From: Micromonospora nigra
GTDB lineage: Bacteria; Actinomycetota; Actinomycetes; Mycobacteriales; Micromonosporaceae
Direction: 5' to 3'
Length of the DNA: 64,000 nt
Assembly: GCF_900091585.1 (NCBI RefSeq)
Contig: NZ_FMHT01000003.1
Span: forward strand, 62,001 to 126,000
Positions 1-64,000 of the stretch are shown here, piece after piece (positions within the stretch are counted from its first letter, which is position 1; each line of letters opens with the position of its first letter). The notes beneath the pieces are model-generated. The model saw only the letters and a program-made list of their open reading frames with translations. It made no database searches and was not told the origin of the DNA. The translations under genes were made by a program, and so were the position numbers.

Positions 1-1
1 G

Positions 2-1207
2 CACCTGCGGGACAGGATCTCGCGGTGGAACCTCAAGCCCGAGATCGACACGCTCCGCCAGGAGGACGGCAAGTTCTACCTGCTGCCCGGGCTGCACGAG
101 AAGCCCTGGCACGACTACTCGCTGGCGGTACGCACCGACGTGCTCGACGAACTCGGGCTGGCCGTCCCGAGGACCTGGGACGACCTGTACACCGTGCTCA
201 AGGCGATGAAGGCGAGGTATCCGGACACCTACCCGTTCTCGGACCGCTGGAGCAAGCCCAACCCCGGGGGCAACCTGCTGAACCTGCTGGCCGTGTCGTA
301 CGGGCTGCAGGGCGCCGGCTGGAACTTCCAGCACACCAGTTGGAACGCCGAGACCGGGACGTTCGAGTACACCGGCGCCACCGAGAGGTACAAGCAGATG
401 CTGCAGTACCTCAACAAACTCGTCACCGAGGGGCTGCTCGACCCGGAGAGCTTCACCCAGACCGACGACCAGGCCCGGCAGAAGCTCGCCAACGGCAAGT
501 CCTTCGTCATCAGCGCGAACGCGCAGGTCGTGGTCAACGACTACCGGCCGGACCTGGCACAGACCAACCCCGCCGCGACGATTGCCAAGATCCCGCTGCC
601 GATCGGCCCCGCCGGTGAGATCAACCCGGCCAGCCGGCTGGAGAACGGCATGATGATCTCCTCGAAGGCCCGCGAGGACAAGAACTTCGTCGCCATGATG
701 CAGTTCATCGACTGGCTGTGGTATTCCGACGCCGGCCAGGAGTTCGCGAAGTGGGGCGTCGAGGGCACGACCTTCGTGCGGGACGCCGCCGGCAAGCCCA
801 CGCTGGCCCCCGACGTCAACGTCATCGGTCTCAACCCCGACGCGCCCAAGCACCTGCAGAAGGACTTCGGCTTCTACAACGGGGTGTTCGCCTACGGCGG
901 CAAGCCCGAGCTGGTGCAGGGGTTCTTCTCCGCCGAGGAGCAGCAGTTCCAACAGGTGATGAACGCCCGTACGCCGATCGCCGTGCCACCGCCGTACCCG
1001 TTCTCCGACGCCGAACGGGAGCAGGCGTCGCTGTGGGAGACGCCGCTGCGCGACCACGTCACCCAGGCGTCCCTGCAGTTCATCCTCGGCCAGCGCGACT
1101 TCGGCCGGTGGGACGCCTACCTGGCCGAACTGAAGGGCAAGAACCACGACGCCTACCTGGAGATGGTCCACAAGGCCCACGACCGCTACCGCAAGGCCAA
1201 CAGCTGA
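2..1207 (+). CDS. Sugar ABC transporter substrate-binding protein (5' end missing)
   Basis: Reading frame open from the left edge, ending with TGA at 1205-1207, so the N-terminus (signal peptide and first lobe) lies outside the window. The visible ~400 residues look like the large LplA/family-1 extracellular solute-binding proteins: 'LDELGLAVPRTWDDLYTVLKAMK' type text near the start, and the C-terminal pattern of aromatic-rich helices typical of oligosaccharide binders. It would capture xylo-oligosaccharides or a related sugar for an ABC importer whose permeases are presumably just upstream. The genes that follow (GH39, YesL-like, GH67) point to glucuronoxylan fragments as ligand; this is inferred from context. 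Family call is firm, ligand is not. Confidence 0.85.
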   Translation, partial: HLRDRISRWNLKPEIDTLRQEDGKFYLLPGLHEKPWHDYSLAVRTDVLDELGLAVPRTWDDLYTVLKAMKARYPDTYPFSDRWSKPNPGGNLLNLLAVSYGLQGAGWNFQHTSWNAETGTFEYTGATERYKQMLQYLNKLVTEGLLDPESFTQTDDQARQKLANGKSFVISANAQVVVNDYRPDLAQTNPAATIAKIPLPIGPAGEINPASRLENGMMISSKAREDKNFVAMMQFIDWLWYSDAGQEFAKWGVEGTTFVRDAAGKPTLAPDVNVIGLNPDAPKHLQKDFGFYNGVFAYGGKPELVQGFFSAEEQQFQQVMNARTPIAVPPPYPFSDAEREQASLWETPLRDHVTQASLQFILGQRDFGRWDAYLAELKGKNHDAYLEMVHKAHDRYRKANS

Positions 1208-1212
1208 CCGAC

Positions 1213-1248
1213 GCCGGTCCGGCGTGCCCCGGGGCACGCCGGACCGGC
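1213..1248. terminator. 36-bp perfect palindrome after the binding-protein gene
   Basis: Two 18-base arms (1213-1230 and 1231-1248) are exact reverse complements with no unpaired loop. It begins 5 bases after the stop codon of the binding protein and lies 40 bases before the GH39 start. There is no T-run. Intercistronic hairpins after ABC binding-protein genes commonly protect the upstream mRNA or partly terminate, giving more binding protein than downstream enzyme; that role is inferred. Confidence 0.6.
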
Positions 1249-1288
1249 CGGCCTTACCCGGACGACGCACCGAGCACGAGGGACGACG

Positions 1289-2878
1289 ATGCGGATCACC
1301 GTTGCGGAGCACCCCCACGCCCGACTGTCCGACGCCTGGCGGTTCGCCGTGGGCACCGGCCGGTTCGACCTGGCCCTTCGGCGCGACTACCAGGAGTCGC
1401 TCGCCCTCGTCCAACGCGACATCGGGTTCCGGCACATCCGTGGGCACGGGCTGTTCAGCGACGGGGTCGGCATCCACCGCCCGTACGAGTACCGGGGCGA
1501 GCGGCACGTCCGGCACGCCTTCACCTACCTCGACCAGGTGGTCGACGCGTACCTCGACCTGGGGGTGCGGCCCTTCCTGGAACTGGGCTTCATGCCCTCG
1601 GGTCTGGCCAGCGGCGAGCAGACGGTGTTCTGGTGGCAGGGCAACGTGACACCACCACGCTCGTACGGGCAGTGGGCCGACCTCGTCCGGGCCACCGTCG
1701 GCCACCTCGTCGACCGGTACGGCCTCGACGAGGTGCGCGGCTGGCCGATCGAGGTGTGGAACGAACCCGACCTGACGGAGTTCTGGCAGGGTGCGGACGC
1801 CGACGCCTACCACCGGCTGTACGAGGTGAGCGCACACGCGGTCAAGGAGGTGGACGCCGCGCTCCAGGTCGGCGGCCCGGCGCTGTCCCCCGGCGCCGAC
1901 GACGACTGGCTGCCCCGGTTCGCCGAGTTCGTCGACGCCCGTTCGGTGCCGGTGGACTTCGTCAGCCGGCACGCGTACACCTCGGGACCGGCCCGGCACG
2001 TGCCGTTCGGCGTCCACCAGAGGCTGGCCCCGGCGCGGCGGCTGCTGGAGCAGTTCGCCAGCCCACGCCGGCAGCTCGCGGGCACCTGCCTGGCGGGGCT
2101 GCCGGTGCACGTCACCGAGTTCAACTCCTCCTACCGGCCGGACAACCCGATCCACGACACCGCGTTCCACGCCGCCTACCTCGCTCCGGTGCTGGCCGGC
2201 GGGGGCGACCTGGTCGACTCCTTCGCGTACTGGACGTTCAGCGACGTGTTCGAGGAGGTGGGGATCCCCACGGCGCTGTTCCACGGCGGCTTCGGCCTGC
2301 TCACCCACCGCCAGGTCAGAAAGCCCACCTACCACCTGTACGCCTTCATGGCCCGCCTCGGTGACCAGGTGCTCGCCCGGGGCCCCGACCACCTGGTCAC
2401 CCGCGACGACACCGGGCGGGTGTCCGTGCTGGCCTGGGCGCCGGTCGACGTCACCGGGCGCGACCCCGTCGACGGGCACGCCGTACGCCTGTCCCTGCCG
2501 GTGCCCGGCGCCCACACCGCCTTCCTGCTGCGCTCCTCGGTCAGCGATGAGGCGGGCAACGCGTGGCGGGCCTGGGGTGAGCTGGGCCGGCCGGCCGCCC
2601 CCACCCCCCGGCAACTGGACGTGCTGCGCCAGGCCGCCGAGCCGGTCCGCCGGCACGCGTCGCTGCCGGTGGTGGCCGGCCGCGTCGCACTGGACCTGCA
2701 TCTGAACCGGCACGAGGTGACCCTCGCGGAGGTGACGCCGGTGGTCGACGAGACGCCGCCGTGGTGGGACGAGGCCCGGTTGCTCGGCACCGACGACCCG
2801 GCCGCGACGCATCGCCGGATCACCGCGGCACCGGACCGCCAGGTCACCACGGCACCGGGCCCGGCGGGGACGGCGTGA
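1289..2878 (+). CDS. GH39-type beta-xylosidase
   Basis: 529-residue intracellular (no signal peptide) glycoside hydrolase resembling family GH39 xylan 1,4-beta-xylosidases. Residues 1-350 form the (beta/alpha)8 part: the acid/base glutamate is E159 in 'EVWNEPD' and the nucleophile is E277 in 'HVTEFNSS', the spacing expected for clan GH-A. A beta-rich C-terminal region follows. It would release xylose from xylo-oligosaccharides imported by the transporter encoded upstream. The ATG at 1289 is preceded by a GAGG sequence. Its stop overlaps the GTG of the next gene, so it is translationally linked to it. An L-iduronidase-like member of the same family is possible but unlikely here. Confidence 0.88.
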   Translation: MRITVAEHPHARLSDAWRFAVGTGRFDLALRRDYQESLALVQRDIGFRHIRGHGLFSDGVGIHRPYEYRGERHVRHAFTYLDQVVDAYLDLGVRPFLELGFMPSGLASGEQTVFWWQGNVTPPRSYGQWADLVRATVGHLVDRYGLDEVRGWPIEVWNEPDLTEFWQGADADAYHRLYEVSAHAVKEVDAALQVGGPALSPGADDDWLPRFAEFVDARSVPVDFVSRHAYTSGPARHVPFGVHQRLAPARRLLEQFASPRRQLAGTCLAGLPVHVTEFNSSYRPDNPIHDTAFHAAYLAPVLAGGGDLVDSFAYWTFSDVFEEVGIPTALFHGGFGLLTHRQVRKPTYHLYAFMARLGDQVLARGPDHLVTRDDTGRVSVLAWAPVDVTGRDPVDGHAVRLSLPVPGAHTAFLLRSSVSDEAGNAWRAWGELGRPAAPTPRQLDVLRQAAEPVRRHASLPVVAGRVALDLHLNRHEVTLAEVTPVVDETPPWWDEARLLGTDDPAATHRRITAAPDRQVTTAPGPAGTA

Positions 2879-3558
2879 GCACCGCCGCCGGGCACCAGGT
2901 CGGCGACGGACCGCTGTCGCGTGCCGCCGCGCTGGTCTACACGCTGCTCGTGGTCGAGCTGTTGTTGCTGGTCGGCGCGGCCCCCGGCCTGGTCGCGCTG
3001 GTCGCGCTGGACCGGCACGTGAGCAATCTGCCGCTGGTCGCGCTCTGCGCGGTACCGCTCGGCCCCGCGCTGTCCGCCGCGGTGTACACGCTGCACCACC
3101 AACATCCCGACACGACCGACCTGCACCCGTGGCGGCGGTTCCGGCGCGGCTACCGGGCCAACCTGGGTGGCGCGCTGCTGGTCTGCGTACCGCTGTTGCT
3201 GTGGCTGACCGTCATCGCGGTCAACCTCGCCCACCTGCCGGTGGCGGGGGTGCCCGGCTGGTGGGCCGTACCGTTGGCGCTGGTCGGTGTGAGCGTGACC
3301 CTGGTCGGGGCGAACGCCCTGGTCATCACCTCGCTGTTCACCTTCCGGCGCCGCGACGTCGTCCGGCTCGCCGGGTACTTCCTCGTCCGCTGCCCGGGCG
3401 GCACGCTCACCAACGCCTGCCTGCTCGCGGGCACGGTCGGGCTGACGGTGCTCACCTCCGAGGCGGTGGTGGCGGCGCTGGGCTCGGTGCTGGTTCTGGC
3501 GGTCCTGCGCGGCAGCGCACCGATGGTCGCCGCGATCCGGAAGGAATTCACGTGCTGA
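2875..3558 (+). CDS. DUF624/YesL-like integral membrane protein
   Basis: 227-residue hydrophobic protein starting at the GTG that overlaps the upstream TGA (GTGA). Four to six membrane segments are visible (for example 'LVYTLLVVELLLLVGAA', 'LLVCVPLLLWLTVIAV', 'WWAVPLALVGVSVTLVG'), with a basic loop 'WRRFRRGYR' in the middle. This matches DUF624 (YesL) proteins, which sit in sugar-utilisation operons beside LplABC-type transporters and polysaccharide lyase or xylanase genes; their biochemical role is unknown. It overlaps the next gene by 7 bases, so it belongs to the xylan operon. Confidence 0.75.
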   Translation: MSTAAGHQVGDGPLSRAAALVYTLLVVELLLLVGAAPGLVALVALDRHVSNLPLVALCAVPLGPALSAAVYTLHHQHPDTTDLHPWRRFRRGYRANLGGALLVCVPLLLWLTVIAVNLAHLPVAGVPGWWAVPLALVGVSVTLVGANALVITSLFTFRRRDVVRLAGYFLVRCPGGTLTNACLLAGTVGLTVLTSEAVVAALGSVLVLAVLRGSAPMVAAIRKEFTC

Positions 3559-5603
3559 CCGACGGTCCGCCGCCGGGGGTGCACGCCGCCTGGCTACCGG
3601 CGGAGGCGTTCCACGCCGTCGGGTCGCGCCGGGTCATGGTGCACGGCGCCGGATCGCTGGTGGACACCGTCCGCGAGGAGGTCGTCGCGGCCTGCGCGCG
3701 CCACGGTGGCCGGCTCGGGGGCCGGGGCCGCGGGGCGGACCTGGTGCTCGCGCTGCGCGGCGTCGGCCCGCCCCCCGTGCCGGCGGCGCGGGCCGCGCTG
3801 GCTCGGGCGCAGGGCGTGGCCGGCGACGGGCTGGGTGGGGAGGGCTTCCTGCTGGTCCGCGCCGACGGGGTCACGGTGGTCCTCGCCGACGCCCCGGCCG
3901 GCCTGCTGTACGGGCTGTTCTACGTGGTCCGCCTCGGCGAGGCGGCCTTCACGGGGGACCTGCCGGTGGCCCGGCACCGGCCGGCGACGGCGCTGCGGAT
4001 GCTGGACCACTGGGACAACGTGGACGTCCACCCGGTGATGGGGCAGGTGGAGCGGGGCTACGCCGGCGGATCGATCTTCTGGCGGGCCGGGGCGGCGCGC
4101 GGCGACACCGCGCGGGTGCGCGCGTACGGCCGGCTGTTGGCTGCCTGCGGGGTCAACGCGGTGGCGGTCAACAACGTCAACGTGCACGCCACGGAGGCCC
4201 GGCTGCTGACCGACCGGCTCGGCGAGGTGGCCGCGATCGCGGACGTGCTGCGCCCCTACGGGGTGCGGGTGCACCTGTCCGTCGGCTTCGCCTCTTCCGT
4301 CGCCCTCGGTGGCCTGCCGACGGCCGACCCGGCCGACGAGCGGGTGCGGGCATGGTGGGCGGCCACCACCCGGGCGGTGTACGCGCTGATCCCCGACTTC
4401 GGCGGGTACGTGGTGAAGGCCGACTCGGAGGGGCAGCCGGGTCCGTTCGCGTACGGGCGGGACCACGCCGACGGGGCGAACGTACTGGCCGAGGCGCTCG
4501 CCCCGCACGGGGGTGTGGTGCACTGGCGGGCCTTCGTCTACGACCACCGGCAGGACTGGCGGGACCGGTCCACCGACCGGGCGCGGGCCGCCTACGACCA
4601 CTTCGCGCCGTTGGACGGGCGGTTCCGGGACAACGTGGTGCTCCAGGTGAAGTGCGGGCCGATCGACTTCCAGGCGCGGGAGCCGGTGTCGCCGGTGATC
4701 GCGGCCATGCCGGCCACCCGGGTGGCGGTGGAGGTCCAGGTGACCCAGGAGTACACCGGGCAGCAGCGGCACGTGTGCTACCTGGGTCCCTGTTGGAGTG
4801 AGGTGCTCCGGTTCGCGCCATGGGGGCCGGACGGGCCCACCGTCGCCGCGATCACGGCCCGGGGCGGGCTGGTGGGGGTGTCCAACGTGGGCGACGACCC
4901 GTTCTGGACCGGCCACCCACTGGCGCAGGCCAACCTCTACGCGTTCGGTCGGCTCGCCTGGGATCCGACGCTGGCGCCGCGCACCGTGCTCGACGAGTGG
5001 ATCTCGTTGACCTTCCCGCCGGGCACCACCGCCCACCCGGCGCTGGTGCGCCGGACTCTGCACGAGGTCATGGACGACTCGTGGCGCACGTACGAGCGGT
5101 ACACCGCGCCGCTGGGGGTGGGGTTCATGGTCCGGCCGGGGGACCACTACGGGCCGGACGTCGACGGGTACGAGTACACGCCGTGGGGCACCTACCACTT
5201 CGCGGACCGGGACGGGGTGGGGGTGGACCGCACCCGCGCGACGGGGACCGGGTTCACCGGCCAGTATCCCGAGCCCTGGCGGGAGGTCTACGAGTCGCGG
5301 GAGCGGTGCCCCGACGAACTGCTGCTGTTCTTCCACCACGTGCCGTACGGGCACGTGCTGCACAGCGGCAGCACGGTCATCCAGCACATCTACGACACGC
5401 ACTTCGCCGGGGTGGCCGAGGTGGAGGCGACGTGCCGGCGGTGGCGGCGGCTGTCCGGGCTGGTCGATCCGGTGCTGCACGCCCGGGTGACCGAGCGCCT
5501 GGCCGAGCAGGTGCGCTGCGCGCGGGAGTGGCGGGACCAGGTCAACGCGTACTTCCACCGCAAGTCCGGGGTGCCGGACGCGGGTGGCCGGCAGATCCAC
5601 TGA
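3552..5603 (+). CDS. GH67 alpha-glucuronidase
   Basis: 683 residues from the GTG at 3552, the normal length of the family. It removes 4-O-methyl-glucuronic acid from the non-reducing end xylose of aldouronic acids, inside the cell. Catalytic residues can be placed: the acid E293 in 'ADSEGQPGP', and the two general-base carboxylates D372 in 'GPIDFQ' and E400 in 'QEYTG', exactly 28 residues apart as in characterised GH67 enzymes (D365/E393 in Cellvibrio GlcA67A). No signal peptide, so the substrate must be imported. It overlaps the membrane protein gene by 7 bases and ends the operon. A longer in-frame extension upstream of 3552 has no support. Confidence 0.95.
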   Translation: MLTDGPPPGVHAAWLPAEAFHAVGSRRVMVHGAGSLVDTVREEVVAACARHGGRLGGRGRGADLVLALRGVGPPPVPAARAALARAQGVAGDGLGGEGFLLVRADGVTVVLADAPAGLLYGLFYVVRLGEAAFTGDLPVARHRPATALRMLDHWDNVDVHPVMGQVERGYAGGSIFWRAGAARGDTARVRAYGRLLAACGVNAVAVNNVNVHATEARLLTDRLGEVAAIADVLRPYGVRVHLSVGFASSVALGGLPTADPADERVRAWWAATTRAVYALIPDFGGYVVKADSEGQPGPFAYGRDHADGANVLAEALAPHGGVVHWRAFVYDHRQDWRDRSTDRARAAYDHFAPLDGRFRDNVVLQVKCGPIDFQAREPVSPVIAAMPATRVAVEVQVTQEYTGQQRHVCYLGPCWSEVLRFAPWGPDGPTVAAITARGGLVGVSNVGDDPFWTGHPLAQANLYAFGRLAWDPTLAPRTVLDEWISLTFPPGTTAHPALVRRTLHEVMDDSWRTYERYTAPLGVGFMVRPGDHYGPDVDGYEYTPWGTYHFADRDGVGVDRTRATGTGFTGQYPEPWREVYESRERCPDELLLFFHHVPYGHVLHSGSTVIQHIYDTHFAGVAEVEATCRRWRRLSGLVDPVLHARVTERLAEQVRCAREWRDQVNAYFHRKSGVPDAGGRQIH

Positions 5604-5629
5604 CCTGCGCAGCCATCGTCCGTTACCAA

Positions 5630-5659
5630 TTGACAAAGTTTAGAACTTAAACTTAATCT
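5630..5659 (+). promoter_or_regulatory. Sigma-70-type promoter with a palindromic operator in the spacer
   Basis: TTGACA (5630-5635), an 18-base spacer and TAATCT (5654-5659) form a near-consensus housekeeping promoter about 70 bases before the cellulase start. The spacer is AT-rich, unlike its surroundings, and contains an inverted repeat with 7-base arms AAGTTTA (5636-5642) and TAAACTT (5648-5654) separated by GAACT. A repressor bound there would cover both hexamers. The regulator is not identified; a LacI regulator lies at 62197 and others are outside the window. Confidence 0.75.
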
Positions 5660-5725
5660 GCGATTCACTCGGTGGAGTCCGCCCGGCGGAACCACCTCAA
5701 CCGACAGTGAAGCGCGAGGAGCGTC

Positions 5726-7855
5726 ATGACCGGCCTTCGGAGCACGTTGAGACGAACACGGTGGCGGTTCGGCCTGGCCACGGGCGGCATCACCACGCTG
5801 ATGCTCGGCCTCGGCGTGGCCGTCGCGGGCAGCGCACAGGCAGCGGCGGGCTGCCGGGTGGACTACGCCGCGCCCAGCCAGTGGCCCGGCGGCTTCACCG
5901 CCAACGTCAGCGTCACCAACCTCGGCGACCCGGTCAACGGCTGGCGGCTGACCTGGCGCTTCCCGTCGGGCCAGCAGGTGACCCAGGCGTGGAACGCCAC
6001 GGTCACCTCCTCCGGCGCCGACGTCACCGCCACGAACGTCGGCTACAACGCCGCCATCGCCACCAACGGCACGGTCTCCTTCGGGTTCAACGGCTCCTGG
6101 ACCGGCGCCAACACCGCGCCGACCACGTTCGCCCTCAACGGCGTGACCTGCACCGGCCGCGTCGACGGCACCACGCCCCCGCCGAGCAGCCCGCCGCCGA
6201 GCACGCCGCCGCCGTCCACCCCGCCGCCCACCACCCCGCCACCCACCACTCCCCCGCCGACCGGCGACCCGATGGCGGCCGTCGCGGCCATGCAGCCCGG
6301 CTGGAACCTCGGCAACACCTTCGACTCGATCGGGGGCGACGAGACCGCCTGGGGCAACCCCCGGGTCACCCGCGCGCTGATCTCGAACATCAAGGACCAG
6401 GGCTTCAACAGCATCCGCATCCCGGTCACCTGGACCGAGCGCACCGGTCCCGCCCCCACCTACACCATCGACCCGACCTGGCTGAACCGGGTGAAGGAGG
6501 TGGTCGACTGGGCCCTCACCGAGGACCTCTACGTGATGATCAACATTCATCACGACTCGTGGCAGTGGATCTCGAACATGCCGGCCGACCGGGCGGGGGT
6601 ACTGGCCCGCTACAACGCCATCTGGACCCAGGTCACGTCGACGTTCCGCAACCACTCGCCGAAACTGACCTTCGAGAGCGTCAACGAGCCGCAGTTCACC
6701 AACAGCTCCGGTGACGCCCAGAACGCCGAGCTGCTGCACGAGCTGAACACGTCGTTCCACCGCATCGTGCGCCAGTCCGGCGGCGGCAACGCCACCCGCC
6801 TGCTCGTGCTGCCCACCCTGCACACCTCGTCCGACCAGGCCCGCGTCGACGAACTGGTCGCCACGATCGACCAGCTCGACGACCCCAACATCATCGCGAC
6901 CACGCACTTCTACGGTTACTGGCCGTTCAGCGTCAACGTCGCCGGCGGCACCCGCTTCGACGCCGTCGCCCAGCAGGATCTGGTCGACTCCTTCGACCGG
7001 GTGCACGACGCGTTCGTCGCGCGGGACATCCCCGTGATCATCGGCGAGTACGGGCTGCTCGGCTTCGACCGGCACACCGGCACCATCCAGCAGGGCGAGA
7101 AGCTCAAGTTCTTCGAGTTCCTCGGCCACCACGCCCGCAGCAGGCAGATCACCACCCAGCTGTGGGACAACGGGCAGCACCTCGACCGCACCAGCTTCGT
7201 GTGGAAGGACCCGGAGCTGTTCGCCCAGATCAAGTCGAGCTGGACCACCCGCTCCGGCACCGCGTCCACCGACCAGGTGTTCGTCGGGCGCACCGGCGGC
7301 GTGACCGCCAGGACGATCACGCTCAACCTCAACGGCACGACCTTCCAGAGCCTGCGGCACGGCAGCACGGATCTCGTCCGGGGCACCGACTACACGGTCT
7401 CGGGCAACCAGCTGACGCTGACCGCGTCCGCGCTGACCCGGCTGGTCGGCGACCGGGCGTACGGCGTCAACGCCGTCCTGCACGCCCGGTTCTCGGCCGG
7501 CAAGCCGTGGCGGATCAACGTGATCACGTACGACACCCCGGTGCTGCGGAACGCGACCGGCACGACGAGCGACTTCGCCGTCCCGACCACCTTCCGGGGC
7601 GACGTACTGGCCACCATGGAGGCGAAGTACGCCGACGGCAGCAACGCCGGCCCGCACAACTGGACGTCGTACAAGGAGTTCGACGTGACGTTCGCGCCGA
7701 ACTACGAGGACGGCACCATCGCCCTGAAGCCGGAGTTCTTCGCCGAGGTGCGCGGGGACGAGCCGGTGACCCTCACCTTCCACTTCTGGAGCGGCGCGAC
7801 GGTCACCTACCGGGTCACGAAGTCCGGCAGCAGCGTCACCGGCACCACCGCCTGA
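5726..7855 (+). CDS. Secreted cellulase: CBM2 - Pro/Thr linker - GH5 - C-terminal beta domain
   Basis: 709 residues. A signal peptide (about residues 1-39, ending 'GSAQA') is followed by a CBM2 cellulose-binding module (about 40-147, flanked by Cys residues, with surface Trp residues), a linker of repeated PPPST/PPPTT units (about 150-186) and a GH5 catalytic domain. Acid/base is E321 in 'SVNEPQ', nucleophile E441 in 'IIGEYG'; 'INIHHD' is also typical. The ~200 C-terminal residues ('VFVGRTGGVTARTI...') look like an X2/Ig-like module plus another beta-sandwich. It would cut cellulose or beta-glucan outside the cell. GAGGAG precedes the ATG. The gene has its own promoter at 5630, separate from the xylan operon. 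Confidence 0.93.
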   Translation: MTGLRSTLRRTRWRFGLATGGITTLMLGLGVAVAGSAQAAAGCRVDYAAPSQWPGGFTANVSVTNLGDPVNGWRLTWRFPSGQQVTQAWNATVTSSGADVTATNVGYNAAIATNGTVSFGFNGSWTGANTAPTTFALNGVTCTGRVDGTTPPPSSPPPSTPPPSTPPPTTPPPTTPPPTGDPMAAVAAMQPGWNLGNTFDSIGGDETAWGNPRVTRALISNIKDQGFNSIRIPVTWTERTGPAPTYTIDPTWLNRVKEVVDWALTEDLYVMINIHHDSWQWISNMPADRAGVLARYNAIWTQVTSTFRNHSPKLTFESVNEPQFTNSSGDAQNAELLHELNTSFHRIVRQSGGGNATRLLVLPTLHTSSDQARVDELVATIDQLDDPNIIATTHFYGYWPFSVNVAGGTRFDAVAQQDLVDSFDRVHDAFVARDIPVIIGEYGLLGFDRHTGTIQQGEKLKFFEFLGHHARSRQITTQLWDNGQHLDRTSFVWKDPELFAQIKSSWTTRSGTASTDQVFVGRTGGVTARTITLNLNGTTFQSLRHGSTDLVRGTDYTVSGNQLTLTASALTRLVGDRAYGVNAVLHARFSAGKPWRINVITYDTPVLRNATGTTSDFAVPTTFRGDVLATMEAKYADGSNAGPHNWTSYKEFDVTFAPNYEDGTIALKPEFFAEVRGDEPVTLTFHFWSGATVTYRVTKSGSSVTGTTA

Positions 7856-7857
7856 TC

Positions 7858-7893
7858 GGTCGGTCACGAGGCGGACGTACCTCGTGACCGACC
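7858..7893 (+). terminator. Transcription terminator hairpin after the cellulase gene
   Basis: Perfect inverted repeat with 14-base arms (7858-7871 and 7880-7893) and an 8-base loop, starting 3 bases past the stop codon. A second GC-rich hairpin (7903-7913 paired with 7916-7926, one G-T pair) follows directly. There is no U-run, which is usual for actinobacterial terminators. Confidence 0.75.
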
Positions 7894-8081
7894 CCACCGG
7901 CCGGCCGGCCCCGTTCGGGGTCGGCCGGCCGCGTCTCTTCCCGCCCGGGGTCGCGCGCCCGCGTGGCGCACCACCGGGTCACGCCGGCTACCGGCAACGC
8001 GCCCGCGTCGAGGCCGGAGCGTCGACGGGGACCGGAGCGTCGGAGGGCCAGCTCCGGCGGGGCAGGCTTGCCAGGAAGAAC

Positions 8082-8095
8082 TGAACGCTGGTTCA
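8082..8095. promoter_or_regulatory. Probable TetR operator upstream of the tetR-aidB pair
   Basis: TGAACGCTGGTTCA has exact 5-base arms TGAAC/GTTCA around a 4-base centre and ends 8 bases before the ATG of the TetR gene. Short palindromes with an AACN4GTT core at this position are typical autoregulatory TetR sites. The site would control both tetR and aidB, which overlap. Confidence 0.6.
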
Positions 8096-8103
8096 ATCCT
8101 TGG

Positions 8104-8703
8104 ATGGCGTACCGGACGACGGAGCGGGTCAGGGCCCGGCTCACCGCGTCCCGCGAACGGACGGTCGCGGCGGCGCTGGAGATCATGGCCGAGCACGGGT
8201 ACGCCGGCTGCACCGTCGCCGCCGTCGCCCAGCGCGCCGGCATGGCCACCGGCAGCGTCTACCGCCACTTCCCCACCAAGGGCGACCTGTTCGCCGAGGT
8301 GTTCCGCACCGCGTCGCAACGCGAGATCGACGCGGTCACCCGTGGGGCGGCCAGGCAGACCACGGCCGCCGCCCGGATGTCCGCCGTCGTGGCGACCTTC
8401 GCCGGGCGGGCGCTGCGGTCACCCCGCCTGGCGTACGCGCTGCTCGCCGAACCCGTGGACCCGGCCGTGGACGCGCAGCGCCTCGTCTTCCGCCGGGCGC
8501 ACGCCGACCTCGTCGCCGGCTTCGTGGCACAGGGCGTGGCGAGCGGCGAACTGCCCCCGCAGAATCCCGAGCTGACCGCCACCGCGCTCGTCGGTGCCCT
8601 CGCCGAGGCCATGGTCGGCCCGCTGGCCGCCGGGGTCGCGGGTCCGGACACCATCACGGAGCTGACCACGTTCATCCACCGCGCGCTGGGAGTGCCGACG
8701 TGA
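8104..8703 (+). CDS. TetR-family transcriptional regulator
   Basis: 199 residues with an N-terminal helix-turn-helix ('IMAEHGYAGCTVAAVAQRAGMATGSVYRHFPTK' region, about 20-55) and a variable ligand-binding C-terminal half. The ATG at 8104 is chosen over an in-frame start at 7963 because the palindrome 8082-8095 lies just upstream and family members start near 'RTRERLLAA'-like text. Its stop overlaps the GTG of the acyl-CoA dehydrogenase (GTGA), so it probably represses itself and that gene in response to an acyl-CoA or fatty-acid-like ligand. Ligand unknown. Confidence 0.88.
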   Translation: MAYRTTERVRARLTASRERTVAAALEIMAEHGYAGCTVAAVAQRAGMATGSVYRHFPTKGDLFAEVFRTASQREIDAVTRGAARQTTAAARMSAVVATFAGRALRSPRLAYALLAEPVDPAVDAQRLVFRRAHADLVAGFVAQGVASGELPPQNPELTATALVGALAEAMVGPLAAGVAGPDTITELTTFIHRALGVPT

Positions 8704-10328
8704 CGACGCACGAAGTGTTCAACCAGGTCCCGCCGCTGGCCGGCCACGACACGGCCGACGACCCGGCGCTGCTGGACGGGCTCGACCGGGAGGGCGCCGG
8801 CTGGGCGACCGCCGAGCTGCACGAGCTCGGTCGGCTCGCCGGGAGCACGGAGGCGATCGAACACGGCCGACTGGCCAACGACCACCCACCGGTGCTGCGC
8901 ACCCACGACCGCTACGGCCACCGGATCGACGAGGTGGAGTTCCACCCGTCCTGGCACGAACTCCTGGGGACCGCCGTCACCTACGGGCTGCACGCCGCCG
9001 CGTGGGCCGACGACCGCCCCGGCGCACACGTCGCCCGCGCCGCGAAGTTCTACGCCTGGCGGCCCGACGCCGGCCACGGCTGCCCGATCTCCATGACGTA
9101 CGCGGCGGTGCCGGCACTGCGGCACGCCCCGGACCTGGCCGCGCGGTACGAACCGCTGCTCACCGCCACGGCGTACGAACCGGGGCTGCGTGCGCCGCAC
9201 AGCAAGCGGGGTCTGCTGGCGGGCATGTCGATGACCGAGAAGCAGGGCGGCTCGGACGTCCGGGCCAACACCACCACCGCCCGCCCCGAACCGGACGGCA
9301 GTTACCGGCTCGTCGGGCACAAGTGGTTCACCTCGGCCCCCACGTGCGACCTGTTCCTCACCCTGGCCCAGGCACCCGACGGACTGACCTGCTTCCTGGT
9401 GCCCCGGGTGCTGCCCGACGGCACCCGCAACCCGATGCGGTTGATGCGCCTGAAGGACAAGCTGGGCAACCGGTCCAACGCGTCCTCCGAGATCGAGTAC
9501 GAACACGCCGTGGCCTGGCGGGTCGGCGACGAGGGCCGGGGCGTACGCACCATCATCGACATGGTCAACCTCACCCGGCTCGACTGCCTCGTCGGCGCGG
9601 CCGCCGGTATGCGTCAGGGCGTGACCACCGCCGCGCACCACGCCGCGCACCGGCGGGCCTTCGGCCGGCACCTGGTCGACCAGCCGCTGATGCGCAACGT
9701 GCTCGCGGACCTGGCCGTGGAGTCCGAGGCCGCCACCGTCCTCATGATGCGGCTCGCCGGAGCGACGGACCGGTCGGCGCGCGGCGACGCCGACGAGTCG
9801 GCGTTCCGACGCCTCGCCGTGGCGGTCGGCAAGTACTGGGTCTGCAAGCGGTGGCCCGGCCACGCCGCCGAGGCCCTGGAATGCCTGGGCGGCAACGGCT
9901 ACGTGGAGGAGTCCGGCATGCCCCGGCTGTTCCGGGAGTCGCCGCTGAACTCGATCTGGGAGGGCTCCGGCAACGTCGCCGCCCTGGACGTGCTGCGCGC
10001 CCTCACCCGGGAACCGGAGGTGATGGCCGCGTTCGAGGCGGAACTGGCCGCGGCGGCCGGCGCGGACGCCCGCCTCGACGCCGCCGTGCGGCGGCTGCGC
10101 GCCGACCTGACCGACCCGCACGAGGTGGAGCTGCGGGCCCGCCGCCTGGTGGAGCGTCTCGCCCTGGTCGTGCAGGGCTCGCTGCTGGTGCGCCACGGTC
10201 ACCCGGCGGTGGCCGACGCCTTCTGCGCCTCCCGACTCGGTGGCGACCACGGCTACGCGTACGGCACCCTGCCGGCCGGCGTCGACACGGCCACGATCAT
10301 CGCCCGAGCGACGCCGAAGGTGGGATGA
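8700..10328 (+). CDS. aidB: AidB-like acyl-CoA dehydrogenase
   Basis: 542 residues from the GTG at 8700, essentially the length of E. coli AidB (541). It shares the unusual N-terminus 'FNQVPPLAGHD' and the blocks 'MTEKQGGSDV', 'LKDKLGNRSNASSEIE', 'CLGGNGYVEESGMPRLFRE' and 'NSIWEGSGN', the last carrying the catalytic-base glutamate. E. coli AidB belongs to the adaptive response to alkylating agents, binds FAD and DNA and has weak isovaleryl-CoA dehydrogenase activity. Here it is under a TetR regulator and not next to ada or alkB, so a role in acyl-CoA metabolism is equally possible. It ends 1 base before the convergent ABC transporter gene. Confidence 0.9.
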   Translation: MTTHEVFNQVPPLAGHDTADDPALLDGLDREGAGWATAELHELGRLAGSTEAIEHGRLANDHPPVLRTHDRYGHRIDEVEFHPSWHELLGTAVTYGLHAAAWADDRPGAHVARAAKFYAWRPDAGHGCPISMTYAAVPALRHAPDLAARYEPLLTATAYEPGLRAPHSKRGLLAGMSMTEKQGGSDVRANTTTARPEPDGSYRLVGHKWFTSAPTCDLFLTLAQAPDGLTCFLVPRVLPDGTRNPMRLMRLKDKLGNRSNASSEIEYEHAVAWRVGDEGRGVRTIIDMVNLTRLDCLVGAAAGMRQGVTTAAHHAAHRRAFGRHLVDQPLMRNVLADLAVESEAATVLMMRLAGATDRSARGDADESAFRRLAVAVGKYWVCKRWPGHAAEALECLGGNGYVEESGMPRLFRESPLNSIWEGSGNVAALDVLRALTREPEVMAAFEAELAAAAGADARLDAAVRRLRADLTDPHEVELRARRLVERLALVVQGSLLVRHGHPAVADAFCASRLGGDHGYAYGTLPAGVDTATIIARATPKVG

Positions 10329-10329
10329 C

Positions 10330-12285
10330 TCATCCGACGGTGCCTCGCGGCGGCGGAACCCGCGGCGGAGCCACGTCGTACCCGGCCGCCTGGAGGGTGA
10401 ACAGCTCGGCGTACCTGCCACCCGCGGCCATCAGCTCGTCGTGGCTGCCGGACTCGACCAGGGCACCCCGGTCGAGCACGAAGATGCGGTCGGCGTGCCG
10501 GACGTTGGCCAGCCGGTGGGTGATGAGGATCGTGGTCAACCGCCCCTGCCGGTCCCGGATGGACTGGAAGAGGGCGTCCTCGGCGCGCGGGTCCAGCGCC
10601 GAGGAGGGTTCGTCCATGATGAGCAGCTCCGCGTCACGGAGGAACCCGCGGGCCGCGGTGATCCGCTGCCACTGGCCACCGGAGAGGTCCTGCCCCTTGG
10701 CGAAGGTCCGGTCGAGCAGCGTCTCGTACCCGTAGGGCAGCTCGACGATCGTGTCGTGCGCGGCGGCCCGGGCGGCAGCCGCCTCGATGCGGTCCTGCCG
10801 GGCCTCGGCCTCGACATCGCCGATGGCGATGTTGGTGGCGGCGGTGAAGGGCCACTTGTGGTACTCCTGGGTGACCACGGCGATCCGGTCGCGCAACCGG
10901 TCGGCGTCCCACTCGGCGTACGGCCGCCCGTTCCACTCGACCACCCCCGCCGACGGCATGCGCAGGGTGGCGATCACGGCGGCGAGGGTGCTCTTGCCGG
11001 AGCCGTTCTCCCCCACGAAGGCCACGGTCTCGCCGGCCCGGACGGTCAGGGTGACGTCGTCCACGGCCGCCTCCTTGCGATCGGGATAGCTCAGGGTGAC
11101 CTCTCGCACGGAGAGTTCCCGCAGCGGCGGCGGGGCCGCACCGGAGCCGGCCGCCGGCAGGTAGTCGGCGGCGCGGTTCATGAAGCCGGCATAGTCGCCG
11201 AAGTGCTGCCCCTCGCTGTAGACCTGGTCCACCTGGTAGGTGGCCACGGCGAGCGACCGCTGCGCCGCCTGTACCGCGATCACGCAGGTCGCCGCCGCTG
11301 CCAGCGGAATCCGGCCGTCGACGAGCAGCAGGCCCAACAGGACGTACACCGCGCCGGTGGCGATCCCACCGACGACCGCGCCGAGGCTGGTCATGGTGGT
11401 CACCCGGCGGGCGAGGGCGAGCTGGATGCCGGTCTCCACCCCCATCACCCGGTCGTACTGGTCCAGCAGGAACCGGCGCAGCCCGTACGAGCGCAGTTCC
11501 GGTGCGGAGACCCGCTCGGCCATCAGCCCGTGCAGCAGCCCCCGGCGCCGCCGCCGCACCGACCCGGCTGCCCACGTCTGGTACGTCAGGTGGCCCGCCC
11601 GCAGCGAGGCCCAGGCCCTCGGCAGCGTGGCGACCAGCAACGCCGGCAGCAGCAGCGGATGGATCAGCACCACGGCCACGGCCACCGCGAGCAGCCCGGC
11701 CAGGCCGGCGAGCAGGTTCGTCACCGCCTGCACCAGGCTGACCGTCGACTCGGTGCCCCGGGAGGCGCGTTCCATGTCGTCGGCGAAGGCGTCCGCGTCG
11801 AAGGCGTCGAGCCGCACCGCCGTGGTCACCTCGAACAGGCCCCGCTCCACCTCCTGACGGACCCGGGGTGCCAGGCCGTTCTGGGCGTAACCGGTGACGA
11901 TGCCCAAGCCGCCGCGCAGCGCGGTCACCGTGGCCAGAACGGCGAGCGCCGGCAGCGCCGCGACCACCTTGTCCGGGGTGGGGCCGGCCGCGAACAACTC
12001 CACCAGCACCCGCTGGGTGGCCAGCAGCCCACCGCCGGCCATCACTCCTGAGCCGACGGTCGTCAGGGCCACGATCGAGGTGCGCAGCCGGTCCGCCCGC
12101 CAGCTGACCCGCACCGCCTCCGCCACCAGCCGGGGCAGCTCGGCGAAGACGGCGAGGACGCCGGCCTCCGCGCGGGCCCGCACGCCCGCCTCCCACCACA
12201 CGGCCCGCAGCTCCGGCAGCAGCGGCTCCGCCGCCGCGGCGCCGTCACGGGTCGCCCCGCCCCGTTCGATGGCAGTCTCCGTCAC
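10330..12285 (-). CDS. ABC exporter, fused permease and ATPase
   Basis: 651-residue half-transporter. About residues 50-380 form an exporter-type membrane domain with roughly six helices. The nucleotide-binding domain follows, with Walker A 'GENGSGKST', Q-loop 'VVTQEYHKWPFTAATNI', signature 'LSGGQWQR', Walker B 'LLIMDEPSS' and H-loop 'ITHRL'. The layout matches the exporters often found with peptide natural-product genes, though here the nearest such locus (22.5 kb) is about 10 kb away. Substrate not predictable. Start ATG at 12285; downstream convergence with aidB leaves no room for a separate terminator. Confidence 0.88.
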   Translation of the reverse strand: MTETAIERGGATRDGAAAAEPLLPELRAVWWEAGVRARAEAGVLAVFAELPRLVAEAVRVSWRADRLRTSIVALTTVGSGVMAGGGLLATQRVLVELFAAGPTPDKVVAALPALAVLATVTALRGGLGIVTGYAQNGLAPRVRQEVERGLFEVTTAVRLDAFDADAFADDMERASRGTESTVSLVQAVTNLLAGLAGLLAVAVAVVLIHPLLLPALLVATLPRAWASLRAGHLTYQTWAAGSVRRRRRGLLHGLMAERVSAPELRSYGLRRFLLDQYDRVMGVETGIQLALARRVTTMTSLGAVVGGIATGAVYVLLGLLLVDGRIPLAAAATCVIAVQAAQRSLAVATYQVDQVYSEGQHFGDYAGFMNRAADYLPAAGSGAAPPPLRELSVREVTLSYPDRKEAAVDDVTLTVRAGETVAFVGENGSGKSTLAAVIATLRMPSAGVVEWNGRPYAEWDADRLRDRIAVVTQEYHKWPFTAATNIAIGDVEAEARQDRIEAAAARAAAHDTIVELPYGYETLLDRTFAKGQDLSGGQWQRITAARGFLRDAELLIMDEPSSALDPRAEDALFQSIRDRQGRLTTILITHRLANVRHADRIFVLDRGALVESGSHDELMAAGGRYAELFTLQAAGYDVAPPRVPPPRGTVG

Positions 12286-12644
12286 CGATGGCCTCCCTCG
12301 CGCCGCACAGCCGATTCGACTCTAGGTGATGGGTCGGACACGGTGAGGGAGTCGGACTTCGGCACGTCGCCGAGCGCCGACACCTGCGGGGCTACGTGCG
12401 GCCGGAGGCCACCCGGCGGCTCGGCCTGTGTCACGGGCGCCGCCCGTCGCCAGATCCAGGCCGACGGGCCGGTGCAGCGCGGAGCAGGTCCTCGTCCATG
12501 CAGTGGTACGAGGTCCGCCAGCTCACGCGTGAGCGTCTCCTCCACGCCGGCAGGTGATTGCAGTCCGTCGATGCCTTTGGTTGACTGTGGCGGGAGCAAG
12601 GGCCGTCACACGACCATCCGACCTGTGACAGGAGTTCATCACCC
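12286..12644. other. Intergenic region, no convincing gene
   Basis: 359 bases between divergent starts. It holds a perfect 14-base palindrome GCTCACGCGTGAGC at 12521-12534 and a TTGACT at 12581-12586 without a clear -10 partner. Short open frames on both strands show no recognisable domain. An AGGAG precedes the 12645 ATG. Presumably carries the promoters of both flanking genes. Confidence 0.5.
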
Positions 12645-13769
12645 ATGCTCCGAAGGCCCCTGATCCACGCCCTCGTCGCCACCCTGGCCGCGGTGCCCCT
12701 GGCCCTGGCCGCCCTGACCACCCCCGCGCAACCCGCCGCGCACGCCGCCGCGCCCGCGCGGCCCGCCGCCGCGCCGGTGCGCGTGATGCCGCTCGGCGAC
12801 TCGATCACCGGCTCGCCGGGCTGCTGGCGGTCCATCCTGTGGAACCGACTCCAGGCCACCGGCCACACGAACGTCGACTTCGTCGGTACGCTCGGCCCGC
12901 AGGGTTGCGGGCAGCCGCACGACGGGGACAACGAGGGCCACGGCGGCTACCTCGTGACCAACGTGGCGAACCAGAACCTGCTGCCCGGCTGGCTGGAGGC
13001 CACCCGACCCGACGTGGTGCTGATGCACTTCGGCACCAACGACGTGTGGAGCAACATCGCGCCGGGCACGATCCTCTCGGCGTACGGCCGGCTGGTCGAC
13101 CAGATGCGGGCCAGCAACCCGGCGATGAAGGTCCTCGTCGCGAAGATCATTCCGATGGCCCCGGGCACCTGCCCGGAGTGCGGCCCGCGGGTGGTGGCCC
13201 TCAACGACGCCATCGACGGCTGGGCGGCGGCCAAGACCACCACGGCCTCGCCGGTCGTGGTGGTCGACCAGTGGACCGGGTTCAGCACGGCCACCGACAC
13301 CTACGACGGCGTGCACCCGAACGCGGCCGGCGACCAGAAGATGTCCGACCGGTGGTACCCCGCGCTGGTCGCCGCGCTCGACGGGGCCACACCCACCCCG
13401 ACCGGCTCGCCCACCCCGTCACCGACCGCCACCCCGACGCCGACCACCAGTCCGACGCCGCCGCCGGCCGGATGCACCGCCACCTACCGGCTGGTCAACC
13501 AGTGGCAGGGCGGCTTCCAGGGCGAGGTCACCGTCCGCAACAGCGGCACCGCCGCGTTGTCCGGCTGGACCGCCCGGTTCACCTACGCCGACGGGCAACG
13601 GATCACCCAGGCCTGGAACGCCACGGTCACCCAGGACGGCACCACCGTCACCGCCCGCAACGTGGGCTGGAACGGCACCCTGGCACCCGGGGCGCAGGCC
13701 AGCTTCGGGTTCCTCGCCAGCAGCGCCGGCACCAACACCGTCCCGGCGGTGGGCTGCACGGCCGGCTGA
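12645..13769 (+). CDS. Secreted SGNH-hydrolase esterase with C-terminal CBM2
   Basis: 374 residues. Signal peptide (about 1-35), then an SGNH/GDSL hydrolase domain with block I 'LGDSITGS' (nucleophile S53), block III 'GTND' (about 128) and block V 'DGVHPN' with the catalytic Asp/His (about 219-222). A Thr/Pro linker (about 248-272, 'PTPTGSPTPSPT' repeats) leads to a CBM2 cellulose-binding module (about 274-374, bounded by Cys). The arrangement matches CE3-like acetyl xylan esterases of cellulolytic actinomycetes, so removal of acetyl groups from cell-wall xylan is likely; substrate is inferred. Monocistronic, with a terminator after it. Confidence 0.88.
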   Translation: MLRRPLIHALVATLAAVPLALAALTTPAQPAAHAAAPARPAAAPVRVMPLGDSITGSPGCWRSILWNRLQATGHTNVDFVGTLGPQGCGQPHDGDNEGHGGYLVTNVANQNLLPGWLEATRPDVVLMHFGTNDVWSNIAPGTILSAYGRLVDQMRASNPAMKVLVAKIIPMAPGTCPECGPRVVALNDAIDGWAAAKTTTASPVVVVDQWTGFSTATDTYDGVHPNAAGDQKMSDRWYPALVAALDGATPTPTGSPTPSPTATPTPTTSPTPPPAGCTATYRLVNQWQGGFQGEVTVRNSGTAALSGWTARFTYADGQRITQAWNATVTQDGTTVTARNVGWNGTLAPGAQASFGFLASSAGTNTVPAVGCTAG

Positions 13770-13775
13770 CCCGGC

Positions 13776-13812
13776 CCCGTCGGTCGGCCGCCCACACCGG
13801 CCGGCCGACGGG
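13776..13812. terminator. Bidirectional terminator between convergent genes
   Basis: Inverted repeat with 15-base arms (13776-13790 and 13798-13812, one mismatch) and a 7-base loop in the 90-base gap between the esterase (+) and phosphoesterase (-) stop codons. Confidence 0.7.
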
Positions 13813-13859
13813 CCACCGCGACACCCGTCCGTCCGCCCGGCCGGGGCGGCGCGTCGTGG

Positions 13860-15191
13860 TCAGCGCAGCAGGCCCACCCGCGGGTACGTGCGGGAGTGGG
13901 TCAAGGTCTCGTCGGTGTGCGGGGCGTAGATCCAGGTACGCAGGGTGTCCCGCGCCGTGTCGACCTCGACGAGCCGGACGGGGTTGGTGCGCCGGGAGTG
14001 GAACGTCTGCAGGAAGGAGTGGATCCGGTTGCCGTGCACGCCGACGTCGACCCGTTGGGTCGCCGACCCGGTGTGGCCGGAGAAGACGAGGCGGATGTTG
14101 GGATACCGGCTCACCAGGTGGTCGTACAGGTACTGGGGGCTGGTCGCCCCGTAGCCCGCGCTCTGCCCGATCGTGCCGTCCTCCTCCAGGTAGTGGTGGG
14201 TCACCACGACGACGTTGTGTCGCGGGTGGGCGGCCACCACCGCCCCGGCCCAGGCGACCGCCGCCGGACGGGGCCACAGTTCCAGCGTCAGCACCAGCCA
14301 CCGCACACCACCGGCCTGGTAGGTGGCGTACGCGTTGTCGATCTTGCCTGCCTCGAACTGGCCGCGCACCGCGCCGAACCGGGCGGCGGTGAAGTACCGG
14401 TTGAACACGGTGGTGTCGCGCAGCAACCGTCGGGCGGGGGACCGCCGGCTGCCGTCCGGGCCGGCCGCCTGGGTGTCGTGGTTGCCCACCGCGAGGGTGT
14501 ACGGAATCTCGGCCGCCTCCAGTGGCCGCAGGGCGTCCCGGGCCCGGACGTACTGCACGTGGTCCGGGGTGTCGTAGTTGACGACGTCGCCGGAGTGCGT
14601 GGCGAAGCGCAGGTCCAGCGCCTCCCGGTTGGCCACCAGCCAGTCGATGCGCTGACGGAACCGGCCGTCGCCCGCGGCGAGAACCTCCTCCTGCGTGTCG
14701 GGCACCACCGCGAAGGCGAACCTGCTGTCCACCGCGCCCGGCGGTGTCTCCATCCGGGCGTACGCCACGTGGACGTTGCGGTCGCACTCACTGGTGTACC
14801 GGTCGTGCACCATCTCGATGGTGACGGTCCGGGTGCCGTCGGCCAGCTCGGGGCCCACCGGGTGGCTGCCGTAGTCGGTGGCGCTGTCGATCAGGGCCTC
14901 GCCGACCGCCGCCCCGTCCACCCGGACCCGGATCGTCGGCCAGCCGTCACAGTGGTCGCCGATCGCGCCGACCAGGACCCGACCGGACCCGTGCACCACG
15001 GTGCTGGCGGAGCTGACGGTCCGCCACAGCGTGGCGTGCGTGCCCGACGGCGGCACCGGCGTGCCCGTGGCGGGCTGGACCGTCCCGTTGACGACGGTGA
15101 ACGGCGAGGACACGGCCGCGCCGGCCACCCCCGCCACAGCTCCGGCCGCCAGTACGACAACGACCGCCACCACGGTCCGCATGATCCGCAT
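13860..15191 (-). CDS. Secreted metallophosphoesterase with xylan-binding-like N-terminal domain
   Basis: 443 residues with a signal peptide (about 1-27). About residues 55-150 resemble the small calcium-dependent CBM60/CBM36-type xylan-binding modules: 'GDHCDGWPTIRVRVDG' and 'DRYTSECDRNVHVAYARME', with a likely Cys pair. The remainder is a calcineurin-like phosphoesterase: metal-ligand motifs 'VVPDTQ', 'HSGDVVNY', 'VGNHD', 'VVTHHYLEEDG' and 'FSGHTG' occur in the right order. Such enzymes hydrolyse phosphoesters outside the cell; coupling to a polysaccharide-binding domain suggests it acts on material held at plant debris. Start ATG at 15191. Substrate unknown. Confidence 0.8.
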   Translation of the reverse strand: MRIMRTVVAVVVVLAAGAVAGVAGAAVSSPFTVVNGTVQPATGTPVPPSGTHATLWRTVSSASTVVHGSGRVLVGAIGDHCDGWPTIRVRVDGAAVGEALIDSATDYGSHPVGPELADGTRTVTIEMVHDRYTSECDRNVHVAYARMETPPGAVDSRFAFAVVPDTQEEVLAAGDGRFRQRIDWLVANREALDLRFATHSGDVVNYDTPDHVQYVRARDALRPLEAAEIPYTLAVGNHDTQAAGPDGSRRSPARRLLRDTTVFNRYFTAARFGAVRGQFEAGKIDNAYATYQAGGVRWLVLTLELWPRPAAVAWAGAVVAAHPRHNVVVVTHHYLEEDGTIGQSAGYGATSPQYLYDHLVSRYPNIRLVFSGHTGSATQRVDVGVHGNRIHSFLQTFHSRRTNPVRLVEVDTARDTLRTWIYAPHTDETLTHSRTYPRVGLLR

Positions 15192-15564
15192 CCGGTCTGA
15201 CCTCCCAGCACACGCCTCGTCTCCGGGGCGATGCTATGGGAGCCCGGCGGGCAGACGGTGAACCCGCGACGACCGTGCGTGTACGGCGTGTCCACGAGAA
15301 GTAGTCGGATTCCCGCGGGCCTCGGGTCAACGGCACGCCAGGTCGACGCCGATGGCGTCGTCGGCGCCCGGCTTGGCTTCGTCAGCAGGGACTCCGCCGA
15401 GGGCTGCCGCCCGTCGATCGGCTACCTTTGCCCGGCCGGCGTTCGTCCGCAGCTCGGGCGCCGAGTCCCGGGGACCCGCGCGGCGACCCATCCGCGACCG
15501 CCGACCCCGCCGTGCGGTCTTGGCGGTCCCGGGCCGGATGACGCGGGACGGAAAGCGAGCGACA
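15192..15564. other. Divergent intergenic region before kynureninase
   Basis: 373 bases between the divergent phosphoesterase and kynureninase starts. A minus-strand TAGCAT (around 15229-15235) could be a -10 for the phosphoesterase and a plus-strand TACCTT (around 15422) one for kynureninase, but no matching -35 elements are clear. An in-frame ATG at 15538 could extend kynureninase by 9 residues. No gene seen. Confidence 0.4.
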
Positions 15565-16821
15565 GTGGCCCACGACCTGCCCCGCACCCTCGCCAAGGAG
15601 CTGGACGCCACCGATCCGCTCGCCGACCTGCGGGACCGGTTCCAGATCGCCGACGATCTCATCTACCTCGACGGCAACTCGCTGGGCCGGCTGCCGGCCG
15701 CGACCCCGGCACACCTCGACCGGCTCGTCCGGCACGGCTGGGGCACCGAGCTGGTACGCGGCTGGCCGACCTGGATCGAGTGGAGTCGCCGGCTGGGCGA
15801 CCGGCTGGCCGCACACGCCCTCGGGGCACGTCCCGACGAGGTGGTGGTCTGCGACTCGACATCGGTCAACCTGTACAAGCTGGCCGCCGCCGCGTTGGAC
15901 GACCGTCCGGGCCGGAGGACGATCCTGGCCGACGCCGAGGACTTCCCCACCGACCGCTACATCCTGGAGGGGCTCGCCGCGCAGCGCGGGCACACGCTGC
16001 GGCTGATCCCGTCGCACCTGGACGGTGGCCCCGAACCCGACACCCTCGCCACCGCGCTGGACGACGACGTGGCGCTGGTGGTGCTGTCCGCCGTCTCGTA
16101 CCGCTCCGGGGCGCTCGCCGACATGGCAGCGGTCAACGCGGCGGCCCGCCGCGTCGGGGCCCACGTCCTGTGGGACCTGTCCCACGCGGCGGGGGCGGTG
16201 CCGGTGGAGCTGACCGCCAGCGGCGCGGACCTGGCGGTGGGCTGCACCTACAAGTACCTCAACGGCGGCCCGGGCGCGTCGGCGTTCCTGTACGTGCGAC
16301 GGGAGCTCCAGGACACGCTGCGCCAGCCCGTGCAGGGCTGGTTCGGACGGCGCGACCAGTTCCGGATGGGGCCCGGCTACGAACCCGCCGAGGGGCTGGA
16401 CCGGTTCCTGGTGGGCACCCCGTCGATCCTGGCCATGGCCCCGCTGGATCCGGCGTTGGACGTGCTGGCCGAGGCCGGCATCGACCGGGTCCGGGCCAAG
16501 GGCGTCCGGCTCGGCGAACTGATGGTCGCGCTGGCCGACGCCTGGCTCGCCCCGTACGGTTTCGCCCTGGCCTCCCCGCGCGACGCCGCCCGGCGCGGCA
16601 GTCACGTCTCGCTGCGCCACCCGGAGGCGCTGCGGGTCTGCCGGGCGCTGGCCGCCGCCGGGGTGGTCGGCGACTTCCGGGTCCCCGACCGGCTGCGGCT
16701 GGGTGCGGCCCCGCTGTACACCCGGTTCGTCGACGTGTGGGACGCCTTCGACCGGCTACGGGACATCGCCGAACGACGGGCCTGGGCGTCGGTCCCCGTC
16801 GAGACGCCACGGGTCACCTGA
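15565..16821 (+). CDS. kynU: Kynureninase
   Basis: 418 residues from GTG 15565 (GGAAAG 9 bases upstream); ATG 15538 is an alternative. A PLP-dependent fold-type I enzyme that cleaves kynurenine to anthranilate and alanine (or 3-hydroxykynurenine to 3-hydroxyanthranilate). Family text is clear: 'YLDGNSLGRLP', 'VVCDSTSVNLYKL', 'WDLSHAAGAVPV', the PLP lysine K230 in 'GCTYKYLNGGPG', 'QGWFGRRDQFRM' and 'VSLRHPEA'. It stands alone, with no tryptophan dioxygenase or formamidase next to it, so it may serve general tryptophan breakdown or anthranilate supply for a product made elsewhere. Confidence 0.95.
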   Translation: MAHDLPRTLAKELDATDPLADLRDRFQIADDLIYLDGNSLGRLPAATPAHLDRLVRHGWGTELVRGWPTWIEWSRRLGDRLAAHALGARPDEVVVCDSTSVNLYKLAAAALDDRPGRRTILADAEDFPTDRYILEGLAAQRGHTLRLIPSHLDGGPEPDTLATALDDDVALVVLSAVSYRSGALADMAAVNAAARRVGAHVLWDLSHAAGAVPVELTASGADLAVGCTYKYLNGGPGASAFLYVRRELQDTLRQPVQGWFGRRDQFRMGPGYEPAEGLDRFLVGTPSILAMAPLDPALDVLAEAGIDRVRAKGVRLGELMVALADAWLAPYGFALASPRDAARRGSHVSLRHPEALRVCRALAAAGVVGDFRVPDRLRLGAAPLYTRFVDVWDAFDRLRDIAERRAWASVPVETPRVT

Positions 16822-16891
16822 CGGCTCCCACCGCCCCAGACCGGACCGGGCCGGAACCGACGTGACGGTCGGCGGACCGGCCGGGTGAGCC

Positions 16892-16933
16892 GGCAGGATG
16901 CCCGGCAGGAGCGCTCCTGCCGGGCGTCCTGCC
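16892..16933. terminator. Long terminator hairpin after kynureninase
   Basis: 42-base near-perfect palindrome (21-base arms, one G-T mismatch, no loop) 70 bases after the kynureninase stop and 36 bases before the protease start. Its centre GGAGCGCTCC recalls the core of CebR-type cellulose operators, but the long arms fit a terminator better. Confidence 0.7.
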
Positions 16934-16969
16934 TGGGCCCGCGCCCCTGCCGCCGGTTGGCTCCAAGGC

Positions 16970-18448
16970 ATGACACAGACCTGGAAGTTGCTGTCCCGAG
17001 GCGCGGCCGTCGGGCTGCTCGCGGCGACCGCCGCGCTGGTGCCGGCCGGCGGGCCCGCCGCCGGCCGGGCCGCCGCGCCCGAGCGGAACGCCTCCGTGCT
17101 CGACCTGATCCCCGCCGACACCCGCGCCGCGATGCTGGCGCAGGCACCGCTGGTCGACGCCGCCACCGGCCTGAAGGCCACCGTTGACCGGGGTGGCGCC
17201 CGTGGCTTCGCGGGCCTCGGCCTGGTGGACGACCACGTGACCCTCTGGTGGAAGGGTGCCCTACCGGCCGACGTCCGCGCCGCCGTGGCGACGGCCCGCC
17301 GGATCGCTCCGGTCGAGGTGGTCGCCGCGCGGTACTCGCGCGTCGAACTGTCGGCCGCCGCGACCCGGCTCGCGCCGGTGACCGACCGGCACGACGCGGT
17401 GCACCGGGTGCGGTTGCGCGCCGACGGCAGCGGCGTCGAGGTCGCCGTCGAGCCGGGGATCGCCGTGCCCGCGCTCCCGGCGACCGGCGTGCCCACCGCC
17501 GTCGTACGCACCGAGGAACTGGCCCCCCGGTCACGGGAGGACGACGCCGCGCCCTGGAGCGGCGGGGCCCGGATCTGGGCCGGGGCGGGGTGCACCAGCG
17601 GTTTCGGCGTCCGCGACGCCGGCTCCACCGACACCTACGTGCTCAGCGCCGGGCACTGCGGTGATCTCGGCGCCCAGTGGACCGACGGCGCGGGTGAGCC
17701 CATCGGCGTACAGACCCACAGGAACGCCGACCACGACACCATGCTGATCACCACCGCCTCCCCCGGCGGCCACCTGTACGTGGGCGGCTCGCACGACAAC
17801 GTCCGGGCCCGGGTGGTCGGCTGGACCGAGGTCTTCCCCGGTCAGTTGCTCTGCCAGTCCGGGGCGACGTCGGCGTGGACGATCGGGCGGCCCGTCTGCA
17901 ACCTGCGGGTGGAGTTCCACTACGACGACCGGGAGGACCTGGTCGAGGCGACCCAGCTCGACGGGGAGGATTCGGCACGCGGTGGCGACAGTGGCGGTCC
18001 CGTGTACGCGGTGAACGCCGACGGCACGGTGCTGGCGGCCGGCACGACGACTCGCTCGGCCGGGCCGGGTTTCGGTTTCCAGGACTTCGCCACCGCCCGT
18101 GACGACTACGGCGACATCGTTCCCGTGACGGGCGTGGACACCAGCACCTGCCGGGTGTCGTACGTGGTCACCGAATCGTGGGCCACCGGATTCGCCGCCG
18201 CGGTGACGGTCTACAACGACGGCCCGACGCGGGCCGGCTGGAACCTCGGCTGGACCTTCGGAGCCGGCCAGGTCGTCCAGGGCCACTGGGGCGGCACGTT
18301 CACCCAGTCCGGCAGCAGCGTGCAGGTGAGCAACGAGGCGTGGAACGCGACCCTGCCGGCCGGCGGTTCGGTGAGCTTCGGCTTCACCGCCGACGGTCCG
18401 GCCACGGCGCCGACCGCGTTCCAGCTCGACGGCGAGACCTGCTCCTGA
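16970..18448 (+). CDS. Secreted chymotrypsin-like (S1) protease with C-terminal CBM2
   Basis: 492 residues. Signal peptide (about 1-35), a propeptide-like region (about 36-185) as in streptogrisins, a trypsin-like domain with H229 in 'LSAGHCG', D256 in 'DHDTMLI' and S341 in 'RGGDSGGP', then a CBM2-type cellulose-binding module (about 390-492, 'TCRVSYVVTESW' to the final Cys). The catalytic triad is complete. It would digest protein outside the cell while bound to cellulose, for example to strip protein from plant walls or process neighbouring cellulases. ATG 16970 chosen because the signal peptide begins there; a longer in-frame start at 16898 would overlap the terminator. Confidence 0.88.
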   Translation: MTQTWKLLSRGAAVGLLAATAALVPAGGPAAGRAAAPERNASVLDLIPADTRAAMLAQAPLVDAATGLKATVDRGGARGFAGLGLVDDHVTLWWKGALPADVRAAVATARRIAPVEVVAARYSRVELSAAATRLAPVTDRHDAVHRVRLRADGSGVEVAVEPGIAVPALPATGVPTAVVRTEELAPRSREDDAAPWSGGARIWAGAGCTSGFGVRDAGSTDTYVLSAGHCGDLGAQWTDGAGEPIGVQTHRNADHDTMLITTASPGGHLYVGGSHDNVRARVVGWTEVFPGQLLCQSGATSAWTIGRPVCNLRVEFHYDDREDLVEATQLDGEDSARGGDSGGPVYAVNADGTVLAAGTTTRSAGPGFGFQDFATARDDYGDIVPVTGVDTSTCRVSYVVTESWATGFAAAVTVYNDGPTRAGWNLGWTFGAGQVVQGHWGGTFTQSGSSVQVSNEAWNATLPAGGSVSFGFTADGPATAPTAFQLDGETCS

Positions 18449-18467
18449 TCCGGTTCCCCACCGCAGG

Positions 18468-18501
18468 TACGGGCCCGGCCGCTTACGCGGTCGGGCCCGT
18501 A
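18468..18501. terminator. Bidirectional terminator between convergent genes
   Basis: 15-base arms (18468-18482 and 18487-18501, one G-T pair) around the 4-base loop TTAC, between the stop codons of the S1 protease (+) and the NB-ARC regulator (-). Confidence 0.75.
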
Positions 18502-18544
18502 GCCTGGGCCGTCGATCCCGGCACTCGGCCTGCCGGGCCCCCGC

Positions 18545-20986
18545 TCACTCGGCCAGTTCCCGCCGCAGCCGGGCGCGCAGGCCGTGGACCTCGGGGGCGT
18601 CCAGTTCACCGCACCTGTCCAGGGCCCGCCGCCGCAGCAGCCGGGCGTCGGCCGTGCCGTCCGGGCCGGCCGGCGCCACCGTGGCCAGTGCCGCCAGCGC
18701 CTGCGCCTCCCACCAGGGGCTGGACACGGAGGCGAAGAGCCGCTGCGCCCGGCGCAGCTCGGTGCGGGCCGCCCCGGTGTCGCCCAGTTCCCGCAGCGCC
18801 AGGCCGTGCCGGTACGCGGCCGTGGCCTCGCCGAACGTCGAACCGGCCTGCCGGAACATCTGCCCGGCGCGGGCGTACTCCCCGGCGGCCTCCCGCCACC
18901 GGCCCAGCCCGGCCAGGGCCGCCGCCAGGCTCATCGTCGTGCTCGCCTGGCCGACGAGCGCGCCGGTGCCGCTGAGACCGGTGTCGCCGCGGTAGAACAC
19001 CAGCGCGGCCCGGTGCAGCTCCGCCGCCTCGGCGAACCGGCCGGCGGTCGTCAGGGCGACGCCCTGCACGTTGGCCGCACACCACTCCCCCAGCTCGTAG
19101 CGGACCTGACGGAACAGGGCCAACGCCCGGCGGGCGGCGGGCACGGCGAGGTCAGCCCGACCGGTACGCACCCCGATGGCGGCGCGGTACGTCAGCGCCC
19201 ACGCCTCCTCCCGCAGGTCACCCGACCGCGCGGCCAGATCCAGGGCGCGGTCCAGGGCGTCGAGTGCCTCGGTGTGCCGGTCCCGGCAGTGGTAACGGGC
19301 CCAGCCGAGGAAGTTGAGCAGCACGACCTCGTCGTGCGGGTTGCGCAGGGCCTGCGCGGCCGTCACCCCGAGGGAGAAGATCTCGTCCCAGCCGTGCCGG
19401 TGGGTGGCGACGTCGGAATACCAGTGCAGGGCCCGGGCGACCCGGACCACGTCGGCGTGCCGGCCCTGCCGGGCGGCGTCGCGCAGCGCGGCGAGCCAGT
19501 GCCCGGCCTCACGATCCAGCCAGTCGGCGGCGGCCCGGTGCCCCGCGAACGGGGAGGCGGTGCGGCGACCGGCCGGGTCGAAGGTGGCGGCGGCCCGCTC
19601 GGCGCGGGTGAGCAGCCAGGTGACCATGCCGTCGTGGGCGTCGCGCCGCCGCTGCGGGCTGTCGTCGGCGTCGAGGCGTTCCTGGGCGAAGAGCCGGACC
19701 AGGTCGTGGAACTGGTACCGGTCGCCGCAGGACGACAGCAGGCCCGCGTCGACGAGTTCCTCGGCGGACGCCAGCGCGGTGTCGGTGTCGGTGCCGGCCA
19801 CCGCAGCGACCAGGTCGACGTCGAAGTCGGAACCGGGGATCAGCGAGGCCCGCCGGAACACCGCGGCGACCGGGGTGCCGAGCTGCCGGTACGACACCGC
19901 GAACGCGGCCCGCACCCCGACGTCGCCCGCGGTGAGCGCGGTGAGCCTGCGGCGCTGGTCGCGGAGCTGGTCGACCAGGTGCCGCACCGGCCAGCCGGGA
20001 CGGGTGGCCAGCCGGTTCCCGGCGACCCGCAGCGCCAGCGGGAGCCGCCCGCAGAGCATCACGAGCTGGTCGACACCCGCGGGGTCGGCGGACACCCGGT
20101 CGGCGTCCACGATGCCGCTGAGCAGCTCCCGGGCGGCGGCCGGGTCGAGCACGTCCAGTGGGAGGCGGACGGCACCGGCCAGCCCGGCCAGCGGCCGGCG
20201 GGCCGTGACCAGCACGAGGCACCGGGAACCGGCCGGCAGCAGGGGCCGTACCTGGGCCTCGTCGGCGGCGTCGTCGACGACCAGCAGCAGCCGGCGGTCC
20301 CGGGTGAGGGTGCGGAACAGGTTGCCGCGCTGCCGGGCGTCGGCGGGGATCCGGTCGTCGGGGGCACCGAGTGAACGCAGCAGCCCGGCGAGGGCGTCGG
20401 TGGGTTCGACCCGCCCGGACGGGGTGGCACCGTGCAGGTCGACGAAGAGCTGGCCGTCGGGATAGGCGGAGCTGATCCGGTGCCCGGCGGCGACGGCGAG
20501 GCTGGTCTTGCCGGTGCCGGCCGGGCCGTGCAGCACCGCCACCCGTGGCCCGGTGTCGTGACCGGTGTCGGGCCGGTCGGCGGCCAGCCGCCGCACCGCG
20601 GCGAGTTCGTCGGCGCGGCCGGTCAGGTCGGGAATGGCGGCGGGCAGCTCGGCGGGGGGTGGCGGGTGGTCGGCGGGCCCGCCGGCCGCGAACGCGCCGG
20701 GCGGCTCGGGCTCCGTCGGCCGGGTCGTCGGGCAGCCGTCCCCGGGTGGGGCGGGGGCCGGTGGGCGGGCCCGGTCGAGGAAGTGCCGGCGCTGCGTGGC
20801 ATCGAGGTCGAGGGCGTCGGCGAGCAGCGCCACCGTGCGGCGTTGCGGGGAGCGGACCCGGCCGTTCTCCATCTCCCGGATGCCGCGGACGCTGGACCCG
20901 GACGCCTCGGCCAGGTCCTCCTGGGTGAGGCCGCGCCGACGGCGCAGGGCACGGAGCAGGTCGCCGAAGCCACCGTCGACGGGCAC
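18545..20986 (-). CDS. XRE-HTH / NB-ARC ATPase / TPR transcriptional regulator
   Basis: 813 residues from the GTG at 20986 (GGGGG upstream); an in-frame ATG 28 codons further out is less likely. Residues about 5-70 form an XRE helix-turn-helix ('LLRALRRRRGLTQEDLAEASG'). A STAND-type NB-ARC ATPase follows, with Walker A 'GPAGTGKTS' near residue 155 and Walker B 'RLLLVVDDAAD'. The C-terminal ~400 residues are TPR repeats rich in Ala/Leu/Arg. This layout is common among large actinobacterial regulators of secondary metabolism. It ends the minus-strand series containing the lanthipeptide genes, but whether it controls them is unknown. Confidence 0.85.
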   Translation of the reverse strand: MPVDGGFGDLLRALRRRRGLTQEDLAEASGSSVRGIREMENGRVRSPQRRTVALLADALDLDATQRRHFLDRARPPAPAPPGDGCPTTRPTEPEPPGAFAAGGPADHPPPPAELPAAIPDLTGRADELAAVRRLAADRPDTGHDTGPRVAVLHGPAGTGKTSLAVAAGHRISSAYPDGQLFVDLHGATPSGRVEPTDALAGLLRSLGAPDDRIPADARQRGNLFRTLTRDRRLLLVVDDAADEAQVRPLLPAGSRCLVLVTARRPLAGLAGAVRLPLDVLDPAAARELLSGIVDADRVSADPAGVDQLVMLCGRLPLALRVAGNRLATRPGWPVRHLVDQLRDQRRRLTALTAGDVGVRAAFAVSYRQLGTPVAAVFRRASLIPGSDFDVDLVAAVAGTDTDTALASAEELVDAGLLSSCGDRYQFHDLVRLFAQERLDADDSPQRRRDAHDGMVTWLLTRAERAAATFDPAGRRTASPFAGHRAAADWLDREAGHWLAALRDAARQGRHADVVRVARALHWYSDVATHRHGWDEIFSLGVTAAQALRNPHDEVVLLNFLGWARYHCRDRHTEALDALDRALDLAARSGDLREEAWALTYRAAIGVRTGRADLAVPAARRALALFRQVRYELGEWCAANVQGVALTTAGRFAEAAELHRAALVFYRGDTGLSGTGALVGQASTTMSLAAALAGLGRWREAAGEYARAGQMFRQAGSTFGEATAAYRHGLALRELGDTGAARTELRRAQRLFASVSSPWWEAQALAALATVAPAGPDGTADARLLRRRALDRCGELDAPEVHGLRARLRRELAE

Positions 20987-21106
20987 GTTCCCCCCAGCAC
21001 CACACCGTCCACCATCACGTAGCGCACCGATGATCGCACGCAGTGTTCCGGCCCGGCAGGCCGGTCCCACGTGAACCTCGCCATAGGACGGTCGGTGGGC
21101 GCGAAC

Positions 21107-22360
21107 TCAGACCGGCTGAGGATCGGGGACCGCCGGCTCGGGCTCGCCGACGTGGCGCAGGTCGGGCACGGCGCGCACCGCCCGACCGGCGGTGCTGGCG
21201 ACTGCGAGCACCAGCAGGATCGCCGCGAAGACCAGGAACACCGCCCGGGTCGGGGTGTGGTCGAGCAGCAGCCCGGCCAGCGCCGGGCCGAACGGTGACA
21301 CGACGAGGGCGAGGAAGCTCGTCGCCGCGTTCGCCCGGCCCTGGAGATGGTCGGGGGTGAGCAGGGCCTGCAGGGTCAGCATGCTCACGTTGGCGGCGGG
21401 CACCAGCAGGGCGCAGGTCCCGGCGAGGGCACCGAGGACGTACCCGTCGTCGGTGCCGGCCATGGCCGCGACGAGCAGGGCGCAGGACCAGATGACCGCG
21501 AGGATCAGCCAGCGGGTGGGGATCCGCGCGGTCAGCCAGGACGCGACCAGAGAGCCGATGACCGCCCCGAGGCCGACGCAGGCCACGATGGAGCCGGCGG
21601 ACAACCCGGACGCGCCGTTGCGTACGGGCACCACGAGGATCGCCAGCAGCACCCCGGCGAAGGCGAAGTTCATCACCGCCCCGCCGACGAGGGTGTAGCG
21701 CAGGGGCGGCTGCCGCCACAGGAAGCGGACCCCGGCGACCGCCTGCCGGGGCAGCGAGTCGCCGGTCTCGGCCCGGCCCCGGCCCAGGGGCCCGCGCAGC
21801 AGCACCACCCCGACCAGCGCAACCGCGTACGACGCGGCGTCGACGAGGAACGGCAGGGCGGGGTTGAGCCCGAACAGCAGGCCACCCAGGGGCGGGCCGG
21901 CCAGGTAGACCATCCCGTTGCGGGTCTCGTTGAACACCGTCGCGGCGCGCAGGTCACGGGGCGCCACGACGGCCCGGGTGGCCGCGGCGGCGGCGGGTTG
22001 CAGGGCCGCGCCCAGCGCGGCGGACGCGGCGGCCAGGATCGCGATGACGAGCACCGGGGCGTCGCCGGTCAGCGCCAGCGCGGCCACGGCGACGGCGGCG
22101 AGCAGTGCCCCGGCGTCGCAGACGAGGATGATGATCCGGCGGTCCCGCCGGTCGGCCAGCAGCCCGGCGGGCAACAGGACGAGGACCAGCGCGACGCCCT
22201 CGGCGAAGGCGACCAGGCCGGCGTCGGTGGCCGACCCGGTCATCGCGAGCACCAGCAGCGGCATGGCCACGGCGGTGACCTGCGTGCCCAGCTTCGACAC
22301 GGTGCGGACGACGGCGAGCAGCAGGAAGTCGTGGTTGTGGCGCAGGCCGGCGGTCGGCAT
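21107..22360 (-). CDS. MFS transporter, probably lanthipeptide exporter
   Basis: 417 residues with about 12 membrane segments and the MFS loop motif 'LLADRRDRRIIIL' between helices 2 and 3. Resembles the enterobactin/macrolide-exporter branch ('FNETRNGMVYLAGPPLGGLL'). ATG 22360 has GGGAG upstream. It lies directly downstream of the two precursor genes on the same strand and no RamAB-type ABC pair is present, so export of the modified peptide or self-protection is a reasonable inference. Confidence 0.85.
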   Translation of the reverse strand: MPTAGLRHNHDFLLLAVVRTVSKLGTQVTAVAMPLLVLAMTGSATDAGLVAFAEGVALVLVLLPAGLLADRRDRRIIILVCDAGALLAAVAVAALALTGDAPVLVIAILAAASAALGAALQPAAAAATRAVVAPRDLRAATVFNETRNGMVYLAGPPLGGLLFGLNPALPFLVDAASYAVALVGVVLLRGPLGRGRAETGDSLPRQAVAGVRFLWRQPPLRYTLVGGAVMNFAFAGVLLAILVVPVRNGASGLSAGSIVACVGLGAVIGSLVASWLTARIPTRWLILAVIWSCALLVAAMAGTDDGYVLGALAGTCALLVPAANVSMLTLQALLTPDHLQGRANAATSFLALVVSPFGPALAGLLLDHTPTRAVFLVFAAILLVLAVASTAGRAVRAVPDLRHVGEPEPAVPDPQPV

Positions 22361-22401
22361 CGGGTCTCCCGGAAGGAGTCGGGGCAGCGGGTCGGGGCGG
22401 T

Positions 22402-22437
22402 CCGCCGCCGACGGCCCGGTCGGGCCGTCGGCGGCGG
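22402..22437 (-). terminator. Hairpin between lanA1 and the MFS gene
   Basis: Perfect 17-base arms (22402-22418 and 22421-22437) with a 2-base loop in the 152-base gap. It could partly terminate transcription so that precursor mRNA exceeds exporter mRNA, as is usual in lanthipeptide operons. Confidence 0.65.
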
Positions 22438-22512
22438 TGGCGCCGGTCACGCGTACCGCGACCGGCGGTTGCCCGGGTGGACGGGTGCCGCCCACCCGGA
22501 CCGTCGTACCGG

Positions 22513-22614
22513 TCAGTTGCAGTTGCAGAGCACGCTGACCGTGCTCGACAGCGCCGGCACGCGGGTCACGGCGGTCTGCGACCGCAGGCCCTGCAGGTTC
22601 AGGATGCTGCTCAT
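22513..22614 (-). CDS. Class III lanthipeptide precursor peptide 1
   Basis: 33-residue peptide on the minus strand, ATG at 22614, stop TGA at 22513. A strong Shine-Dalgarno (AGGGAGGT, complement of 22622-22629) sits 7 bases upstream. The leader begins 'MSSILNLQGLRSQ', matching the I/L-L-x-L-Q box recognised by LanKC enzymes. The C-terminal core is 'ALSSTVSVLCNCN': S24-T-V-S27-V-L-C30 is a perfect S-x2-S-x2-C labionin/lanthionine motif, with a second Cys at 32. Closely similar to precursor 2 downstream of lanKC, and clearly a paralogue. Too short for standard gene finders. The product would be a very small single-ring (or two-thioether) lanthipeptide. Confidence 0.88.
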   Translation of the reverse strand: MSSILNLQGLRSQTAVTRVPALSSTVSVLCNCN

Positions 22615-22683
22615 GAGGTTCACCTCCCTTCGGGTCGGTCGGGTCCGTGGCGACACCCCCGGTCGGGGCGCCACCCGGGTTGC

Positions 22684-22782
22684 TCAGCGGCAGTTGCAGC
22701 CGAAGCTCAACGTGCTCGACAGGGCGGGGGCGGCCTGGCGCACGGGAGTACGCAGGCCCTGGAAACCGAGGACGGCGGTCAT
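22684..22782 (-). CDS. Class III lanthipeptide precursor peptide 2
   Basis: 32-residue peptide, ATG at 22782, stop TGA at 22684, preceded by a full AAGGAGGT Shine-Dalgarno (complement of 22791-22798) 8 bases from the start. Leader 'MTAVLGFQGLRTP' has the L-x-F/L-Q box; the core is 'ALSSTLSFGCNCR' with S23-T-L-S26-F-G-C29 (S-x2-S-x2-C) and a second Cys at 31. It is the first gene after lanKC, 81 bases downstream, and the last shared ancestor of the pair differs mainly in the leader-core hinge and at ring positions (VL versus FG). Function inferred from motif and neighbourhood. Confidence 0.88.
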   Translation of the reverse strand: MTAVLGFQGLRTPVRQAAPALSSTLSFGCNCR

Positions 22783-22863
22783 GGATGGTCACCTCCTTGC
22801 GGTGTTCGTCGGGTCCGTCGCCGCTCCGTCGCGGCCACGGTGGTCGGGGTGGGCGCCGCCGGG

Positions 22864-25530
22864 TCAGCCGGCGACGCGCAGGGCTGCCGTGGCGACCGCC
22901 GGGGCGGTCGGTGCCGGCAGGTCGAGGAACGGCAGGGTGGCACCGGTGTGCCGCAGCGCCGCGTGCACCGCCAGCAGCACGCCCGCGCTGCCGGAGGCCA
23001 GGTCCGTCGACAGGCGCAGCATGGTGTCGCCGGGGAAGGCGGGCCGGCCGTCGAGCGCGACGGCGTGCCAGGCCAGGCGGTCCAGGTGCAGGTCGACGCA
23101 GCGACCGGGGTCGGATGCCGCGCCCACCGGCCGGTACGGGGTGGGCAGCGCCGGCCCGGACGGGCGACCGCCGGCCGGGTCGTGGCCGACCAGCAGGGCG
23201 GCGGTGGCGAGCAGACCCGCCCGGCCGTGGAACAACCCGGGCATGATCACGAACTCGGCCGCCAGGGCCCGACCGACCCGGGACACCACCTCGCGCAGCC
23301 AGGGGTGCTCGCCGTGGCGCAGCAGCGCCTGGGCCGCGACCGCGACACCCGCGCTGCCCTCGTCGAGGTAGACCAGCATCCGTGGGCCGTCCGCCACCTG
23401 GAGGTTGCCGCGGGCGTCGGTCACGCAGTGCGCCAGGTCGCGGTGCAGCGCCGCCCGGGCGGCCCGCAGCCAGGACTCCTCCCCGGTGAGTTCGTAGAGG
23501 CGGGTGAGGAAGACCGCCGGGCCGGACCAGCCCCGAAGCAGGCCGGGGCGGCGCGGTTCGGCCACCGGCCGGGCGGCGTCGCCGGCGAGGGTACGGGCCA
23601 GCCGCTCGCCGATGGCCAGCGCGTCGTCGGGCCGGTCGGGGGTGAGATGTGCCAGCGCCAGCCCGATGCCGGCCAGTCCGCTGTGCAGGGACACGCCGTG
23701 CCGGTCACCGGTGCGGCACCGCTCGATCAGTTCCCGCGCCTGCTCCCGCCGGCCGGCCGCGTCGAGGACGACGGCGACGCCGGCCGTCCCGTCGTAGAGG
23801 CCGAGGTACGCGTCGGGCAGGCGACGGGCGGCGCGCACGAGCCAGTCGAGGTGTTCCTCCCGCTCCGGGTACGGCGTGCCCGCGCGGGTCAGGGCCCAGA
23901 TGACGCCGGCCGCGCCGTGGGCGACGGTGGCGCCGCCGTGCGGGAACTGGCCGGGATCGCCGGGAAAGAGGCGGTCTTCGCGGTGCGGGGTGGCGGTGGC
24001 GCGGATGCCCTCGGCCAGCGCCTCCAGCAGCGGGCCACGCGCCTCGGGACGGCCGACGGGCCACGGGAACGCCGTGAGCCGCCGCGCCGCCGCCGACCGG
24101 TCGGGGTCCGGGTCGTCGTCACCGGCCGCCAGCGCGGCGCGCAGGTCCGCTCGGACGCGCCGGATCCAGCCCGTGGGCAGCGGGAACCGTTCGGCGATCT
24201 CGACGAGGTGGTCGAGCTTGCCGGCTGACAGGGCGAGGATCGGGGTTAGCGGTGCGAAGACACCGAGGCGCAGGCAGGCCAGCGCGTACCGGTCGACGGC
24301 CACGCCGCGGCGCACCCGGGGGGTGGCGAAGCCGGGGTCGCCGAGGGTCGGCGTGTAGTCCTCGTCGACGCCGTAGGCCTGTTCGAAGTCGACCAGCACG
24401 ACCCGACCGTCGGGGCGGATCATGACGTTGGCGGTGTGCAGGTCGCCGAAGACCACTCCCCGTCCGTGCACCCGCTCCAGGGCCCGGGCGACCCGTTCGA
24501 CGACGTCGACGGCCCAGGTCGTGTACGTGTGCAGGTCGTCGGGGGACGGGTCGGGATGGATCAGCGGGTGCCGCATGGCGAGGTGGTGCTGCAACGTCTC
24601 CCCCTCGACGAACTCCTCGACCAGGAACTCGTGCTCCCACCAGGTGAAGTGGTCGAGCAGCCGGGGCACGCAGTCCAGCCCCGCCAGGCGGGTCAGCGCG
24701 TCCCGCTCCCGCCGCAGCCGGGTCACCGCGTCGGTGCCGGCACCGTCCAGGCCGGCCAGCGGGCGGGCCTCGCGCAGCACGACGGCACGCCCGTCCCGCA
24801 GGTCGGTGGCGCGGTAGACGCCGCCGCCGTTGGAGTGGTGCAGGGCCTCCTCGATGCGGTACGGCTGCTCGGCGACCGCCTCCTCGGCCACCGCCCGCAT
24901 CCGCTCGGCCACGAAGTCCGGCACCGGCGCCCAGTCGGGAACGTGGAACACCGGTTCCCGCTCGTCGGGCACCAGCACGCCGTCGGGGCGCTCCACCGCC
25001 GGGACCGGTTCGTCACCGTCGACACACCACCGCTCGGCGAACCCGCCGTAGCGCAGGTACAGCGGGCCGTCGTGCCAACGCAGGTCGCTGAGCACGTACG
25101 GGCCACGGTGGCCGGTCAGCCGGTCACCCAGCTCGTCGAGGACGACCCGCAGCGCGGCCTCGTCGACGGGGTAGAGGGCGGCGAGCTTGCCACTGCCGCC
25201 CCGGTGTGCGTACTTCTCGTTGTGGGCCAGGGCGAGCCGGCGGCTGCGCAGGAACTTGAAGGCCACCCCGTGGCGGACACAGTGGTCACCGACCAGCTCC
25301 AGCACCTGCGCGGCGTCGTCCAGCCCCACCGAGACGTGCACCTTCCAGCCCTGGCGGGGCAGCTCCGCGTCCTGTGGGTGCCACATCACCCAGCCGCCCT
25401 GCTCGACGGCCCGCCAGCCGGGTGGCGGCGTGCGGTCGGCCAGCGGGAAGCGGGTGCCGGCGTCGGCGGTGTATGCGGGCGAGTCGACGAAGATGGGGTC
25501 GGCGAGCAGGAAGGCGCCTGGCGTGGGCAT
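22864..25530 (-). CDS. Class III lanthipeptide synthetase LanKC
   Basis: 888 residues, ATG 25530 with GAGGTG upstream. Three domains in order: an N-terminal lyase-like region (about 1-225, 'KVHVSVGLDDAAQVLELV', 'HNEKYAHRGGSGK'), a Ser/Thr-kinase-like domain (about 235-500) with catalytic D363 in 'VVFGDLHTANVMI' and metal-binding 'VLVDFEQAYG', and a LanC-like cyclase (about 520-888, 'HGAAGVIWAL', 'SLHSGLAGIGLAL', 'GLFHGRAGLLA'). The zinc-binding Cys-Cys-His of class I, II and IV cyclases is missing, which marks class III. It phosphorylates Ser/Thr in the precursors, eliminates phosphate and forms lanthionine or labionin rings. It heads the operon lanKC-lanA2-lanA1-MFS. Confidence 0.93.
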   Translation of the reverse strand: MPTPGAFLLADPIFVDSPAYTADAGTRFPLADRTPPPGWRAVEQGGWVMWHPQDAELPRQGWKVHVSVGLDDAAQVLELVGDHCVRHGVAFKFLRSRRLALAHNEKYAHRGGSGKLAALYPVDEAALRVVLDELGDRLTGHRGPYVLSDLRWHDGPLYLRYGGFAERWCVDGDEPVPAVERPDGVLVPDEREPVFHVPDWAPVPDFVAERMRAVAEEAVAEQPYRIEEALHHSNGGGVYRATDLRDGRAVVLREARPLAGLDGAGTDAVTRLRRERDALTRLAGLDCVPRLLDHFTWWEHEFLVEEFVEGETLQHHLAMRHPLIHPDPSPDDLHTYTTWAVDVVERVARALERVHGRGVVFGDLHTANVMIRPDGRVVLVDFEQAYGVDEDYTPTLGDPGFATPRVRRGVAVDRYALACLRLGVFAPLTPILALSAGKLDHLVEIAERFPLPTGWIRRVRADLRAALAAGDDDPDPDRSAAARRLTAFPWPVGRPEARGPLLEALAEGIRATATPHREDRLFPGDPGQFPHGGATVAHGAAGVIWALTRAGTPYPEREEHLDWLVRAARRLPDAYLGLYDGTAGVAVVLDAAGRREQARELIERCRTGDRHGVSLHSGLAGIGLALAHLTPDRPDDALAIGERLARTLAGDAARPVAEPRRPGLLRGWSGPAVFLTRLYELTGEESWLRAARAALHRDLAHCVTDARGNLQVADGPRMLVYLDEGSAGVAVAAQALLRHGEHPWLREVVSRVGRALAAEFVIMPGLFHGRAGLLATAALLVGHDPAGGRPSGPALPTPYRPVGAASDPGRCVDLHLDRLAWHAVALDGRPAFPGDTMLRLSTDLASGSAGVLLAVHAALRHTGATLPFLDLPAPTAPAVATAALRVAG

Positions 25531-25793
25531 GGCACACCTCGGGGACGACGGATCGGGAAACGTCCCGGAGACCGCCTCGGCGGGCCGCTCGGAACAACAC
25601 CCATCGTGGTCGTCGGGCCGCCCTGGGGCGTCCGGCTGCGGGGCGATCTCCACGCTCCCCCGCCGGACGGACGGCGGGCGGGTCCGCATCCGTCCGGAGT
25701 CGGACACCGAGGATCACCCCGTACGGGGACCCGGTCCGCCGCCGGCCCCGCCACAATCGGTGCCGTACCACCGCCCACCACCGGAGGTTGTCG

Positions 25794-26366
25794 ATGAAGA
25801 CCGAGACCCGGCGCCCGCCGGTCGTCGTGCTCCTACAGGTTCACCGCGAGGACGAGGGCTGGACGACGCAGGCCTGGGGGGTACCGCTCGACGGGCGGCG
25901 GTGCCTGCTGCGCGCGGCGGACCCCGGCGCGGTGCGCCCGGCCGACCGGGTGCGGCTCCTCGCCGTCTCCGGCTCCGGGCCGCGTCCGCGACGTACCGCG
26001 TTGGAGGCCGCCGGCGTGTCGGTGCTGCGGCGCGGCGGCACGGGCCGCCCGGACCTGCTGGCGGTCACCCTCGCCGCCGACCTGCCGGTGGACGGGCCGG
26101 TCGGGCACGGCACGGACGCCCGGGCGGTCCGCGACGTCGTCGCCCTGCTCGCCGACGACGACCGGACGCCGTGGCGGCTCGCCGACGGTCCGGATGACGG
26201 GGACGGCCCGGCCGGTGGCCCGGTTCCGGTGACCGTCGAGGGCTCCGCAGCCGACCGGACGGTCGGGCCCGCCGCCGCGCCGGACGACGGTGGGGACGAC
26301 GGTGGGGACGCCCCGCTGTCGTGGACCTGCCGAATCCTCGGGATCGGCTGCCCCGATCCGCAGTGA
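25794..26366 (+). CDS. Unrecognised 190-residue protein next to the lanthipeptide locus
   Basis: ATG 25794 has an ideal GGAGGT 8 bases upstream, and its TGA overlaps a GTG in the frame of the kinase gene, so it is a real, translated gene. About residues 1-105 look like a small folded alpha/beta domain ('VVVLLQVHREDEGWTTQAWGVPL'), followed by an acidic Gly/Asp/Pro-rich stretch (about 120-175) and an odd tail 'WTCRILGIGCPDPQ' with two Cys. No signal peptide or membrane segment. I do not recognise a family. It is divergent from lanKC and co-transcribed with a two-component system, so a signalling or cluster-accessory role is possible. Confidence 0.75.
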   Translation: MKTETRRPPVVVLLQVHREDEGWTTQAWGVPLDGRRCLLRAADPGAVRPADRVRLLAVSGSGPRPRRTALEAAGVSVLRRGGTGRPDLLAVTLAADLPVDGPVGHGTDARAVRDVVALLADDDRTPWRLADGPDDGDGPAGGPVPVTVEGSAADRTVGPAAAPDDGGDDGGDAPLSWTCRILGIGCPDPQ

Positions 26367-26383
26367 CCGATCCTGAGGCGACC

Positions 26384-27685
26384 ATGACGACACCCGACGG
26401 CGGATCCGCCGCACCGGCGTCGCGGCGGTTCCGCGGCTGGCTGCGCCGGGACGTCCTGCTGCTACCGGTGCTGTGCCTGCTCGACCTGTTCACGGCGTCC
26501 TCGGTGGTGGTCAGCGACCATCCGGTGAGCCCGTCGGCGCGGGCGTGGCAGGTCGCCGCGGCCGTGGCCGCCTTCGCCGTGCTGGCCTGGCGGCGTCGCG
26601 CCCCGGTGGTGGTCTTCGCCGTCGAGTGCGCCCACGGGGTGGCGGTGTGGTTCCTGCTGCACGACTACCGGCCCACGCTCGCGCTGATCGTCGCCCTCTA
26701 CGCGGTGGCCGCGTCACGCCCCGTCGCCGTGTCGGCCGGCGCGTACGCGGCGGCGTGCGGGCGCGGCCTGCTCAACGCGGTGGACTCGTTCCGGGTGGAG
26801 CCCAACCCGGGCGCGCGGCCCGGCGAGTTCGCCGTCACCGCCCTGATGTTCGCCGTCATCTACGGCACCGCCTGGGCCGTGGGCCTGCTGACCCGTCGCC
26901 ACCACTGGCGGGTGGAACAGCTCGAACGGGACCGGCGCACCGCGCGGGCTGAGGCGGTGGCGTTGGAGCGGCGGCGGATCGCGGCGGAGCTGCACGACGT
27001 GGTGTCCCACTCGGTCACCGTCATGGTGTTGCAGGCCGCCGGGGCCGCCCGGCTCACCGAGACCGACCCGGAGCGGGCCCGGCAGGCGCTGCTGCACATC
27101 CAGCAGGCCGGGCAGCAGGCCATGGCCGAGCTGCGCCGGCTGCTGGACGTGATGCGGGTCGACGCCGGGCCGGACGTGGAGCGGCTGGACCCGCAGCCGA
27201 GCCTGGACGACGTGGAGGTGCTGCTCGCCTCGATGGCGCGGGCCGGGCTCTCGGTCACCAGCACGGTGTCGGGTGTTCCCACGAGCATCGACCCGAGCGT
27301 GGGGCTGGCCGCGTACCGGACGGTGCAGGAGAGTCTCACCAACACGCTCAAGCACGCCGGGCCGGGGGCCCGGGCCACCGTCCGGCTCGCCTGGGAGCAG
27401 CAGGTGCTGCTGGTGCGGGTCGAGGACGACGGCGGGTCCGCGCGCCGCCCGGCCGTGGCCGACGGTCTGTCCGCCGGTCACGGGTTGGCCAGCCTCACCG
27501 AGCGGATCCACCGCGTCGGGGGACGGCTGACCGCCGGTCCGCTCGCCGCCGGCGGGTTCCGGGTAACCGCGAGCCTCCCCATCGCCCACCGGCCCGACGT
27601 CGTCCTTCCGTCGGGCCGGGACCGGCGGTCCGGGGAGCCCGCGTACCCGATCGGAGATCATCCGCGTCCGCTGTCCGACAGCTGA
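26384..27685 (+). CDS. NarL-type sensor histidine kinase
   Basis: 433 residues from ATG 26384; GTG 26363, overlapping the previous stop, is an alternative. Four to five membrane helices occupy about residues 25-180, then a HisKA_3 dimerisation domain with phospho-acceptor H204 in 'RRRIAAELHDVVSHSV', and a HATPase_c domain ('TVQESLTNTLKHAG', 'GHGLASLTERIHRVGGRL'). No large extracellular domain, so it probably senses a membrane or cell-envelope signal. Cognate partner is the response regulator 106 bases downstream. Divergent placement beside lanKC suggests control of the lanthipeptide genes. Confidence 0.9.
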   Translation: MTTPDGGSAAPASRRFRGWLRRDVLLLPVLCLLDLFTASSVVVSDHPVSPSARAWQVAAAVAAFAVLAWRRRAPVVVFAVECAHGVAVWFLLHDYRPTLALIVALYAVAASRPVAVSAGAYAAACGRGLLNAVDSFRVEPNPGARPGEFAVTALMFAVIYGTAWAVGLLTRRHHWRVEQLERDRRTARAEAVALERRRIAAELHDVVSHSVTVMVLQAAGAARLTETDPERARQALLHIQQAGQQAMAELRRLLDVMRVDAGPDVERLDPQPSLDDVEVLLASMARAGLSVTSTVSGVPTSIDPSVGLAAYRTVQESLTNTLKHAGPGARATVRLAWEQQVLLVRVEDDGGSARRPAVADGLSAGHGLASLTERIHRVGGRLTAGPLAAGGFRVTASLPIAHRPDVVLPSGRDRRSGEPAYPIGDHPRPLSDS

Positions 27686-27791
27686 CTTCCCGACCGCCGG
27701 GGCGGGGCGGACGATCGGCGGTGCCGCCCCGGCCGTCGTGGGCGGTCGCACGGGCGCGCCGCCACCGCGCCGACGACCCACGGGAGGCGTG

Positions 27792-28535
27792 ATGCAGATC
27801 CGGGTGCTGCTCGCCGACGACCAGCCGCTCGTCCGCGCCGGGATCGCGATGCTGTTGTCCGCGGAGCCGGACGTCGAGATCGTGGCGGAGGCCGACGACG
27901 GGGCGCAGGCCGTCGAGCTCAGCCGCCAGCTCCGCCCGGACGTGGTGCTCATGGACGTGCGGATGCCGCACATCGACGGGGTGGCCGCGACCCGGGCGCT
28001 GGCTGCGGAACACCTGATCGACGATCCCGACCGTCCGGTACGGATCATCATCCTGACGACCTACCACGTGGACGAGGCGGTGCACGCCGCACTGCGCGCG
28101 GGGGCCTCCGGCTTCGTCCTCAAGGACGCGGCGCCGCAGGAACTGGTGGCGGCGGTGCGGGCGGTCGCCGCGGGTGAGGCCTGGCTGGACCCGGCCGTCA
28201 CCCGGCGGCTGCTCGACGACCTGGTGACCCGCCCGGATCCGGGCCTGCCCTCCCCCGTGCAGATGGCCCAGCTCACGCCCCGCGAGCGGGAGGTCCTGGT
28301 GCTCATGGCGTACGGGATGTCCAATCGGGAGATCGCCGAGCACCTGGTGCTGGGCGACGCGACGGTGAAGACCCACGTCAGCCGGGTGCTGATGAAACTG
28401 GGCCTGCGGGACCGCACACACGCCGTGGTCGCCGCCTACCAGAGCCGCCTCGTGCAGCCGGGCACCGCGCCGCCGGCCCCCGCCAGGGCGGCGGGGCCGG
28501 CCTGGCGGGGGCCGGCCCGCGCCTCACTCACGTGA
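27792..28535 (+). CDS. NarL/FixJ-family response regulator
   Basis: 247 residues, ATG 27792 with GGAGG upstream. Receiver domain (about 1-120) with acidic pair 'ADDQ', phospho-acceptor D55 in 'VLMDVRMPHIDG' and the conserved Lys in 'FVLKDAAPQEL'. LuxR-type DNA-binding domain near 160-220 ('LTPREREVLVLMAYGMSNREIAEHLVLGDATVKTHV'). Partner of the upstream kinase. It overlaps the convergent acyl-CoA synthetase gene by 12 bases. RamR, the activator of the SapB lanthipeptide in Streptomyces, belongs to the same family, which makes regulation of lanKC plausible but unproven. Confidence 0.92.
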   Translation: MQIRVLLADDQPLVRAGIAMLLSAEPDVEIVAEADDGAQAVELSRQLRPDVVLMDVRMPHIDGVAATRALAAEHLIDDPDRPVRIIILTTYHVDEAVHAALRAGASGFVLKDAAPQELVAAVRAVAAGEAWLDPAVTRRLLDDLVTRPDPGLPSPVQMAQLTPREREVLVLMAYGMSNREIAEHLVLGDATVKTHVSRVLMKLGLRDRTHAVVAAYQSRLVQPGTAPPAPARAAGPAWRGPARASLT

Positions 28536-30071
28536 CGGCTCCGCCATCGTCCGCCGCAGCTCCCGCTTGAGCACCTTGTGGCTCGGCCCGAGCGGCAGGG
28601 CGTCGACGTAGCGGATCCGACGGGGGTACTTGTGGCGGCCCAGGCGCTCCCGGGACCAGTCGACCAGGTCCTGTTCGGCGGGGCGGGGCACGGTCGGGTT
28701 GGGCACCACCACCGCGCAGATCTCCTCACCGTGCAGCGGATCGGGGATGCCGATCACCGCCACCTGGTCGACCGCCGGATGACGGGCCAGGACCTCCTCC
28801 ACCTCCCGGGGGTGGACGTTGAACCCACCCCGGATGACGAGGTCCTTCTTGCGGTCCGCGATCGTGACGAACCCGTCGGCGTCCCGCCGGCCGAGGTCGC
28901 CGCTGCGGAACCAGCCGTCGACGAGCACCTCCGCGGTGGCCTCGGGCCGGCCGAGGTAGCCGGCGAAGACGTTGTGACCCCGGATGACGATCTCGCCGAT
29001 CTCCCCGGCGGGCAGCAGCTCGATCCGGTCGTCCAGGTCGGCGCGGGCGATCTCCACCTCCACCCCCCACACGGGGTGCCCGACCGTGCCGGCGCGGGTG
29101 CCGAAGGCGGGCTGGTTCTTGGTCGCCGTGGGCGAGGTCTCCGACAGGCCGTACCCCTCGTAGACGGTGGTGTCGAAGGAGTCGGAGAACCGTTCCAGCA
29201 CGGCCACCGGCAGCGACGCCCCGCCCGAGATGCACATCCGCAGGCGGGGCAGCGGCTGCCGGCCACGGGCCGCGTCGAGCAGCGCAACGTACATGGTCGG
29301 CACCCCGTGGAAGACGGTCACCTGTTCGCGCAGCATCAGGTCGATCGCCGCCGGCCCGGTGAACCGGCCGAGCAGCACCAGCGTCGCGCCGACCCGGAAG
29401 GTGCCGTTCATCGCCACGGTCTGCCCGAAGCTGTGGAACAGCGGCAGGCAGCCCAGCACCACGTCGTCGCTGCGCGCGTCGTTGGCGTCGAACACGTTGA
29501 CGGTGGCGTTCAGGACCAGGTTGAGGTGGGTCAGCTGGGCCCCCTTGGGGGCGCCGGTGGTGCCGCTGGTGTAGAGGATCACGGCGGTGTCCTCGGCCTG
29601 TCGCGTCTCGTACGTCGGCAGCGGGGCCAGCGCGGTGCCCGCGTCCTCCAGGCGTACGACGTCCGGTGGGGTGGGGGCCGGCCCGACCGTCACCAGGGTG
29701 ACACCGGCCAACGCCGCCGCCCGTGCCCCCATCTCCAGTTGGGAGGTGTGGCAGACGAGCAGCTTCGCACCACTGTCGCGCAGCAGCCGCGCCGCCTCCT
29801 CGGCCGTCAGCAGCAGGTGCACCGGGACGACCACCGCGCCGAGGGCCAGGGTGGCGTAGTAGACGCGCGGGAAGTCGACCACGTTGGGGGCGAGCAGCGC
29901 CACCCGGTCGCCGGGAGCCACGCCCGCCGCGCGCAGCCCGGCCGCGTGGCAGCGGGCCTCCAGCCACAGCTCGGCGTACGTGACCCGGATGTCGCCGTCG
30001 ACCACGGCGACGGTGTCCGGGTGCCGACGGGCGGACTCGGCCAGCACCATGGCCAGCGACAGGGCGGTCAC
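28524..30071 (-). CDS. Acyl-CoA synthetase (FadD-like)
   Basis: 515 residues from the GTG at 30071, which overlaps the stop of the maoC gene. An AMP-forming enzyme that activates a carboxylic acid to its CoA thioester. Visible motifs: P-loop 'YTSGTTGAPKGA', 'YEGYGLSETS', 'GWFRSGDLGRRDADGF' and the C-terminal lysine region 'PLGPSHKVLKREL'. Last gene of the minus-strand operon ACAD-SDR-ACAD-maoC-fadD whose promoter carries the 33664 operator. Likely substrate a fatty or branched acid produced by the divergent aldehyde dehydrogenase; chain length cannot be read from sequence. Confidence 0.9.
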   Translation of the reverse strand: MTALSLAMVLAESARRHPDTVAVVDGDIRVTYAELWLEARCHAAGLRAAGVAPGDRVALLAPNVVDFPRVYYATLALGAVVVPVHLLLTAEEAARLLRDSGAKLLVCHTSQLEMGARAAALAGVTLVTVGPAPTPPDVVRLEDAGTALAPLPTYETRQAEDTAVILYTSGTTGAPKGAQLTHLNLVLNATVNVFDANDARSDDVVLGCLPLFHSFGQTVAMNGTFRVGATLVLLGRFTGPAAIDLMLREQVTVFHGVPTMYVALLDAARGRQPLPRLRMCISGGASLPVAVLERFSDSFDTTVYEGYGLSETSPTATKNQPAFGTRAGTVGHPVWGVEVEIARADLDDRIELLPAGEIGEIVIRGHNVFAGYLGRPEATAEVLVDGWFRSGDLGRRDADGFVTIADRKKDLVIRGGFNVHPREVEEVLARHPAVDQVAVIGIPDPLHGEEICAVVVPNPTVPRPAEQDLVDWSRERLGRHKYPRRIRYVDALPLGPSHKVLKRELRRTMAEPSRE

Positions 30072-30532
30072 CGTGGCTGCCCGGGGTGCAGCCGGCTGAC
30101 CGTCTCGGCGACGCAGACCGGCTTGCCGCCGGCGTCGCTGTCCACGGTGACCGTGGTGACCACCTGGACGCCGCCCTCGACGGGGGTCACCGCGCCGATG
30201 GTGGCGGTGGCGCGGACCGCGCCCCCGACCCGGACCGGGGCGGGGAAGCGGACCCGGTTCAGGCCGTAGTTGACCCCCATCTCGACGCCGTCGACCCGGT
30301 ACAGCCGACCGACGAGCGCCGGCAGCAGGGACAGGGTGAGGTAGCCGTGGGCGATGGTGCCGCCGTACGGCCCGGTGGCGGCGCGGGCCGGGTCGGTGTG
30401 GATCCACTGGTGGTCGTCGGTGGCCTCGGCGAACAGGTCCACGCGGCGCTGGTCGACCGGATACCACGGGCCGGGGCCGATGCTCTCGCCGACGGCGGCG
30501 GCCAGCTCGTGCACGGAGGCGAAGGTTCTCAT
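30068..30532 (-). CDS. MaoC-like (R)-specific enoyl-CoA hydratase
   Basis: 154 residues, a single hot-dog domain. The hydratase-2 signature 'FAEATDDHQWIHTDPARA' (catalytic Asp and His) lies near residues 35-52, followed by 'YGGTIAHGYLTLSLLP'. It would hydrate the enoyl-CoA made by the adjacent acyl-CoA dehydrogenases. Overlaps the dehydrogenase upstream (ATGA) and fadD downstream by 4 bases each, so translation is coupled across all three. Confidence 0.9.
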   Translation of the reverse strand: MRTFASVHELAAAVGESIGPGPWYPVDQRRVDLFAEATDDHQWIHTDPARAATGPYGGTIAHGYLTLSLLPALVGRLYRVDGVEMGVNYGLNRVRFPAPVRVGGAVRATATIGAVTPVEGGVQVVTTVTVDSDAGGKPVCVAETVSRLHPGQPR

Positions 30533-31700
30533 GCCAGGTGTCCTCCCAGTCGGGTGTAGCCGCGCAGCAGGTCGCGGGCGATGATGAGCCGCTGCATCTC
30601 GTCGGTGCCCTCGAAGATCCGGTACAGCCGGACCTGCCGGTACCAGCGTTCGATCGGCAGTTCGCGGGTGTAACCCATGCCGCCGTGGATCTGGAGCACC
30701 CGGTCCACCACGCGGTTGACCATGCCCGCGCCGTACAGCTTCCCCATCGAGGACGCGTGCCGGGGGTCGAGGCCGGCGTCGACGGTCCAGGCGGCCCGCA
30801 GGATGAGCCAGCGGGCGGCCTCCAGCTCGGTCTCCGAGTCGGCGATCATCCACTGGATGGCCTGGTTGGTGCCGATCTTCGCGCCGAAGGTCTCCCGGGT
30901 GTTGGCGTGCTCGATGGCCATTGCCAGGGCCCGCTCCGCGATGCCGACCGCGTGCGACGGGATGGTGTACCGGCCCTTGCCGATCCACTCCATGGCGAGG
31001 GCGAAACCCTGGCCGACCTCGCCGAGGACGTTGCGGTGCGGCACCCGGACGTCGTCGAAGACCAGCGACGCGGGCCCGCCCTCGCCCATGGTCTGGATGA
31101 ACTCGGACCGCCAGCCCATCGCCCGGTCCACCAGGAAGGCCGTCGCGCCGCCGTCGCGGACGCTGCGGTCGGGGTCGGTGACCGCGATGACGATGGCGAA
31201 GTCGGCCTCGTTGCCGCCGGTGATGAACGTCTTCTCACCGGTGAGGACCCAGTCGTCGCCGTCGCGGCGGGCGCGCAGCCGGATGTTCGCGGCGTCGGAG
31301 CCCGCACCGGGCTCGGTGATGGCGAAGCAGCTCGACCGCTCGCCCTCGATCGTCGGGACCAGGTACTCGCGCCGCTGCGCCTCGTTCGCCCGGAACAGGA
31401 TGTTGTCGGCCTCCCCGCCGAACCGGAACGGCACGAAAGACCGGCCGAGTTCCGTCCAGATCAGCGACTGGGTGACGGCCGGCAGGTCCATGCCGCCGTA
31501 CTCCTCGGGGTGGCCAGGCCCCAGAAGCCGAACTTGCGGGCCTTGCGTTGCAGTTCGCGCAGCTCGCTGCGGTCCAGCCCGGGGCGGTGCTCCCGCTCCC
31601 GGCGCAGCAGTTCCTGTTCGAGCGGCATCACCTCCCTGGTGATGAAGTCCCGGGCGGTGTCCCGGATGGCCCGTTCCTCGTCCGACAACGCGAAGTCCAT
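30529..31700 (-). pseudogene. Acyl-CoA dehydrogenase interrupted by a -1 frameshift
   Basis: Two adjoining minus-strand frames make one acyl-CoA dehydrogenase of about 390 residues. The first (from ATG 31700, GGAGG upstream) reads 'MDFALSDEERAIRDT...FGFWGLATP' and then nonsense; the second continues 'EEYGGMDLPAVTQSLIW' to the normal C-terminus with 'FAITEPGAGSD' and the catalytic-base region 'RIFEGTDEMQRL'. The break is in the G-run 31507-31510: adding one base restores a continuous protein. All else is intact, the frame is conserved on both sides and the operon overlaps remain, so this is either a very recent mutation or a homopolymer sequencing error. Confidence 0.88.
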
Positions 31701-31731
31701 GTCGCCTCCTGGGGTGGGTGCGCGGCGCGGG

Positions 31732-32490
31732 TCAGCGCGCGCCGCCGTTGACGTACAGGGTCTGGCCGCTGACGTACGAGGCGTCGTCGCTGGCCAGGAA
31801 CGCGATCACCGAGGCGATCTCGGCTGGTTGGCCCACCCGGCGCAGCGGCGTCTGCTCCGCCACCCGGCGCTGGTGTTCCTCGGGGCTCGCGCCGACCCGC
31901 TCGGCCGTGGCGGCGGTCATGGCGGTGGCGACGTAGCCGGGGGCGACGGCGTTGACGGTGATGCCGAAGGGGCCGAGTTCGAGCGCCAGGGTGGCGGTGA
32001 GTCCCTGCACTCCCGCCTTGGCGGCGGCGTAGTTGGCCTGGCCCCGGTTGCCGAGCGCGGAGCGGCTGCTGAGGTTGACGATCCGGCCGTAGCGGGCCCC
32101 GACCATGTGTTGCTGGGCAGCCTGGCAGCACAGGAAGATGCTGGTGAGGTTGGTCGTCAGCACCGCCTGCCACTCGGGCAGCGGCATCTTGAACATGAGG
32201 TTGTCGCGGGTGATCCCGGCGTTGTTGACCAGGACGTGCAGGCCGCCGTACGTACGCACGACCCGGTCGGTGGTGGCGGCGACGGCGTCGGGGTCGGTGA
32301 CGTCGCAGCCGAGCCCGACCGCGCGCCCTCCGGCGGCGGTGATCTCGTCGGCGACGACCTGGCTGCGCGCGGCGTCGAGGTCGACGACGGCGACGGTGGC
32401 GCCCTCGGCGGCGAGCCGGCGCGCGGTGGCCGCGCCGATGCCCTGCGCTCCGCCGGTGACGACGGCGATCCGGTCGGCGAATCTGGTCAC
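31732..32490 (-). CDS. FabG-like 3-ketoacyl reductase / 3-hydroxyacyl-CoA dehydrogenase (SDR)
   Basis: 252 residues from GTG 32490. Classical short-chain dehydrogenase: cofactor loop 'TGGAQGIGAA', 'NNAGI', catalytic Ser in 'NLSSRSALGN' and Y-x3-K in 'YAAAKAG', C-terminal 'GQTLYVNGG'. An acidic residue after beta-2 ('VVDLDAA') favours NAD. In this operon it would oxidise the 3-hydroxyacyl-CoA formed by MaoC. Sits 17 bases after the upstream dehydrogenase gene and 31 before the frameshifted one. Confidence 0.9.
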   Translation of the reverse strand: MTRFADRIAVVTGGAQGIGAATARRLAAEGATVAVVDLDAARSQVVADEITAAGGRAVGLGCDVTDPDAVAATTDRVVRTYGGLHVLVNNAGITRDNLMFKMPLPEWQAVLTTNLTSIFLCCQAAQQHMVGARYGRIVNLSSRSALGNRGQANYAAAKAGVQGLTATLALELGPFGITVNAVAPGYVATAMTAATAERVGASPEEHQRRVAEQTPLRRVGQPAEIASVIAFLASDDASYVSGQTLYVNGGAR

Positions 32491-32507
32491 GGGGTGTCCC
32501 CTCAGGT

Positions 32508-33656
32508 CTAGAAGGCGTTGACGCCGGTGAGCGCGCGGCCGATGAGCAGTTGCTGGATCTGGCTGGTGCCCTCGTAGAGGGTGGCGACGCGGGCGTCGCG
32601 CAGGTACTTTCCGACGGGGTACTCGTCGATGTAGCCGTACCCGCCGAAGACCTGTACCGCGTCGTTGGCCGCGCGGACGGCGGCCTCGCTGGCGAACAGT
32701 TTCGCCATCGACGCCTCGGTGGCGAACGGCTCGCCGCGGTCGATCAGGTCGGCCACCCGCCAGACGAGCATCCGGGCGGCGGCGGTGTCGACGGCGATGT
32801 TCGCCAGCAGCCGCTGCACGAGTTGGTGGCCGGCGATCGGCTTGCCGAACTGGGTCCGCTGGTTGGCGTAGCCGACGGCGGCGTCGAGGCAGCCCTGGGC
32901 GATGCCGACGCAGCCGGCGGCCACCGACATCCGCCCCTTGGCCAGGGTGGCCAGCGCCAGCCGGAACCCGCCGCCCTCGTCGCCGAGGCGGGCGGTGTCG
33001 GGCACCCGCACGGCGTCGAGGACGAGTTCGCCGGTCGCCTGGCCGCGCAGGCCGAGCTTGCCGTGGATCTCCCGGCGGTCGAGGCCGGGGCTGTCGGTGG
33101 GGACCAGGAACGCGGTGACCCCCCGGGGGCCGGGGCCGCCGGTGCGGGCGAACAGCAGGGCGACGTCGGCGGTGGTGCCGTTGGTGATGAACGTCTTGCG
33201 GCCGGTGAGCAGCCAGTCGCCGCCGTCGCGGACCGCGCGGGTGGTCAGGGCGGCGGCGTCGGAGCCGCTGTCGGGTTCGGTGAGGGCGAAGCAGCCGAGG
33301 GCGTCGCCGGAGCAGAGCCGGGGCAGCCACTGCTGCCGCTGCTGCGGGGTGCCGTGGGCGGCGATCGACTTGGCGACCAGGCCGAGGGAGACCGAGACGA
33401 TGCCGCGCACGGCCGAGTCACCCCGGCCCAGTTCCTCCAGCACCAGGCAGTACGACAGGTGGTCGCCGCCGGAGCCGCCGTGCCCGGGGTCGATGGTCAG
33501 GCCCAGGAAGCCGACCTCGCCGAGCTTGCCGACGACGGCCGGGTCGACCGCTTCGCGGCGGTCCCAGGCCGCGGCGTGCGGGAGGACCTCGCGGTCGACG
33601 AAGTCGGCGGCGAGCTGCCGTACCGCGGCCTGCTCGGGCGAGAGACAAAGGTCCAT
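32508..33656 (-). CDS. Acyl-CoA dehydrogenase
   Basis: 382 residues. FAD-dependent alpha,beta-dehydrogenation of an acyl-CoA. Motifs: 'CFALTEPDSGSDAAAL', 'TGRKTFITNG', 'RTQFGKPIAGHQLVQ', 'FGGYGYIDEYPVGKYLRDARV' and the catalytic-base glutamate in 'ATLYEGTSQIQQL'. The ATG at 33656 follows a TAGTTT -10 by 7 bases, with no Shine-Dalgarno, so the mRNA is probably leaderless. First gene of the minus-strand operon; its -10 lies inside the 19-bp palindrome shared with the aldehyde dehydrogenase promoter. Confidence 0.92.
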   Translation of the reverse strand: MDLCLSPEQAAVRQLAADFVDREVLPHAAAWDRREAVDPAVVGKLGEVGFLGLTIDPGHGGSGGDHLSYCLVLEELGRGDSAVRGIVSVSLGLVAKSIAAHGTPQQRQQWLPRLCSGDALGCFALTEPDSGSDAAALTTRAVRDGGDWLLTGRKTFITNGTTADVALLFARTGGPGPRGVTAFLVPTDSPGLDRREIHGKLGLRGQATGELVLDAVRVPDTARLGDEGGGFRLALATLAKGRMSVAAGCVGIAQGCLDAAVGYANQRTQFGKPIAGHQLVQRLLANIAVDTAAARMLVWRVADLIDRGEPFATEASMAKLFASEAAVRAANDAVQVFGGYGYIDEYPVGKYLRDARVATLYEGTSQIQQLLIGRALTGVNAF

Positions 33657-33663
33657 GACCGTT

Positions 33664-33682
33664 AAACTAGCGCTGCAAGTTT
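33664..33682. promoter_or_regulatory. TetR operator copy 1 and minus-strand promoter
   Basis: AAACTAGCGCTGCAAGTTT has arms AAACT/AGTTT with GC/GC matches inside. Read on the minus strand it contains the -10 TAGTTT, with a TGGACA -35-like element 18 bases further upstream (33688-33693), placing the start of transcription at the dehydrogenase ATG. The same sequence, inverted, recurs at 34460-34478 on the other side of the TetR gene. Confidence 0.8.
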
Positions 33683-33788
33683 TACTCTGTCCAGAGCCGG
33701 CTGTGGCAGAGTTCGGACTGCGCCCGCGCCCCGGGCGCACCCGCCGCGCCCCGCACGTCGGGGCGGCCCGAGCCACAGGAGAGACGAC

Positions 33789-34454
33789 ATGCCCCGGCCA
33801 CGACAGGCGCTGCTGAGCCGGCAGCGGATCGTCGAGGCCGCCGCCGCGCTGATCGACGGCGAGGGCCTGGAGGCGTTCTCCACCCGCAGGCTCGCCGCCG
33901 ACCTCGGGGTGCGCGGCCCGTCGCTGTACAACCACTTCGCCACGAAGGACGAGATCCTCGACGCGGTGGCCGACTCGGTCACCGCCCAGGTCGACGTCTC
34001 ATTCTTCGGCACGGTCGACTGGCGGGAGGCGCTGCGCCGCTGGGGGCACTCGTACCGGGCGGCGCTCGCCGCCCACCCGAACATCGTGCCGTACCTCGCC
34101 CGGGGCCCCCGGCGACGACCGGCGGCCCTGGCGATGGCCGACGCGGTCTACGGCGGGCTGGTCGACGCCGGCTGGCCGCCGGCCCGCGCCACCCACATCG
34201 GCGCGCTCATGCGGTACTTCGTGGCCGGCTCGGCGCTGGGCTCCTTCGCCCGCGGCTTCGTCGAGGACCCGTCGCTCTACGCCGACCAGTACCCCCACCT
34301 GGCTCAGGCCCACCGCCTCGCCGAACACCAGCAACGCGTCGACGAGGGCGCCTTCGCCCTCGGACTGGACGCGCTGATCGACGGCCTCTCCCGCACCTAC
34401 GAGGCCACCGTCGGCCCACTGCCGCCTCTTCCGCCGGCCGGCGACGCGCACTAA
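33789..34454 (+). CDS. TetR-family regulator of the alcohol/acyl-CoA block
   Basis: 221 residues, ATG 33789 with AGGAGA upstream. HTH at about 10-55 ('STRRLAADLGVRGPSLYNHFATKDEIL'), then a C-terminal domain of the tetracycline-repressor C1 type. Divergent from the dehydrogenase operon and followed by the aldehyde/alcohol dehydrogenase genes; identical 19-bp palindromes lie at both promoters, which makes this protein their likely repressor. The ligand is probably an intermediate of the pathway. Confidence 0.88.
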   Translation: MPRPRQALLSRQRIVEAAAALIDGEGLEAFSTRRLAADLGVRGPSLYNHFATKDEILDAVADSVTAQVDVSFFGTVDWREALRRWGHSYRAALAAHPNIVPYLARGPRRRPAALAMADAVYGGLVDAGWPPARATHIGALMRYFVAGSALGSFARGFVEDPSLYADQYPHLAQAHRLAEHQQRVDEGAFALGLDALIDGLSRTYEATVGPLPPLPPAGDAH

Positions 34455-34459
34455 AGTCC

Positions 34460-34478
34460 AAACTTGCACCGCTAGTTT
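34460..34478. promoter_or_regulatory. TetR operator copy 2 and plus-strand promoter
   Basis: AAACTTGCACCGCTAGTTT matches the inverse of the 33664-33682 site at 18 of 19 positions. It contains a TAGTTT -10 (34473-34478) exactly 7 bases before the GTG at 34486, the same geometry as at the other promoter. It starts only 6 bases after the tetR stop. Confidence 0.8.
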
Positions 34479-34497
34479 TAGCGACGTGAGGGGCGAC

Positions 34498-35916
34498 ATG
34501 GAGCTGGCACGGACCGACCTCTACCTCGACGGACGCTGGGTTGCGGCCACCAGCGGGCAGACCCTGCCGGTGCACAACCCGACCACCGAGGAGGTCGTGG
34601 CGAGCGTGCCGGCCGGCACGGCGGCCGACGTCGACCGGGCCGTGTCCGCCGCGCGGGCCGCCTTCGACGGCTGGGCCGCCACCCCGCCGGTCGAGCGGGC
34701 CGCCGCCCTCGACCGGCTGCACACGGCCCTGACCGCCCGCGCCGACGAGATCGCCCGGACCGTCACGCTGGAACTGGGCACGCCGCTGAAGGTGTCCGCC
34801 CGGATCCAGACCGGCCTGCCACTGACCGTCCTGCGCGGCTACGTCGACCTCGCGGCCGAGCCGCCGGCCGCGCAGCAGATCGGCAACTCGCTGGTGGTGC
34901 ACGAGCCGGTCGGGGTGGTCGGGGCGATCACCCCGTGGAACTACCCGCTGCACCAGGTGACGGCCAAACTCGCCCCCGCCCTCGCGGCCGGCTGCACGGT
35001 CGTGCTCAAACCGAGCGAACTGACCCCGCTGGTGGCGTACCTCCTCTTCGACGCCGTCGACGAGGCGGGCCTGCCGCCCGGCGTGGTCAACCTGGTCACC
35101 GGCACCGGGCCGGAGGTCGGCGAGGCCCTGGCCGGGCACCCCGACGTCGACCTGATCTCCTTCACCGGCTCCACCGCCACCGGCCGGCGGGTGGCCCACC
35201 TCGCCGCCGACCGCATCGCCCGCGTCGCCCTGGAACTCGGCGGCAAGTCGGCCAACATCGTGCTGGACGACGCCGACCTCGCCACGGCGGTCCGGGTCGG
35301 GGTCGGCAACGCCTTCCTCAACTCCGGGCAGACCTGCACCGCCTGGACCCGGATGCTCGTCGCGCGCAGCCGCTACGAGGAGGCCGTCGACCTGGCCGCG
35401 AAGGCGGCCGAGAGCCACCGACCAGGCGACCCCTTCGACCCGGCCACCCGACTCGGCCCGCTCGTGTCGGCCGACCAACGGCAGCGGGTCCGCGACCACG
35501 TCGACCGGGCCCTGGCAGACGGCGGCCGACTGGTCACCGGCGGACCACAGGCGCCGGTGCCGGACCGGGGCTGGTTCGTCGCCCCCACCGTCGTCGCCGA
35601 CGTCGACCCCGACAGCGCCCTCGCCCAGGAGGAGGTCTTCGGGCCGGTGCTCGCCGTCATCCCGGTCGACGACGACGACCACGCCGTGGCCGTGGCCAAC
35701 AACTCCCGGTACGGGTTGGCGGGGGCGGTGTGGTCCGGCGACGAGGAGCGGGCGCTGCGGGTGGCGCGGCGGATGCGTACCGGGGCCGTCGACATCAACG
35801 GCGCGCCGTTCAACCCCCTCGCCCCGTTCGGCGGCTACAAGCAGTCCGGCATCGGCCGGGAACTGGGCAGCCACGGGCTCGCCGAGTTCCTCGAGACCAA
35901 GGCCATCCAGCGATGA
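34498..35916 (+). CDS. NAD(P)-dependent aldehyde dehydrogenase
   Basis: 472 residues from ATG 34498 (GAGGGG 7 bases upstream). GTG 34486 lies where a leaderless transcript would begin and would add four residues. Motifs: 'ITPWNYPLHQ', nucleotide-binding 'FTGSTATGRRV', general-base E in 'LELGGKSANIVL', catalytic Cys in 'NSGQTCTAWTRM', and 'EEVFGPVLAVI'. It oxidises an aldehyde to the acid that FadD could then activate. Its TGA overlaps the ATG of the alcohol dehydrogenase, and the two work in sequence. Confidence 0.93.
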   Translation: MELARTDLYLDGRWVAATSGQTLPVHNPTTEEVVASVPAGTAADVDRAVSAARAAFDGWAATPPVERAAALDRLHTALTARADEIARTVTLELGTPLKVSARIQTGLPLTVLRGYVDLAAEPPAAQQIGNSLVVHEPVGVVGAITPWNYPLHQVTAKLAPALAAGCTVVLKPSELTPLVAYLLFDAVDEAGLPPGVVNLVTGTGPEVGEALAGHPDVDLISFTGSTATGRRVAHLAADRIARVALELGGKSANIVLDDADLATAVRVGVGNAFLNSGQTCTAWTRMLVARSRYEEAVDLAAKAAESHRPGDPFDPATRLGPLVSADQRQRVRDHVDRALADGGRLVTGGPQAPVPDRGWFVAPTVVADVDPDSALAQEEVFGPVLAVIPVDDDDHAVAVANNSRYGLAGAVWSGDEERALRVARRMRTGAVDINGAPFNPLAPFGGYKQSGIGRELGSHGLAEFLETKAIQR

Positions 35917-36989
35917 GGGCGCTGGTCGTCCGTGGCGTCGGGCAGCCGCCCCGCGTCGAGGGGATCGAGTTGCCGCCCACCGGGCCCGGCGAGGTGCGCG
36001 TCGCCGTCCGGGCCGCCGGCGTCTGCCACTCCGACCTGTCCATGGTCGACGGCACCGTCGCCGCGTCGTTCCCGCTGGTCCTCGGGCACGAGGCGGCCGG
36101 CGTGGTGGTCGAGGTCGGCGACGGCGTACGCCGGGTGGCGCCCGGGGCGCACGTGGTGCTCAACTGGGCGCCACCGTGCCGTGAGTGCTGGTACTGCGGG
36201 CACGGCGAGCCGTGGCTGTGCGAACACGCGGGAACCCCGTCCACCCCACGCGGGCGCACCGACGCCGGGGAGCCCCTGCACGTCACACTCGGCCTCGGCG
36301 CCCTCGCCGAGGAGGTGGTCGTACCCGAACGCGCCGTCATCGGGGTTCCCACCGACCTGCCGTTCGACGCCGCCGCGCTGCTCGGGTGCGCCGTGCTCAC
36401 CGGCGTCGGCGCGGTCCGGCGCACGGCCGCCGTCGCCGCGGGCGACACGGTGGCGGTGATCGGCCTCGGCGGAGTGGGCCTGTCCGCGGTCTCGGCCGCC
36501 CGCGCGGCCGGCGCCGCGCTCGTCATCGCCGTGGACGTGTCGCCGGCGAAGGCGGACCTGGCCGTCGCCGCGGGCGCCACCGACTTCCTCGTCGCCGACG
36601 AGACGCTGTCGCGGGCGGTCCGGGGGCTCACCGACGGGCGGGGCGTCGACCACGCGCTGGAGTGCGTCGGGCGCAGCGCCACCATCCGCGCCGCCTGGCG
36701 GGCCACCCGCCGGGGCGGCCGGGTGACGGTCGTCGGCATGGGCGCCAAGGACGACGTCCTGGGCCTGAGCGCTCTGGAGATCTTCCACTCGGCGCGCACC
36801 CTGCGCTCCTCCGTCTACGGCTCCTCCGACGCCGACCGGGACGTGCCCGACCTGGCCCGGGCCGTGCTCGACGGCACCCTGGACCTGGTGCCCCTGATCA
36901 CCGACCGGGTGACGCTCGACGAGGCCGCGCAGGCGCTGGCCCGGATGGCCCGGGGCGAGGGCGCCCGAACCGTGGTGCTGTTGCCCTAG
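35913..36989 (+). CDS. Zinc-dependent alcohol dehydrogenase
   Basis: 358 residues, medium-chain dehydrogenase family. Catalytic zinc ligands in 'GVCHSDLSMVDG' and 'LGHEAAG', structural zinc cysteines in 'PCRECWYCGHGEPWLCE', and the Rossmann motif 'VIGLGGVGLSAV'. Similar to the class III-like/aryl alcohol dehydrogenase branch of actinobacteria. Translationally coupled to the aldehyde dehydrogenase (ATGA) and under the same TetR operator; together they convert a primary alcohol to an acid. Overlaps the convergent LuxR gene by 4 bases. Confidence 0.92.
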   Translation: MRALVVRGVGQPPRVEGIELPPTGPGEVRVAVRAAGVCHSDLSMVDGTVAASFPLVLGHEAAGVVVEVGDGVRRVAPGAHVVLNWAPPCRECWYCGHGEPWLCEHAGTPSTPRGRTDAGEPLHVTLGLGALAEEVVVPERAVIGVPTDLPFDAAALLGCAVLTGVGAVRRTAAVAAGDTVAVIGLGGVGLSAVSAARAAGAALVIAVDVSPAKADLAVAAGATDFLVADETLSRAVRGLTDGRGVDHALECVGRSATIRAAWRATRRGGRVTVVGMGAKDDVLGLSALEIFHSARTLRSSVYGSSDADRDVPDLARAVLDGTLDLVPLITDRVTLDEAAQALARMARGEGARTVVLLP

Positions 36990-39727
36990 GCGAGCACGCG
37001 GGCCAGTTCGGTACGCGACCGGATGCCCAGCCGGTGGAAGATGTTGCGCAGGTGGTGGTCGACCGTCCGGGTGGACAGGAACATCCGGGCCGCGATCTCC
37101 CGGTTGGTGGCGCCCTCCGCCACCAGGTGTGCGATGCGCAGCTGCTGACCGGTCAGCAGCCGCGCCGCCGGCCGGTCGGGCGGGCCGACGGACTCCCCCG
37201 CCGCCCGCAGCTCCGCCGTGGCCTGCTCGGCCCAGACGTCCGCGCCGAGCAGGGTGAACGTCTGCCGGGCCCGGTGCAGGTGCGCCCGCGCGTCGCGGGG
37301 ACGTCGGCTGCGACGCAGTTCCCGGCCGAGCAGCAGTTCGGTGCGGGCCCGTTCGAAGCTGACGTCGTCGGCCGGGTGCCACCGTAACGCCGCCCGGAAC
37401 TCCCGCTCGGCTGCCACGCTGCCGCGCTCGGCCAGCAGCGCGTGGCAGCGGGCCGACAACGCCCGGCGAGACGGGCTCGCCGTGCTGCTGGCCCATCTGT
37501 CGAAGACCGCCAGGGCGGCCCCCGCCTCCGCCCGCCGGCCCAGGTGTGCGGCCGCCTCCACCAGGTGCGGGGTGGCCATCACCTGGACCAGGACCTGGCC
37601 ACGGCCGGTGCCGGGCCGGGCGAGCGCGGCCAGCCGCGCCGCGGCGTCGGCGTACCGCCCGTCGACCAGGTCGAGCACGGCCAACGCCCACTGGGCGAGG
37701 GCGTGCGGCCGGCTACCGGCGGGTGCCGTGTCGCCGATCCCCGCGACGTGCCGCAGGCTCGCCTCCCGGTCGGCGCGTACGGCGGCCAGCACGGCCAGCA
37801 TGCCCAGGTGGACGCCGGCGGCCGGGTGCTGTCCCGTGGCGCGGGCCACCCGTAGCCCCTCGCGGGAGGTGGCGGTCGCCGCCTCGTGCCGGCCCAGCCA
37901 GTACTCGGCGACCGCCCGCAGTTCCAGCGCACGGGACAGCGTGGACAACTCCCCCCGGGCGCGGGCCAGTGCGACGGCGCGGTCGGCCAGCCGGTGCGCC
38001 GCCGCGTCCACCGCCACCAGCAGGCCGGCCACGGCCGCGCCGGTCAGCGCCGTCGGGCTGAGCGCCGACCCGGTCAGCCGGTCGCCCAGCACCACCGCCC
38101 GGCGCAGGAACGGCCCGCCCCGCTCGTGGTCGCCGCGCAGGGTCGCCGCCACCCCGGCGACGAGAGTGGTCAGCAGGACGGTCTCCGGCGGGTCCCCGGG
38201 GCGACGCAGGGCCGTCACCCGCCGGGCCACCTCCGCGTAGCGGTACTGGTCACCGCTGAAGCAGATCGCCTCCCCCGCGCGGACCAGCCCGACCACCGCC
38301 GCCGCCCGGTCCGTCCCGGCGATCACGTCGGCACCCGCCAGCAGGGTGGCCACGGCCTCGGACGGGGCGTCGCAGCGCAGTTCCAGCTCGCCGCGCAGCA
38401 GTGTGGCGCGGCCGACGACGGCCGGGTCGGCAGGGAGGGCGTGCAGCAGCCGGCGTGCCTGGTCGGGCCGGCCGCCCCACCAGGCGTACCGGGCGGCGGT
38501 GACCAGCCGGTCGGCGGCCCGGACGGGGTCGTCACCGAGTTCGGCGGCGCGGCACAGGGCCACCGAGGCGACGCTCCAGCCGCCCTCGCCGTGGGTCGCC
38601 GCCTGTTCCAGTTCCGCGGCCAGCTTCGGGTCGGGTCCGTCCGCGGCGGCGGCGAGGTGCAGGGCTCGGCGCAGCCGGCGGCCGGTGCCGTCGAGTGCCC
38701 CGGCGAGCAGCCGGTGGGCGGCGCGCCGCTCGGCGGGCGGCGCGGTGACCGCGACCATGAGCCGGGCGAGCGGGGGCGGGAAGGTGACGCCCGACGTGTC
38801 GACCCGGACCAGCCCGGCCGCCTCCGCCGGGGCGAGGGCCGCGACGCTGCTGCCAGCGGCGCGGGCGGCCCGGGCCAGGGTCACGGGATCGCCGTCCTCG
38901 TCGATGAGCGCGGCGAGCAGCAGCGCCCGCCGGGTGGCGCGCGGCAGCCGGGCCAGCCGTGACCGGTACGCGCGGGCCAGCGCGCCGTCCGGCGGCGGCG
39001 CGGCGGGCAGTGGCTCCTCGCCCCGCCACTGCCCCTCGGTCAGCGTGCCGGCGAGGTCGACCAGAGCCTGCGGGTTCCCGGCGGCGACGCCGGTCAGCGC
39101 CGCGGCTACCGCCGCCGGCACCGGGCCGCCGTGGTGGTCGGCGAGCAGGGCGAGGCTGTCGGGCTCGTCGAGCGGGCGGAGCCGGTGGGCGGGGATCCCG
39201 GCGACTGTCGTGTCGTCGGCGGCGGTGAGCAGGAGGGCGACCGGCAGGTGGCCGACCCGGCGGGCCACGAAGGCCAGGGTCTGCGCGGTGGGTCGGTCAC
39301 CGGAGTCGACGTCGTCGACGGTGCACAGCAGCGGACGGTCCCGGGCGGCGTCGGTGAGCAGGCCGAGCACGGCCATGGCGAGGACCAGGCGCTGGTCGGT
39401 GGGGCAGCCGTGGCCGGCCAGGGCGCGGTGCAGCACGGCCCGCTGCCGGTGCGGCAGCGCGTCGGCCCGGCCCAGCAGCGGGTCGAGCAGGCGTTGCAGT
39501 CCCGCGTAGGGTAACGCCGCCTCGTCGGTCAGCCCCGCTCCGGCGAGGGTCAGGCGGGTGCCGGCGTGCCGGTGCGCGTACGCCAGCAGGGCGCTGCGCC
39601 CGGAGCCCGGTTCGCCGTGCAGCAGCAGCGCGCCACCGGCATGGTCGTCGAGCAGCCGGCGGATCTCACGGCACTCGTCGTCACGCCCCCGCAACCCGGT
39701 TATTTGCACTCTGAATGCAGTAACCAT
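36986..39727 (-). CDS. Large ATP-binding LuxR-family (LAL) regulator
   Basis: 913 residues: N-terminal AAA-type ATPase (about 10-260), TPR-like helical middle, C-terminal LuxR DNA-binding domain (about 850-913, 'LTGQQLRIAHLVAEGATNREIAARMFLSTRTVDHHL'). The Walker A reads 'GEPGSGRSAL', with Arg (R44) where the family has Lys; Walker B 'LLCTVDDVDSG' is present. Loss of the lysine may weaken ATP hydrolysis. The start at ATG 39727 lacks a clear Shine-Dalgarno and the 39704 palindrome falls in its first codons; GTG 39709 is an alternative start. Probably an activator for block 2. Confidence 0.85.
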   Translation of the reverse strand: MVTAFRVQITGLRGRDDECREIRRLLDDHAGGALLLHGEPGSGRSALLAYAHRHAGTRLTLAGAGLTDEAALPYAGLQRLLDPLLGRADALPHRQRAVLHRALAGHGCPTDQRLVLAMAVLGLLTDAARDRPLLCTVDDVDSGDRPTAQTLAFVARRVGHLPVALLLTAADDTTVAGIPAHRLRPLDEPDSLALLADHHGGPVPAAVAAALTGVAAGNPQALVDLAGTLTEGQWRGEEPLPAAPPPDGALARAYRSRLARLPRATRRALLLAALIDEDGDPVTLARAARAAGSSVAALAPAEAAGLVRVDTSGVTFPPPLARLMVAVTAPPAERRAAHRLLAGALDGTGRRLRRALHLAAAADGPDPKLAAELEQAATHGEGGWSVASVALCRAAELGDDPVRAADRLVTAARYAWWGGRPDQARRLLHALPADPAVVGRATLLRGELELRCDAPSEAVATLLAGADVIAGTDRAAAVVGLVRAGEAICFSGDQYRYAEVARRVTALRRPGDPPETVLLTTLVAGVAATLRGDHERGGPFLRRAVVLGDRLTGSALSPTALTGAAVAGLLVAVDAAAHRLADRAVALARARGELSTLSRALELRAVAEYWLGRHEAATATSREGLRVARATGQHPAAGVHLGMLAVLAAVRADREASLRHVAGIGDTAPAGSRPHALAQWALAVLDLVDGRYADAAARLAALARPGTGRGQVLVQVMATPHLVEAAAHLGRRAEAGAALAVFDRWASSTASPSRRALSARCHALLAERGSVAAEREFRAALRWHPADDVSFERARTELLLGRELRRSRRPRDARAHLHRARQTFTLLGADVWAEQATAELRAAGESVGPPDRPAARLLTGQQLRIAHLVAEGATNREIAARMFLSTRTVDHHLRNIFHRLGIRSRTELARVLA
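39704..39720. promoter_or_regulatory. Block-2 operator copy A
   Basis: TTGCACTCTGAATGCAG, one of five related palindromes (consensus TTGCACTGnCACTGCAA) in 39-53 kb. Lies at the 5' end of the LAL regulator gene, next to the divergently oriented end of the TetR gene unit. Weaker match (12 of 16 defined positions), but TGCA/TGCA arms at correct spacing. Confidence 0.5.
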
Positions 39728-39772
39728 GCATCCAGTTTTACCTATCGGTAACCTGTTGGAAAGAGGAAACGC

Positions 39773-40459
39773 TCACCGGCGGTGGTCAGCGCCGGCGGGT
39801 TCGGCCAGCAGGGCCCCGACCGTGCGGGCCATCACCGCCCGGGCCTGGTCCACCCCCAGCCCGAGACCGTCCCGCAGCATCGACCACGCCGACCACATGC
39901 TCGCCGCCACCAGGGCCTGCACCAGTTGCTCCCGCCCCGCCCCGGCCCGGTCCAGTTCGCTGGCGAACAGCTGCTCGACCTCGTCACGGACGCGGGCGAT
40001 GTGCTTGAGCCGGTTGCGGTGCAGCTGCGCGGAGACCGGCTCGCGCATCTGCGCCGCCCGTGCCGAGGGCGCGATGAGCTGGAGCAGCTTGGCCCGCTGC
40101 CGGCAGTACGCGTCGACACGCCGGGGCAGCGGCAGCGTCGGGGAGATCGGCCGCCACACCGCGTCCTGCTGCCGCAGCAGTTCCGCGCCGCTGGCCTCGA
40201 ACAGCGTCTCCATGTCCTTGAAGTTGGTCCACAGCGTCCGCAGGGAGATGCCGGCCCGCTCGGCGATACGCTCGCCGGTCGGCCGCAGGTCGCCCTCGGA
40301 GATCAGAGCGAGGTGCGCCTCGACGATGGCCGCCCGGGTCCGCTCGGCGCGGGCCGTACGCCCGTCCACCCGCGCCGGCGGGTCGGCCGCCGTCTCCGCC
40401 GCCGGCGGCGTGCCAACTCCCGCCGACCCGGCCTGTCCCGGCGCCCCGGCCCTGCCCAT
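39773..40459 (-). CDS. TetR-family regulator, probable controller of block 2
   Basis: 228 residues, ATG 40459 with AAGGAGG upstream. After a Gly/Ala/Pro-rich N-terminal extension (about 1-35) comes a HTH ('RPTGERIAERAGISLRTLWTNFKDMETLF', about 60-90) and an all-helical sensing domain ending 'VGALLAEPAGADHRR'. Sits between the LAL regulator and the kinase-dehydrogenase genes. Five copies of a 17-bp palindrome occur at surrounding promoters and this is the only TetR protein inside that region, so it is the best candidate to bind them. Confidence 0.85.
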   Translation of the reverse strand: MGRAGAPGQAGSAGVGTPPAAETAADPPARVDGRTARAERTRAAIVEAHLALISEGDLRPTGERIAERAGISLRTLWTNFKDMETLFEASGAELLRQQDAVWRPISPTLPLPRRVDAYCRQRAKLLQLIAPSARAAQMREPVSAQLHRNRLKHIARVRDEVEQLFASELDRAGAGREQLVQALVAASMWSAWSMLRDGLGLGVDQARAVMARTVGALLAEPAGADHRR

Positions 40460-40571
40460 CCGCGCCCGCCTCCTTCAACCACACCGCCACCGCGAGGGTG
40501 TTACCGGGGCCGCCCTGCGAACGGCCCCACCCGTCGGGGCCGCCTGCGGACGGTCCCGACGCACGCCGAGT

Positions 40572-41807
40572 CTAGACGCGCCCCACCGCGGGATCCGGAG
40601 CCGCGTGGCGGCGCAGTTCCCGCCGGGCCAGCGACTGCCGGTGCACCTCGTCCGGGCCGTCGGCCAGCCGCAGGGCCCTCGCCCGCGTCCACAGCCGGGC
40701 CAGCGGGGTGTCCTGGCTGACCCCGGCCGCGCCGTGGGTCTGCACCGCCCGGTCGACGATCCACTCGACCGCCGCCGGAACCGCGATCTTGATCGCCTGG
40801 ATCTCGGTGTGGGCCTGCCGGTTGCCGACGGTGTCCATGAGCCAGGCCGTCTTGAGCACCAGCAGGCGGGCCTGTTCCAGGCGCACCCGGGACTCGGCGA
40901 TCCAGTCGCGCACCACACCCTGCTCCGCCAGCGGCGCGCCGAAGGCCCGCCGGTCGACCACCCGCCGGCACATCAGCTCGATCGCCCGTTCGGCCATGCC
41001 GATCAACCGCATGCAGTGGTGCACCCGGCCCGGCCCGAGCCGGGCCTGCGAGATGGCGAACCCCGACCCCTCCGCCCCGACCAGGTTGGCCGCCGGGACG
41101 CGGACGTCGACGAAGTCGATCTCGGCGTGGCCGCCGTGGTCGCTGTCGTCGTACCCGAAGGTCGTCATACCCCGGCGGACGGTGACCCCGGCGGCGTCAC
41201 GGGGCACCAGGATCTGGCTGTGCTGCCGGTGCCGGGGCGCCGCGGGGTCCGTCCGGCCCATGACGACGAACACGACGCAGCGCGGGTCCATCGCACCGGT
41301 GATGAACCACTTGCGACCGTTGACGACGTAGTCGTCGCCGACCCGCTCGATGCGGGTGACGATGTTGGTGGCGTCGGAGGAGGCGACCGCCGGTTCGGTC
41401 ATCGCGAACGCCGAACGGATCCGGCCCTCCAGCAACGGAGTGAGCCAGCGCTCCCGCTGGGCGGAGCTGCCGAACTGGGCCAGCAGTTCCATGTTGCCGG
41501 TGTCGGGTGCCGCGCAGTTGAGGGCCACCGGGGCGAGCCACGGACACCGGCCGGTGATCTCGGCCAGCGGCGCGTACTGGAGGTTGGTCAGGCCCGCGCC
41601 GTGCTCACCCGGCAGGAACAGGTTCCACAGGCCGCGCCGGCGGGCCTCGGCCTGGAGGTCGGCCACCACCGGCGGCACAGCCCACGGGTCGACCCGTCGT
41701 GCGGCCTGCTGCTCGAACACCGGCTCGGCCGGGTGGACGCACTCGGCCATGAAGCGCAGCAGGCGCTCGCGCAGCCGTTCGGTCGTCTCGTCGTAGCGGA
41801 AGTCCAT
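40572..41807 (-). CDS. ACAD11/LvaC-like acyl-CoA dehydrogenase
   Basis: 411 residues from ATG 41807, which shares a base with the kinase stop (TGATG); ATG 41810 is an alternative. Motifs 'AFAMTEPAVASSDATNI', 'NGRKWFITGAMDPRC', 'DRRAFGAPLAEQGVV' and the C-terminal 'RLADGPDEVHRQSLARREL'. The last, with Asp where ordinary acyl-CoA dehydrogenases have the Glu of 'EGT', is typical of the ACAD10/11 and LvaC group. Those enzymes act with an APH-like kinase to eliminate phosphate from phosphorylated 4-hydroxyacyl-CoA. The partner kinase gene overlaps here. Confidence 0.88.
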   Translation of the reverse strand: MDFRYDETTERLRERLLRFMAECVHPAEPVFEQQAARRVDPWAVPPVVADLQAEARRRGLWNLFLPGEHGAGLTNLQYAPLAEITGRCPWLAPVALNCAAPDTGNMELLAQFGSSAQRERWLTPLLEGRIRSAFAMTEPAVASSDATNIVTRIERVGDDYVVNGRKWFITGAMDPRCVVFVVMGRTDPAAPRHRQHSQILVPRDAAGVTVRRGMTTFGYDDSDHGGHAEIDFVDVRVPAANLVGAEGSGFAISQARLGPGRVHHCMRLIGMAERAIELMCRRVVDRRAFGAPLAEQGVVRDWIAESRVRLEQARLLVLKTAWLMDTVGNRQAHTEIQAIKIAVPAAVEWIVDRAVQTHGAAGVSQDTPLARLWTRARALRLADGPDEVHRQSLARRELRRHAAPDPAVGRV

Positions 41808-42793
41808 CATGTCCTCCGGATCGTCGCCAGTCCCTGGGCCACCAGCGGTGGCACCCGCACGCCCACGGTGTCGAAGCCCTCGCCCACGGTCCGACCGAGC
41901 ACGAACCGGTAGTGCACGCCCTCGAGGATCACGGCGAGCTTGAACGCGGCGAAGGCGAGGTACCAGTCGAGGTCGTCGAGACTCAGGCCGGTGCGGTCGG
42001 CGTACCGGGTGGCCAGGGTGTCGGCGTCCGGCTGACCGGGCACGTCGACGCGGCCGGCGTACACCAACGACAGCCCCAGGTCGGCCAGCGGATCGCCCAG
42101 CGTGGACATCTCCCAGTCCAGGACGGCACGCACCGTGCCGTCCTCGCCGACGAGCACGTTGTCGAGCCGGAAGTCGCCGTGCACGACGACGGCGGCGGGG
42201 CCCGACGGCACGGCGGCCGCCAGCCGGCTGTGCAGTTCGTCGACGCCGGGCAGGTCACGGCTGCGGGAGGCGTCGAGCTGCTGCTTCCAGCGCCACACCT
42301 GACGGGCGTTGTAGCCGGCGGGGCGACCCAGGTCGGCCAGCCCGACGGCGGCCGGGTCGACCGTGTGCAGGGCGGCGAGGACGTCCATCAGCTCCAGTGC
42401 CAGCGCCCGCACCTGTCCGGGTGACAGTCCGGCCAGGTCGGCCGACTCGCGGTACACCAGGCCGGCGACGTGACCCATCAGGTAGAACGGGGCACCCAGT
42501 ACCGCCGGATCGGGGCAGTGGTGCACCATCGGCGGCACCGGCACGGCGGTCGGGGCCAGCGCCCCCATCACCCGGTGTTCCCGGCCCATGTCGTGCGCGG
42601 TCGCCAGGACGTGCCCCAGCGGCGGCCGGCGCAGCACCCAACGGGTCCGCCCGTCGGTGAGCGCGTAGGTCAGGTTCGACCGCCCACCGGGCAGCAGCGC
42701 GGCGCGCAGCGCACCGGCCCGCAGCCCGGGCAGCGCCTCGTCGAGGTGGGCCGTGAGCCGGCGCAGGTCCAGCCCCGGCGGGTCAGGCACCAC
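41807..42793 (-). CDS. APH-family kinase, LvaA/ACAD11-kinase-like
   Basis: 328 residues from GTG 42793 (GTG 42790 equally possible). Aminoglycoside-phosphotransferase fold: N-lobe 'LLPGGRSNLTYAL', catalytic 'VVVHGDFRLDNVLVG', metal-binding 'VLDWEMSTLGDPLADLG'. Not an antibiotic-resistance enzyme: this subgroup ('SNLTY', 'WEMSTLGDP') is fused to a dehydrogenase in ACAD10/11 and separate in the Pseudomonas levulinate pathway (LvaA), where it phosphorylates 4-hydroxyacyl-CoA. Overlaps the dehydrogenase gene by one base and the upstream SDR gene by 11. Confidence 0.88.
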   Translation of the reverse strand: MVPDPPGLDLRRLTAHLDEALPGLRAGALRAALLPGGRSNLTYALTDGRTRWVLRRPPLGHVLATAHDMGREHRVMGALAPTAVPVPPMVHHCPDPAVLGAPFYLMGHVAGLVYRESADLAGLSPGQVRALALELMDVLAALHTVDPAAVGLADLGRPAGYNARQVWRWKQQLDASRSRDLPGVDELHSRLAAAVPSGPAAVVVHGDFRLDNVLVGEDGTVRAVLDWEMSTLGDPLADLGLSLVYAGRVDVPGQPDADTLATRYADRTGLSLDDLDWYLAFAAFKLAVILEGVHYRFVLGRTVGEGFDTVGVRVPPLVAQGLATIRRT

Positions 42794-43571
42794 GCCGCTC
42801 CACGTCCCGCTGGGTGCGGTTCATCGCGCGCAGCCAGCGGTCCGGGTCGGCGGCGCGACCGGCGTACCAGTCGGCCACCTCCGGGTGGGGCAGCACCAGG
42901 AACCGATCCCCTGTCAGGGCGTCGACGGCACAGTCCGCCACCTGTTCGGCGGTGACGGCGGTGGCGTCGAGCAGCGCGGCGCTCATGCCGTCGGCGGCGG
43001 CCAGCATCGGGGTACGGACCCCCTGGGGACACAGTGCCTGGACGGTGACACCCCGGTGGGCGTACGTGGCACGCAGCCACTCGGCGAAGCTGAGGGCGGC
43101 GTGCTTGGTCACCGAGTAGGGGGCCTTACCGAGCAGGGTGAGCAGGCCCGCGGCGGAGACGGTGACCAGGAGCCGGCCGCGCCCGGTCGCCAGCCAGTGC
43201 GGCAGCAGCTCGCGGGCGGCGTACACGTGGGACATGACGTTGACCCGCCAGGCCCGGTCCCAGGCCTCGGCGGGGGCATCGGCGCCGCCGCCGGGAGCCA
43301 CACCGGCGTTGGCGCAGTACAGGTCGACCGTGCCCAGCCTGGCGCGGGCGAAGTCGACCAGGTCCGCCACCCCGGCGGGGTCCGCGGCGTCGGCGGGGAA
43401 CGACAGGCCGCCGATCCGGGTGGCGACGGCACCGGCCGCGGCCGGATCGAGGTCGTTGACGACCACCCGGGCGCCGGCGGTGGCGAACCGCGCCGCCAGT
43501 GCCGCCCCGATGCCGGAGCCGGCACCGGTCACCACGACGGCCGCCCCGGGCAGGGGCAGGCCGGTGGTCAT
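42783..43571 (-). CDS. Short-chain dehydrogenase/reductase
   Basis: 262 residues, ATG overlapping the previous stop (ATGA). 'TGAGSGIGAALAARF', 'CANAGVAPGG', catalytic 'VTVSAAG' Ser and 'YSVTKHA' Tyr/Lys; acidic 'VNDLDPAA' favours NAD. C-terminal 50 residues ('VADWYAGRAADPDRWLRAMNRT') match the subgroup found beside kinase/ACAD11-like pairs. Could oxidise a hydroxyacyl-CoA or reduce a 4-oxo to a 4-hydroxy group, as LvaD does. Confidence 0.87.
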   Translation of the reverse strand: MTTGLPLPGAAVVVTGAGSGIGAALAARFATAGARVVVNDLDPAAAGAVATRIGGLSFPADAADPAGVADLVDFARARLGTVDLYCANAGVAPGGGADAPAEAWDRAWRVNVMSHVYAARELLPHWLATGRGRLLVTVSAAGLLTLLGKAPYSVTKHAALSFAEWLRATYAHRGVTVQALCPQGVRTPMLAAADGMSAALLDATAVTAEQVADCAVDALTGDRFLVLPHPEVADWYAGRAADPDRWLRAMNRTQRDVERRGA

Positions 43572-44338
43572 CCGGCGCTCCTGCCGGCGAGGGTGACGCC
43601 CCCGTCGACGACGAGGGTCTGACCGGTGATCCAGGCCGCGTCGGGCGCGGCGAGGAAGGCCACCGCCCCGGCGACGTCCTGCGGCTCGCCGAGCCGCCCG
43701 AGCGGGTACGCCCCGGCGACCTCGTCCTCCCGGCCGGCGTAGAGGGCCTGCGCGAAGCGGGTCTTCACCACGGCGGGCGCGACCGCGTTGACCCGTACGG
43801 CGGGGGCCAGCTCCACCGCCAGGCACGCGGTGAGGTGGTTGACGGCGGCCTTGCTGACCCCGTAGAAGGCGATGCCGCTCGGCGGGGTGAACCCGGCGAT
43901 CGAGGAGACGTTGACGACGCACCCGCCGCGTTCGGCCATGCCGGCGGCGCAGACCTGCTGCACCCAGCCGAGGGTGCCGAGCAGGTTCACGTCGAGGATC
44001 TTGCGGGCCGCGGCGAGGTCGAGCCCGAGCAGCGGCCCGTGCACGGGATTGATACCGACGTTGTTGACCAGGACGTCGACGGGCCCGAACGCCTCGCCGA
44101 CGCGGCGGACGGCCTCGGCCCGGTGGTCGGGGTCGTCGGCGCGGCCGGACACGCCCACGGCGTGCGCGGAGCCGCCCAGGGCGGCGATCGCTTCGGCCAG
44201 CGGTTCGGGCTGCCGGGCGGTGAGGCCGACCCGGGCCCCGTCGGCGACGAGCCGGCGGGCGATGGCCAGCCCGATGCCGCGGCTGGCGCCGGTGACCAGG
44301 GCGACCCGTCCGGCCAGCGGACCCGAAGTTGCATTCAC
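43568..44338 (-). CDS. Short-chain dehydrogenase, first gene of the kinase operon
   Basis: 256 residues from GTG 44338. 'VTGASRGIGLAIA', 'NNVGINP', Ser in 'NVSSIAGF', 'YGVSKAA', 'GQTLVVDGG'. No Shine-Dalgarno: the GTG lies 7 bases after a TACTAT -10, so the transcript is probably leaderless. Heads SDR-SDR-kinase-ACAD, all overlapping. Alternative ATG 44334 is in another frame and gives nothing. Reaction probably 3- or 4-hydroxyacyl-CoA oxidation/reduction. Confidence 0.88.
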   Translation of the reverse strand: MNATSGPLAGRVALVTGASRGIGLAIARRLVADGARVGLTARQPEPLAEAIAALGGSAHAVGVSGRADDPDHRAEAVRRVGEAFGPVDVLVNNVGINPVHGPLLGLDLAAARKILDVNLLGTLGWVQQVCAAGMAERGGCVVNVSSIAGFTPPSGIAFYGVSKAAVNHLTACLAVELAPAVRVNAVAPAVVKTRFAQALYAGREDEVAGAYPLGRLGEPQDVAGAVAFLAAPDAAWITGQTLVVDGGVTLAGRSAG

Positions 44339-44345
44339 GGTGCAG
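44329..44345. promoter_or_regulatory. Block-2 operator copy B
   Basis: TTGCATTCACGGTGCAG; reversed it reads CTGCACCGTGAATGCAA, with TGCA/TGCA arms like copy A. It covers the leaderless GTG start of the SDR operon, immediately downstream of the -10, where a repressor would block transcription initiation. Confidence 0.5.
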
Positions 44346-44375
44346 ATAGTAGGGAGCGCCGCGCACGGAAGTCAA
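44346..44375 (-). promoter_or_regulatory. Promoter of the SDR-kinase-ACAD operon
   Basis: On the minus strand TTGACT (44375-44370), an 18-base spacer and TACTAT (44351-44346), then 7 bases to the GTG start codon. Close to the housekeeping consensus. Confidence 0.75.
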
Positions 44376-44426
44376 CGGCGGTGACGGGCGCCACGCGTGC
44401 CAACCGTTGACTTGACATCCCGATAA

Positions 44427-44443
44427 CCGCACTGTCACTGCAT
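44427..44443. promoter_or_regulatory. Block-2 operator copy C
   Basis: CCGCACTGTCACTGCAT, matching the consensus TTGCACTGnCACTGCAA at 13 of 16 defined positions. Lies 31 bases before the thiolase ATG and 9 bases after a TTGACA (44412-44417); no convincing -10 is visible. Confidence 0.65.
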
Positions 44444-44474
44444 AAACATCAGTCGTGCTCGGAGAGGACCGTCC

Positions 44475-45695
44475 ATGCCCGAAGCCGTCATCGTCGCCGC
44501 CGCCCGCTCCCCCATCGGGCGCGCCACCAAGGGATCCCTGCGCGACGTGCGCCCCGACGACCTCGCCGCTGCCATCGTGCGGGCCGCCCTCGACCAGGTG
44601 CCGCACCTGGACCCGGGCGAACTCGACGACCTGATGCTCGGCTGCGGCCAACCCGCCGGCGAGCAGGGGCACAACCTCGGCCGCGTCGTCGCCACCCTGC
44701 TCGGCCTCGACCACCTGCCCGGCACGACCGTCAACCGGTACTGCTCCTCGTCCCTGCAGACCACCCGGATGGCGCTGCACGCCATCCGGGCCGGCGAGGG
44801 CCACGCCTTCGTCTCGGCCGGTGTCGAGTGCGTCTCCCGCTACCCCAACGGCCGCGCCGACGGCCACCCGGGAACCACCAACCCCACCTTCGCCGGGGCC
44901 CTGACCCGGACCGCGACCCGGGCCGGCGGCGACGCCCCGCCCTGGCAGGACCCGCGCCGGGAGGGACTGCTGCCGGACGTCTACATCGCCATGGGACAGA
45001 CCGCCGAGAACGTCGCCCAACTGCGCGGCGTGACCCGCCAGCGGCAGGACGAATTCGCCGTACGGTCGCAGAACCTCGCCGAGAAGGCGCTCGCCGACGG
45101 ATTCTGGGCGCGCGAGATCACCCCCGTGACCGTGCCGGACGGCACGGTCGTCGCCGCCGACGACGGCCCCCGCGCCGGCGTGACCATGGAGTCCGTTGCG
45201 GCGCTGGCGCCGGTGTTCCGGCCGGACGGCACCGTCACCGCCGGCAACTGCTGCCCGCTCAACGACGGGGCCGCCGCCCTCGTCGTCATGTCCGACGTGC
45301 GGGCCCGCGAACTGGGGATCACCCCCCTGGCGCGGATCATCGCCACCGGACTGAGCGCCCTGTCCCCCGAGATCATGGGGCTCGGCCCCGTCGAGGCGTC
45401 CCGGCAGGCGCTGCGCCGCGCGGGCATGTCCATCCGGGACGTCGACCTGGTGGAGATCAACGAGGCGTTCGCCGCGCAGGTCGTGCCGAGCGCCGAGGAG
45501 CTGGGCGTGGACTGGGACCGGCTCAACGTCAACGGCGGCGCGATCGCCGTCGGGCACCCGTTCGGCATGACCGGTGCCCGGATCACCACCACGCTCATCA
45601 ACTCGCTGCGCTGGCACGACCGGCAGATCGGGCTGGAGACGATGTGTGTCGGCGGCGGCCAGGGCATGGCGATGATCGTCGAACGGCTGAGCTGA
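44475..45695 (+). CDS. Thiolase (acetyl-CoA acyltransferase)
   Basis: 406 residues, GAGAGG before ATG 44475. Nucleophile Cys in 'TVNRYCSSSLQ' (about 94), His in 'NGGAIAVGHPFGMTG' and the second Cys in 'CVGGGQGMA', all at family positions. It cleaves a 3-ketoacyl-CoA to acetyl- or propionyl-CoA plus the shortened acyl-CoA, the last step of the pathway encoded by the divergent SDR-kinase-ACAD operon. Monocistronic, with its own copy of the block-2 palindrome and a strong terminator. Confidence 0.94.
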   Translation: MPEAVIVAAARSPIGRATKGSLRDVRPDDLAAAIVRAALDQVPHLDPGELDDLMLGCGQPAGEQGHNLGRVVATLLGLDHLPGTTVNRYCSSSLQTTRMALHAIRAGEGHAFVSAGVECVSRYPNGRADGHPGTTNPTFAGALTRTATRAGGDAPPWQDPRREGLLPDVYIAMGQTAENVAQLRGVTRQRQDEFAVRSQNLAEKALADGFWAREITPVTVPDGTVVAADDGPRAGVTMESVAALAPVFRPDGTVTAGNCCPLNDGAAALVVMSDVRARELGITPLARIIATGLSALSPEIMGLGPVEASRQALRRAGMSIRDVDLVEINEAFAAQVVPSAEELGVDWDRLNVNGGAIAVGHPFGMTGARITTTLINSLRWHDRQIGLETMCVGGGQGMAMIVERLS

Positions 45696-45699
45696 CGCC

Positions 45700-45732
45700 A
45701 CCGCCGGGCGGGTCGTCGACCCGCCCGGCGGT
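45700..45732. terminator. Bidirectional terminator, thiolase / livK
   Basis: Perfect 15-base arms (45700-45714, 45718-45732) and 3-base loop between the convergent thiolase and binding-protein stops. Confidence 0.8.
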
Positions 45733-45773
45733 CGCCGGTCAACCGCCGGGCACCTCCGCCCGGCGCAGCCGCG

Positions 45774-47054
45774 TCAGGTCGTCGGGATCCCGTTCGCCGG
45801 CGGGGCCACCGGCGGCGTCTGGTACTCGTTGACCGGCCCGTCGCCCTCGTCGGTCTCGTACGCCGGGCCGAAGTACGCCTGGACCCCGCCGCTCACCCGG
45901 GTCAGCCGCCCGCCACCGTAGCCGGAGTGGTCGCTGTCGGAGAACCGCAGCGGGGCCAGCCCGGGTCCCTGGTACCCGCCCCGGGCGACCGCCTCCAGCA
46001 GCCCCTCCCGGGTCAGGTCCTTGCCGGCGGCCAGCAGCACCTGCACGAAGAGGTAGCCCACGGCCATGCCGTAGACGGTGTTGCCGTCGAACGCCGTGTC
46101 CCCGTTGTGCTCACGGTTGATCTTCGTGAAGAGCTGGATCCACGGGTCGGTGCTGTCGGTCTGCGCCGGCAGGTAGTTGACCCCGACCATGCCCTCGAGC
46201 AGCCCGGCGGCGTCACCGAGCTGGCGGGCCAGGGTCGGGTGGTCCGCGCCGACGTTGGAGACCAGCCACTGCGGCTGGAACTGCAGCCGGGCCGCGGTGC
46301 CCACGGCCAGGGCGGTGAACCCGGGCACGGTGGCGAGGATGACGACCTCGCAGCCCGCCGCCTTGAACGCGCCGATCTGGGGTGCCACGTTGGTGTTGCT
46401 GGTGACGTACGTCTGCCGGGCCACGATCGCGTCCGCGCCGAGCACCTGCTCCACGCCGACCAGGCTGTCGCGGCCGAAGTCGTCGTCCTGGCCGAGGAAG
46501 CAGACCTTGCGTCCGGGCAGCGTCGTCTTCACGTGGTTGGCGAGGATCTTGCCCTCGACCGTGTAGTCGGGGTTGAACCCGAACGTGCCCGGATACTTGT
46601 CGGGCTGGTCCCAGCTGCGGCTGCCCGAGGCGACGAACAGGTCGGGCACCCGGTTGCTGTGCAGGAAGTCCAGCACCCCGGTGTGGGTGGGGGTGCCGAG
46701 GCCGTTGAGGATGGCGAAGACCCGGTCCTGCAGGACGAGCTGGCGCACGACCTGCTGGGTGTTCGCCGGGTTGTACCCGTCGTCCATGACCTTGTAGGTG
46801 ATCTTCCGGCCGTGCACGCCGCCGTTGGCGTTGACGTAGTCGAAGTACGCCTTCGTGGCTGGGGCGATCTTCGAGTATCCGGCCGAGGCCGGACCGGTCA
46901 GCGGCATGTGGGTACCGACGACGATCTCGGTGTCGGTCACGCCGGGCACCGCGGCGGAGCCGGAACCCTCGTCGTCGGAACTGCAGGCGACGGAGGTGAC
47001 GAGCAGGGTGAGGGAAGTGGCGATCGCGAGACCGCGTCGTGCCGTGCGTCGCAT
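45774..47054 (-). CDS. LivK-like ABC substrate-binding lipoprotein
   Basis: 426 residues. Lipoprotein signal with lipobox 'LVTSVAC' (Cys24), then a type I periplasmic-binding fold of the branched-chain amino acid family ('IVVGTHMPLTGPASAGYSKIAPATKAYFDYVN', 'GRKITYKVMDDGYNPANT'). The branch with 'LTGPAS...YSKIAPA' is widely found beside acyl-CoA catabolic genes and probably binds an aromatic, fatty or other carboxylate rather than an amino acid. Last gene of the liv operon, 118 bases after livM. Confidence 0.9.
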   Translation of the reverse strand: MRRTARRGLAIATSLTLLVTSVACSSDDEGSGSAAVPGVTDTEIVVGTHMPLTGPASAGYSKIAPATKAYFDYVNANGGVHGRKITYKVMDDGYNPANTQQVVRQLVLQDRVFAILNGLGTPTHTGVLDFLHSNRVPDLFVASGSRSWDQPDKYPGTFGFNPDYTVEGKILANHVKTTLPGRKVCFLGQDDDFGRDSLVGVEQVLGADAIVARQTYVTSNTNVAPQIGAFKAAGCEVVILATVPGFTALAVGTAARLQFQPQWLVSNVGADHPTLARQLGDAAGLLEGMVGVNYLPAQTDSTDPWIQLFTKINREHNGDTAFDGNTVYGMAVGYLFVQVLLAAGKDLTREGLLEAVARGGYQGPGLAPLRFSDSDHSGYGGGRLTRVSGGVQAYFGPAYETDEGDGPVNEYQTPPVAPPANGIPTT

Positions 47055-47172
47055 CGGTACACCGACCTTTCATCGGTCCGGTTGTGCGGTGGTGGGTGGG
47101 GACCGGCCGCGCGGCGGCCGGGGTTCGGGGTCGCGACGGAGGGGCCGTCACGGGGTGTGCCGACGTGCGGCG

Positions 47173-48282
47173 TCAGGACCGGCGGGACCGCCATCGGGCC
47201 CGCAGCGGCGCGACGGCGCGGGACAGCAGGCCCTGCAACCCGCCGGGCGCGGCGATCATGACGACGATCAGCGTGATCCCGAAGATGGCCAGCGGAAGGT
47301 TGCCCTCCAACCGCTGCGCCGCCGCGGGCGAGAGGGTGAGCAACCCGGTCAGGGTGTGTGTCAGGTCGGGCAGTGCCACCAGCAGGACGGCCCCCCACAG
47401 CGCGCCGGCGAGCCGGCCGAGGCCGCCGATGACGACGGCCATCAGCAGGAACAGCGACAACGTCAGGGAGAACGCGCCGGGTGACACGCTCTGCGCCAGG
47501 ACCGCGAGCAGCCCCCCACCGAGACCGGCGCACGCGGCGCTGACGACGAAGGCGAGCACCTGCGTCCGGGCGACGTGGATCCCGGCGAGGCGGGCCGCCA
47601 CCTCGTCGTCGCGGACCGCCCGGAAGGTGCGCCCGTACCGGCTGCTGACCAGGTTGCCCAGCAGCACCAGGCACAGCAGCGTCGCCGCGCCGGCGATCCA
47701 GAGCTGCCACCGCTCGTACGGGAACGCCAGGCCCAGGGCCTCGGGCGGGGGCCCGACCGGCACGGGCAGGCCCTGTTCGCCGCCGAGCAGGTCGTCGAAG
47801 GTGACGGTCAGCGCCGGCACCACCACGGCGACGGCCAGGGTGACCCCGGCGAGGTACGGGCCCCGTAGCCGGGCAGCCGCCGTGCCGACCACCGCGCCGA
47901 CCGCGACGGAGACGAGCACCGCCGCGCCCAGCGACGCCACCAGCGCACCGCCACCGGTGACACCACGGTCGGCGAACCCGGCCAGGCACAGCGCCACGGT
48001 GTAGGCGCCGGTGGCCATCAGCGCGCCGTGCCCGAGCGAGAGCTGCCCGTTGAGCCCGGTGAGCACGGTCAGCCCGGCCGTGGCGCACAGGTAGGCGGCG
48101 ACGGTGGCGAGTTGGTAGTTGCGGAAGGGGTCCACGGCGTCGCCGATCGCCAGCAGCACCACCGCGCCGACGAGCGCGATCCCGACGTGACGCAGCAGCG
48201 TCGGCGGACGCCACCGGCCCGTGCGGCTCCTGCGCGGCTCGACCCGCTGCGCGGGCGGGGCCGCCGCCCGGGTGGCGCTCAC
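47173..48282 (-). CDS. LivM-like ABC permease
   Basis: 369 residues from GTG 48282 (overlapping the livH stop). About nine to ten membrane helices; family text 'LTGLNGQLSLGHGALMATGAY' and the coupling-loop 'RYGRTFRAVRDDEVAARLAGI'. Forms the membrane channel with LivH. A hydrophilic, Arg/Pro-rich N-terminus of about 28 residues precedes the first helix. Confidence 0.9.
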   Translation of the reverse strand: MSATRAAAPPAQRVEPRRSRTGRWRPPTLLRHVGIALVGAVVLLAIGDAVDPFRNYQLATVAAYLCATAGLTVLTGLNGQLSLGHGALMATGAYTVALCLAGFADRGVTGGGALVASLGAAVLVSVAVGAVVGTAAARLRGPYLAGVTLAVAVVVPALTVTFDDLLGGEQGLPVPVGPPPEALGLAFPYERWQLWIAGAATLLCLVLLGNLVSSRYGRTFRAVRDDEVAARLAGIHVARTQVLAFVVSAACAGLGGGLLAVLAQSVSPGAFSLTLSLFLLMAVVIGGLGRLAGALWGAVLLVALPDLTHTLTGLLTLSPAAAQRLEGNLPLAIFGITLIVVMIAAPGGLQGLLSRAVAPLRARWRSRRS

Positions 48283-49157
48283 ACCTGCCTCGCGGTGGCC
48301 GGGGCGAACAGGCCGCCGGGGCGGATCAGCAACACCGCCAGCAGCAGGGCGAGCACCGCGAGCGGGATCAGGTCACCGCCGGCGTACCCGCTGATGTAGG
48401 ACAACAGCAGGCCGACCCCGAGCCCGCCGACCACCGCGCCCGGTGGGCTGTCCAGCCCGCCGACCACGGCCGCGGTGAACGCCGACACGAAGACCAGATC
48501 CATCGCGTGCGGGTGCAGCCCCAGCTCGGTGGGGATGACCAGCATGCCGGCCAGGGCGCCCACGCCGGAGGCCAGCGCCCAGCCGAGGGTGAGCATGCCG
48601 CCGACGTTGACGCCGAGCAGGCGGGACACGTCGGGCGCGAAGGCGGCGGCGCGCATCCGCAGGCCGACCGCCGTGCGGGTGAAGGTCCACACGAGCGCGG
48701 CCCCGACGGCGCCGACGGTGGCGAAGACGAACAGGTCGTACGGGGACAGCACCGCGAGCCCGCCGACGGTCAGCGCGGTCCGGCTGAACGGTGCCGGGGC
48801 CGGCAGGAACTCGTTGCCGTACACCATGCCCAGCACGGCCTGGATCAGCAGGACCAGCCCGAGCGCGACGATCACCGGGTTGAGCGGCGACCGGTGGTCG
48901 ACCAGGCGCATGACGGCGATGTCGACGACCGCGCCGAGGACCAGGCCGGTGGCGAGCGCGGCGACGAAGCCGAGCCAGTACGAGCCGGTGGCGGCGGTGA
49001 CGCTGTACGCGGCGTACGCGGCCGCGACGGCCATCGCGCCCTGGGCGAAGTTGACGATCCGGGCGGCCCGCCAGATGAGCACCAGGGCCAGGGCGAACGC
49101 GGCGTAGACCGCTCCCCTCGACAGGCCGTCGAGGGTGAGGAAGACGAAGCGGTCCAA
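48279..49157 (-). CDS. LivH-like ABC permease (TTG start)
   Basis: 292 residues. The start codon is TTG at 49157, supported by an AAGGAGG four bases upstream and by the family N-terminus 'FLTLDGLSRGAVYAAFALALVLIW'; no ATG or GTG is available in frame nearby. About eight helices, with 'IVNFAQGAMAVAAAYAAY' and 'VVGGLDSPPGAVVGGLGVGL'. Partner of LivM. Begins 28 bases after livF. Confidence 0.9.
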   Translation of the reverse strand: MDRFVFLTLDGLSRGAVYAAFALALVLIWRAARIVNFAQGAMAVAAAYAAYSVTAATGSYWLGFVAALATGLVLGAVVDIAVMRLVDHRSPLNPVIVALGLVLLIQAVLGMVYGNEFLPAPAPFSRTALTVGGLAVLSPYDLFVFATVGAVGAALVWTFTRTAVGLRMRAAAFAPDVSRLLGVNVGGMLTLGWALASGVGALAGMLVIPTELGLHPHAMDLVFVSAFTAAVVGGLDSPPGAVVGGLGVGLLLSYISGYAGGDLIPLAVLALLLAVLLIRPGGLFAPATARQV

Positions 49158-49185
49158 CGGTCCTCCTTCCGGCAGGACGGGGTGG

Positions 49186-49905
49186 TCAGAATCCGAGGTA
49201 GGCGTGGCGCAGGTCGGCGTCGTCGCGGAGCCGGTCGGCCGGGGCGGTGGTGACCACGCGGCCGAGGGACATCACGACGCCCTGGTCGGCGACGGCGAGC
49301 GCGCTGCGTACGTTCTGCTCGACGAGCAGCACGGTGAGCCCGGCGTTGTCCCGCAGGTTCCGCAGCAGGGCCATGGTCTGGGCCACCACCCGGGGGGCCA
49401 GGCCGAGCGACGGCTCGTCGAGCAGCAGCAGCCGCGGCCGGGCGACCAGCGCCCGACCGAGGGCCAGCATCTGCCGCTCGCCGCCGGAGAGCTGGTGGCC
49501 GAGGTGCCGCCGCCGCCGGGCCAGGGGCTCGAAGAGCTGGTAGATCTCGTCGAGGGCACGGGCGGCGTCGGTGCGGTCCCGCCGCCACAGCGCGCCCAGG
49601 CGCAGGTTCTCCTCGACGGTGAGTTCGCCGATCACGCCGCGTCCCTCGGGGACGTGCGCCATGCCACGCCGGACCAGTTGCTCGACCGGCGTGCCGCGCA
49701 GGTCCTCGCCGTCGAGCAGGACCCGGCCGGCGGTGGGGCGCAGCATGCCGGACAGGGTGCGCAGCAGGGTGGTCTTGCCGGCACCGTTGGCACCGACGAC
49801 GGCGGTGATGGTGCCGGCCGGGACGCGCAGGTCGACGGCGTGCAGGACGGGTGCTGCCCCGTAGCCGGCGACGAGGCCGTCGACGGCGAGCAGGTCGGCG
49901 CTCAT
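49186..49905 (-). CDS. LivF-like ABC ATPase
   Basis: 239 residues, ATG overlapping the livG stop. Walker A 'GANGAGKTTLL', signature 'LSGGERQMLALGRAL', Walker B 'LLLLDEPSLGLAP', switch His region 'LLVEQNVRSAL'. Complete and normal for the family; would pair with LivG to power import. Confidence 0.93.
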   Translation of the reverse strand: MSADLLAVDGLVAGYGAAPVLHAVDLRVPAGTITAVVGANGAGKTTLLRTLSGMLRPTAGRVLLDGEDLRGTPVEQLVRRGMAHVPEGRGVIGELTVEENLRLGALWRRDRTDAARALDEIYQLFEPLARRRRHLGHQLSGGERQMLALGRALVARPRLLLLDEPSLGLAPRVVAQTMALLRNLRDNAGLTVLLVEQNVRSALAVADQGVVMSLGRVVTTAPADRLRDDADLRHAYLGF

Positions 49906-50690
49906 GCGGTGGCCTCGTCGACGGCCGCGCCGAGGTAGGCGTCGGCCACGGCCGGATCGTCGCGGACCTCGTCGGGGGTGCCGGTGGCGACGACCCGGCC
50001 GAAGTCGAGGACCACGATCTCGTCGCAGACCGACATCACCAGGTCCATGTGGTGCTCCACGAGCAGCACCGCGCACGGGTCGACGGCACGGCGGGGCAGC
50101 TCGCGCACCAGCTCCGACAGCTCGGCGATGTCCTCGGCGCCGAGGCCACCGGCCGGCTCGTCGAGCAGGAGCAGCCGGGGCCGGGCCGCGAGGGCGCGGG
50201 CCAGGCCGACCCGCTGGCGTACGGCGAAGGGCAGGGTTCCCGGTGCGGCGTCGGCGTGCCCGGCGATGCCGAGGGTGTCGAGGACGTCGAGGGCGTGCTG
50301 GCGCAGGCGGCGCTCGTCGCGGTCGCTGCGGGGCAGGCCGAGCACGGCGGACGCCAGACCGGCGCGGGCGGTGTGGGAGGCGCCGGTCATGACGTTCTCC
50401 AGCACCGTCAACCCGGCGAACAGACCCGTGCCCTGCAGGGTGCGGGCGATGCCCGACCGGGTGAGCCGGTGGGGCCGGGGCCGGAAGGGCCGACCGTCGA
50501 GGGTCATCGTCCCGGTCTGCGGCGGGACGAAGCCGCAGACGACGTTGAACAGGGTGGTCTTGCCGGCCCCGTTGGGGCCGATCACGCCCACCACCCGGCC
50601 CGGGGTCACCCGCAGCGAGACGTCGTCGAGGGCGGTCAGACCACCGAAGCTCACCCCGATGTGGTGCAGTGCGAGCCCCTGCTCCGTCAT
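49902..50690 (-). CDS. LivG-like ABC ATPase with degenerate signature motif
   Basis: 262 residues, first gene of the liv operon. Walker A 'GPNGAGKTTLF', Walker B 'LLLLDEPAGGL', H-region 'VLLVEHHMDLVMSVCDEI'. The ABC signature, LSYGQ/LSGGQ in most LivG, reads 'LPFAVRQRVGLARAL', so one of the two ATP sites of the LivFG pair may be catalytically weak, as in other asymmetric ABC pairs. This variant is common in the same actinobacterial subfamily. GTG-rich region upstream holds the operator-promoter at 50715-50752. Confidence 0.88.
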   Translation of the reverse strand: MTEQGLALHHIGVSFGGLTALDDVSLRVTPGRVVGVIGPNGAGKTTLFNVVCGFVPPQTGTMTLDGRPFRPRPHRLTRSGIARTLQGTGLFAGLTVLENVMTGASHTARAGLASAVLGLPRSDRDERRLRQHALDVLDTLGIAGHADAAPGTLPFAVRQRVGLARALAARPRLLLLDEPAGGLGAEDIAELSELVRELPRRAVDPCAVLLVEHHMDLVMSVCDEIVVLDFGRVVATGTPDEVRDDPAVADAYLGAAVDEATA

Positions 50691-50714
50691 CCGTCCCCCA
50701 CTCCCGGGAAGTTA

Positions 50715-50731
50715 TTACACTGGCAGTGTAC
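50715..50731. promoter_or_regulatory. Block-2 operator copy D
   Basis: TTACACTGGCAGTGTAC; the inner 15 bases (50716-50730) are a perfect palindrome. Differs from copy E mainly by symmetric G-to-A/C-to-T changes. It overlaps the -10 of the livG promoter. Confidence 0.75.
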
Positions 50732-50752
50732 GTTTCTCGACTGCCTCGTCAA
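50725..50752 (-). promoter_or_regulatory. Promoter of the liv operon
   Basis: On the minus strand TTGACG (50752-50747), a 16-base spacer and TACACT (50730-50725), about 35 bases before the livG ATG. The -10 forms one arm of operator copy D. Confidence 0.6.
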
Positions 50753-50769
50753 TACCTCGGACCGCCTGC

Positions 50770-51864
50770 TCACGACGCGACCGGTCCGGGCAGGTCGACC
50801 AGCCGCGCCAGGCACGCGCGGTGCCGGTCGGCGGTGCCGAAGGCGATCGCGGCGCTCTTGGCGCGCTTGAGGTACAGGTGCGCCGGGTGCTCCCAGGTGA
50901 ACCCCAGCCCGCCGTGCAACTGCACGGCGGCCTCCGCGGCCCGCACCGCCACCGGCCCGCAGTAGGCCTGCGCCAACGCCGCCGCCACGGCCGTGTCCGG
51001 GTCGGCCGTGGCGAGGCAGTCGGCGGCGTACCGCGCCACCGCCCGGGCCTCGGAGACCTCGACCCACACGTCGGCCAGCCGGTGCTTGACCGCCTGGAAG
51101 GAACCGACCGGACGGCCGAACTGGTGTCGCGCCCCGACGTGCTCCACCGTGGCGTCCAGACACCACTGGGCCACCCCGACCTGTTCCGAGGCGAGCAGCA
51201 CCGCGCCCGCGGTCAGGGCGTCGGCCACCGCCGCCCGGGCGTCGGCTCCCCCGGCGACCAGCCGCGCGGGCGCGTCGGCGAGCGTGACGTCGGCCAGCGT
51301 CCGGGTCGGGTCGAGCGAGACGACCGGGGTGGTCCGCACGCCGGGGCCGGCGGCGTCCACGGCGTACAGACCGTCGCTGGCCGGCACCAGCAGCACGTCG
51401 GCGGGCAGGGCGTCGGCGATCCCGGCCACCTCGCCGGACAGCGCCGGCCCCGGGCCGACCGCGACCGGACGCGGCCCGAGGTCGGGCCCCGCCGCGAAGG
51501 GCACCGCCAGCACCGGGTTGCACCGCCCGGCCGCGAGCGGGCCCAGCAGGTCGGTCGCGCCGCCGGCCAACAGCGCCCGGGTCGCCACGGCGACGCCCAG
51601 GTACGGCACCGGCGCGACGGCCCGACCGAGTTCCTCCAGCACCACCGCCACCTCGCGGAAGCCGGCTCCCGCGCCGCCGTGCCCCTCGGGCACCGCGAGG
51701 CCCGTGACCCCCAGGCCGGCCAGTCTCGCCCACAGTGCGGCGTCGTACGGCTCGTCGCCCTCGATCCGCGACAGCGTCCGCTGCCACGGGGCGTGGGTCG
51801 TCAACAGGGCGCGGACGCTGTCGCGCAGCGCCTCCTCGTCCTCGCTGTAGAGCAGGTCGGTCAT
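50770..51864 (-). CDS. Acyl-CoA dehydrogenase, probable non-catalytic subunit
   Basis: 364 residues, ATG overlapping the upstream dehydrogenase stop. Acyl-CoA dehydrogenase fold ('GHGGAGAGFREVAVVLEELGRA', 'GARHQFGRPVGSFQAVKHRLADV', 'LHGGLGFTWEHPAHLYLKRAK'), but the C-terminal glutamate-containing motif is absent ('KSAAIAFGTADRHR'). This is the pattern of the second subunit in the heterotetrameric dehydrogenases of actinobacterial steroid and branched-acid catabolism. It should therefore function with the 51861 gene product. Confidence 0.87.
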   Translation of the reverse strand: MTDLLYSEDEEALRDSVRALLTTHAPWQRTLSRIEGDEPYDAALWARLAGLGVTGLAVPEGHGGAGAGFREVAVVLEELGRAVAPVPYLGVAVATRALLAGGATDLLGPLAAGRCNPVLAVPFAAGPDLGPRPVAVGPGPALSGEVAGIADALPADVLLVPASDGLYAVDAAGPGVRTTPVVSLDPTRTLADVTLADAPARLVAGGADARAAVADALTAGAVLLASEQVGVAQWCLDATVEHVGARHQFGRPVGSFQAVKHRLADVWVEVSEARAVARYAADCLATADPDTAVAAALAQAYCGPVAVRAAEAAVQLHGGLGFTWEHPAHLYLKRAKSAAIAFGTADRHRACLARLVDLPGPVAS

Positions 51865-53018
51865 CGGTCCACCCGGGGTTCGGCCGGCAGGCCGAGGACC
51901 CGCTCGGCGATGATGGTGCGCAGGATCTCCGAGGTGCCACCCTCGATCGAGTTGCCCCTCGCCCGCAGGTAGCGGTAGGTGGCCGTACGCCCGAGCAGGT
52001 CCGGCTCCTCGGGGCGGTGCATGGTCCACTCGTCGTGGCGCAGCCCCTGCCCGCCGAGCAGCTCCACCTCCAGGCCGCTGATCCGCTGCGCCAGCCCGGC
52101 GAAGGAGATCTTGAGTGCCGAGCCCTCCGGCCCCGGCTCCCCCGCGGCGAGCTGCTGGCGCAGGCGCAGGGCGGTCAGCCGGGCGGCCTCGGCGCGCACC
52201 CACGACCGCAGCACCTCCTCGTGCAGGCCGGCCGTGCGCAGCTCGGGCCGTTCCCGCCAGCGGCGCGCGAGCAGGCCGATCATCCCGCCCTCGCGGGGCA
52301 GGGCCCGCCCGCCGATCGCCACCCGCTCGTTCATCAGGGTGGTGCGGGCGACCCGCCAGCCCTCCCCGACCGCGCCGACGCGTCGGGTGTCGGGGATCCG
52401 GACGCCGGTGAGGAAGACCTCGTTGAACTCGGCCTCGCCGGTGAGCTGCCGCAGCGGCCGCACCTCGACGCCCGGCGCGGTCATGTCGCAGACGAAGTAG
52501 GTCATGCCCCGGTGTTTCGGCGCGGCCGGGTCGGTGCGGGCGAGCAGGATGGCCCACCGCGCCCGGTGGGCCAGCGACGTCCACACCTTCTGCCCGTCGA
52601 CCACCCAGTCGTCGCCGTCGCGCACCGCCCGGGTGGCGACGGCCGCCAGGTCGGAGCCGGCGCCCGGCTCGCTGAACAGCTGGCACCACACCTCCTCCCC
52701 GGTCCACATCGGTCGCAGCCAGCGGTCACGCTGCTCGACGGTGCCGTGCCGGAGCAGGGTCGGCGCGGCCATGCCGAGGCCGATGCCGTTGCGCCGGGGG
52801 CGGTTGTCCGGCGCACCGGCGCGGGCGAAGGCTTCGTCGACCACCGGTTGCAGGTGCTGCGGTGCACCGATCCCGCCGAGCCCGGGCGGGTGGTGCACCC
52901 AGGCCAGCCCGGCGTCGAACCGGGCGCGCAGGAAGCCGAGCCGGTCGCCCCGCTGGTCGTGCGTTCGCAGGAACGCGGCGACCCGGGCGCGCAGGCGGTC
53001 GGCGGTGTGCTCGGACAC
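51861..53018 (-). CDS. Acyl-CoA dehydrogenase, probable catalytic subunit
   Basis: 385 residues from GTG 53018, which has GGAGG 6 bases upstream; a GTG two codons earlier overlaps that sequence. 'CQLFSEPGAGSDLAAV', 'DGQKVWTSLAHRARW', 'LGGQGLRHDEWTM' and 'NSIEGGTSEILRTIIAERVLGLP', the last with the likely catalytic Glu. Together with the overlapping 50770 gene it would form an alpha2-beta2 dehydrogenase for a bulky acyl-CoA. Operator copy E lies 22 bases upstream. Confidence 0.88.
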   Translation of the reverse strand: MSEHTADRLRARVAAFLRTHDQRGDRLGFLRARFDAGLAWVHHPPGLGGIGAPQHLQPVVDEAFARAGAPDNRPRRNGIGLGMAAPTLLRHGTVEQRDRWLRPMWTGEEVWCQLFSEPGAGSDLAAVATRAVRDGDDWVVDGQKVWTSLAHRARWAILLARTDPAAPKHRGMTYFVCDMTAPGVEVRPLRQLTGEAEFNEVFLTGVRIPDTRRVGAVGEGWRVARTTLMNERVAIGGRALPREGGMIGLLARRWRERPELRTAGLHEEVLRSWVRAEAARLTALRLRQQLAAGEPGPEGSALKISFAGLAQRISGLEVELLGGQGLRHDEWTMHRPEEPDLLGRTATYRYLRARGNSIEGGTSEILRTIIAERVLGLPAEPRVDR

Positions 53019-53039
53019 GCGCACCTCCGATCAGGTATT

Positions 53040-53056
53040 TTGCACTGGCACTGCAA
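53040..53056. promoter_or_regulatory. Block-2 operator copy E
   Basis: TTGCACTGGCACTGCAA, the best-conserved copy: palindromic at 7 of 8 base pairs around a central G. A minus-strand TATATT (53060-53055) overlaps its end and could be the -10 of the dehydrogenase pair. Confidence 0.75.
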
Positions 53057-53104
53057 TATAGTGCCGCCGACCCGGCGAGCGGAAGACGGCGGCGCGGACG
53101 CGGA

Positions 53105-53136
53105 CCGGGGCGGCCGCCGTCCGGCGACCGCCCCGG
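53105..53136 (-). terminator. Terminator after the cutinase gene
   Basis: 9-base arms (53105-53113 and 53128-53136) starting 8 bases past the cutinase stop on the minus strand, enclosing a further short GC stem. Confidence 0.55.
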
Positions 53137-53143
53137 GTTCGGA

Positions 53144-54043
53144 TCAGGAGTGCGGGCAGGTGTCGCGGTACTCCTCGATCGCCAGGCCGGTCGGCCCCGG
53201 GCAGAGGAACTGCTCGTAGCGGGTGTCGTTGTCGACGAACCGCTTGAGCCAGGAGACCATCTGCTTCGCGGTGGGGGTGTTCACCGACTGCGGGAAGAAG
53301 TGCCCGGCGCCGTTCAGCTCCAGGTAGGCCTTCTCCGACGACGCGGGGATGCTGTTGTAGAACGGCTCCGAGTGCGACGAGACCGGGGCGATGGTGTCGG
53401 TCTCGCCGCCGACGATCAGGGTCGGCACCCGCAGGCCGGACCAGGTCTTGTCCAGGTTCCACGGCGCCAGCGGCACGGCGGCCTGCAACGACGGGCGTTC
53501 GGCGGCGGCCTCCAGGCTGCCCCCGCCCCCCATCGAGTGCCCGGACACGGCGAGCCGCGAGCCGTCGACCCGGCTGCGCACCGAACTGCGCTCGACGAGG
53601 TAGTCCAGCGCGGCCAGCAGCTGCCGCCCCCGGCTGGCCGGCTGGTCGAACCGGCTGTTCGTCTCGATGCCGATGACCACGAACCCGTGCGAGGCCAGGC
53701 GCGGCCCGAGCCAGTCGATGCTGGACCAGGAGGCGGTGTACCCGGGCGAGATGGCGATGCCGCCGAAGGTGCCCTCGCTGGTGCTGGTCGGGTAGTAGAT
53801 GACGCCGCCGCCGAAGCCGCTGACGCTCAGTGAGGACACCCTGGTCGACGAGGTGGCGAACGGGCCGCGGCTGGCCTCCAGCATCGCGGAGGTCGGAGCC
53901 GGGCCCCGCTCGTACGGGTTGGCCGCCGCCTGCGCGGCGGGCGACGGCGCCAGGACGCCGCCGGCGGCCAGGACGGCGGCCACCGCGAACCGGGCGACGG
54001 CCGAGCGCAGGGTGTGGGTACGGGTGGTGGTGGGTGATCGCAT
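53144..54043 (-). CDS. Secreted cutinase / polyester hydrolase of the PET-hydrolase type
   Basis: 299 residues from ATG 54043 (AGGGAG 8 bases upstream). Signal peptide about 1-44, mature start '[11 protein letters not shown]'. Alpha/beta hydrolase closely resembling leaf-branch compost cutinase and Thermobifida cutinases: '[15 protein letters not shown]', oxyanion Tyr in 'SPGYTA', S170 in 'GHSMGGGGS', Trp in 'APWNLDK', D216 in 'GETDTIAP', H248-F in 'GAGHFFPQ', '[19 protein letters not shown]'. Two C-terminal Cys can form the family disulfide. Subsite residues known to contact PET (Tyr, Met after Ser, Trp, Phe after His) are all kept. Natural substrate is probably plant cutin or suberin. Confidence 0.92.
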
Positions 54044-54082
54044 GCCGGGCACTCCCTAGCGGGTGGGCGGTATCGACATGCG

Positions 54083-54841
54083 TCAGTCTTCGGCGCGGTC
54101 CACCTGCGCCGCATCGGCGAAATCACCAGTGCCGCCGGCCCGGGGCGGCCGTCCGTCGAGCGGCCCTGCCCCGCACAGGTGTTCGTCGACGATCCGGACG
54201 GCCAACCCGACGTCGACGTGCGGGTACCAGCTGTCGTCGGGGTGCACCACCACGACCGGTCCGATACTGCACGGGAACAGGCAGCCCGTCGACGTCACCA
54301 GCACGTCGTCGTCGCCGAGGCCGTGGGCGGCGAGCCGCCCGGTCAACGCCCCGGCCACGTCGTTCGCGCCGTACGCGGTGCACCGCGGCCCCCGGCAGAC
54401 CAGGACGTGGTGCCGGTGCCGGGGCACGGCCGTCCACGCGGCAGCGCGGAACGGGCCCGGTCGGCCGGTCAACGGGGTGACCGGCCCGCCGACCGCCGCC
54501 ACCACGGCGGTGACCAGCGCCGGCTGCTCGGCCAGGGGCAGGGCCACCGATGTCGGGGGCGGGTTCCGCCGGCCCGCGGCCCAGTCCGCGTGGGCCCGGC
54601 GCAGCCAGGTGTCGAGGTACCGGTCGGGCGGCAGGTGGGTCGCCACCAGCAGCACCTCCGTCGCCCCGGCGTCCGCCGCGGCGTCGAGCGCGTCGTGCAG
54701 CGACGGTGCCGCACCGTCGAGGAAGCAGGCGACGACGGGGGCCCCGACGACCGCCGCGACGTCGACGGCGAGCCGGCGTACGGTCGCCTCGCCACCGTGG
54801 TGGGTCACGGCGCGGGCGACGAGGAGCACGTGCCGACTCAC
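54083..54841 (-). CDS. CbiX-like chelatase / thioredoxin-like [2Fe-2S] ferredoxin fusion
   Basis: 252 residues from GTG 54841 (overlapping the ATPase stop). The N-terminal half ('VLLVARAVTHHGGEATVRRLA', 'EVLLVATHLPPDRYL') has the CbiX/sirohydrochlorin chelatase fold. The C-terminal half is a [2Fe-2S] ferredoxin domain with 'CRGPRCTAYGA' and 'STGCLFPCSIGP', giving four Cys. It is the last gene of the operon under the cobalamin riboswitch, suggesting cobalt insertion, cobalt reduction or corrinoid remodelling; exact function unknown. Confidence 0.82.
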   Translation of the reverse strand: MSRHVLLVARAVTHHGGEATVRRLAVDVAAVVGAPVVACFLDGAAPSLHDALDAAADAGATEVLLVATHLPPDRYLDTWLRRAHADWAAGRRNPPPTSVALPLAEQPALVTAVVAAVGGPVTPLTGRPGPFRAAAWTAVPRHRHHVLVCRGPRCTAYGANDVAGALTGRLAAHGLGDDDVLVTSTGCLFPCSIGPVVVVHPDDSWYPHVDVGLAVRIVDEHLCGAGPLDGRPPRAGGTGDFADAAQVDRAED

Positions 54842-55617
54842 GCGTCCTCCCCGTCGACCGGCGGATGGTAGGTGACCACGGGCCGGCCGGTGACCGGGTG
54901 CGCCGCGACGTCGGCCCGCACCTCGTACACCTCGGCGATCAGCCCGGGAGTGAGCACCTCGGCGGGCGGACCGGCGGCCACGACCCGCCCGGCGCGCAGC
55001 ACCACGACGGCGTCACAGAACATCGCGGCGAGGTTGAGGTCGTGCAGGGCGGCCAGGGTGGTCAGCCCGGCACGGCGCACGAGGTGCAGCAGGTGCAGCT
55101 GGTGCCGCACGTCGAGATGGTTCGTGGGTTCGTCGAGCAGCAGCAGGTCGGGTTCCTGCGCCAGCGCGCGGGCGAGCTGGACGCGCTGACGCTCCCCGCC
55201 GGAGAGGGTGTGCCAGCGCCGGTCGGCGTACCCGTCGAGACCCACCCGACCCAGCGCCCCGGCCGCCGCGGACAGGTCGGTGGGACTGTCGGCCCAGCGC
55301 GACCGCCGGTGCGGGATGCGGCCCAGCAGCACCACGTCCCGGACGGTCAGGTCGAGGTCGGTCTCGGCGTGCTGGGCGACCAGCGCCATCCGGCGGGCGG
55401 CGGCCCGGCGGGGCAGCCCGGCGACGGGGTCTCCGTCGAGCGCCACCTCGCCGCGATGCGGCCTGGCCAGACCGGCGACGGCTCGCAACAGGGTGGTCTT
55501 GCCGCAGCCGTTGGGACCGAGCAGCCCCACCAGACTGCCGGCTGCGACGGCGCAGGTCACCCCGTCGAGAATGCGGACGGCCCGCGCCGACACCGCGACA
55601 TCCGTGACGGCGAGCAT
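54838..55617 (-). CDS. btuD: BtuD/FecE-type ABC ATPase (cobalamin uptake)
   Basis: 259 residues, ATG overlapping the permease stop (TGATG). Walker A 'GPNGCGKTTLL', Q-loop 'ALVAQHAETDLDLTVRDVV', signature 'LSGGERQRVQLARAL', Walker B 'LLLLDEPTNHLD', H-loop 'ALHDLNLAAMF'. Energises the BtuC-like permease. Assigned to B12 rather than iron because the operon leader is a cobalamin riboswitch. Confidence 0.87.
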   Translation of the reverse strand: MLAVTDVAVSARAVRILDGVTCAVAAGSLVGLLGPNGCGKTTLLRAVAGLARPHRGEVALDGDPVAGLPRRAAARRMALVAQHAETDLDLTVRDVVLLGRIPHRRSRWADSPTDLSAAAGALGRVGLDGYADRRWHTLSGGERQRVQLARALAQEPDLLLLDEPTNHLDVRHQLHLLHLVRRAGLTTLAALHDLNLAAMFCDAVVVLRAGRVVAAGPPAEVLTPGLIAEVYEVRADVAAHPVTGRPVVTYHPPVDGEDA

Positions 55618-56594
55618 CAGCCCCGCACCTCCCGTCGACGCAGCAGCAGCACGAAGGCCGGCACCCCCACCAGCGCCGTGAGGACACCGGCCGGCAACTC
55701 GCGCGGCGCGAACAGGGTGCGGGCGGCGGTGTCCACCCAGACCAGGAAGATGGCCCCGGCCAGCACCGCCACCGGCAGCAGCCGGCGGTGGTCCGGTCCG
55801 GTGAGCAGCCGGGCGGCGTGCGGCAGGATCAGCCCGACGAAGCCGATCGCCCCGCTGACCGCCACCAGCACCGCCGTCAGCAGCGCCGTCGCCACCAGCA
55901 GCAGCCACCGCACCCGGGTGACGTCCAGGCCGAGGGTGGCCGCGGCGTCGGCACCGAAGGCGAACGCGTTGAGCGTGCGGGCGTGGGCCAGGACGACACC
56001 GAGCACGCCGGCGAACACCGGCGCGGCCCAGCCGAGGGCCGCCCAGTCGGCGCGGGCCAACGAGCCGGAGAGCCAGAAGGTGATGCTCTGGGTGGCGTGC
56101 GGGTCGGCCGCCCAGATGATGGCCAGGGAGGTGCCGGCCGCGGCCAGTTGGGCGACGGCGACACCGGCGAGCACCATCCGGGTCGGGGCCCGTCCGCCGG
56201 CCCGGCCGGCCACGGCGATCACCAGCGCGAACGCGGCGAGCGCTCCGACGAGGGCACCGCCGGTGAGCCGGGCGACCCCGGCCCCGAGGCCGAGCACGAC
56301 GACCGCCACCGCGCCGAGGGACGCACCGGAGGACACCCCCAGCAGGTACGGATCGGCCAACGGGTTGCGGGTCACGGTCTGCATGACGGCGCCGCAGGCG
56401 GCCAGCCCGGCACCGACCAGCGCGGCACCGAGCACCCGGGGCAGGCGCAACTGCCAGACGATGTGCTCGCGCAGCAGCGGAACCTCCGCCCGCACCAGGC
56501 CCAGCCGGTCGGCGACGACCGTCCACACCGTGTTCAGGGACAGGTCGGCCGGACCGGCGGTGACCGCCGCGCCGATCGAGCCCAGCAGGAGCAC
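55617..56594 (-). CDS. btuC: BtuC/FecCD-type ABC permease (cobalamin uptake)
   Basis: 325 residues if started at GTG 56594. About ten helices; family text 'WQLRLPRVLGAALVGAGLAACGAVMQTVTRNPLADPYLLGVSSGAS', 'FGADAAATLGLDV', 'IGFVGLILPHAARLL'. The open frame continues upstream through hydrophobic codons ('AGALLPGALA') that belong to the first helix, but offers no ATG/GTG/TTG before the binding-protein stop 65 bases away; the true start may be non-standard. Cobalamin specificity comes from the riboswitch. Confidence 0.85.
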   Translation of the reverse strand: MLLLGSIGAAVTAGPADLSLNTVWTVVADRLGLVRAEVPLLREHIVWQLRLPRVLGAALVGAGLAACGAVMQTVTRNPLADPYLLGVSSGASLGAVAVVVLGLGAGVARLTGGALVGALAAFALVIAVAGRAGGRAPTRMVLAGVAVAQLAAAGTSLAIIWAADPHATQSITFWLSGSLARADWAALGWAAPVFAGVLGVVLAHARTLNAFAFGADAAATLGLDVTRVRWLLLVATALLTAVLVAVSGAIGFVGLILPHAARLLTGPDHRRLLPVAVLAGAIFLVWVDTAARTLFAPRELPAGVLTALVGVPAFVLLLRRREVRG

Positions 56595-56659
56595 GGCCAG
56601 CGCCCCGGGCAGCAGCGCGCCGGCCGCCCGCCCCGCACTGGGGCGGGCGGTGACGGCGG

Positions 56660-57661
56660 TCAGCGGTCGGTCCTGGTGCGCGGCGCGGCGACCCCGGCGG
56701 CGAGCGCCTCGATCGCGAGGACGTTGCGGATGCCGGCCGAGGTGGCGGAGAACGGGATGGTGACGATCCGTTGTCCGGCGACGGCGCGCAGGTTGCGCAG
56801 GGTGGGGTGGCGACGCAGGAACGCCTGCTTGTCAGGGGCCGGGTCCCAGGCCGCGTCGACGAGGACGATGAGGTCGGGGTCGCGTTCGGCCACGGTCTCC
56901 CAACTGGTGGCGGCCCAGCTGCCGGGGAGGTCGGCGAAGCCGTTGGTGACCCCGACAGCCTTCATGATCATGCCGGGTGCGCCGCAGCAGGCACCGACGC
57001 TCGGGGCGTCCGTACCGGCGTCCCACCACAGCACGGTGCCGCCGGCCGGGGCGGCCGACGACGCGGCGTCGATCCGTCGCCGCTGCTCGGCGACCAGCGC
57101 CTCGGCCCGCTGCGGCACCCCGAAGACCGCAGCGATCTCCCGGATCTCGGTGAAGACGTCCTCCACGGTCAGGGCCCCGGGGCGGTGCTCCTTCGCGCAG
57201 CCGGCCGGGGAGGTGTAGGTCGGGATGCCCAGCCGGGCCAGCTCGCCCCGGTCGCCCACCCCCTCGTCACCGAAGGCGCTGGCGAAGGAGGCGTAGACGA
57301 AGTCGGGCTCGACCGCGAGGAGTGCCTCGGCCGACGGGTACCGGTCGGCCAACACGGGCACCGTGGCGTAGGCCGCGGCGTACTCCGGCAGGATCTCGTC
57401 GTCGAGGTAGGCGGTGCCGGACATCCGGTCGGCCAGGCCCAGCGCCAGCATGATCTCGGTGGCCGGCTGGTTCAGGGTCACCGCCCGCGCCGGTGGCGCG
57501 GTCACCTCGACCGGCGTGCCGCAGTTGGACGACGCGACCGGCCCGGCGGCGACCGGCGGCCCCGGCGAGGCGGTGGTCGTGCAGCCGGCCAGGGCCAACA
57601 GCAGGGACAACGGTGCGGCAACGCACCGGGAGACACGGGGCCGCACAGCGCGCACGCGCAT
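56660..57661 (-). CDS. btuF: BtuF-type ABC binding lipoprotein (cobalamin uptake)
   Basis: 333 residues. Lipobox 'LLALAGC' (Cys27), then a type III (helical-backbone) binding fold: 'RAVTLNQPATEIMLALGLADRM', 'DFVYASF', 'SWETVAERDPDLIVLVD'. An unusual 'GACCGAPG' Cys pair is shared with relatives from other actinobacteria. First gene of btuF-btuC-btuD-cbiX; the riboswitch lies 39-201 bases upstream. Confidence 0.88.
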   Translation of the reverse strand: MRVRAVRPRVSRCVAAPLSLLLALAGCTTTASPGPPVAAGPVASSNCGTPVEVTAPPARAVTLNQPATEIMLALGLADRMSGTAYLDDEILPEYAAAYATVPVLADRYPSAEALLAVEPDFVYASFASAFGDEGVGDRGELARLGIPTYTSPAGCAKEHRPGALTVEDVFTEIREIAAVFGVPQRAEALVAEQRRRIDAASSAAPAGGTVLWWDAGTDAPSVGACCGAPGMIMKAVGVTNGFADLPGSWAATSWETVAERDPDLIVLVDAAWDPAPDKQAFLRRHPTLRNLRAVAGQRIVTIPFSATSAGIRNVLAIEALAAGVAAPRTRTDR

Positions 57662-57699
57662 CGGGACCGCCTTCCAGCACCTCGTGGACGGGTCATCGC

Positions 57700-57862
57700 A
57701 GTGCCGTGGCCGGTCTCCTGGCTGACGGGAGGTGCGTCCACGGCCGGCCTTCCCAGGCGCGTACGCCCAGTGACCTCTTCACGACGAGGGCCGCGGACTT
57801 CCCGATCACAGTGGCGAGGGCCGCGCCGGCATCACACCGGCTTCCCGAACACCACGGCAGCG
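57700..57862 (-). ncRNA. Cobalamin riboswitch
   Basis: On the minus strand the leader of btuF contains the conserved elements of the cobalamin family in order: a 5' paired segment (GCCGTGGTG, near 57858-57850), 'GGGAAGCCGGTGTGATGCCGG' type P3/J3 region, 'GCCCTCGCCACTGTGA', and the B12 box AGCCAGGAGACCGGCC (57723-57708), with the closing strand GCCACGGCA complementary to the 5' segment. When B12 binds, it should sequester expression of the uptake operon. Bounds are approximate to about 10 bases. Confidence 0.93.
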
Positions 57863-57982
57863 TCACCTTAACGCCCGGAAGCCGGCCCGTCACGGTGACG
57901 AACGCCATGGCCTGGTCCACCGGCGGCGCCACGGCCGCGGCGCTGCGCCGCGCAGCAGCCCGCACGGGTCGCACAGCCGCGC

Positions 57983-60925
57983 CTACCGCGCCGCGAACGG
58001 CCCGAAGAACAGCTCGTAGTGCGGCTCGCGGTAGCCCGGCAGGGACCGCAGCAACTCCCGCGCCTCGGCGGTCGACCGCCCGGCGGCCTCGCAGTCACCC
58101 GTGGCTTCGGCGGCGCGGGCCGCGGCGTGCCGCGCCACCGCCAGCACGTACCGGTCGCCGAACCGGGCGGCGAGGTCCCCCGCCTCGGCGGCGTCACGGG
58201 CCGCCGACACCGGATCGGCCAGTCGCAGGTGGGCGGCCGTCCGCGCCAGGTGCGCCTCGCTGCGGGACGGCAGGTCCCCGGCGCGTTCCGTCACCGCGAC
58301 CGCCTCGGTGAGCACGGGCAGCGCCTCGGTCCACCGTCCCGCGAGGCACAGCAGCTGACCCCACATGCTCAGCGCCGCGCCCTCTAGGCCGACCGCGCCG
58401 ATCTCCCGGGCGATGCGCAGCGCCTCCTCGACCCCCGCGAAGGCCTCCTCCTGCGCGCCGACGGCCATCCGCACCTGGGCGGAGTTGCTGAGACTGGCAC
58501 CAACGAGCAGTGGCTTCCCCGAGGCCCGGCGTAGCGCCAGCGCTTCGTCGTGGTGAGCGAGGGAGCGATCGAGGGCACCCGTACGGTAGTGCAGCACACC
58601 CAACGCTTCCAGGCAGGCCGAGATCCGGTCCCGGTCGTCGAGGGACCGGACCAGTTCCAGGCACCGCAGCAGGTCCGCCTCCACCCGGCTCGGATCGCCG
58701 GTGCCCCGGTTCAGGCTGGCCCGGTAGAACAGCGCCGCCGCGTGTTCCAGGGGCAGCCCGAGCGTGTCGGTCAGCGTCGCCGCGCCGTCGATGAGACGCA
58801 CCGCCTCGTGCCGGTAGCCGTGCCGGCGCAGCGCCGCCGCGCTGGACCAGGCGAGCAGCGCCGCGAGCCGGGCGGTGGCGGGGCCGCCCTCCGCCGCCTG
58901 GGTGAAGGCCGCGACGATGTTGGCGTGCTCCTCGGCCAGCCACCGGGCGGCCTGTTCCGGGGTGGTGGGCGACTCCTGCCAGGCCGGTGCGGGCGGCTCC
59001 GATCCGGCGGTCGGTGACCAGCCCGCGTTCGCCAGCCGCGTCACGTCGCGGGAGCCGAGCTGGTACAGCTGCGTCAGCCGGCCCAGCGCGGCCTCCAGGT
59101 CGGCGGTCGGCTCATCCTGCGCCCGTTCCGCGGCGAACAGTCGCAGCAGGTCGTGGATGGCGTACGTGCCCGGCCGGCGGGGCTCGACGAGGCGCTGGTC
59201 GGCCAGCAGCTCCAGGGTGTCCTCGGCCACCGCGACCGGCTCACCGAGCAGCGCGGCGACGGCCCGCGCGCTGACCACCGGCAGCCGGGTGCCACCCACC
59301 AGTCGCAGGATCCGGGCACCCCGGCGGTCCCGCTCGTCACCGCCGGTCAGCGCCGCGTACGCGTGCTGGATCGACGCCCGCAGGCTGAGGTCGTCGTACT
59401 CCAGTTCGTCGAGGCGGTGCCGGGGGTCGGTCAGCCGCGCCACGAGCCGGTCGAGGGGCCACTGCGGACGACTCGCCAGCCGGGCCCCCACGATGCGCAA
59501 CGCCAGGGGCAGGAGGCCGCACAGCTCGGCGAGCCGGTCGGCCTGCTCCGGTTGGGCGGCGACGCGTTCGGCGCCGCACTCGGCGGCGAGCAGCCGCACC
59601 GCCGCCTCGCGGGAAAGCAGCTCCACCGCGAGGTGTCGGCTGTGCGGCAGGGTGGCGAGTATCCGCCGGCTGGTCACCAGGGTGGTGCACGATTCGTCCC
59701 CCGGCAGCAACGGTCTGACCTGGGCGGCGTCGCGGGCGTTGTCGAGGACCACCAGCATGCCGCGGCCGGCGACCGTTGACCGGAAGCAGGCGGTCGCCTC
59801 CCCCGGATCCGCCGGTACGGCGTTGCCCGGCATGCCGAGGGTGCGCAGGAACCGGCCCAGCACGTCGACCGGGCGCAGCGGCGGCAGGTTCGCGTCGGAA
59901 CCCTGCAGGTCGACGTAGAGGGTGCCGCCGGGATAGCGGTCGGCCAGTTCGGCCGCGAGGTGCACGGCCAGCGCGGACTTGCCCACGCCGCCGGGCCCGT
60001 GCAGGGCCACGACCGCCGGGCGGGCCGGCCCGTCGAGCCAGGCCAGCGCGGTGGCGATCGCCGACCGACGGCCGACGAGTCCGTCGATGCGGGCGGGCAG
60101 CTCGCGCGGCGGCGTGCGGGCCGCCGCCACGATGCCGGTCGTGTCCGTGCCGGGGCGGTCTGCGGCCAACTGGGGGCTGTGGTGCAGCACGTCCCGGTAG
60201 AGCGCCTGGAGCTCCGGGCTGGGATCCAGGCCCGTCTGCTCCGCCAGCGCCTGCCGCGCGTGCAGGTACGCGGCCACCGCGCCGGCCACGTCCCCGGTGC
60301 GGTAGAGGGCCGTCATCAGCTGCGCCCAGCTGCGTTGCCGCAGCGGGTGCGCGGCCACCGTCTCGCGTAGCCGGCCGACCAGTTCCGCCGCGCCGCCCAG
60401 GCCGAGCCGCGCCTGGACGTGGTCCTCCTCGACGATGAGGCGCTGCTCCGCAAGCCGCGCCAGCCGTCCGGCGAGCGTCGGGGGCAGCGGCAGGTCGGCC
60501 AGGGCCGGTTCGCGCCACATTCGCAGCGCCGTGCCGAGACTGGTCTCGGCGGACTCCAGGTTCCCCGCCGCCAGGGCCGCCCGGCCCCGGTGCGCCGCCT
60601 CCTGGAACTCGTCCAGGTCGCGCTCGCCGGGGCGGACCTCCAGCAGGTAGCCGCCGGTGCGGGTGTGCAGCCGGGTGGGGGCGCCCGGGGCGGTGCGCAG
60701 CGCCCGGCGCAGCCCGTGGGCGTACGTGCGCAGGTTGGCCGCGGCCGATGCCGGGCGCGGCTGCCCCCACAGCATCTCCGCCAGGTGATCGGTGCGCAGC
60801 ACCTCGTTCGGGTCGAGCAGCAGCGTGGCCGCGAACAGGCGCTGCTTCACCGGACCGAGGTTCACGGGCGTGTCGTCGACCCGGACCTCCAGCGGGCCGA
60901 GCAGCACGAACCGCAGGACAGCCAC
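57983..60925 (-). CDS. SARP-type (AfsR-like) regulator: BTAD + NB-ARC + TPR
   Basis: 980 residues from GTG 60925. N-terminal OmpR-like winged helix (about 1-95, 'LLGPLEVRVDDTPVNLGPVKQRLF', 'LRTYAHGLRRAL'), bacterial transcriptional activator domain (about 100-245), NB-ARC ATPase with 'GPGGVGKSALAV' near 310, and C-terminal TPR repeats. This is the AfsR architecture, which activates secondary metabolism in Streptomyces. SARP proteins bind direct repeats spaced 11 or 22 bp; such a repeat lies at 61731-61772, upstream of the neighbouring luxR gene. Confidence 0.9.
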   Translation of the reverse strand: MAVLRFVLLGPLEVRVDDTPVNLGPVKQRLFAATLLLDPNEVLRTDHLAEMLWGQPRPASAAANLRTYAHGLRRALRTAPGAPTRLHTRTGGYLLEVRPGERDLDEFQEAAHRGRAALAAGNLESAETSLGTALRMWREPALADLPLPPTLAGRLARLAEQRLIVEEDHVQARLGLGGAAELVGRLRETVAAHPLRQRSWAQLMTALYRTGDVAGAVAAYLHARQALAEQTGLDPSPELQALYRDVLHHSPQLAADRPGTDTTGIVAAARTPPRELPARIDGLVGRRSAIATALAWLDGPARPAVVALHGPGGVGKSALAVHLAAELADRYPGGTLYVDLQGSDANLPPLRPVDVLGRFLRTLGMPGNAVPADPGEATACFRSTVAGRGMLVVLDNARDAAQVRPLLPGDESCTTLVTSRRILATLPHSRHLAVELLSREAAVRLLAAECGAERVAAQPEQADRLAELCGLLPLALRIVGARLASRPQWPLDRLVARLTDPRHRLDELEYDDLSLRASIQHAYAALTGGDERDRRGARILRLVGGTRLPVVSARAVAALLGEPVAVAEDTLELLADQRLVEPRRPGTYAIHDLLRLFAAERAQDEPTADLEAALGRLTQLYQLGSRDVTRLANAGWSPTAGSEPPAPAWQESPTTPEQAARWLAEEHANIVAAFTQAAEGGPATARLAALLAWSSAAALRRHGYRHEAVRLIDGAATLTDTLGLPLEHAAALFYRASLNRGTGDPSRVEADLLRCLELVRSLDDRDRISACLEALGVLHYRTGALDRSLAHHDEALALRRASGKPLLVGASLSNSAQVRMAVGAQEEAFAGVEEALRIAREIGAVGLEGAALSMWGQLLCLAGRWTEALPVLTEAVAVTERAGDLPSRSEAHLARTAAHLRLADPVSAARDAAEAGDLAARFGDRYVLAVARHAAARAAEATGDCEAAGRSTAEARELLRSLPGYREPHYELFFGPFAAR

Positions 60926-60992
60926 GGCGTCTTTCTACCAGAGCGACTGCCCTGTGATCGGCGTGGTCCCGGCTGCCGGACCTCCCGCGGCC

Positions 60993-61622
60993 TCAGCCGC
61001 TCGCGGCGGTGAGTTGCAGGTCCACGGCGATCCGGGTGAGGCCCGCCTTGTTGGGGGTGCCGGTCTTCTGCCGGACCCGGTGCACGTAGGTGTCGACGGT
61101 GGCCTTCGACAGGCCGAGTTGGGCGCCGATCTGCTTGTGAGTCAGGCCCTCCGCGATGAGGGTGAGCACCTCGCACTCGCGCGGGGTCAGTGCCGGAACC
61201 GACCGCAGCGCCGGCTCGACCACCGCGTCCGGGCCGTACGGCCCGGGTGCGAGCGCCGCCCGCGCCTGCCGGTCGAGGTACAGGTCACCGCAGGCCACCG
61301 CCGCGACGGCCCGGACGAGGGTGCTCACCTCCACGCCCTTGCCGATCCAGCCGGCCACCCCGCGCCCCAGGGCGGCGTGCACGTCGGCCGGGTCGTCGGC
61401 GGCCGACATGACCAGCACCGCCAGGTGACCGGGCAGCCGGGGCGGCAACGCCGGCCCGGTGCAGGGGTCCGCGATCACCACCGTCGGGTCGCCGTCGGGG
61501 GCACAGTCCGCGAACGTCGGGAAGACACCGGCGAAGCGGACCTCCGACGCCCCGCGTAACACCTCCGTCACGCCGCGGAAGGCGACGGACCGGTCGTCGA
61601 CGACGGCCACTCTCGGGTACAC
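60993..61622 (-). CDS. LuxR-family response-regulator-like protein with atypical receiver
   Basis: 209 residues from GTG 61622 (GGAGG 7 bases upstream). The N-terminal ~115 residues follow the receiver pattern ('RVAVVDDRSVAFRGVTEVL', 'VAGWIGKGVEVSTL'), but the loop with the phospho-acceptor reads 'VVIADPCTGPAL', lacking the usual D-x-x-M-P; phosphorylation is uncertain. C-terminal LuxR HTH 'LTPRECEVLTLIAEGLTHKQIGAQLGLSKATVDTYV'. No kinase gene nearby, so an orphan. Placed between the SARP gene and a small secreted protein gene, all on the minus strand. Confidence 0.85.
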   Translation of the reverse strand: MYPRVAVVDDRSVAFRGVTEVLRGASEVRFAGVFPTFADCAPDGDPTVVIADPCTGPALPPRLPGHLAVLVMSAADDPADVHAALGRGVAGWIGKGVEVSTLVRAVAAVACGDLYLDRQARAALAPGPYGPDAVVEPALRSVPALTPRECEVLTLIAEGLTHKQIGAQLGLSKATVDTYVHRVRQKTGTPNKAGLTRIAVDLQLTAASG

Positions 61623-61670
61623 CGCACCACCTCCAGCACCACCGGACCGCTCGCGGTGGCGGCACCCGCC

Positions 61671-61721
61671 ACCGTTGGGACGACCACCGGCGTGTCCATC
61701 CTCGGTGGTCGTCCCAACGGT
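61671..61721. terminator. 19-bp perfect inverted repeat
   Basis: ACCGTTGGGACGACCACCG (61671-61689) and its exact complement (61703-61721) around a 13-base loop. Lies between the stop of the secreted-protein gene and the luxR start on the minus strand, so it can end the former's transcript; it could also be a protein-binding site. Confidence 0.7.
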
Positions 61722-61730
61722 AGGGGTGGT

Positions 61731-61772
61731 GACGTACAGGAGGCGTACATCAGACGTACGCGCCCGGCGTAC
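61731..61772. repeat. Four CGTAC direct repeats at 11, 11 and 13-bp spacing
   Basis: CGTAC occurs at 61733, 61744, 61755 and 61768, the first three exactly 11 bp apart (one helical turn), each preceded by A or G. They lie 110-150 bases upstream of the LuxR gene start. Spacing is that of SARP-binding sites and a SARP gene is next door. Confidence 0.6.
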
Positions 61773-61780
61773 GCGACGAC

Positions 61781-62047
61781 TCAGTCGCGCGTCTGTGGGC
61801 CGTCGCCCTGGGGGCAGGCCGGGAAGAGTTCGTCCCACAGGTCCGGCTTCTTCGTCGTCGGCCCGCAGGTGCCCATGTAGTAGATCGGAGGCGTCACGCC
61901 GACCAGCGGTTCGCCCACCGTCTGGCCGCCCGAACCGGAGGCCGAGAACCGGGCCGGGCCCCCGCCGACGGCCACGCCGGCCAGGGCGAGCGCCGCCACC
62001 GGTACGAGAAGCCGGGCGAGCCGTCTGTGACGGGGTGTCGTGCGCAT
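61781..62047 (-). CDS. Small secreted protein of unknown function
   Basis: 88 residues, ATG 62047 with AAAGGA upstream. Strong signal peptide: basic start 'MRTTPRHRRLARLL' and hydrophobic 'VPVAALALAGVAVGGG'. The mature part of about 50 residues contains two Cys ('GTCGPTTKK', 'FPACPQGDG'), a 'PPIYYMG' patch and an acidic-aromatic 'DLWDELF', and could be a small disulfide-linked peptide. I do not recognise a family. It has its own upstream palindrome (62154-62183) and a downstream hairpin, so it is a separately regulated gene. Confidence 0.72.
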   Translation of the reverse strand: MRTTPRHRRLARLLVPVAALALAGVAVGGGPARFSASGSGGQTVGEPLVGVTPPIYYMGTCGPTTKKPDLWDELFPACPQGDGPQTRD

Positions 62048-62153
62048 GGTGTCGTCCTTTCGTCGCCGACCAGGACCTTCGAGCCTCATCGTCCGGGCGG
62101 GCGAGGTCAACAACCACTCGATCACGAAACAGGAAACGCCGCGTGCGTCCCCT

Positions 62154-62183
62154 ACGGTACGTCCATCAAGCGTGACGTACCGT
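62154..62183. promoter_or_regulatory. ACGGTACGTC palindrome upstream of the small secreted protein
   Basis: ACGGTACGTC (62154-62163) and GACGTACCGT (62174-62183), exact 10-base arms with a 10-base spacer. About 107-136 bases before the secreted-protein start and just past the LacI stop. Its arms share the ACGTAC core with the 61731-61772 repeats, hinting at one common regulator; it could alternatively be the lacI terminator. Confidence 0.5.
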
Positions 62184-62196
62184 GGCGCAAATTGGG

Positions 62197-63207
62197 TCAG
62201 CGGGCGGGCGGACCGGCGACGCTGTTGCGCACCACGAGGGTCGGCGCGATCGTCCGGCGCAACGCGCCGCCACTGTCCGACGCGATCTGGGCCAGCAACA
62301 TGTCGAGACTCGCCTGGGCCACCGCCGCGAAGTCGGGCCGCACGGTGGTCAGCGGCGGGATGAAGTACGCCGCCTCCGGCACGTCGTCGAAGCCCACCAC
62401 GCTGATGTCGTCCGGCACCCGCCGGCCGTGTTCGTGCAGGGCGCGCAGCACCCCGAGGGCCAGGTGGTCGTTGGCGGTGAAGACGGCGGTGACCTCCGGC
62501 ATCCGGGCCAGCATCTGCCCGCACCGGTATCCCGCCGCGGCGGACCAGTCGGCCGGCACCAGGGGTGGGATCTCCGCGCCCGCCGCGAGCAGCGCCGCCC
62601 GCCAACCCTCGATCCGGCCCGCGCTGTCGAACCAGTCCGACGGGCCGGACACGTGCCAGACGGTGGAGTGGCCCGCCTCGAGCAGGTGCTGGGTGGCGGC
62701 CCGGGCACCGGCGATTTGGTCGACGGTCACCAGCGGCACCGGCCGGTGCGGGTCGCCGTCGACGGTGACCAACGGAACGCTCTTCGGTAGGCGTTCCAAC
62801 GCCTCCCCGGCCGACTCCACCGGCGCGATGACGACGACGCCGGCGACGCGGTGCGCGAGGTGCCGCTCGACGGCCGCGGAGATCGACCGGTGGTCCAGGT
62901 TGCGCACACTGCCCACGCTCACGGCGAAACCGGCCTCGGCGGCGGTCTGTTCGAGGGCGGCGAGCAGGGACGCGGGACCGTAGAGGGTGGTGTTCTGCGC
63001 GACGACGCCGATGACCTGGGACCGGCCGGTGACCAGGGCCCGCGCCGCGCGGTTGGGCCGGTAGCCGAGTTCGGCGATGGCGGCCTGGACCCGCAGCCTG
63101 GTCTGCTCCCGCACGTTCGGATGGTCGTTGAGCACCCGTGACACCGTCTGGTGGGACACTCCCGCCAGGCGAGCCACGTCCGTCATCGCCGGATCGCGCA
63201 CGGCCAT
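62197..63207 (-). CDS. LacI-family transcriptional regulator
   Basis: 336 residues, ATG 63207. HTH at about 8-30 ('MTDVARLAGVSHQTVSRVLNDHPNV') with hinge helix 'GYRPNRAARALVTGRS', then a periplasmic-binding-like sensor domain ('IGVVAQNTTLYGPASLLAALEQTA', 'DISVVGFDDVPEAAYFIPPLTTVRPDF'). The downstream-oriented acetyl xylan esterase gene on the same strand ends 264 bases upstream of this start, so it likely responds to a xylan- or cellulose-derived sugar. Candidate, but unproven, ligand for the cellulase operator at 5636. Confidence 0.92.
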   Translation of the reverse strand: MAVRDPAMTDVARLAGVSHQTVSRVLNDHPNVREQTRLRVQAAIAELGYRPNRAARALVTGRSQVIGVVAQNTTLYGPASLLAALEQTAAEAGFAVSVGSVRNLDHRSISAAVERHLAHRVAGVVVIAPVESAGEALERLPKSVPLVTVDGDPHRPVPLVTVDQIAGARAATQHLLEAGHSTVWHVSGPSDWFDSAGRIEGWRAALLAAGAEIPPLVPADWSAAAGYRCGQMLARMPEVTAVFTANDHLALGVLRALHEHGRRVPDDISVVGFDDVPEAAYFIPPLTTVRPDFAAVAQASLDMLLAQIASDSGGALRRTIAPTLVVRNSVAGPPAR

Positions 63208-63471
63208 GTCCTACTCCCCCGCCTGCCCTTCCGTCGCCGCGGCCCGTCGACGGTGACCGGAGCGGCCTGGGTACGATCCCCGCTCGCGATCCCGTGCCCG
63301 CGCTGCGCGCACGGTTGGGTAGCGCCAGATCAGCGACAGTCTACGCCAGCGGTCGGCCGGGCTGGTTGCGAGGCCATTCCCCGCGCGCCGCCGAGGCGGG
63401 GTGGGTGGGCGCCGGTGCCCCTCGGGGCGGGTCAGCCGGCGGGCGGGGCGGGTCAGCGGCGGCGGGGCGGG
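63208..63471. other. Intergenic region between the esterase and LacI genes
   Basis: 264 bases between two minus-strand genes. Apart from the GC repeat at its left end no open frame or clear promoter pair stands out; it should hold the lacI promoter. Confidence 0.4.
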
Positions 63472-63491
63472 TCAGCCGGCGGGCGGGGCGG
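63431..63491. repeat. Short GC repeat at the end of the esterase gene
   Basis: The 21-base unit GTCAGCCGGCGGGCGGGGCGG starts at 63431 and again, identical, at 63471; between them lies a 19-base variant (63452-63470). Each copy carries a minus-strand TGA stop; the third copy encodes the C-terminus and stop of the esterase. Confidence 0.7.
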
Positions 63492-64000
63492 GCACCACAC
63501 GACGCAGGAAGGTCAGCTTCTCGCGGTCGTGGAAACCCTGCCCGCCCTCGTGGTTGTTGAACGGGTACTCGCGCATCTCCTTCACCCCGGCGTAGCAGTT
63601 GTAGGCCGCGTACACCGTCGACGGCGGGCAGACGTCGTCCATCAGGGCGACCGAGAACAGGGCGGGCGCGGTGGCACGCCGGGCGTGGCTCACCCCGTCG
63701 ACGTAGCCGAGCGTCCGGTAGACGGGGTCGACGTGGTCGCGGTGGGCCTTGAGGTAACGGGCGACCTCCGCGTACGGGAGGGTGTCGACGAGGGTGGTGG
63801 CGCGCGGGAAGTCGCACAGGAACGGCACGTCGGTCATGACGGCGGCGAGGTCGTCGACCAGCCCGGCGACGGCCAGGCTGATACCGCCGCCCTGGCTCGC
63901 CCCGGTCACCACGACGCGGGCGGGGTCGACGGCGTCGAGGACGCGCACCGCCCGCACGGCCCGGACGGCGTCGGTGAAGACCCGGCGGTAGTAGTAGGTG
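63472..64000 (-). CDS. CE7 acetyl xylan esterase (5' end beyond the window)
   Basis: The C-terminal ~176 residues of an AXE1/cephalosporin-C deacetylase family esterase; the frame is open to the right edge ('[15 protein letters not shown]' begins the visible part). Nucleophile Ser in '[13 protein letters not shown]', Asp in '[12 protein letters not shown]', His in '[11 protein letters not shown]'. Full enzymes are about 320 residues. Removes acetyl groups from xylo-oligosaccharides in the cytoplasm, complementing the GH39/GH67 operon at the other end of the window. The natural C-terminus 'VVPAPPAG' lies inside the GC repeat. Confidence 0.92.

Follow-up and report, generated by a model that had tools for sequence, protein, structure and literature searches.

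A conserved locus in Micromonospora nigra with the features of a class III lanthipeptide cluster and two short precursor genes

Gene content of the locus

The window, i.e. the whole analyzed stretch of 64,000 nucleotides from Micromonospora nigra, carries a LanKC gene upstream of two short precursor genes on the same strand, with a major facilitator (MFS) gene downstream of them. Orf25794 and two genes of a two-component system run divergent from LanKC. The following features were located:

18545..21070: AfsR-like regulator, to which the loci of the clade relatives show no match
21107..22360, minus strand: MFS protein, presumed peptide exporter (family search; 71-77% identity in 6/6 relatives' loci)
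22471..22501, minus strand: predicted 14-bp hairpin directly 3' of precursor 1, without a T run (folding; position by counting)
22513..22614, minus strand: precursor 1, 33 aa, MSSILNLQGLRSQTAVTRVPALSSTVSVLCNCN (frame, alignment, conservation, Markov control)
22621..22628, minus strand: ribosome site of precursor 1, GGGAGGTG (position by counting)
22645..22678, minus strand: predicted bulged hairpin directly 3' of precursor 2 (folding; position by counting)
22684..22782, minus strand: precursor 2, 32 aa, MTAVLGFQGLRTPVRQAAPALSSTLSFGCNCR (frame, alignment, conservation, Markov control)
22789..22798, minus strand: ribosome site of precursor 2, AAGGAGGTGA (position by counting)
22864..25530, minus strand: LanKC, class III lanthionine synthetase, 888 aa (family models, alignment; mechanical open reading frame to 25707)
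25794..26366, plus strand: Orf25794, 190 aa; a low-complexity linker precedes its C-terminal W-x-C-R-x-x-G-I-G-C-P tail
26384..27685, plus strand: sensor histidine kinase (HisKA_3; family search; start codon chosen by the analyst)
27738..28535, plus strand: NarL/LuxR-type response regulator (family search, relatives' loci)

The MFS, LanKC and Orf25794 genes are present in all six relatives' loci, and the histidine kinase and response regulator in five; in the remaining one (G015) the contig breaks off. The conserved set consists of response regulator, histidine kinase and Orf25794 in one direction and LanKC, one or two precursors and the MFS gene in the other. No protease gene belongs to it.

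Precursor genes

An earlier note on this DNA, made from the letters alone, had reported a 33-codon gene with a strong ribosome site at 22513..22614. The gene was confirmed, on the minus strand, which the note had left out: the frame runs from ATG to TGA (22614..22513, 33 codons plus stop), and GGGAGGTG ends 6 bases upstream of the ATG. The plus strand over this interval reads SVAVAEHADRARQRRH... and encodes nothing notable. The ILNLQ leader and the S-x2-S-x2-C core with its extra Cys (S24-T-V-S27-V-L-C30-N-C32) are as the note described, except that the peptide ends in CNCN, not CNC. A single precursor had been implied; the second gene, at 22782..22684, had been missed. Precursor 1 supplies the L-x-L-Q leader box expected next to LanKC, to which the VLGFQ of precursor 2 is a looser match. 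The precursors contain the motif S-(X)2-S-(X)2-5-C, the form in which a passage of PMC8960859 writes the class III motif.

The core pattern occurs in 18 start-to-stop frames of 25-50 aa across the 64-kb window. Two of the 18 combine it with the leader box; both have a ribosome site and are precursors 1 and 2. Across 60 order-2 Markov sequences as long as the window, a mean of 7.9 frames carried the core pattern and 0.017 carried leader and core, none of them with a ribosome site too. A chance frame was rejected on the basis of this control and of conservation.

Both precursors stay below the curated family cut-offs (NCBIfam lanthi_III_a/b/c, RamS), which are a naming rule and not a chemical definition. 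Precursor 1 matches all three NCBIfam models, with the best precursor score for lanthi_III_a (21.5 bits, cut-off 22) and 20.3 of 30 and 19.1 of 27 bits for lanthi_III_b and lanthi_III_c, respectively; precursor 2 matches lanthi_III_b only (18 of 30 bits). The best precursor score against the RamS model is 15.3 bits (cut-off 24.3). A scan of 296 genomes from the phylum with the lanthi_III_c model is uninformative, as the model matched neither these genomes nor its 14 controls. A protein-collection search with the precursor alignment returned four proteins at E ≤ 10. Neither window peptide was among them, which suggests that the precursors are not annotated in their own genome record. Plasmid carriage was rejected: precursor 1 had no tblastn match (E ≤ 1) in 72,556 plasmid records, a set from which records near this genome were possibly left out.

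Minimum-energy folding placed a hairpin directly 3' of each of nine precursor genes of the clade, in G+C-rich DNA and without a shuffle control. Most are long and perfect or nearly so; those after precursor 2 and its counterpart in G156 are shorter and bulged. No T run is visible after the clade hairpins, which might act as attenuators or mRNA stabilizers.

LanKC synthetase

LanKC scores 953.5 bits against the class III model (cut-off 575) versus 364.9 bits against the class IV model and comprises RamC_N, kinase and LANC_like domains. The zinc-type LanC site reads C-H-G; the equivalent site here reads F-H-G. The combination of lyase, kinase and zinc-less LanC-like cyclase is that of a class III enzyme. 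All eight ThurKC lyase residues named in a passage of PMC10604976 (Lys65, His67, Lys94, Lys108, Lys117, Asp152, Arg163, Arg191) have identical counterparts, mapped by counting in an alignment in which chain 8sao was inferred to be ThurKC with the numbering shifted by 3. In the kinase, the alpha-C Glu and DFE are kept and the beta3 Lys (ThurKC Lys257) is replaced by Arg253.

The replacement is not a one-off oddity. In a 46-row tree, a branch with SH-aLRT 99 separates all 14 Arg-type LanKC proteins from 32 Lys-type proteins, and among the best 120 of 1749 proteins (E ≤ 1e-20, the window's included) the beta3 residue is Arg in 83, Lys in 36 and Leu in one. Arg at this position is accordingly widespread, and the Arg-type kinase is presumably functional. 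A single origin of the Arg was not upheld: the 46-row quick tree needs one Arg/Lys change versus five in a 160-row FastTree (159 rows scored).

Conservation among relatives

A 241-aa N-terminal piece of LanKC has matches in 169 of 354 genomes of the family (E ≤ 1e-40). Among the matches listed, seven reach at least 72% identity and the next best listed has 54%; the seven genomes are the window's own, five others of its genus and Dactylosporangium aurantiacum (G261). In 394 genomes of the class, the best match apart from the window's own is also at 54%. The precursor profile matches 14/354 family genomes at E ≤ 0.01. Strong matches (E ≤ 5.4e-16) occur in exactly the seven genomes with a close LanKC and in no other; the remaining seven have E values of 2.4e-4 to 7e-3, and the one weak case inspected (G154) is the precursor of another, Lys-type LanKC. 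A single peptide as query matched two of 160 genomes of the genus, its own included. Absence of the short frame from relatives that keep lanKC had been named in the earlier note as evidence against its reading; precursors are kept in all 7/354 genomes with a close LanKC. Together with the LanKC score, this co-occurrence bears out the assignment of the gene as a class III lanthipeptide precursor.

Both peptides are present in G156 and match GA0070617_0736 and _0737 of Micromonospora yangpuensis, a pair named 'hypothetical protein' in databases. Four relatives (G150, G058, G034, G015) have one common 34-aa peptide, MTKLLNLQAMATQNGTRHAVPPQSSSISIACCNG, whose gene is identical over 105 bases, so the four count as one observation that is uninformative on selection. 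The flanking spacers and LanKC of these four species-level genomes (loci L035, L037, L038, L039) do differ. UniRef places the G150-type peptide in the 'SapB/AmfS family', and NCBI names the Dactylosporangium relative, which ends in ...PVISSSYSFICCN, a 'class III lanthipeptide'. A LanKC close to that of the window is also carried by Micromonospora provocatoris, for which a passage of PMC8146288 lists a class III cluster without a match.

In six distinct precursors, aligned with CC set against CNC by a gap, the columns M1, L5, Q8, P20, S23, S24, S27, C30 and C32 are invariant. The cores keep P-x-x-S-S-[ST]-x-S-x-x-C-(N)-C, with the second Cys directly after or two residues after S-x2-S-x2-C, so that four conserved Ser/Thr and two Cys are packed into 9-10 residues. 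Over the last 14 codons, precursor 1 and its G156 counterpart share ten codons, with four synonymous and no non-synonymous changes; for precursor 2 the values are nine, three and two.

Orf25794 matches nothing in Pfam or NCBIfam at E ≤ 1. Its profile finds nine of the 354 family genomes, i.e. the same seven plus G193 and G206, and in 9/9 it is adjacent to LanKC or no more than about 6 kb away. It adjoins two-component genes in 8/9; in the ninth (G015), which is cut by the contig end, it is partial with an in-frame TAG near that end. All eight complete copies end in PL[ST]W-x-C-R-x-[FL]-G-I-G-C-P after a variable linker. The loci in G193 and G206 (L109, L110) contain the same two-component genes, the Orf25794 homologue, LanKC and a 31-aa precursor; they show two ABC-like matches, and the MFS protein has no match in them.

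Predicted product and alternative explanations

The locus is best read, with a probability of roughly 0.88 and judged from sequence, as a full class III lanthipeptide cluster whose two short precursors resemble each other. This reading draws on the LanKC score, domains and lyase residues, the chance control, the co-occurrence, the gene set and the invariant residues, as well as on the synonymous-only change in the precursor 1 core and the database names of two relatives. Counted against it are precursor scores below cut-offs, the beta3 Arg, the missing protease gene and a spacing that differs from the Sx2Sx3C called the characteristic class III motif in a passage of PMC7268733.

LanKC would bind the L-x-x-Q leader helix and phosphorylate Ser/Thr in the SS[ST]xS block; phosphate removal by its lyase would give dehydro residues, to which the zinc-less cyclase would couple Cys30 and perhaps Cys32. 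A labionin would most probably span Ser24/Ser27/Cys30 (x2/x2 spacing), which would leave Ser23/Thr25 and Cys32 for one further thioether or a free thiol. A protease whose gene lies outside the cluster would cleave off the leader near the conserved Pro that stands three residues ahead of the first Ser. This would yield products of about 11-14 residues for export by the MFS protein; the adjoining two-component system probably controls the cluster. According to passages of PMC10885120, the prolyl oligopeptidase FlaP cuts flavipeptin after Pro, at -12, and others are trimmed by AplP-like M1 proteases. The genome has three M1 and eleven S9 protease matches, all outside the cluster; the S9 matches closest to it are at C3:55887-56366 (about 27 kb away) and C3:125598-125984 (about 35 kb away). 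With the cut sites guessed, calculated [M+H]+ values are 1256.576 (-3 H2O) and 1238.566 (-4 H2O) for ALSSTVSVLCNCN and 1304.587 (-3 H2O) and 1286.577 (-4 H2O) for ALSSTLSFGCNCR.

A product with (methyl)lanthionine rings only, Cys30 and Cys32 each adding once, would still be class III and is possible at somewhat below even odds. Two Cys and four Ser/Thr permit two simple thioethers, and the Sx2Sx3C motif leads to lanthionine in some class III peptides and to labionin in others, as a passage of PMC7268733 has it; the spacing here is one residue shorter. Against this, the S-x2-S pair required for labionin is invariant in 6/6 distinct precursors. It is very improbable that the system is failing through loss of phosphorylation by the beta3 Arg. 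Arg253 does align with the beta3 Lys of a solved LanKC, ThurKC, and a passage of PMC10604976 reports degraded peptide on changing this Lys257 to Ala. The Arg is nevertheless found in the whole supported clade of 14 and in 83 of the best 120 of 1749 proteins, the alpha-C Glu and DFE are retained, and the single comparison made, with G156, shows only synonymous changes in the precursor 1 core.

A SapB-like morphogen for aerial growth, as class III membership, an actinomycete host and the UniRef name of one relative might indicate, is improbable: the core has one ring unit and not two, and the genome itself as well as G156 hold a separate SapB-like locus with two-unit precursors (e.g. ...GGGSQASLLLCGDSSLSVTTCN; L041, L048), so that this role is apparently filled already. 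Lipolanthines are defined by a C-terminal Cys, which avionin requires, and by conserved acyl-synthesis genes. An acylated, avionin-containing product of this type is hardly credible here, although acyl-CoA ligase-like and acyl-CoA dehydrogenase-like genes (28.5-33.9 kb; labels from reading translations, not from a family search) adjoin the cluster. Neither defining trait was found: the last residue is N, R or G in 6/6 distinct precursors, and of five relatives' loci reaching 3-5 kb beyond the response regulator, four have no match to the acyl genes while that of Dactylosporangium shows only 26-30% ligase matches on the cluster's other side. For the class III cluster preferred here, a role as secreted signal or antimicrobial, distinct from the SapB-like system, is most likely.

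Comparison with known systems

The cluster shares the L-x-L-Q leader and LanKC with SapB/AmfS morphogens, which have two ring units instead of one; the genome's own SapB-like locus has matches to ABC-like genes (query labeled by reading) and the window cluster an MFS protein. Labyrinthopeptins have two S-x2-S units, x3 spacing and vicinal Cys. The S-x2-S units are alike and the vicinal Cys resemble the CC in the peptides from G150 and Dactylosporangium, while the window cores have one unit and x2 spacing. The single ring set, which the earlier note contrasted with the two of SapB or labyrinthopeptin cores, is uncommon but already known, since a passage of PMC8960859 describes single-motif class III cores (Pre_24; paenithopeptins, bacinapeptins). 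The Pre_24 peptides likewise combine one S-(X)2-S-(X)2-5-C motif with LanKC; they are from Firmicutes and, in that passage, carry a conserved Q-A-(A/V)-(D/E) motif cut by their proteases, which is absent from the window precursors. The further Cys of paenithopeptins is described there as held in a disulfide; a labionin plus intramolecular disulfide of this style is impossible with only two Cys. The earlier note is supported with corrections: it identified the kind of gene correctly and said nothing of the strand, the sister gene or the precedent already known.

The locus stands for a small subfamily that is conserved and has a number of odd traits, without proof of new chemistry. It is not wholly new, given the database names of two relatives and the single-motif peptides of Firmicutes; unusual are the compact Ser/Thr/Cys core, the predicted hairpins, the beta3 Arg and Orf25794 with its invariant tail. 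Literature searches, too narrow to prove absence, found no paper for the core sequences, for a CNC/labionin class III peptide, for class III precursor peptides with a major facilitator or for the catalytic lysine. A minimal class III subclass, in which a beta3-Arg LanKC and the dedicated partner Orf25794 serve a fully cross-linked core of about 10 residues, is rather unlikely. It would include an x2/x2 labionin plus a second thioether, with the four conserved Ser/Thr and the two Cys as their source, and the invariant W-x-C-R-x-x-G-I-G-C-P tail as docking peptide or second substrate. If the class III reading is true, the locus would offer a very small scaffold that is easily synthesized and engineered, a natural test of a LanKC kinase working with Arg where kinases normally carry Lys, and, in Orf25794, a concrete handle on an unassigned step.

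Precursor length and other class III loci

Precursors are 31-35 aa long at 12 Arg-type loci versus 27-56 aa at 32 Lys-type loci (Mann-Whitney p 9e-6; shortest precursor per locus, kinship uncorrected, lengths hand-entered). The count leaves out L098/L124 (Arg-type, where the only frame seen, of 29 aa and about 1.5 kb ahead of lanKC, is doubtful), L097 (Lys-type, at a contig end) and a single 31-aa frame in G179, and enters the two Arg-type LanKC of L084 as one. Short precursors are not exclusive to Arg-type LanKC: Lys-type L103 has one of 27 aa and G154 has 28 and 29 aa.

The second, SapB-like class III locus of the same genome (L041, G000:C3:6028000-6046000) encodes two identical 39-aa precursors. 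Other Arg-type precursors have a Cys ahead of the Ser pair (WPCSNSYQS, CPSVNS, CPSQKS, CPSSHS, CPSHRS; further WPCFSYITTFDC, FPCWSYLTTFDC and WPCLSIFTSIDC), an order Cys-(x)-Ser-x-x-Ser/Thr that may indicate another ring topology. They are located at L084 2793-2888, L111 8629-9150, L109 9430-9525, L110 9743-9838 and L046 7061-7159. Beside Lys-type LanKC, class III precursors of 27-29 aa ending in STVSNNC, STVSNSC or STVSNNCF occur in two families (L123 7109-7348, L103 5132-5215).
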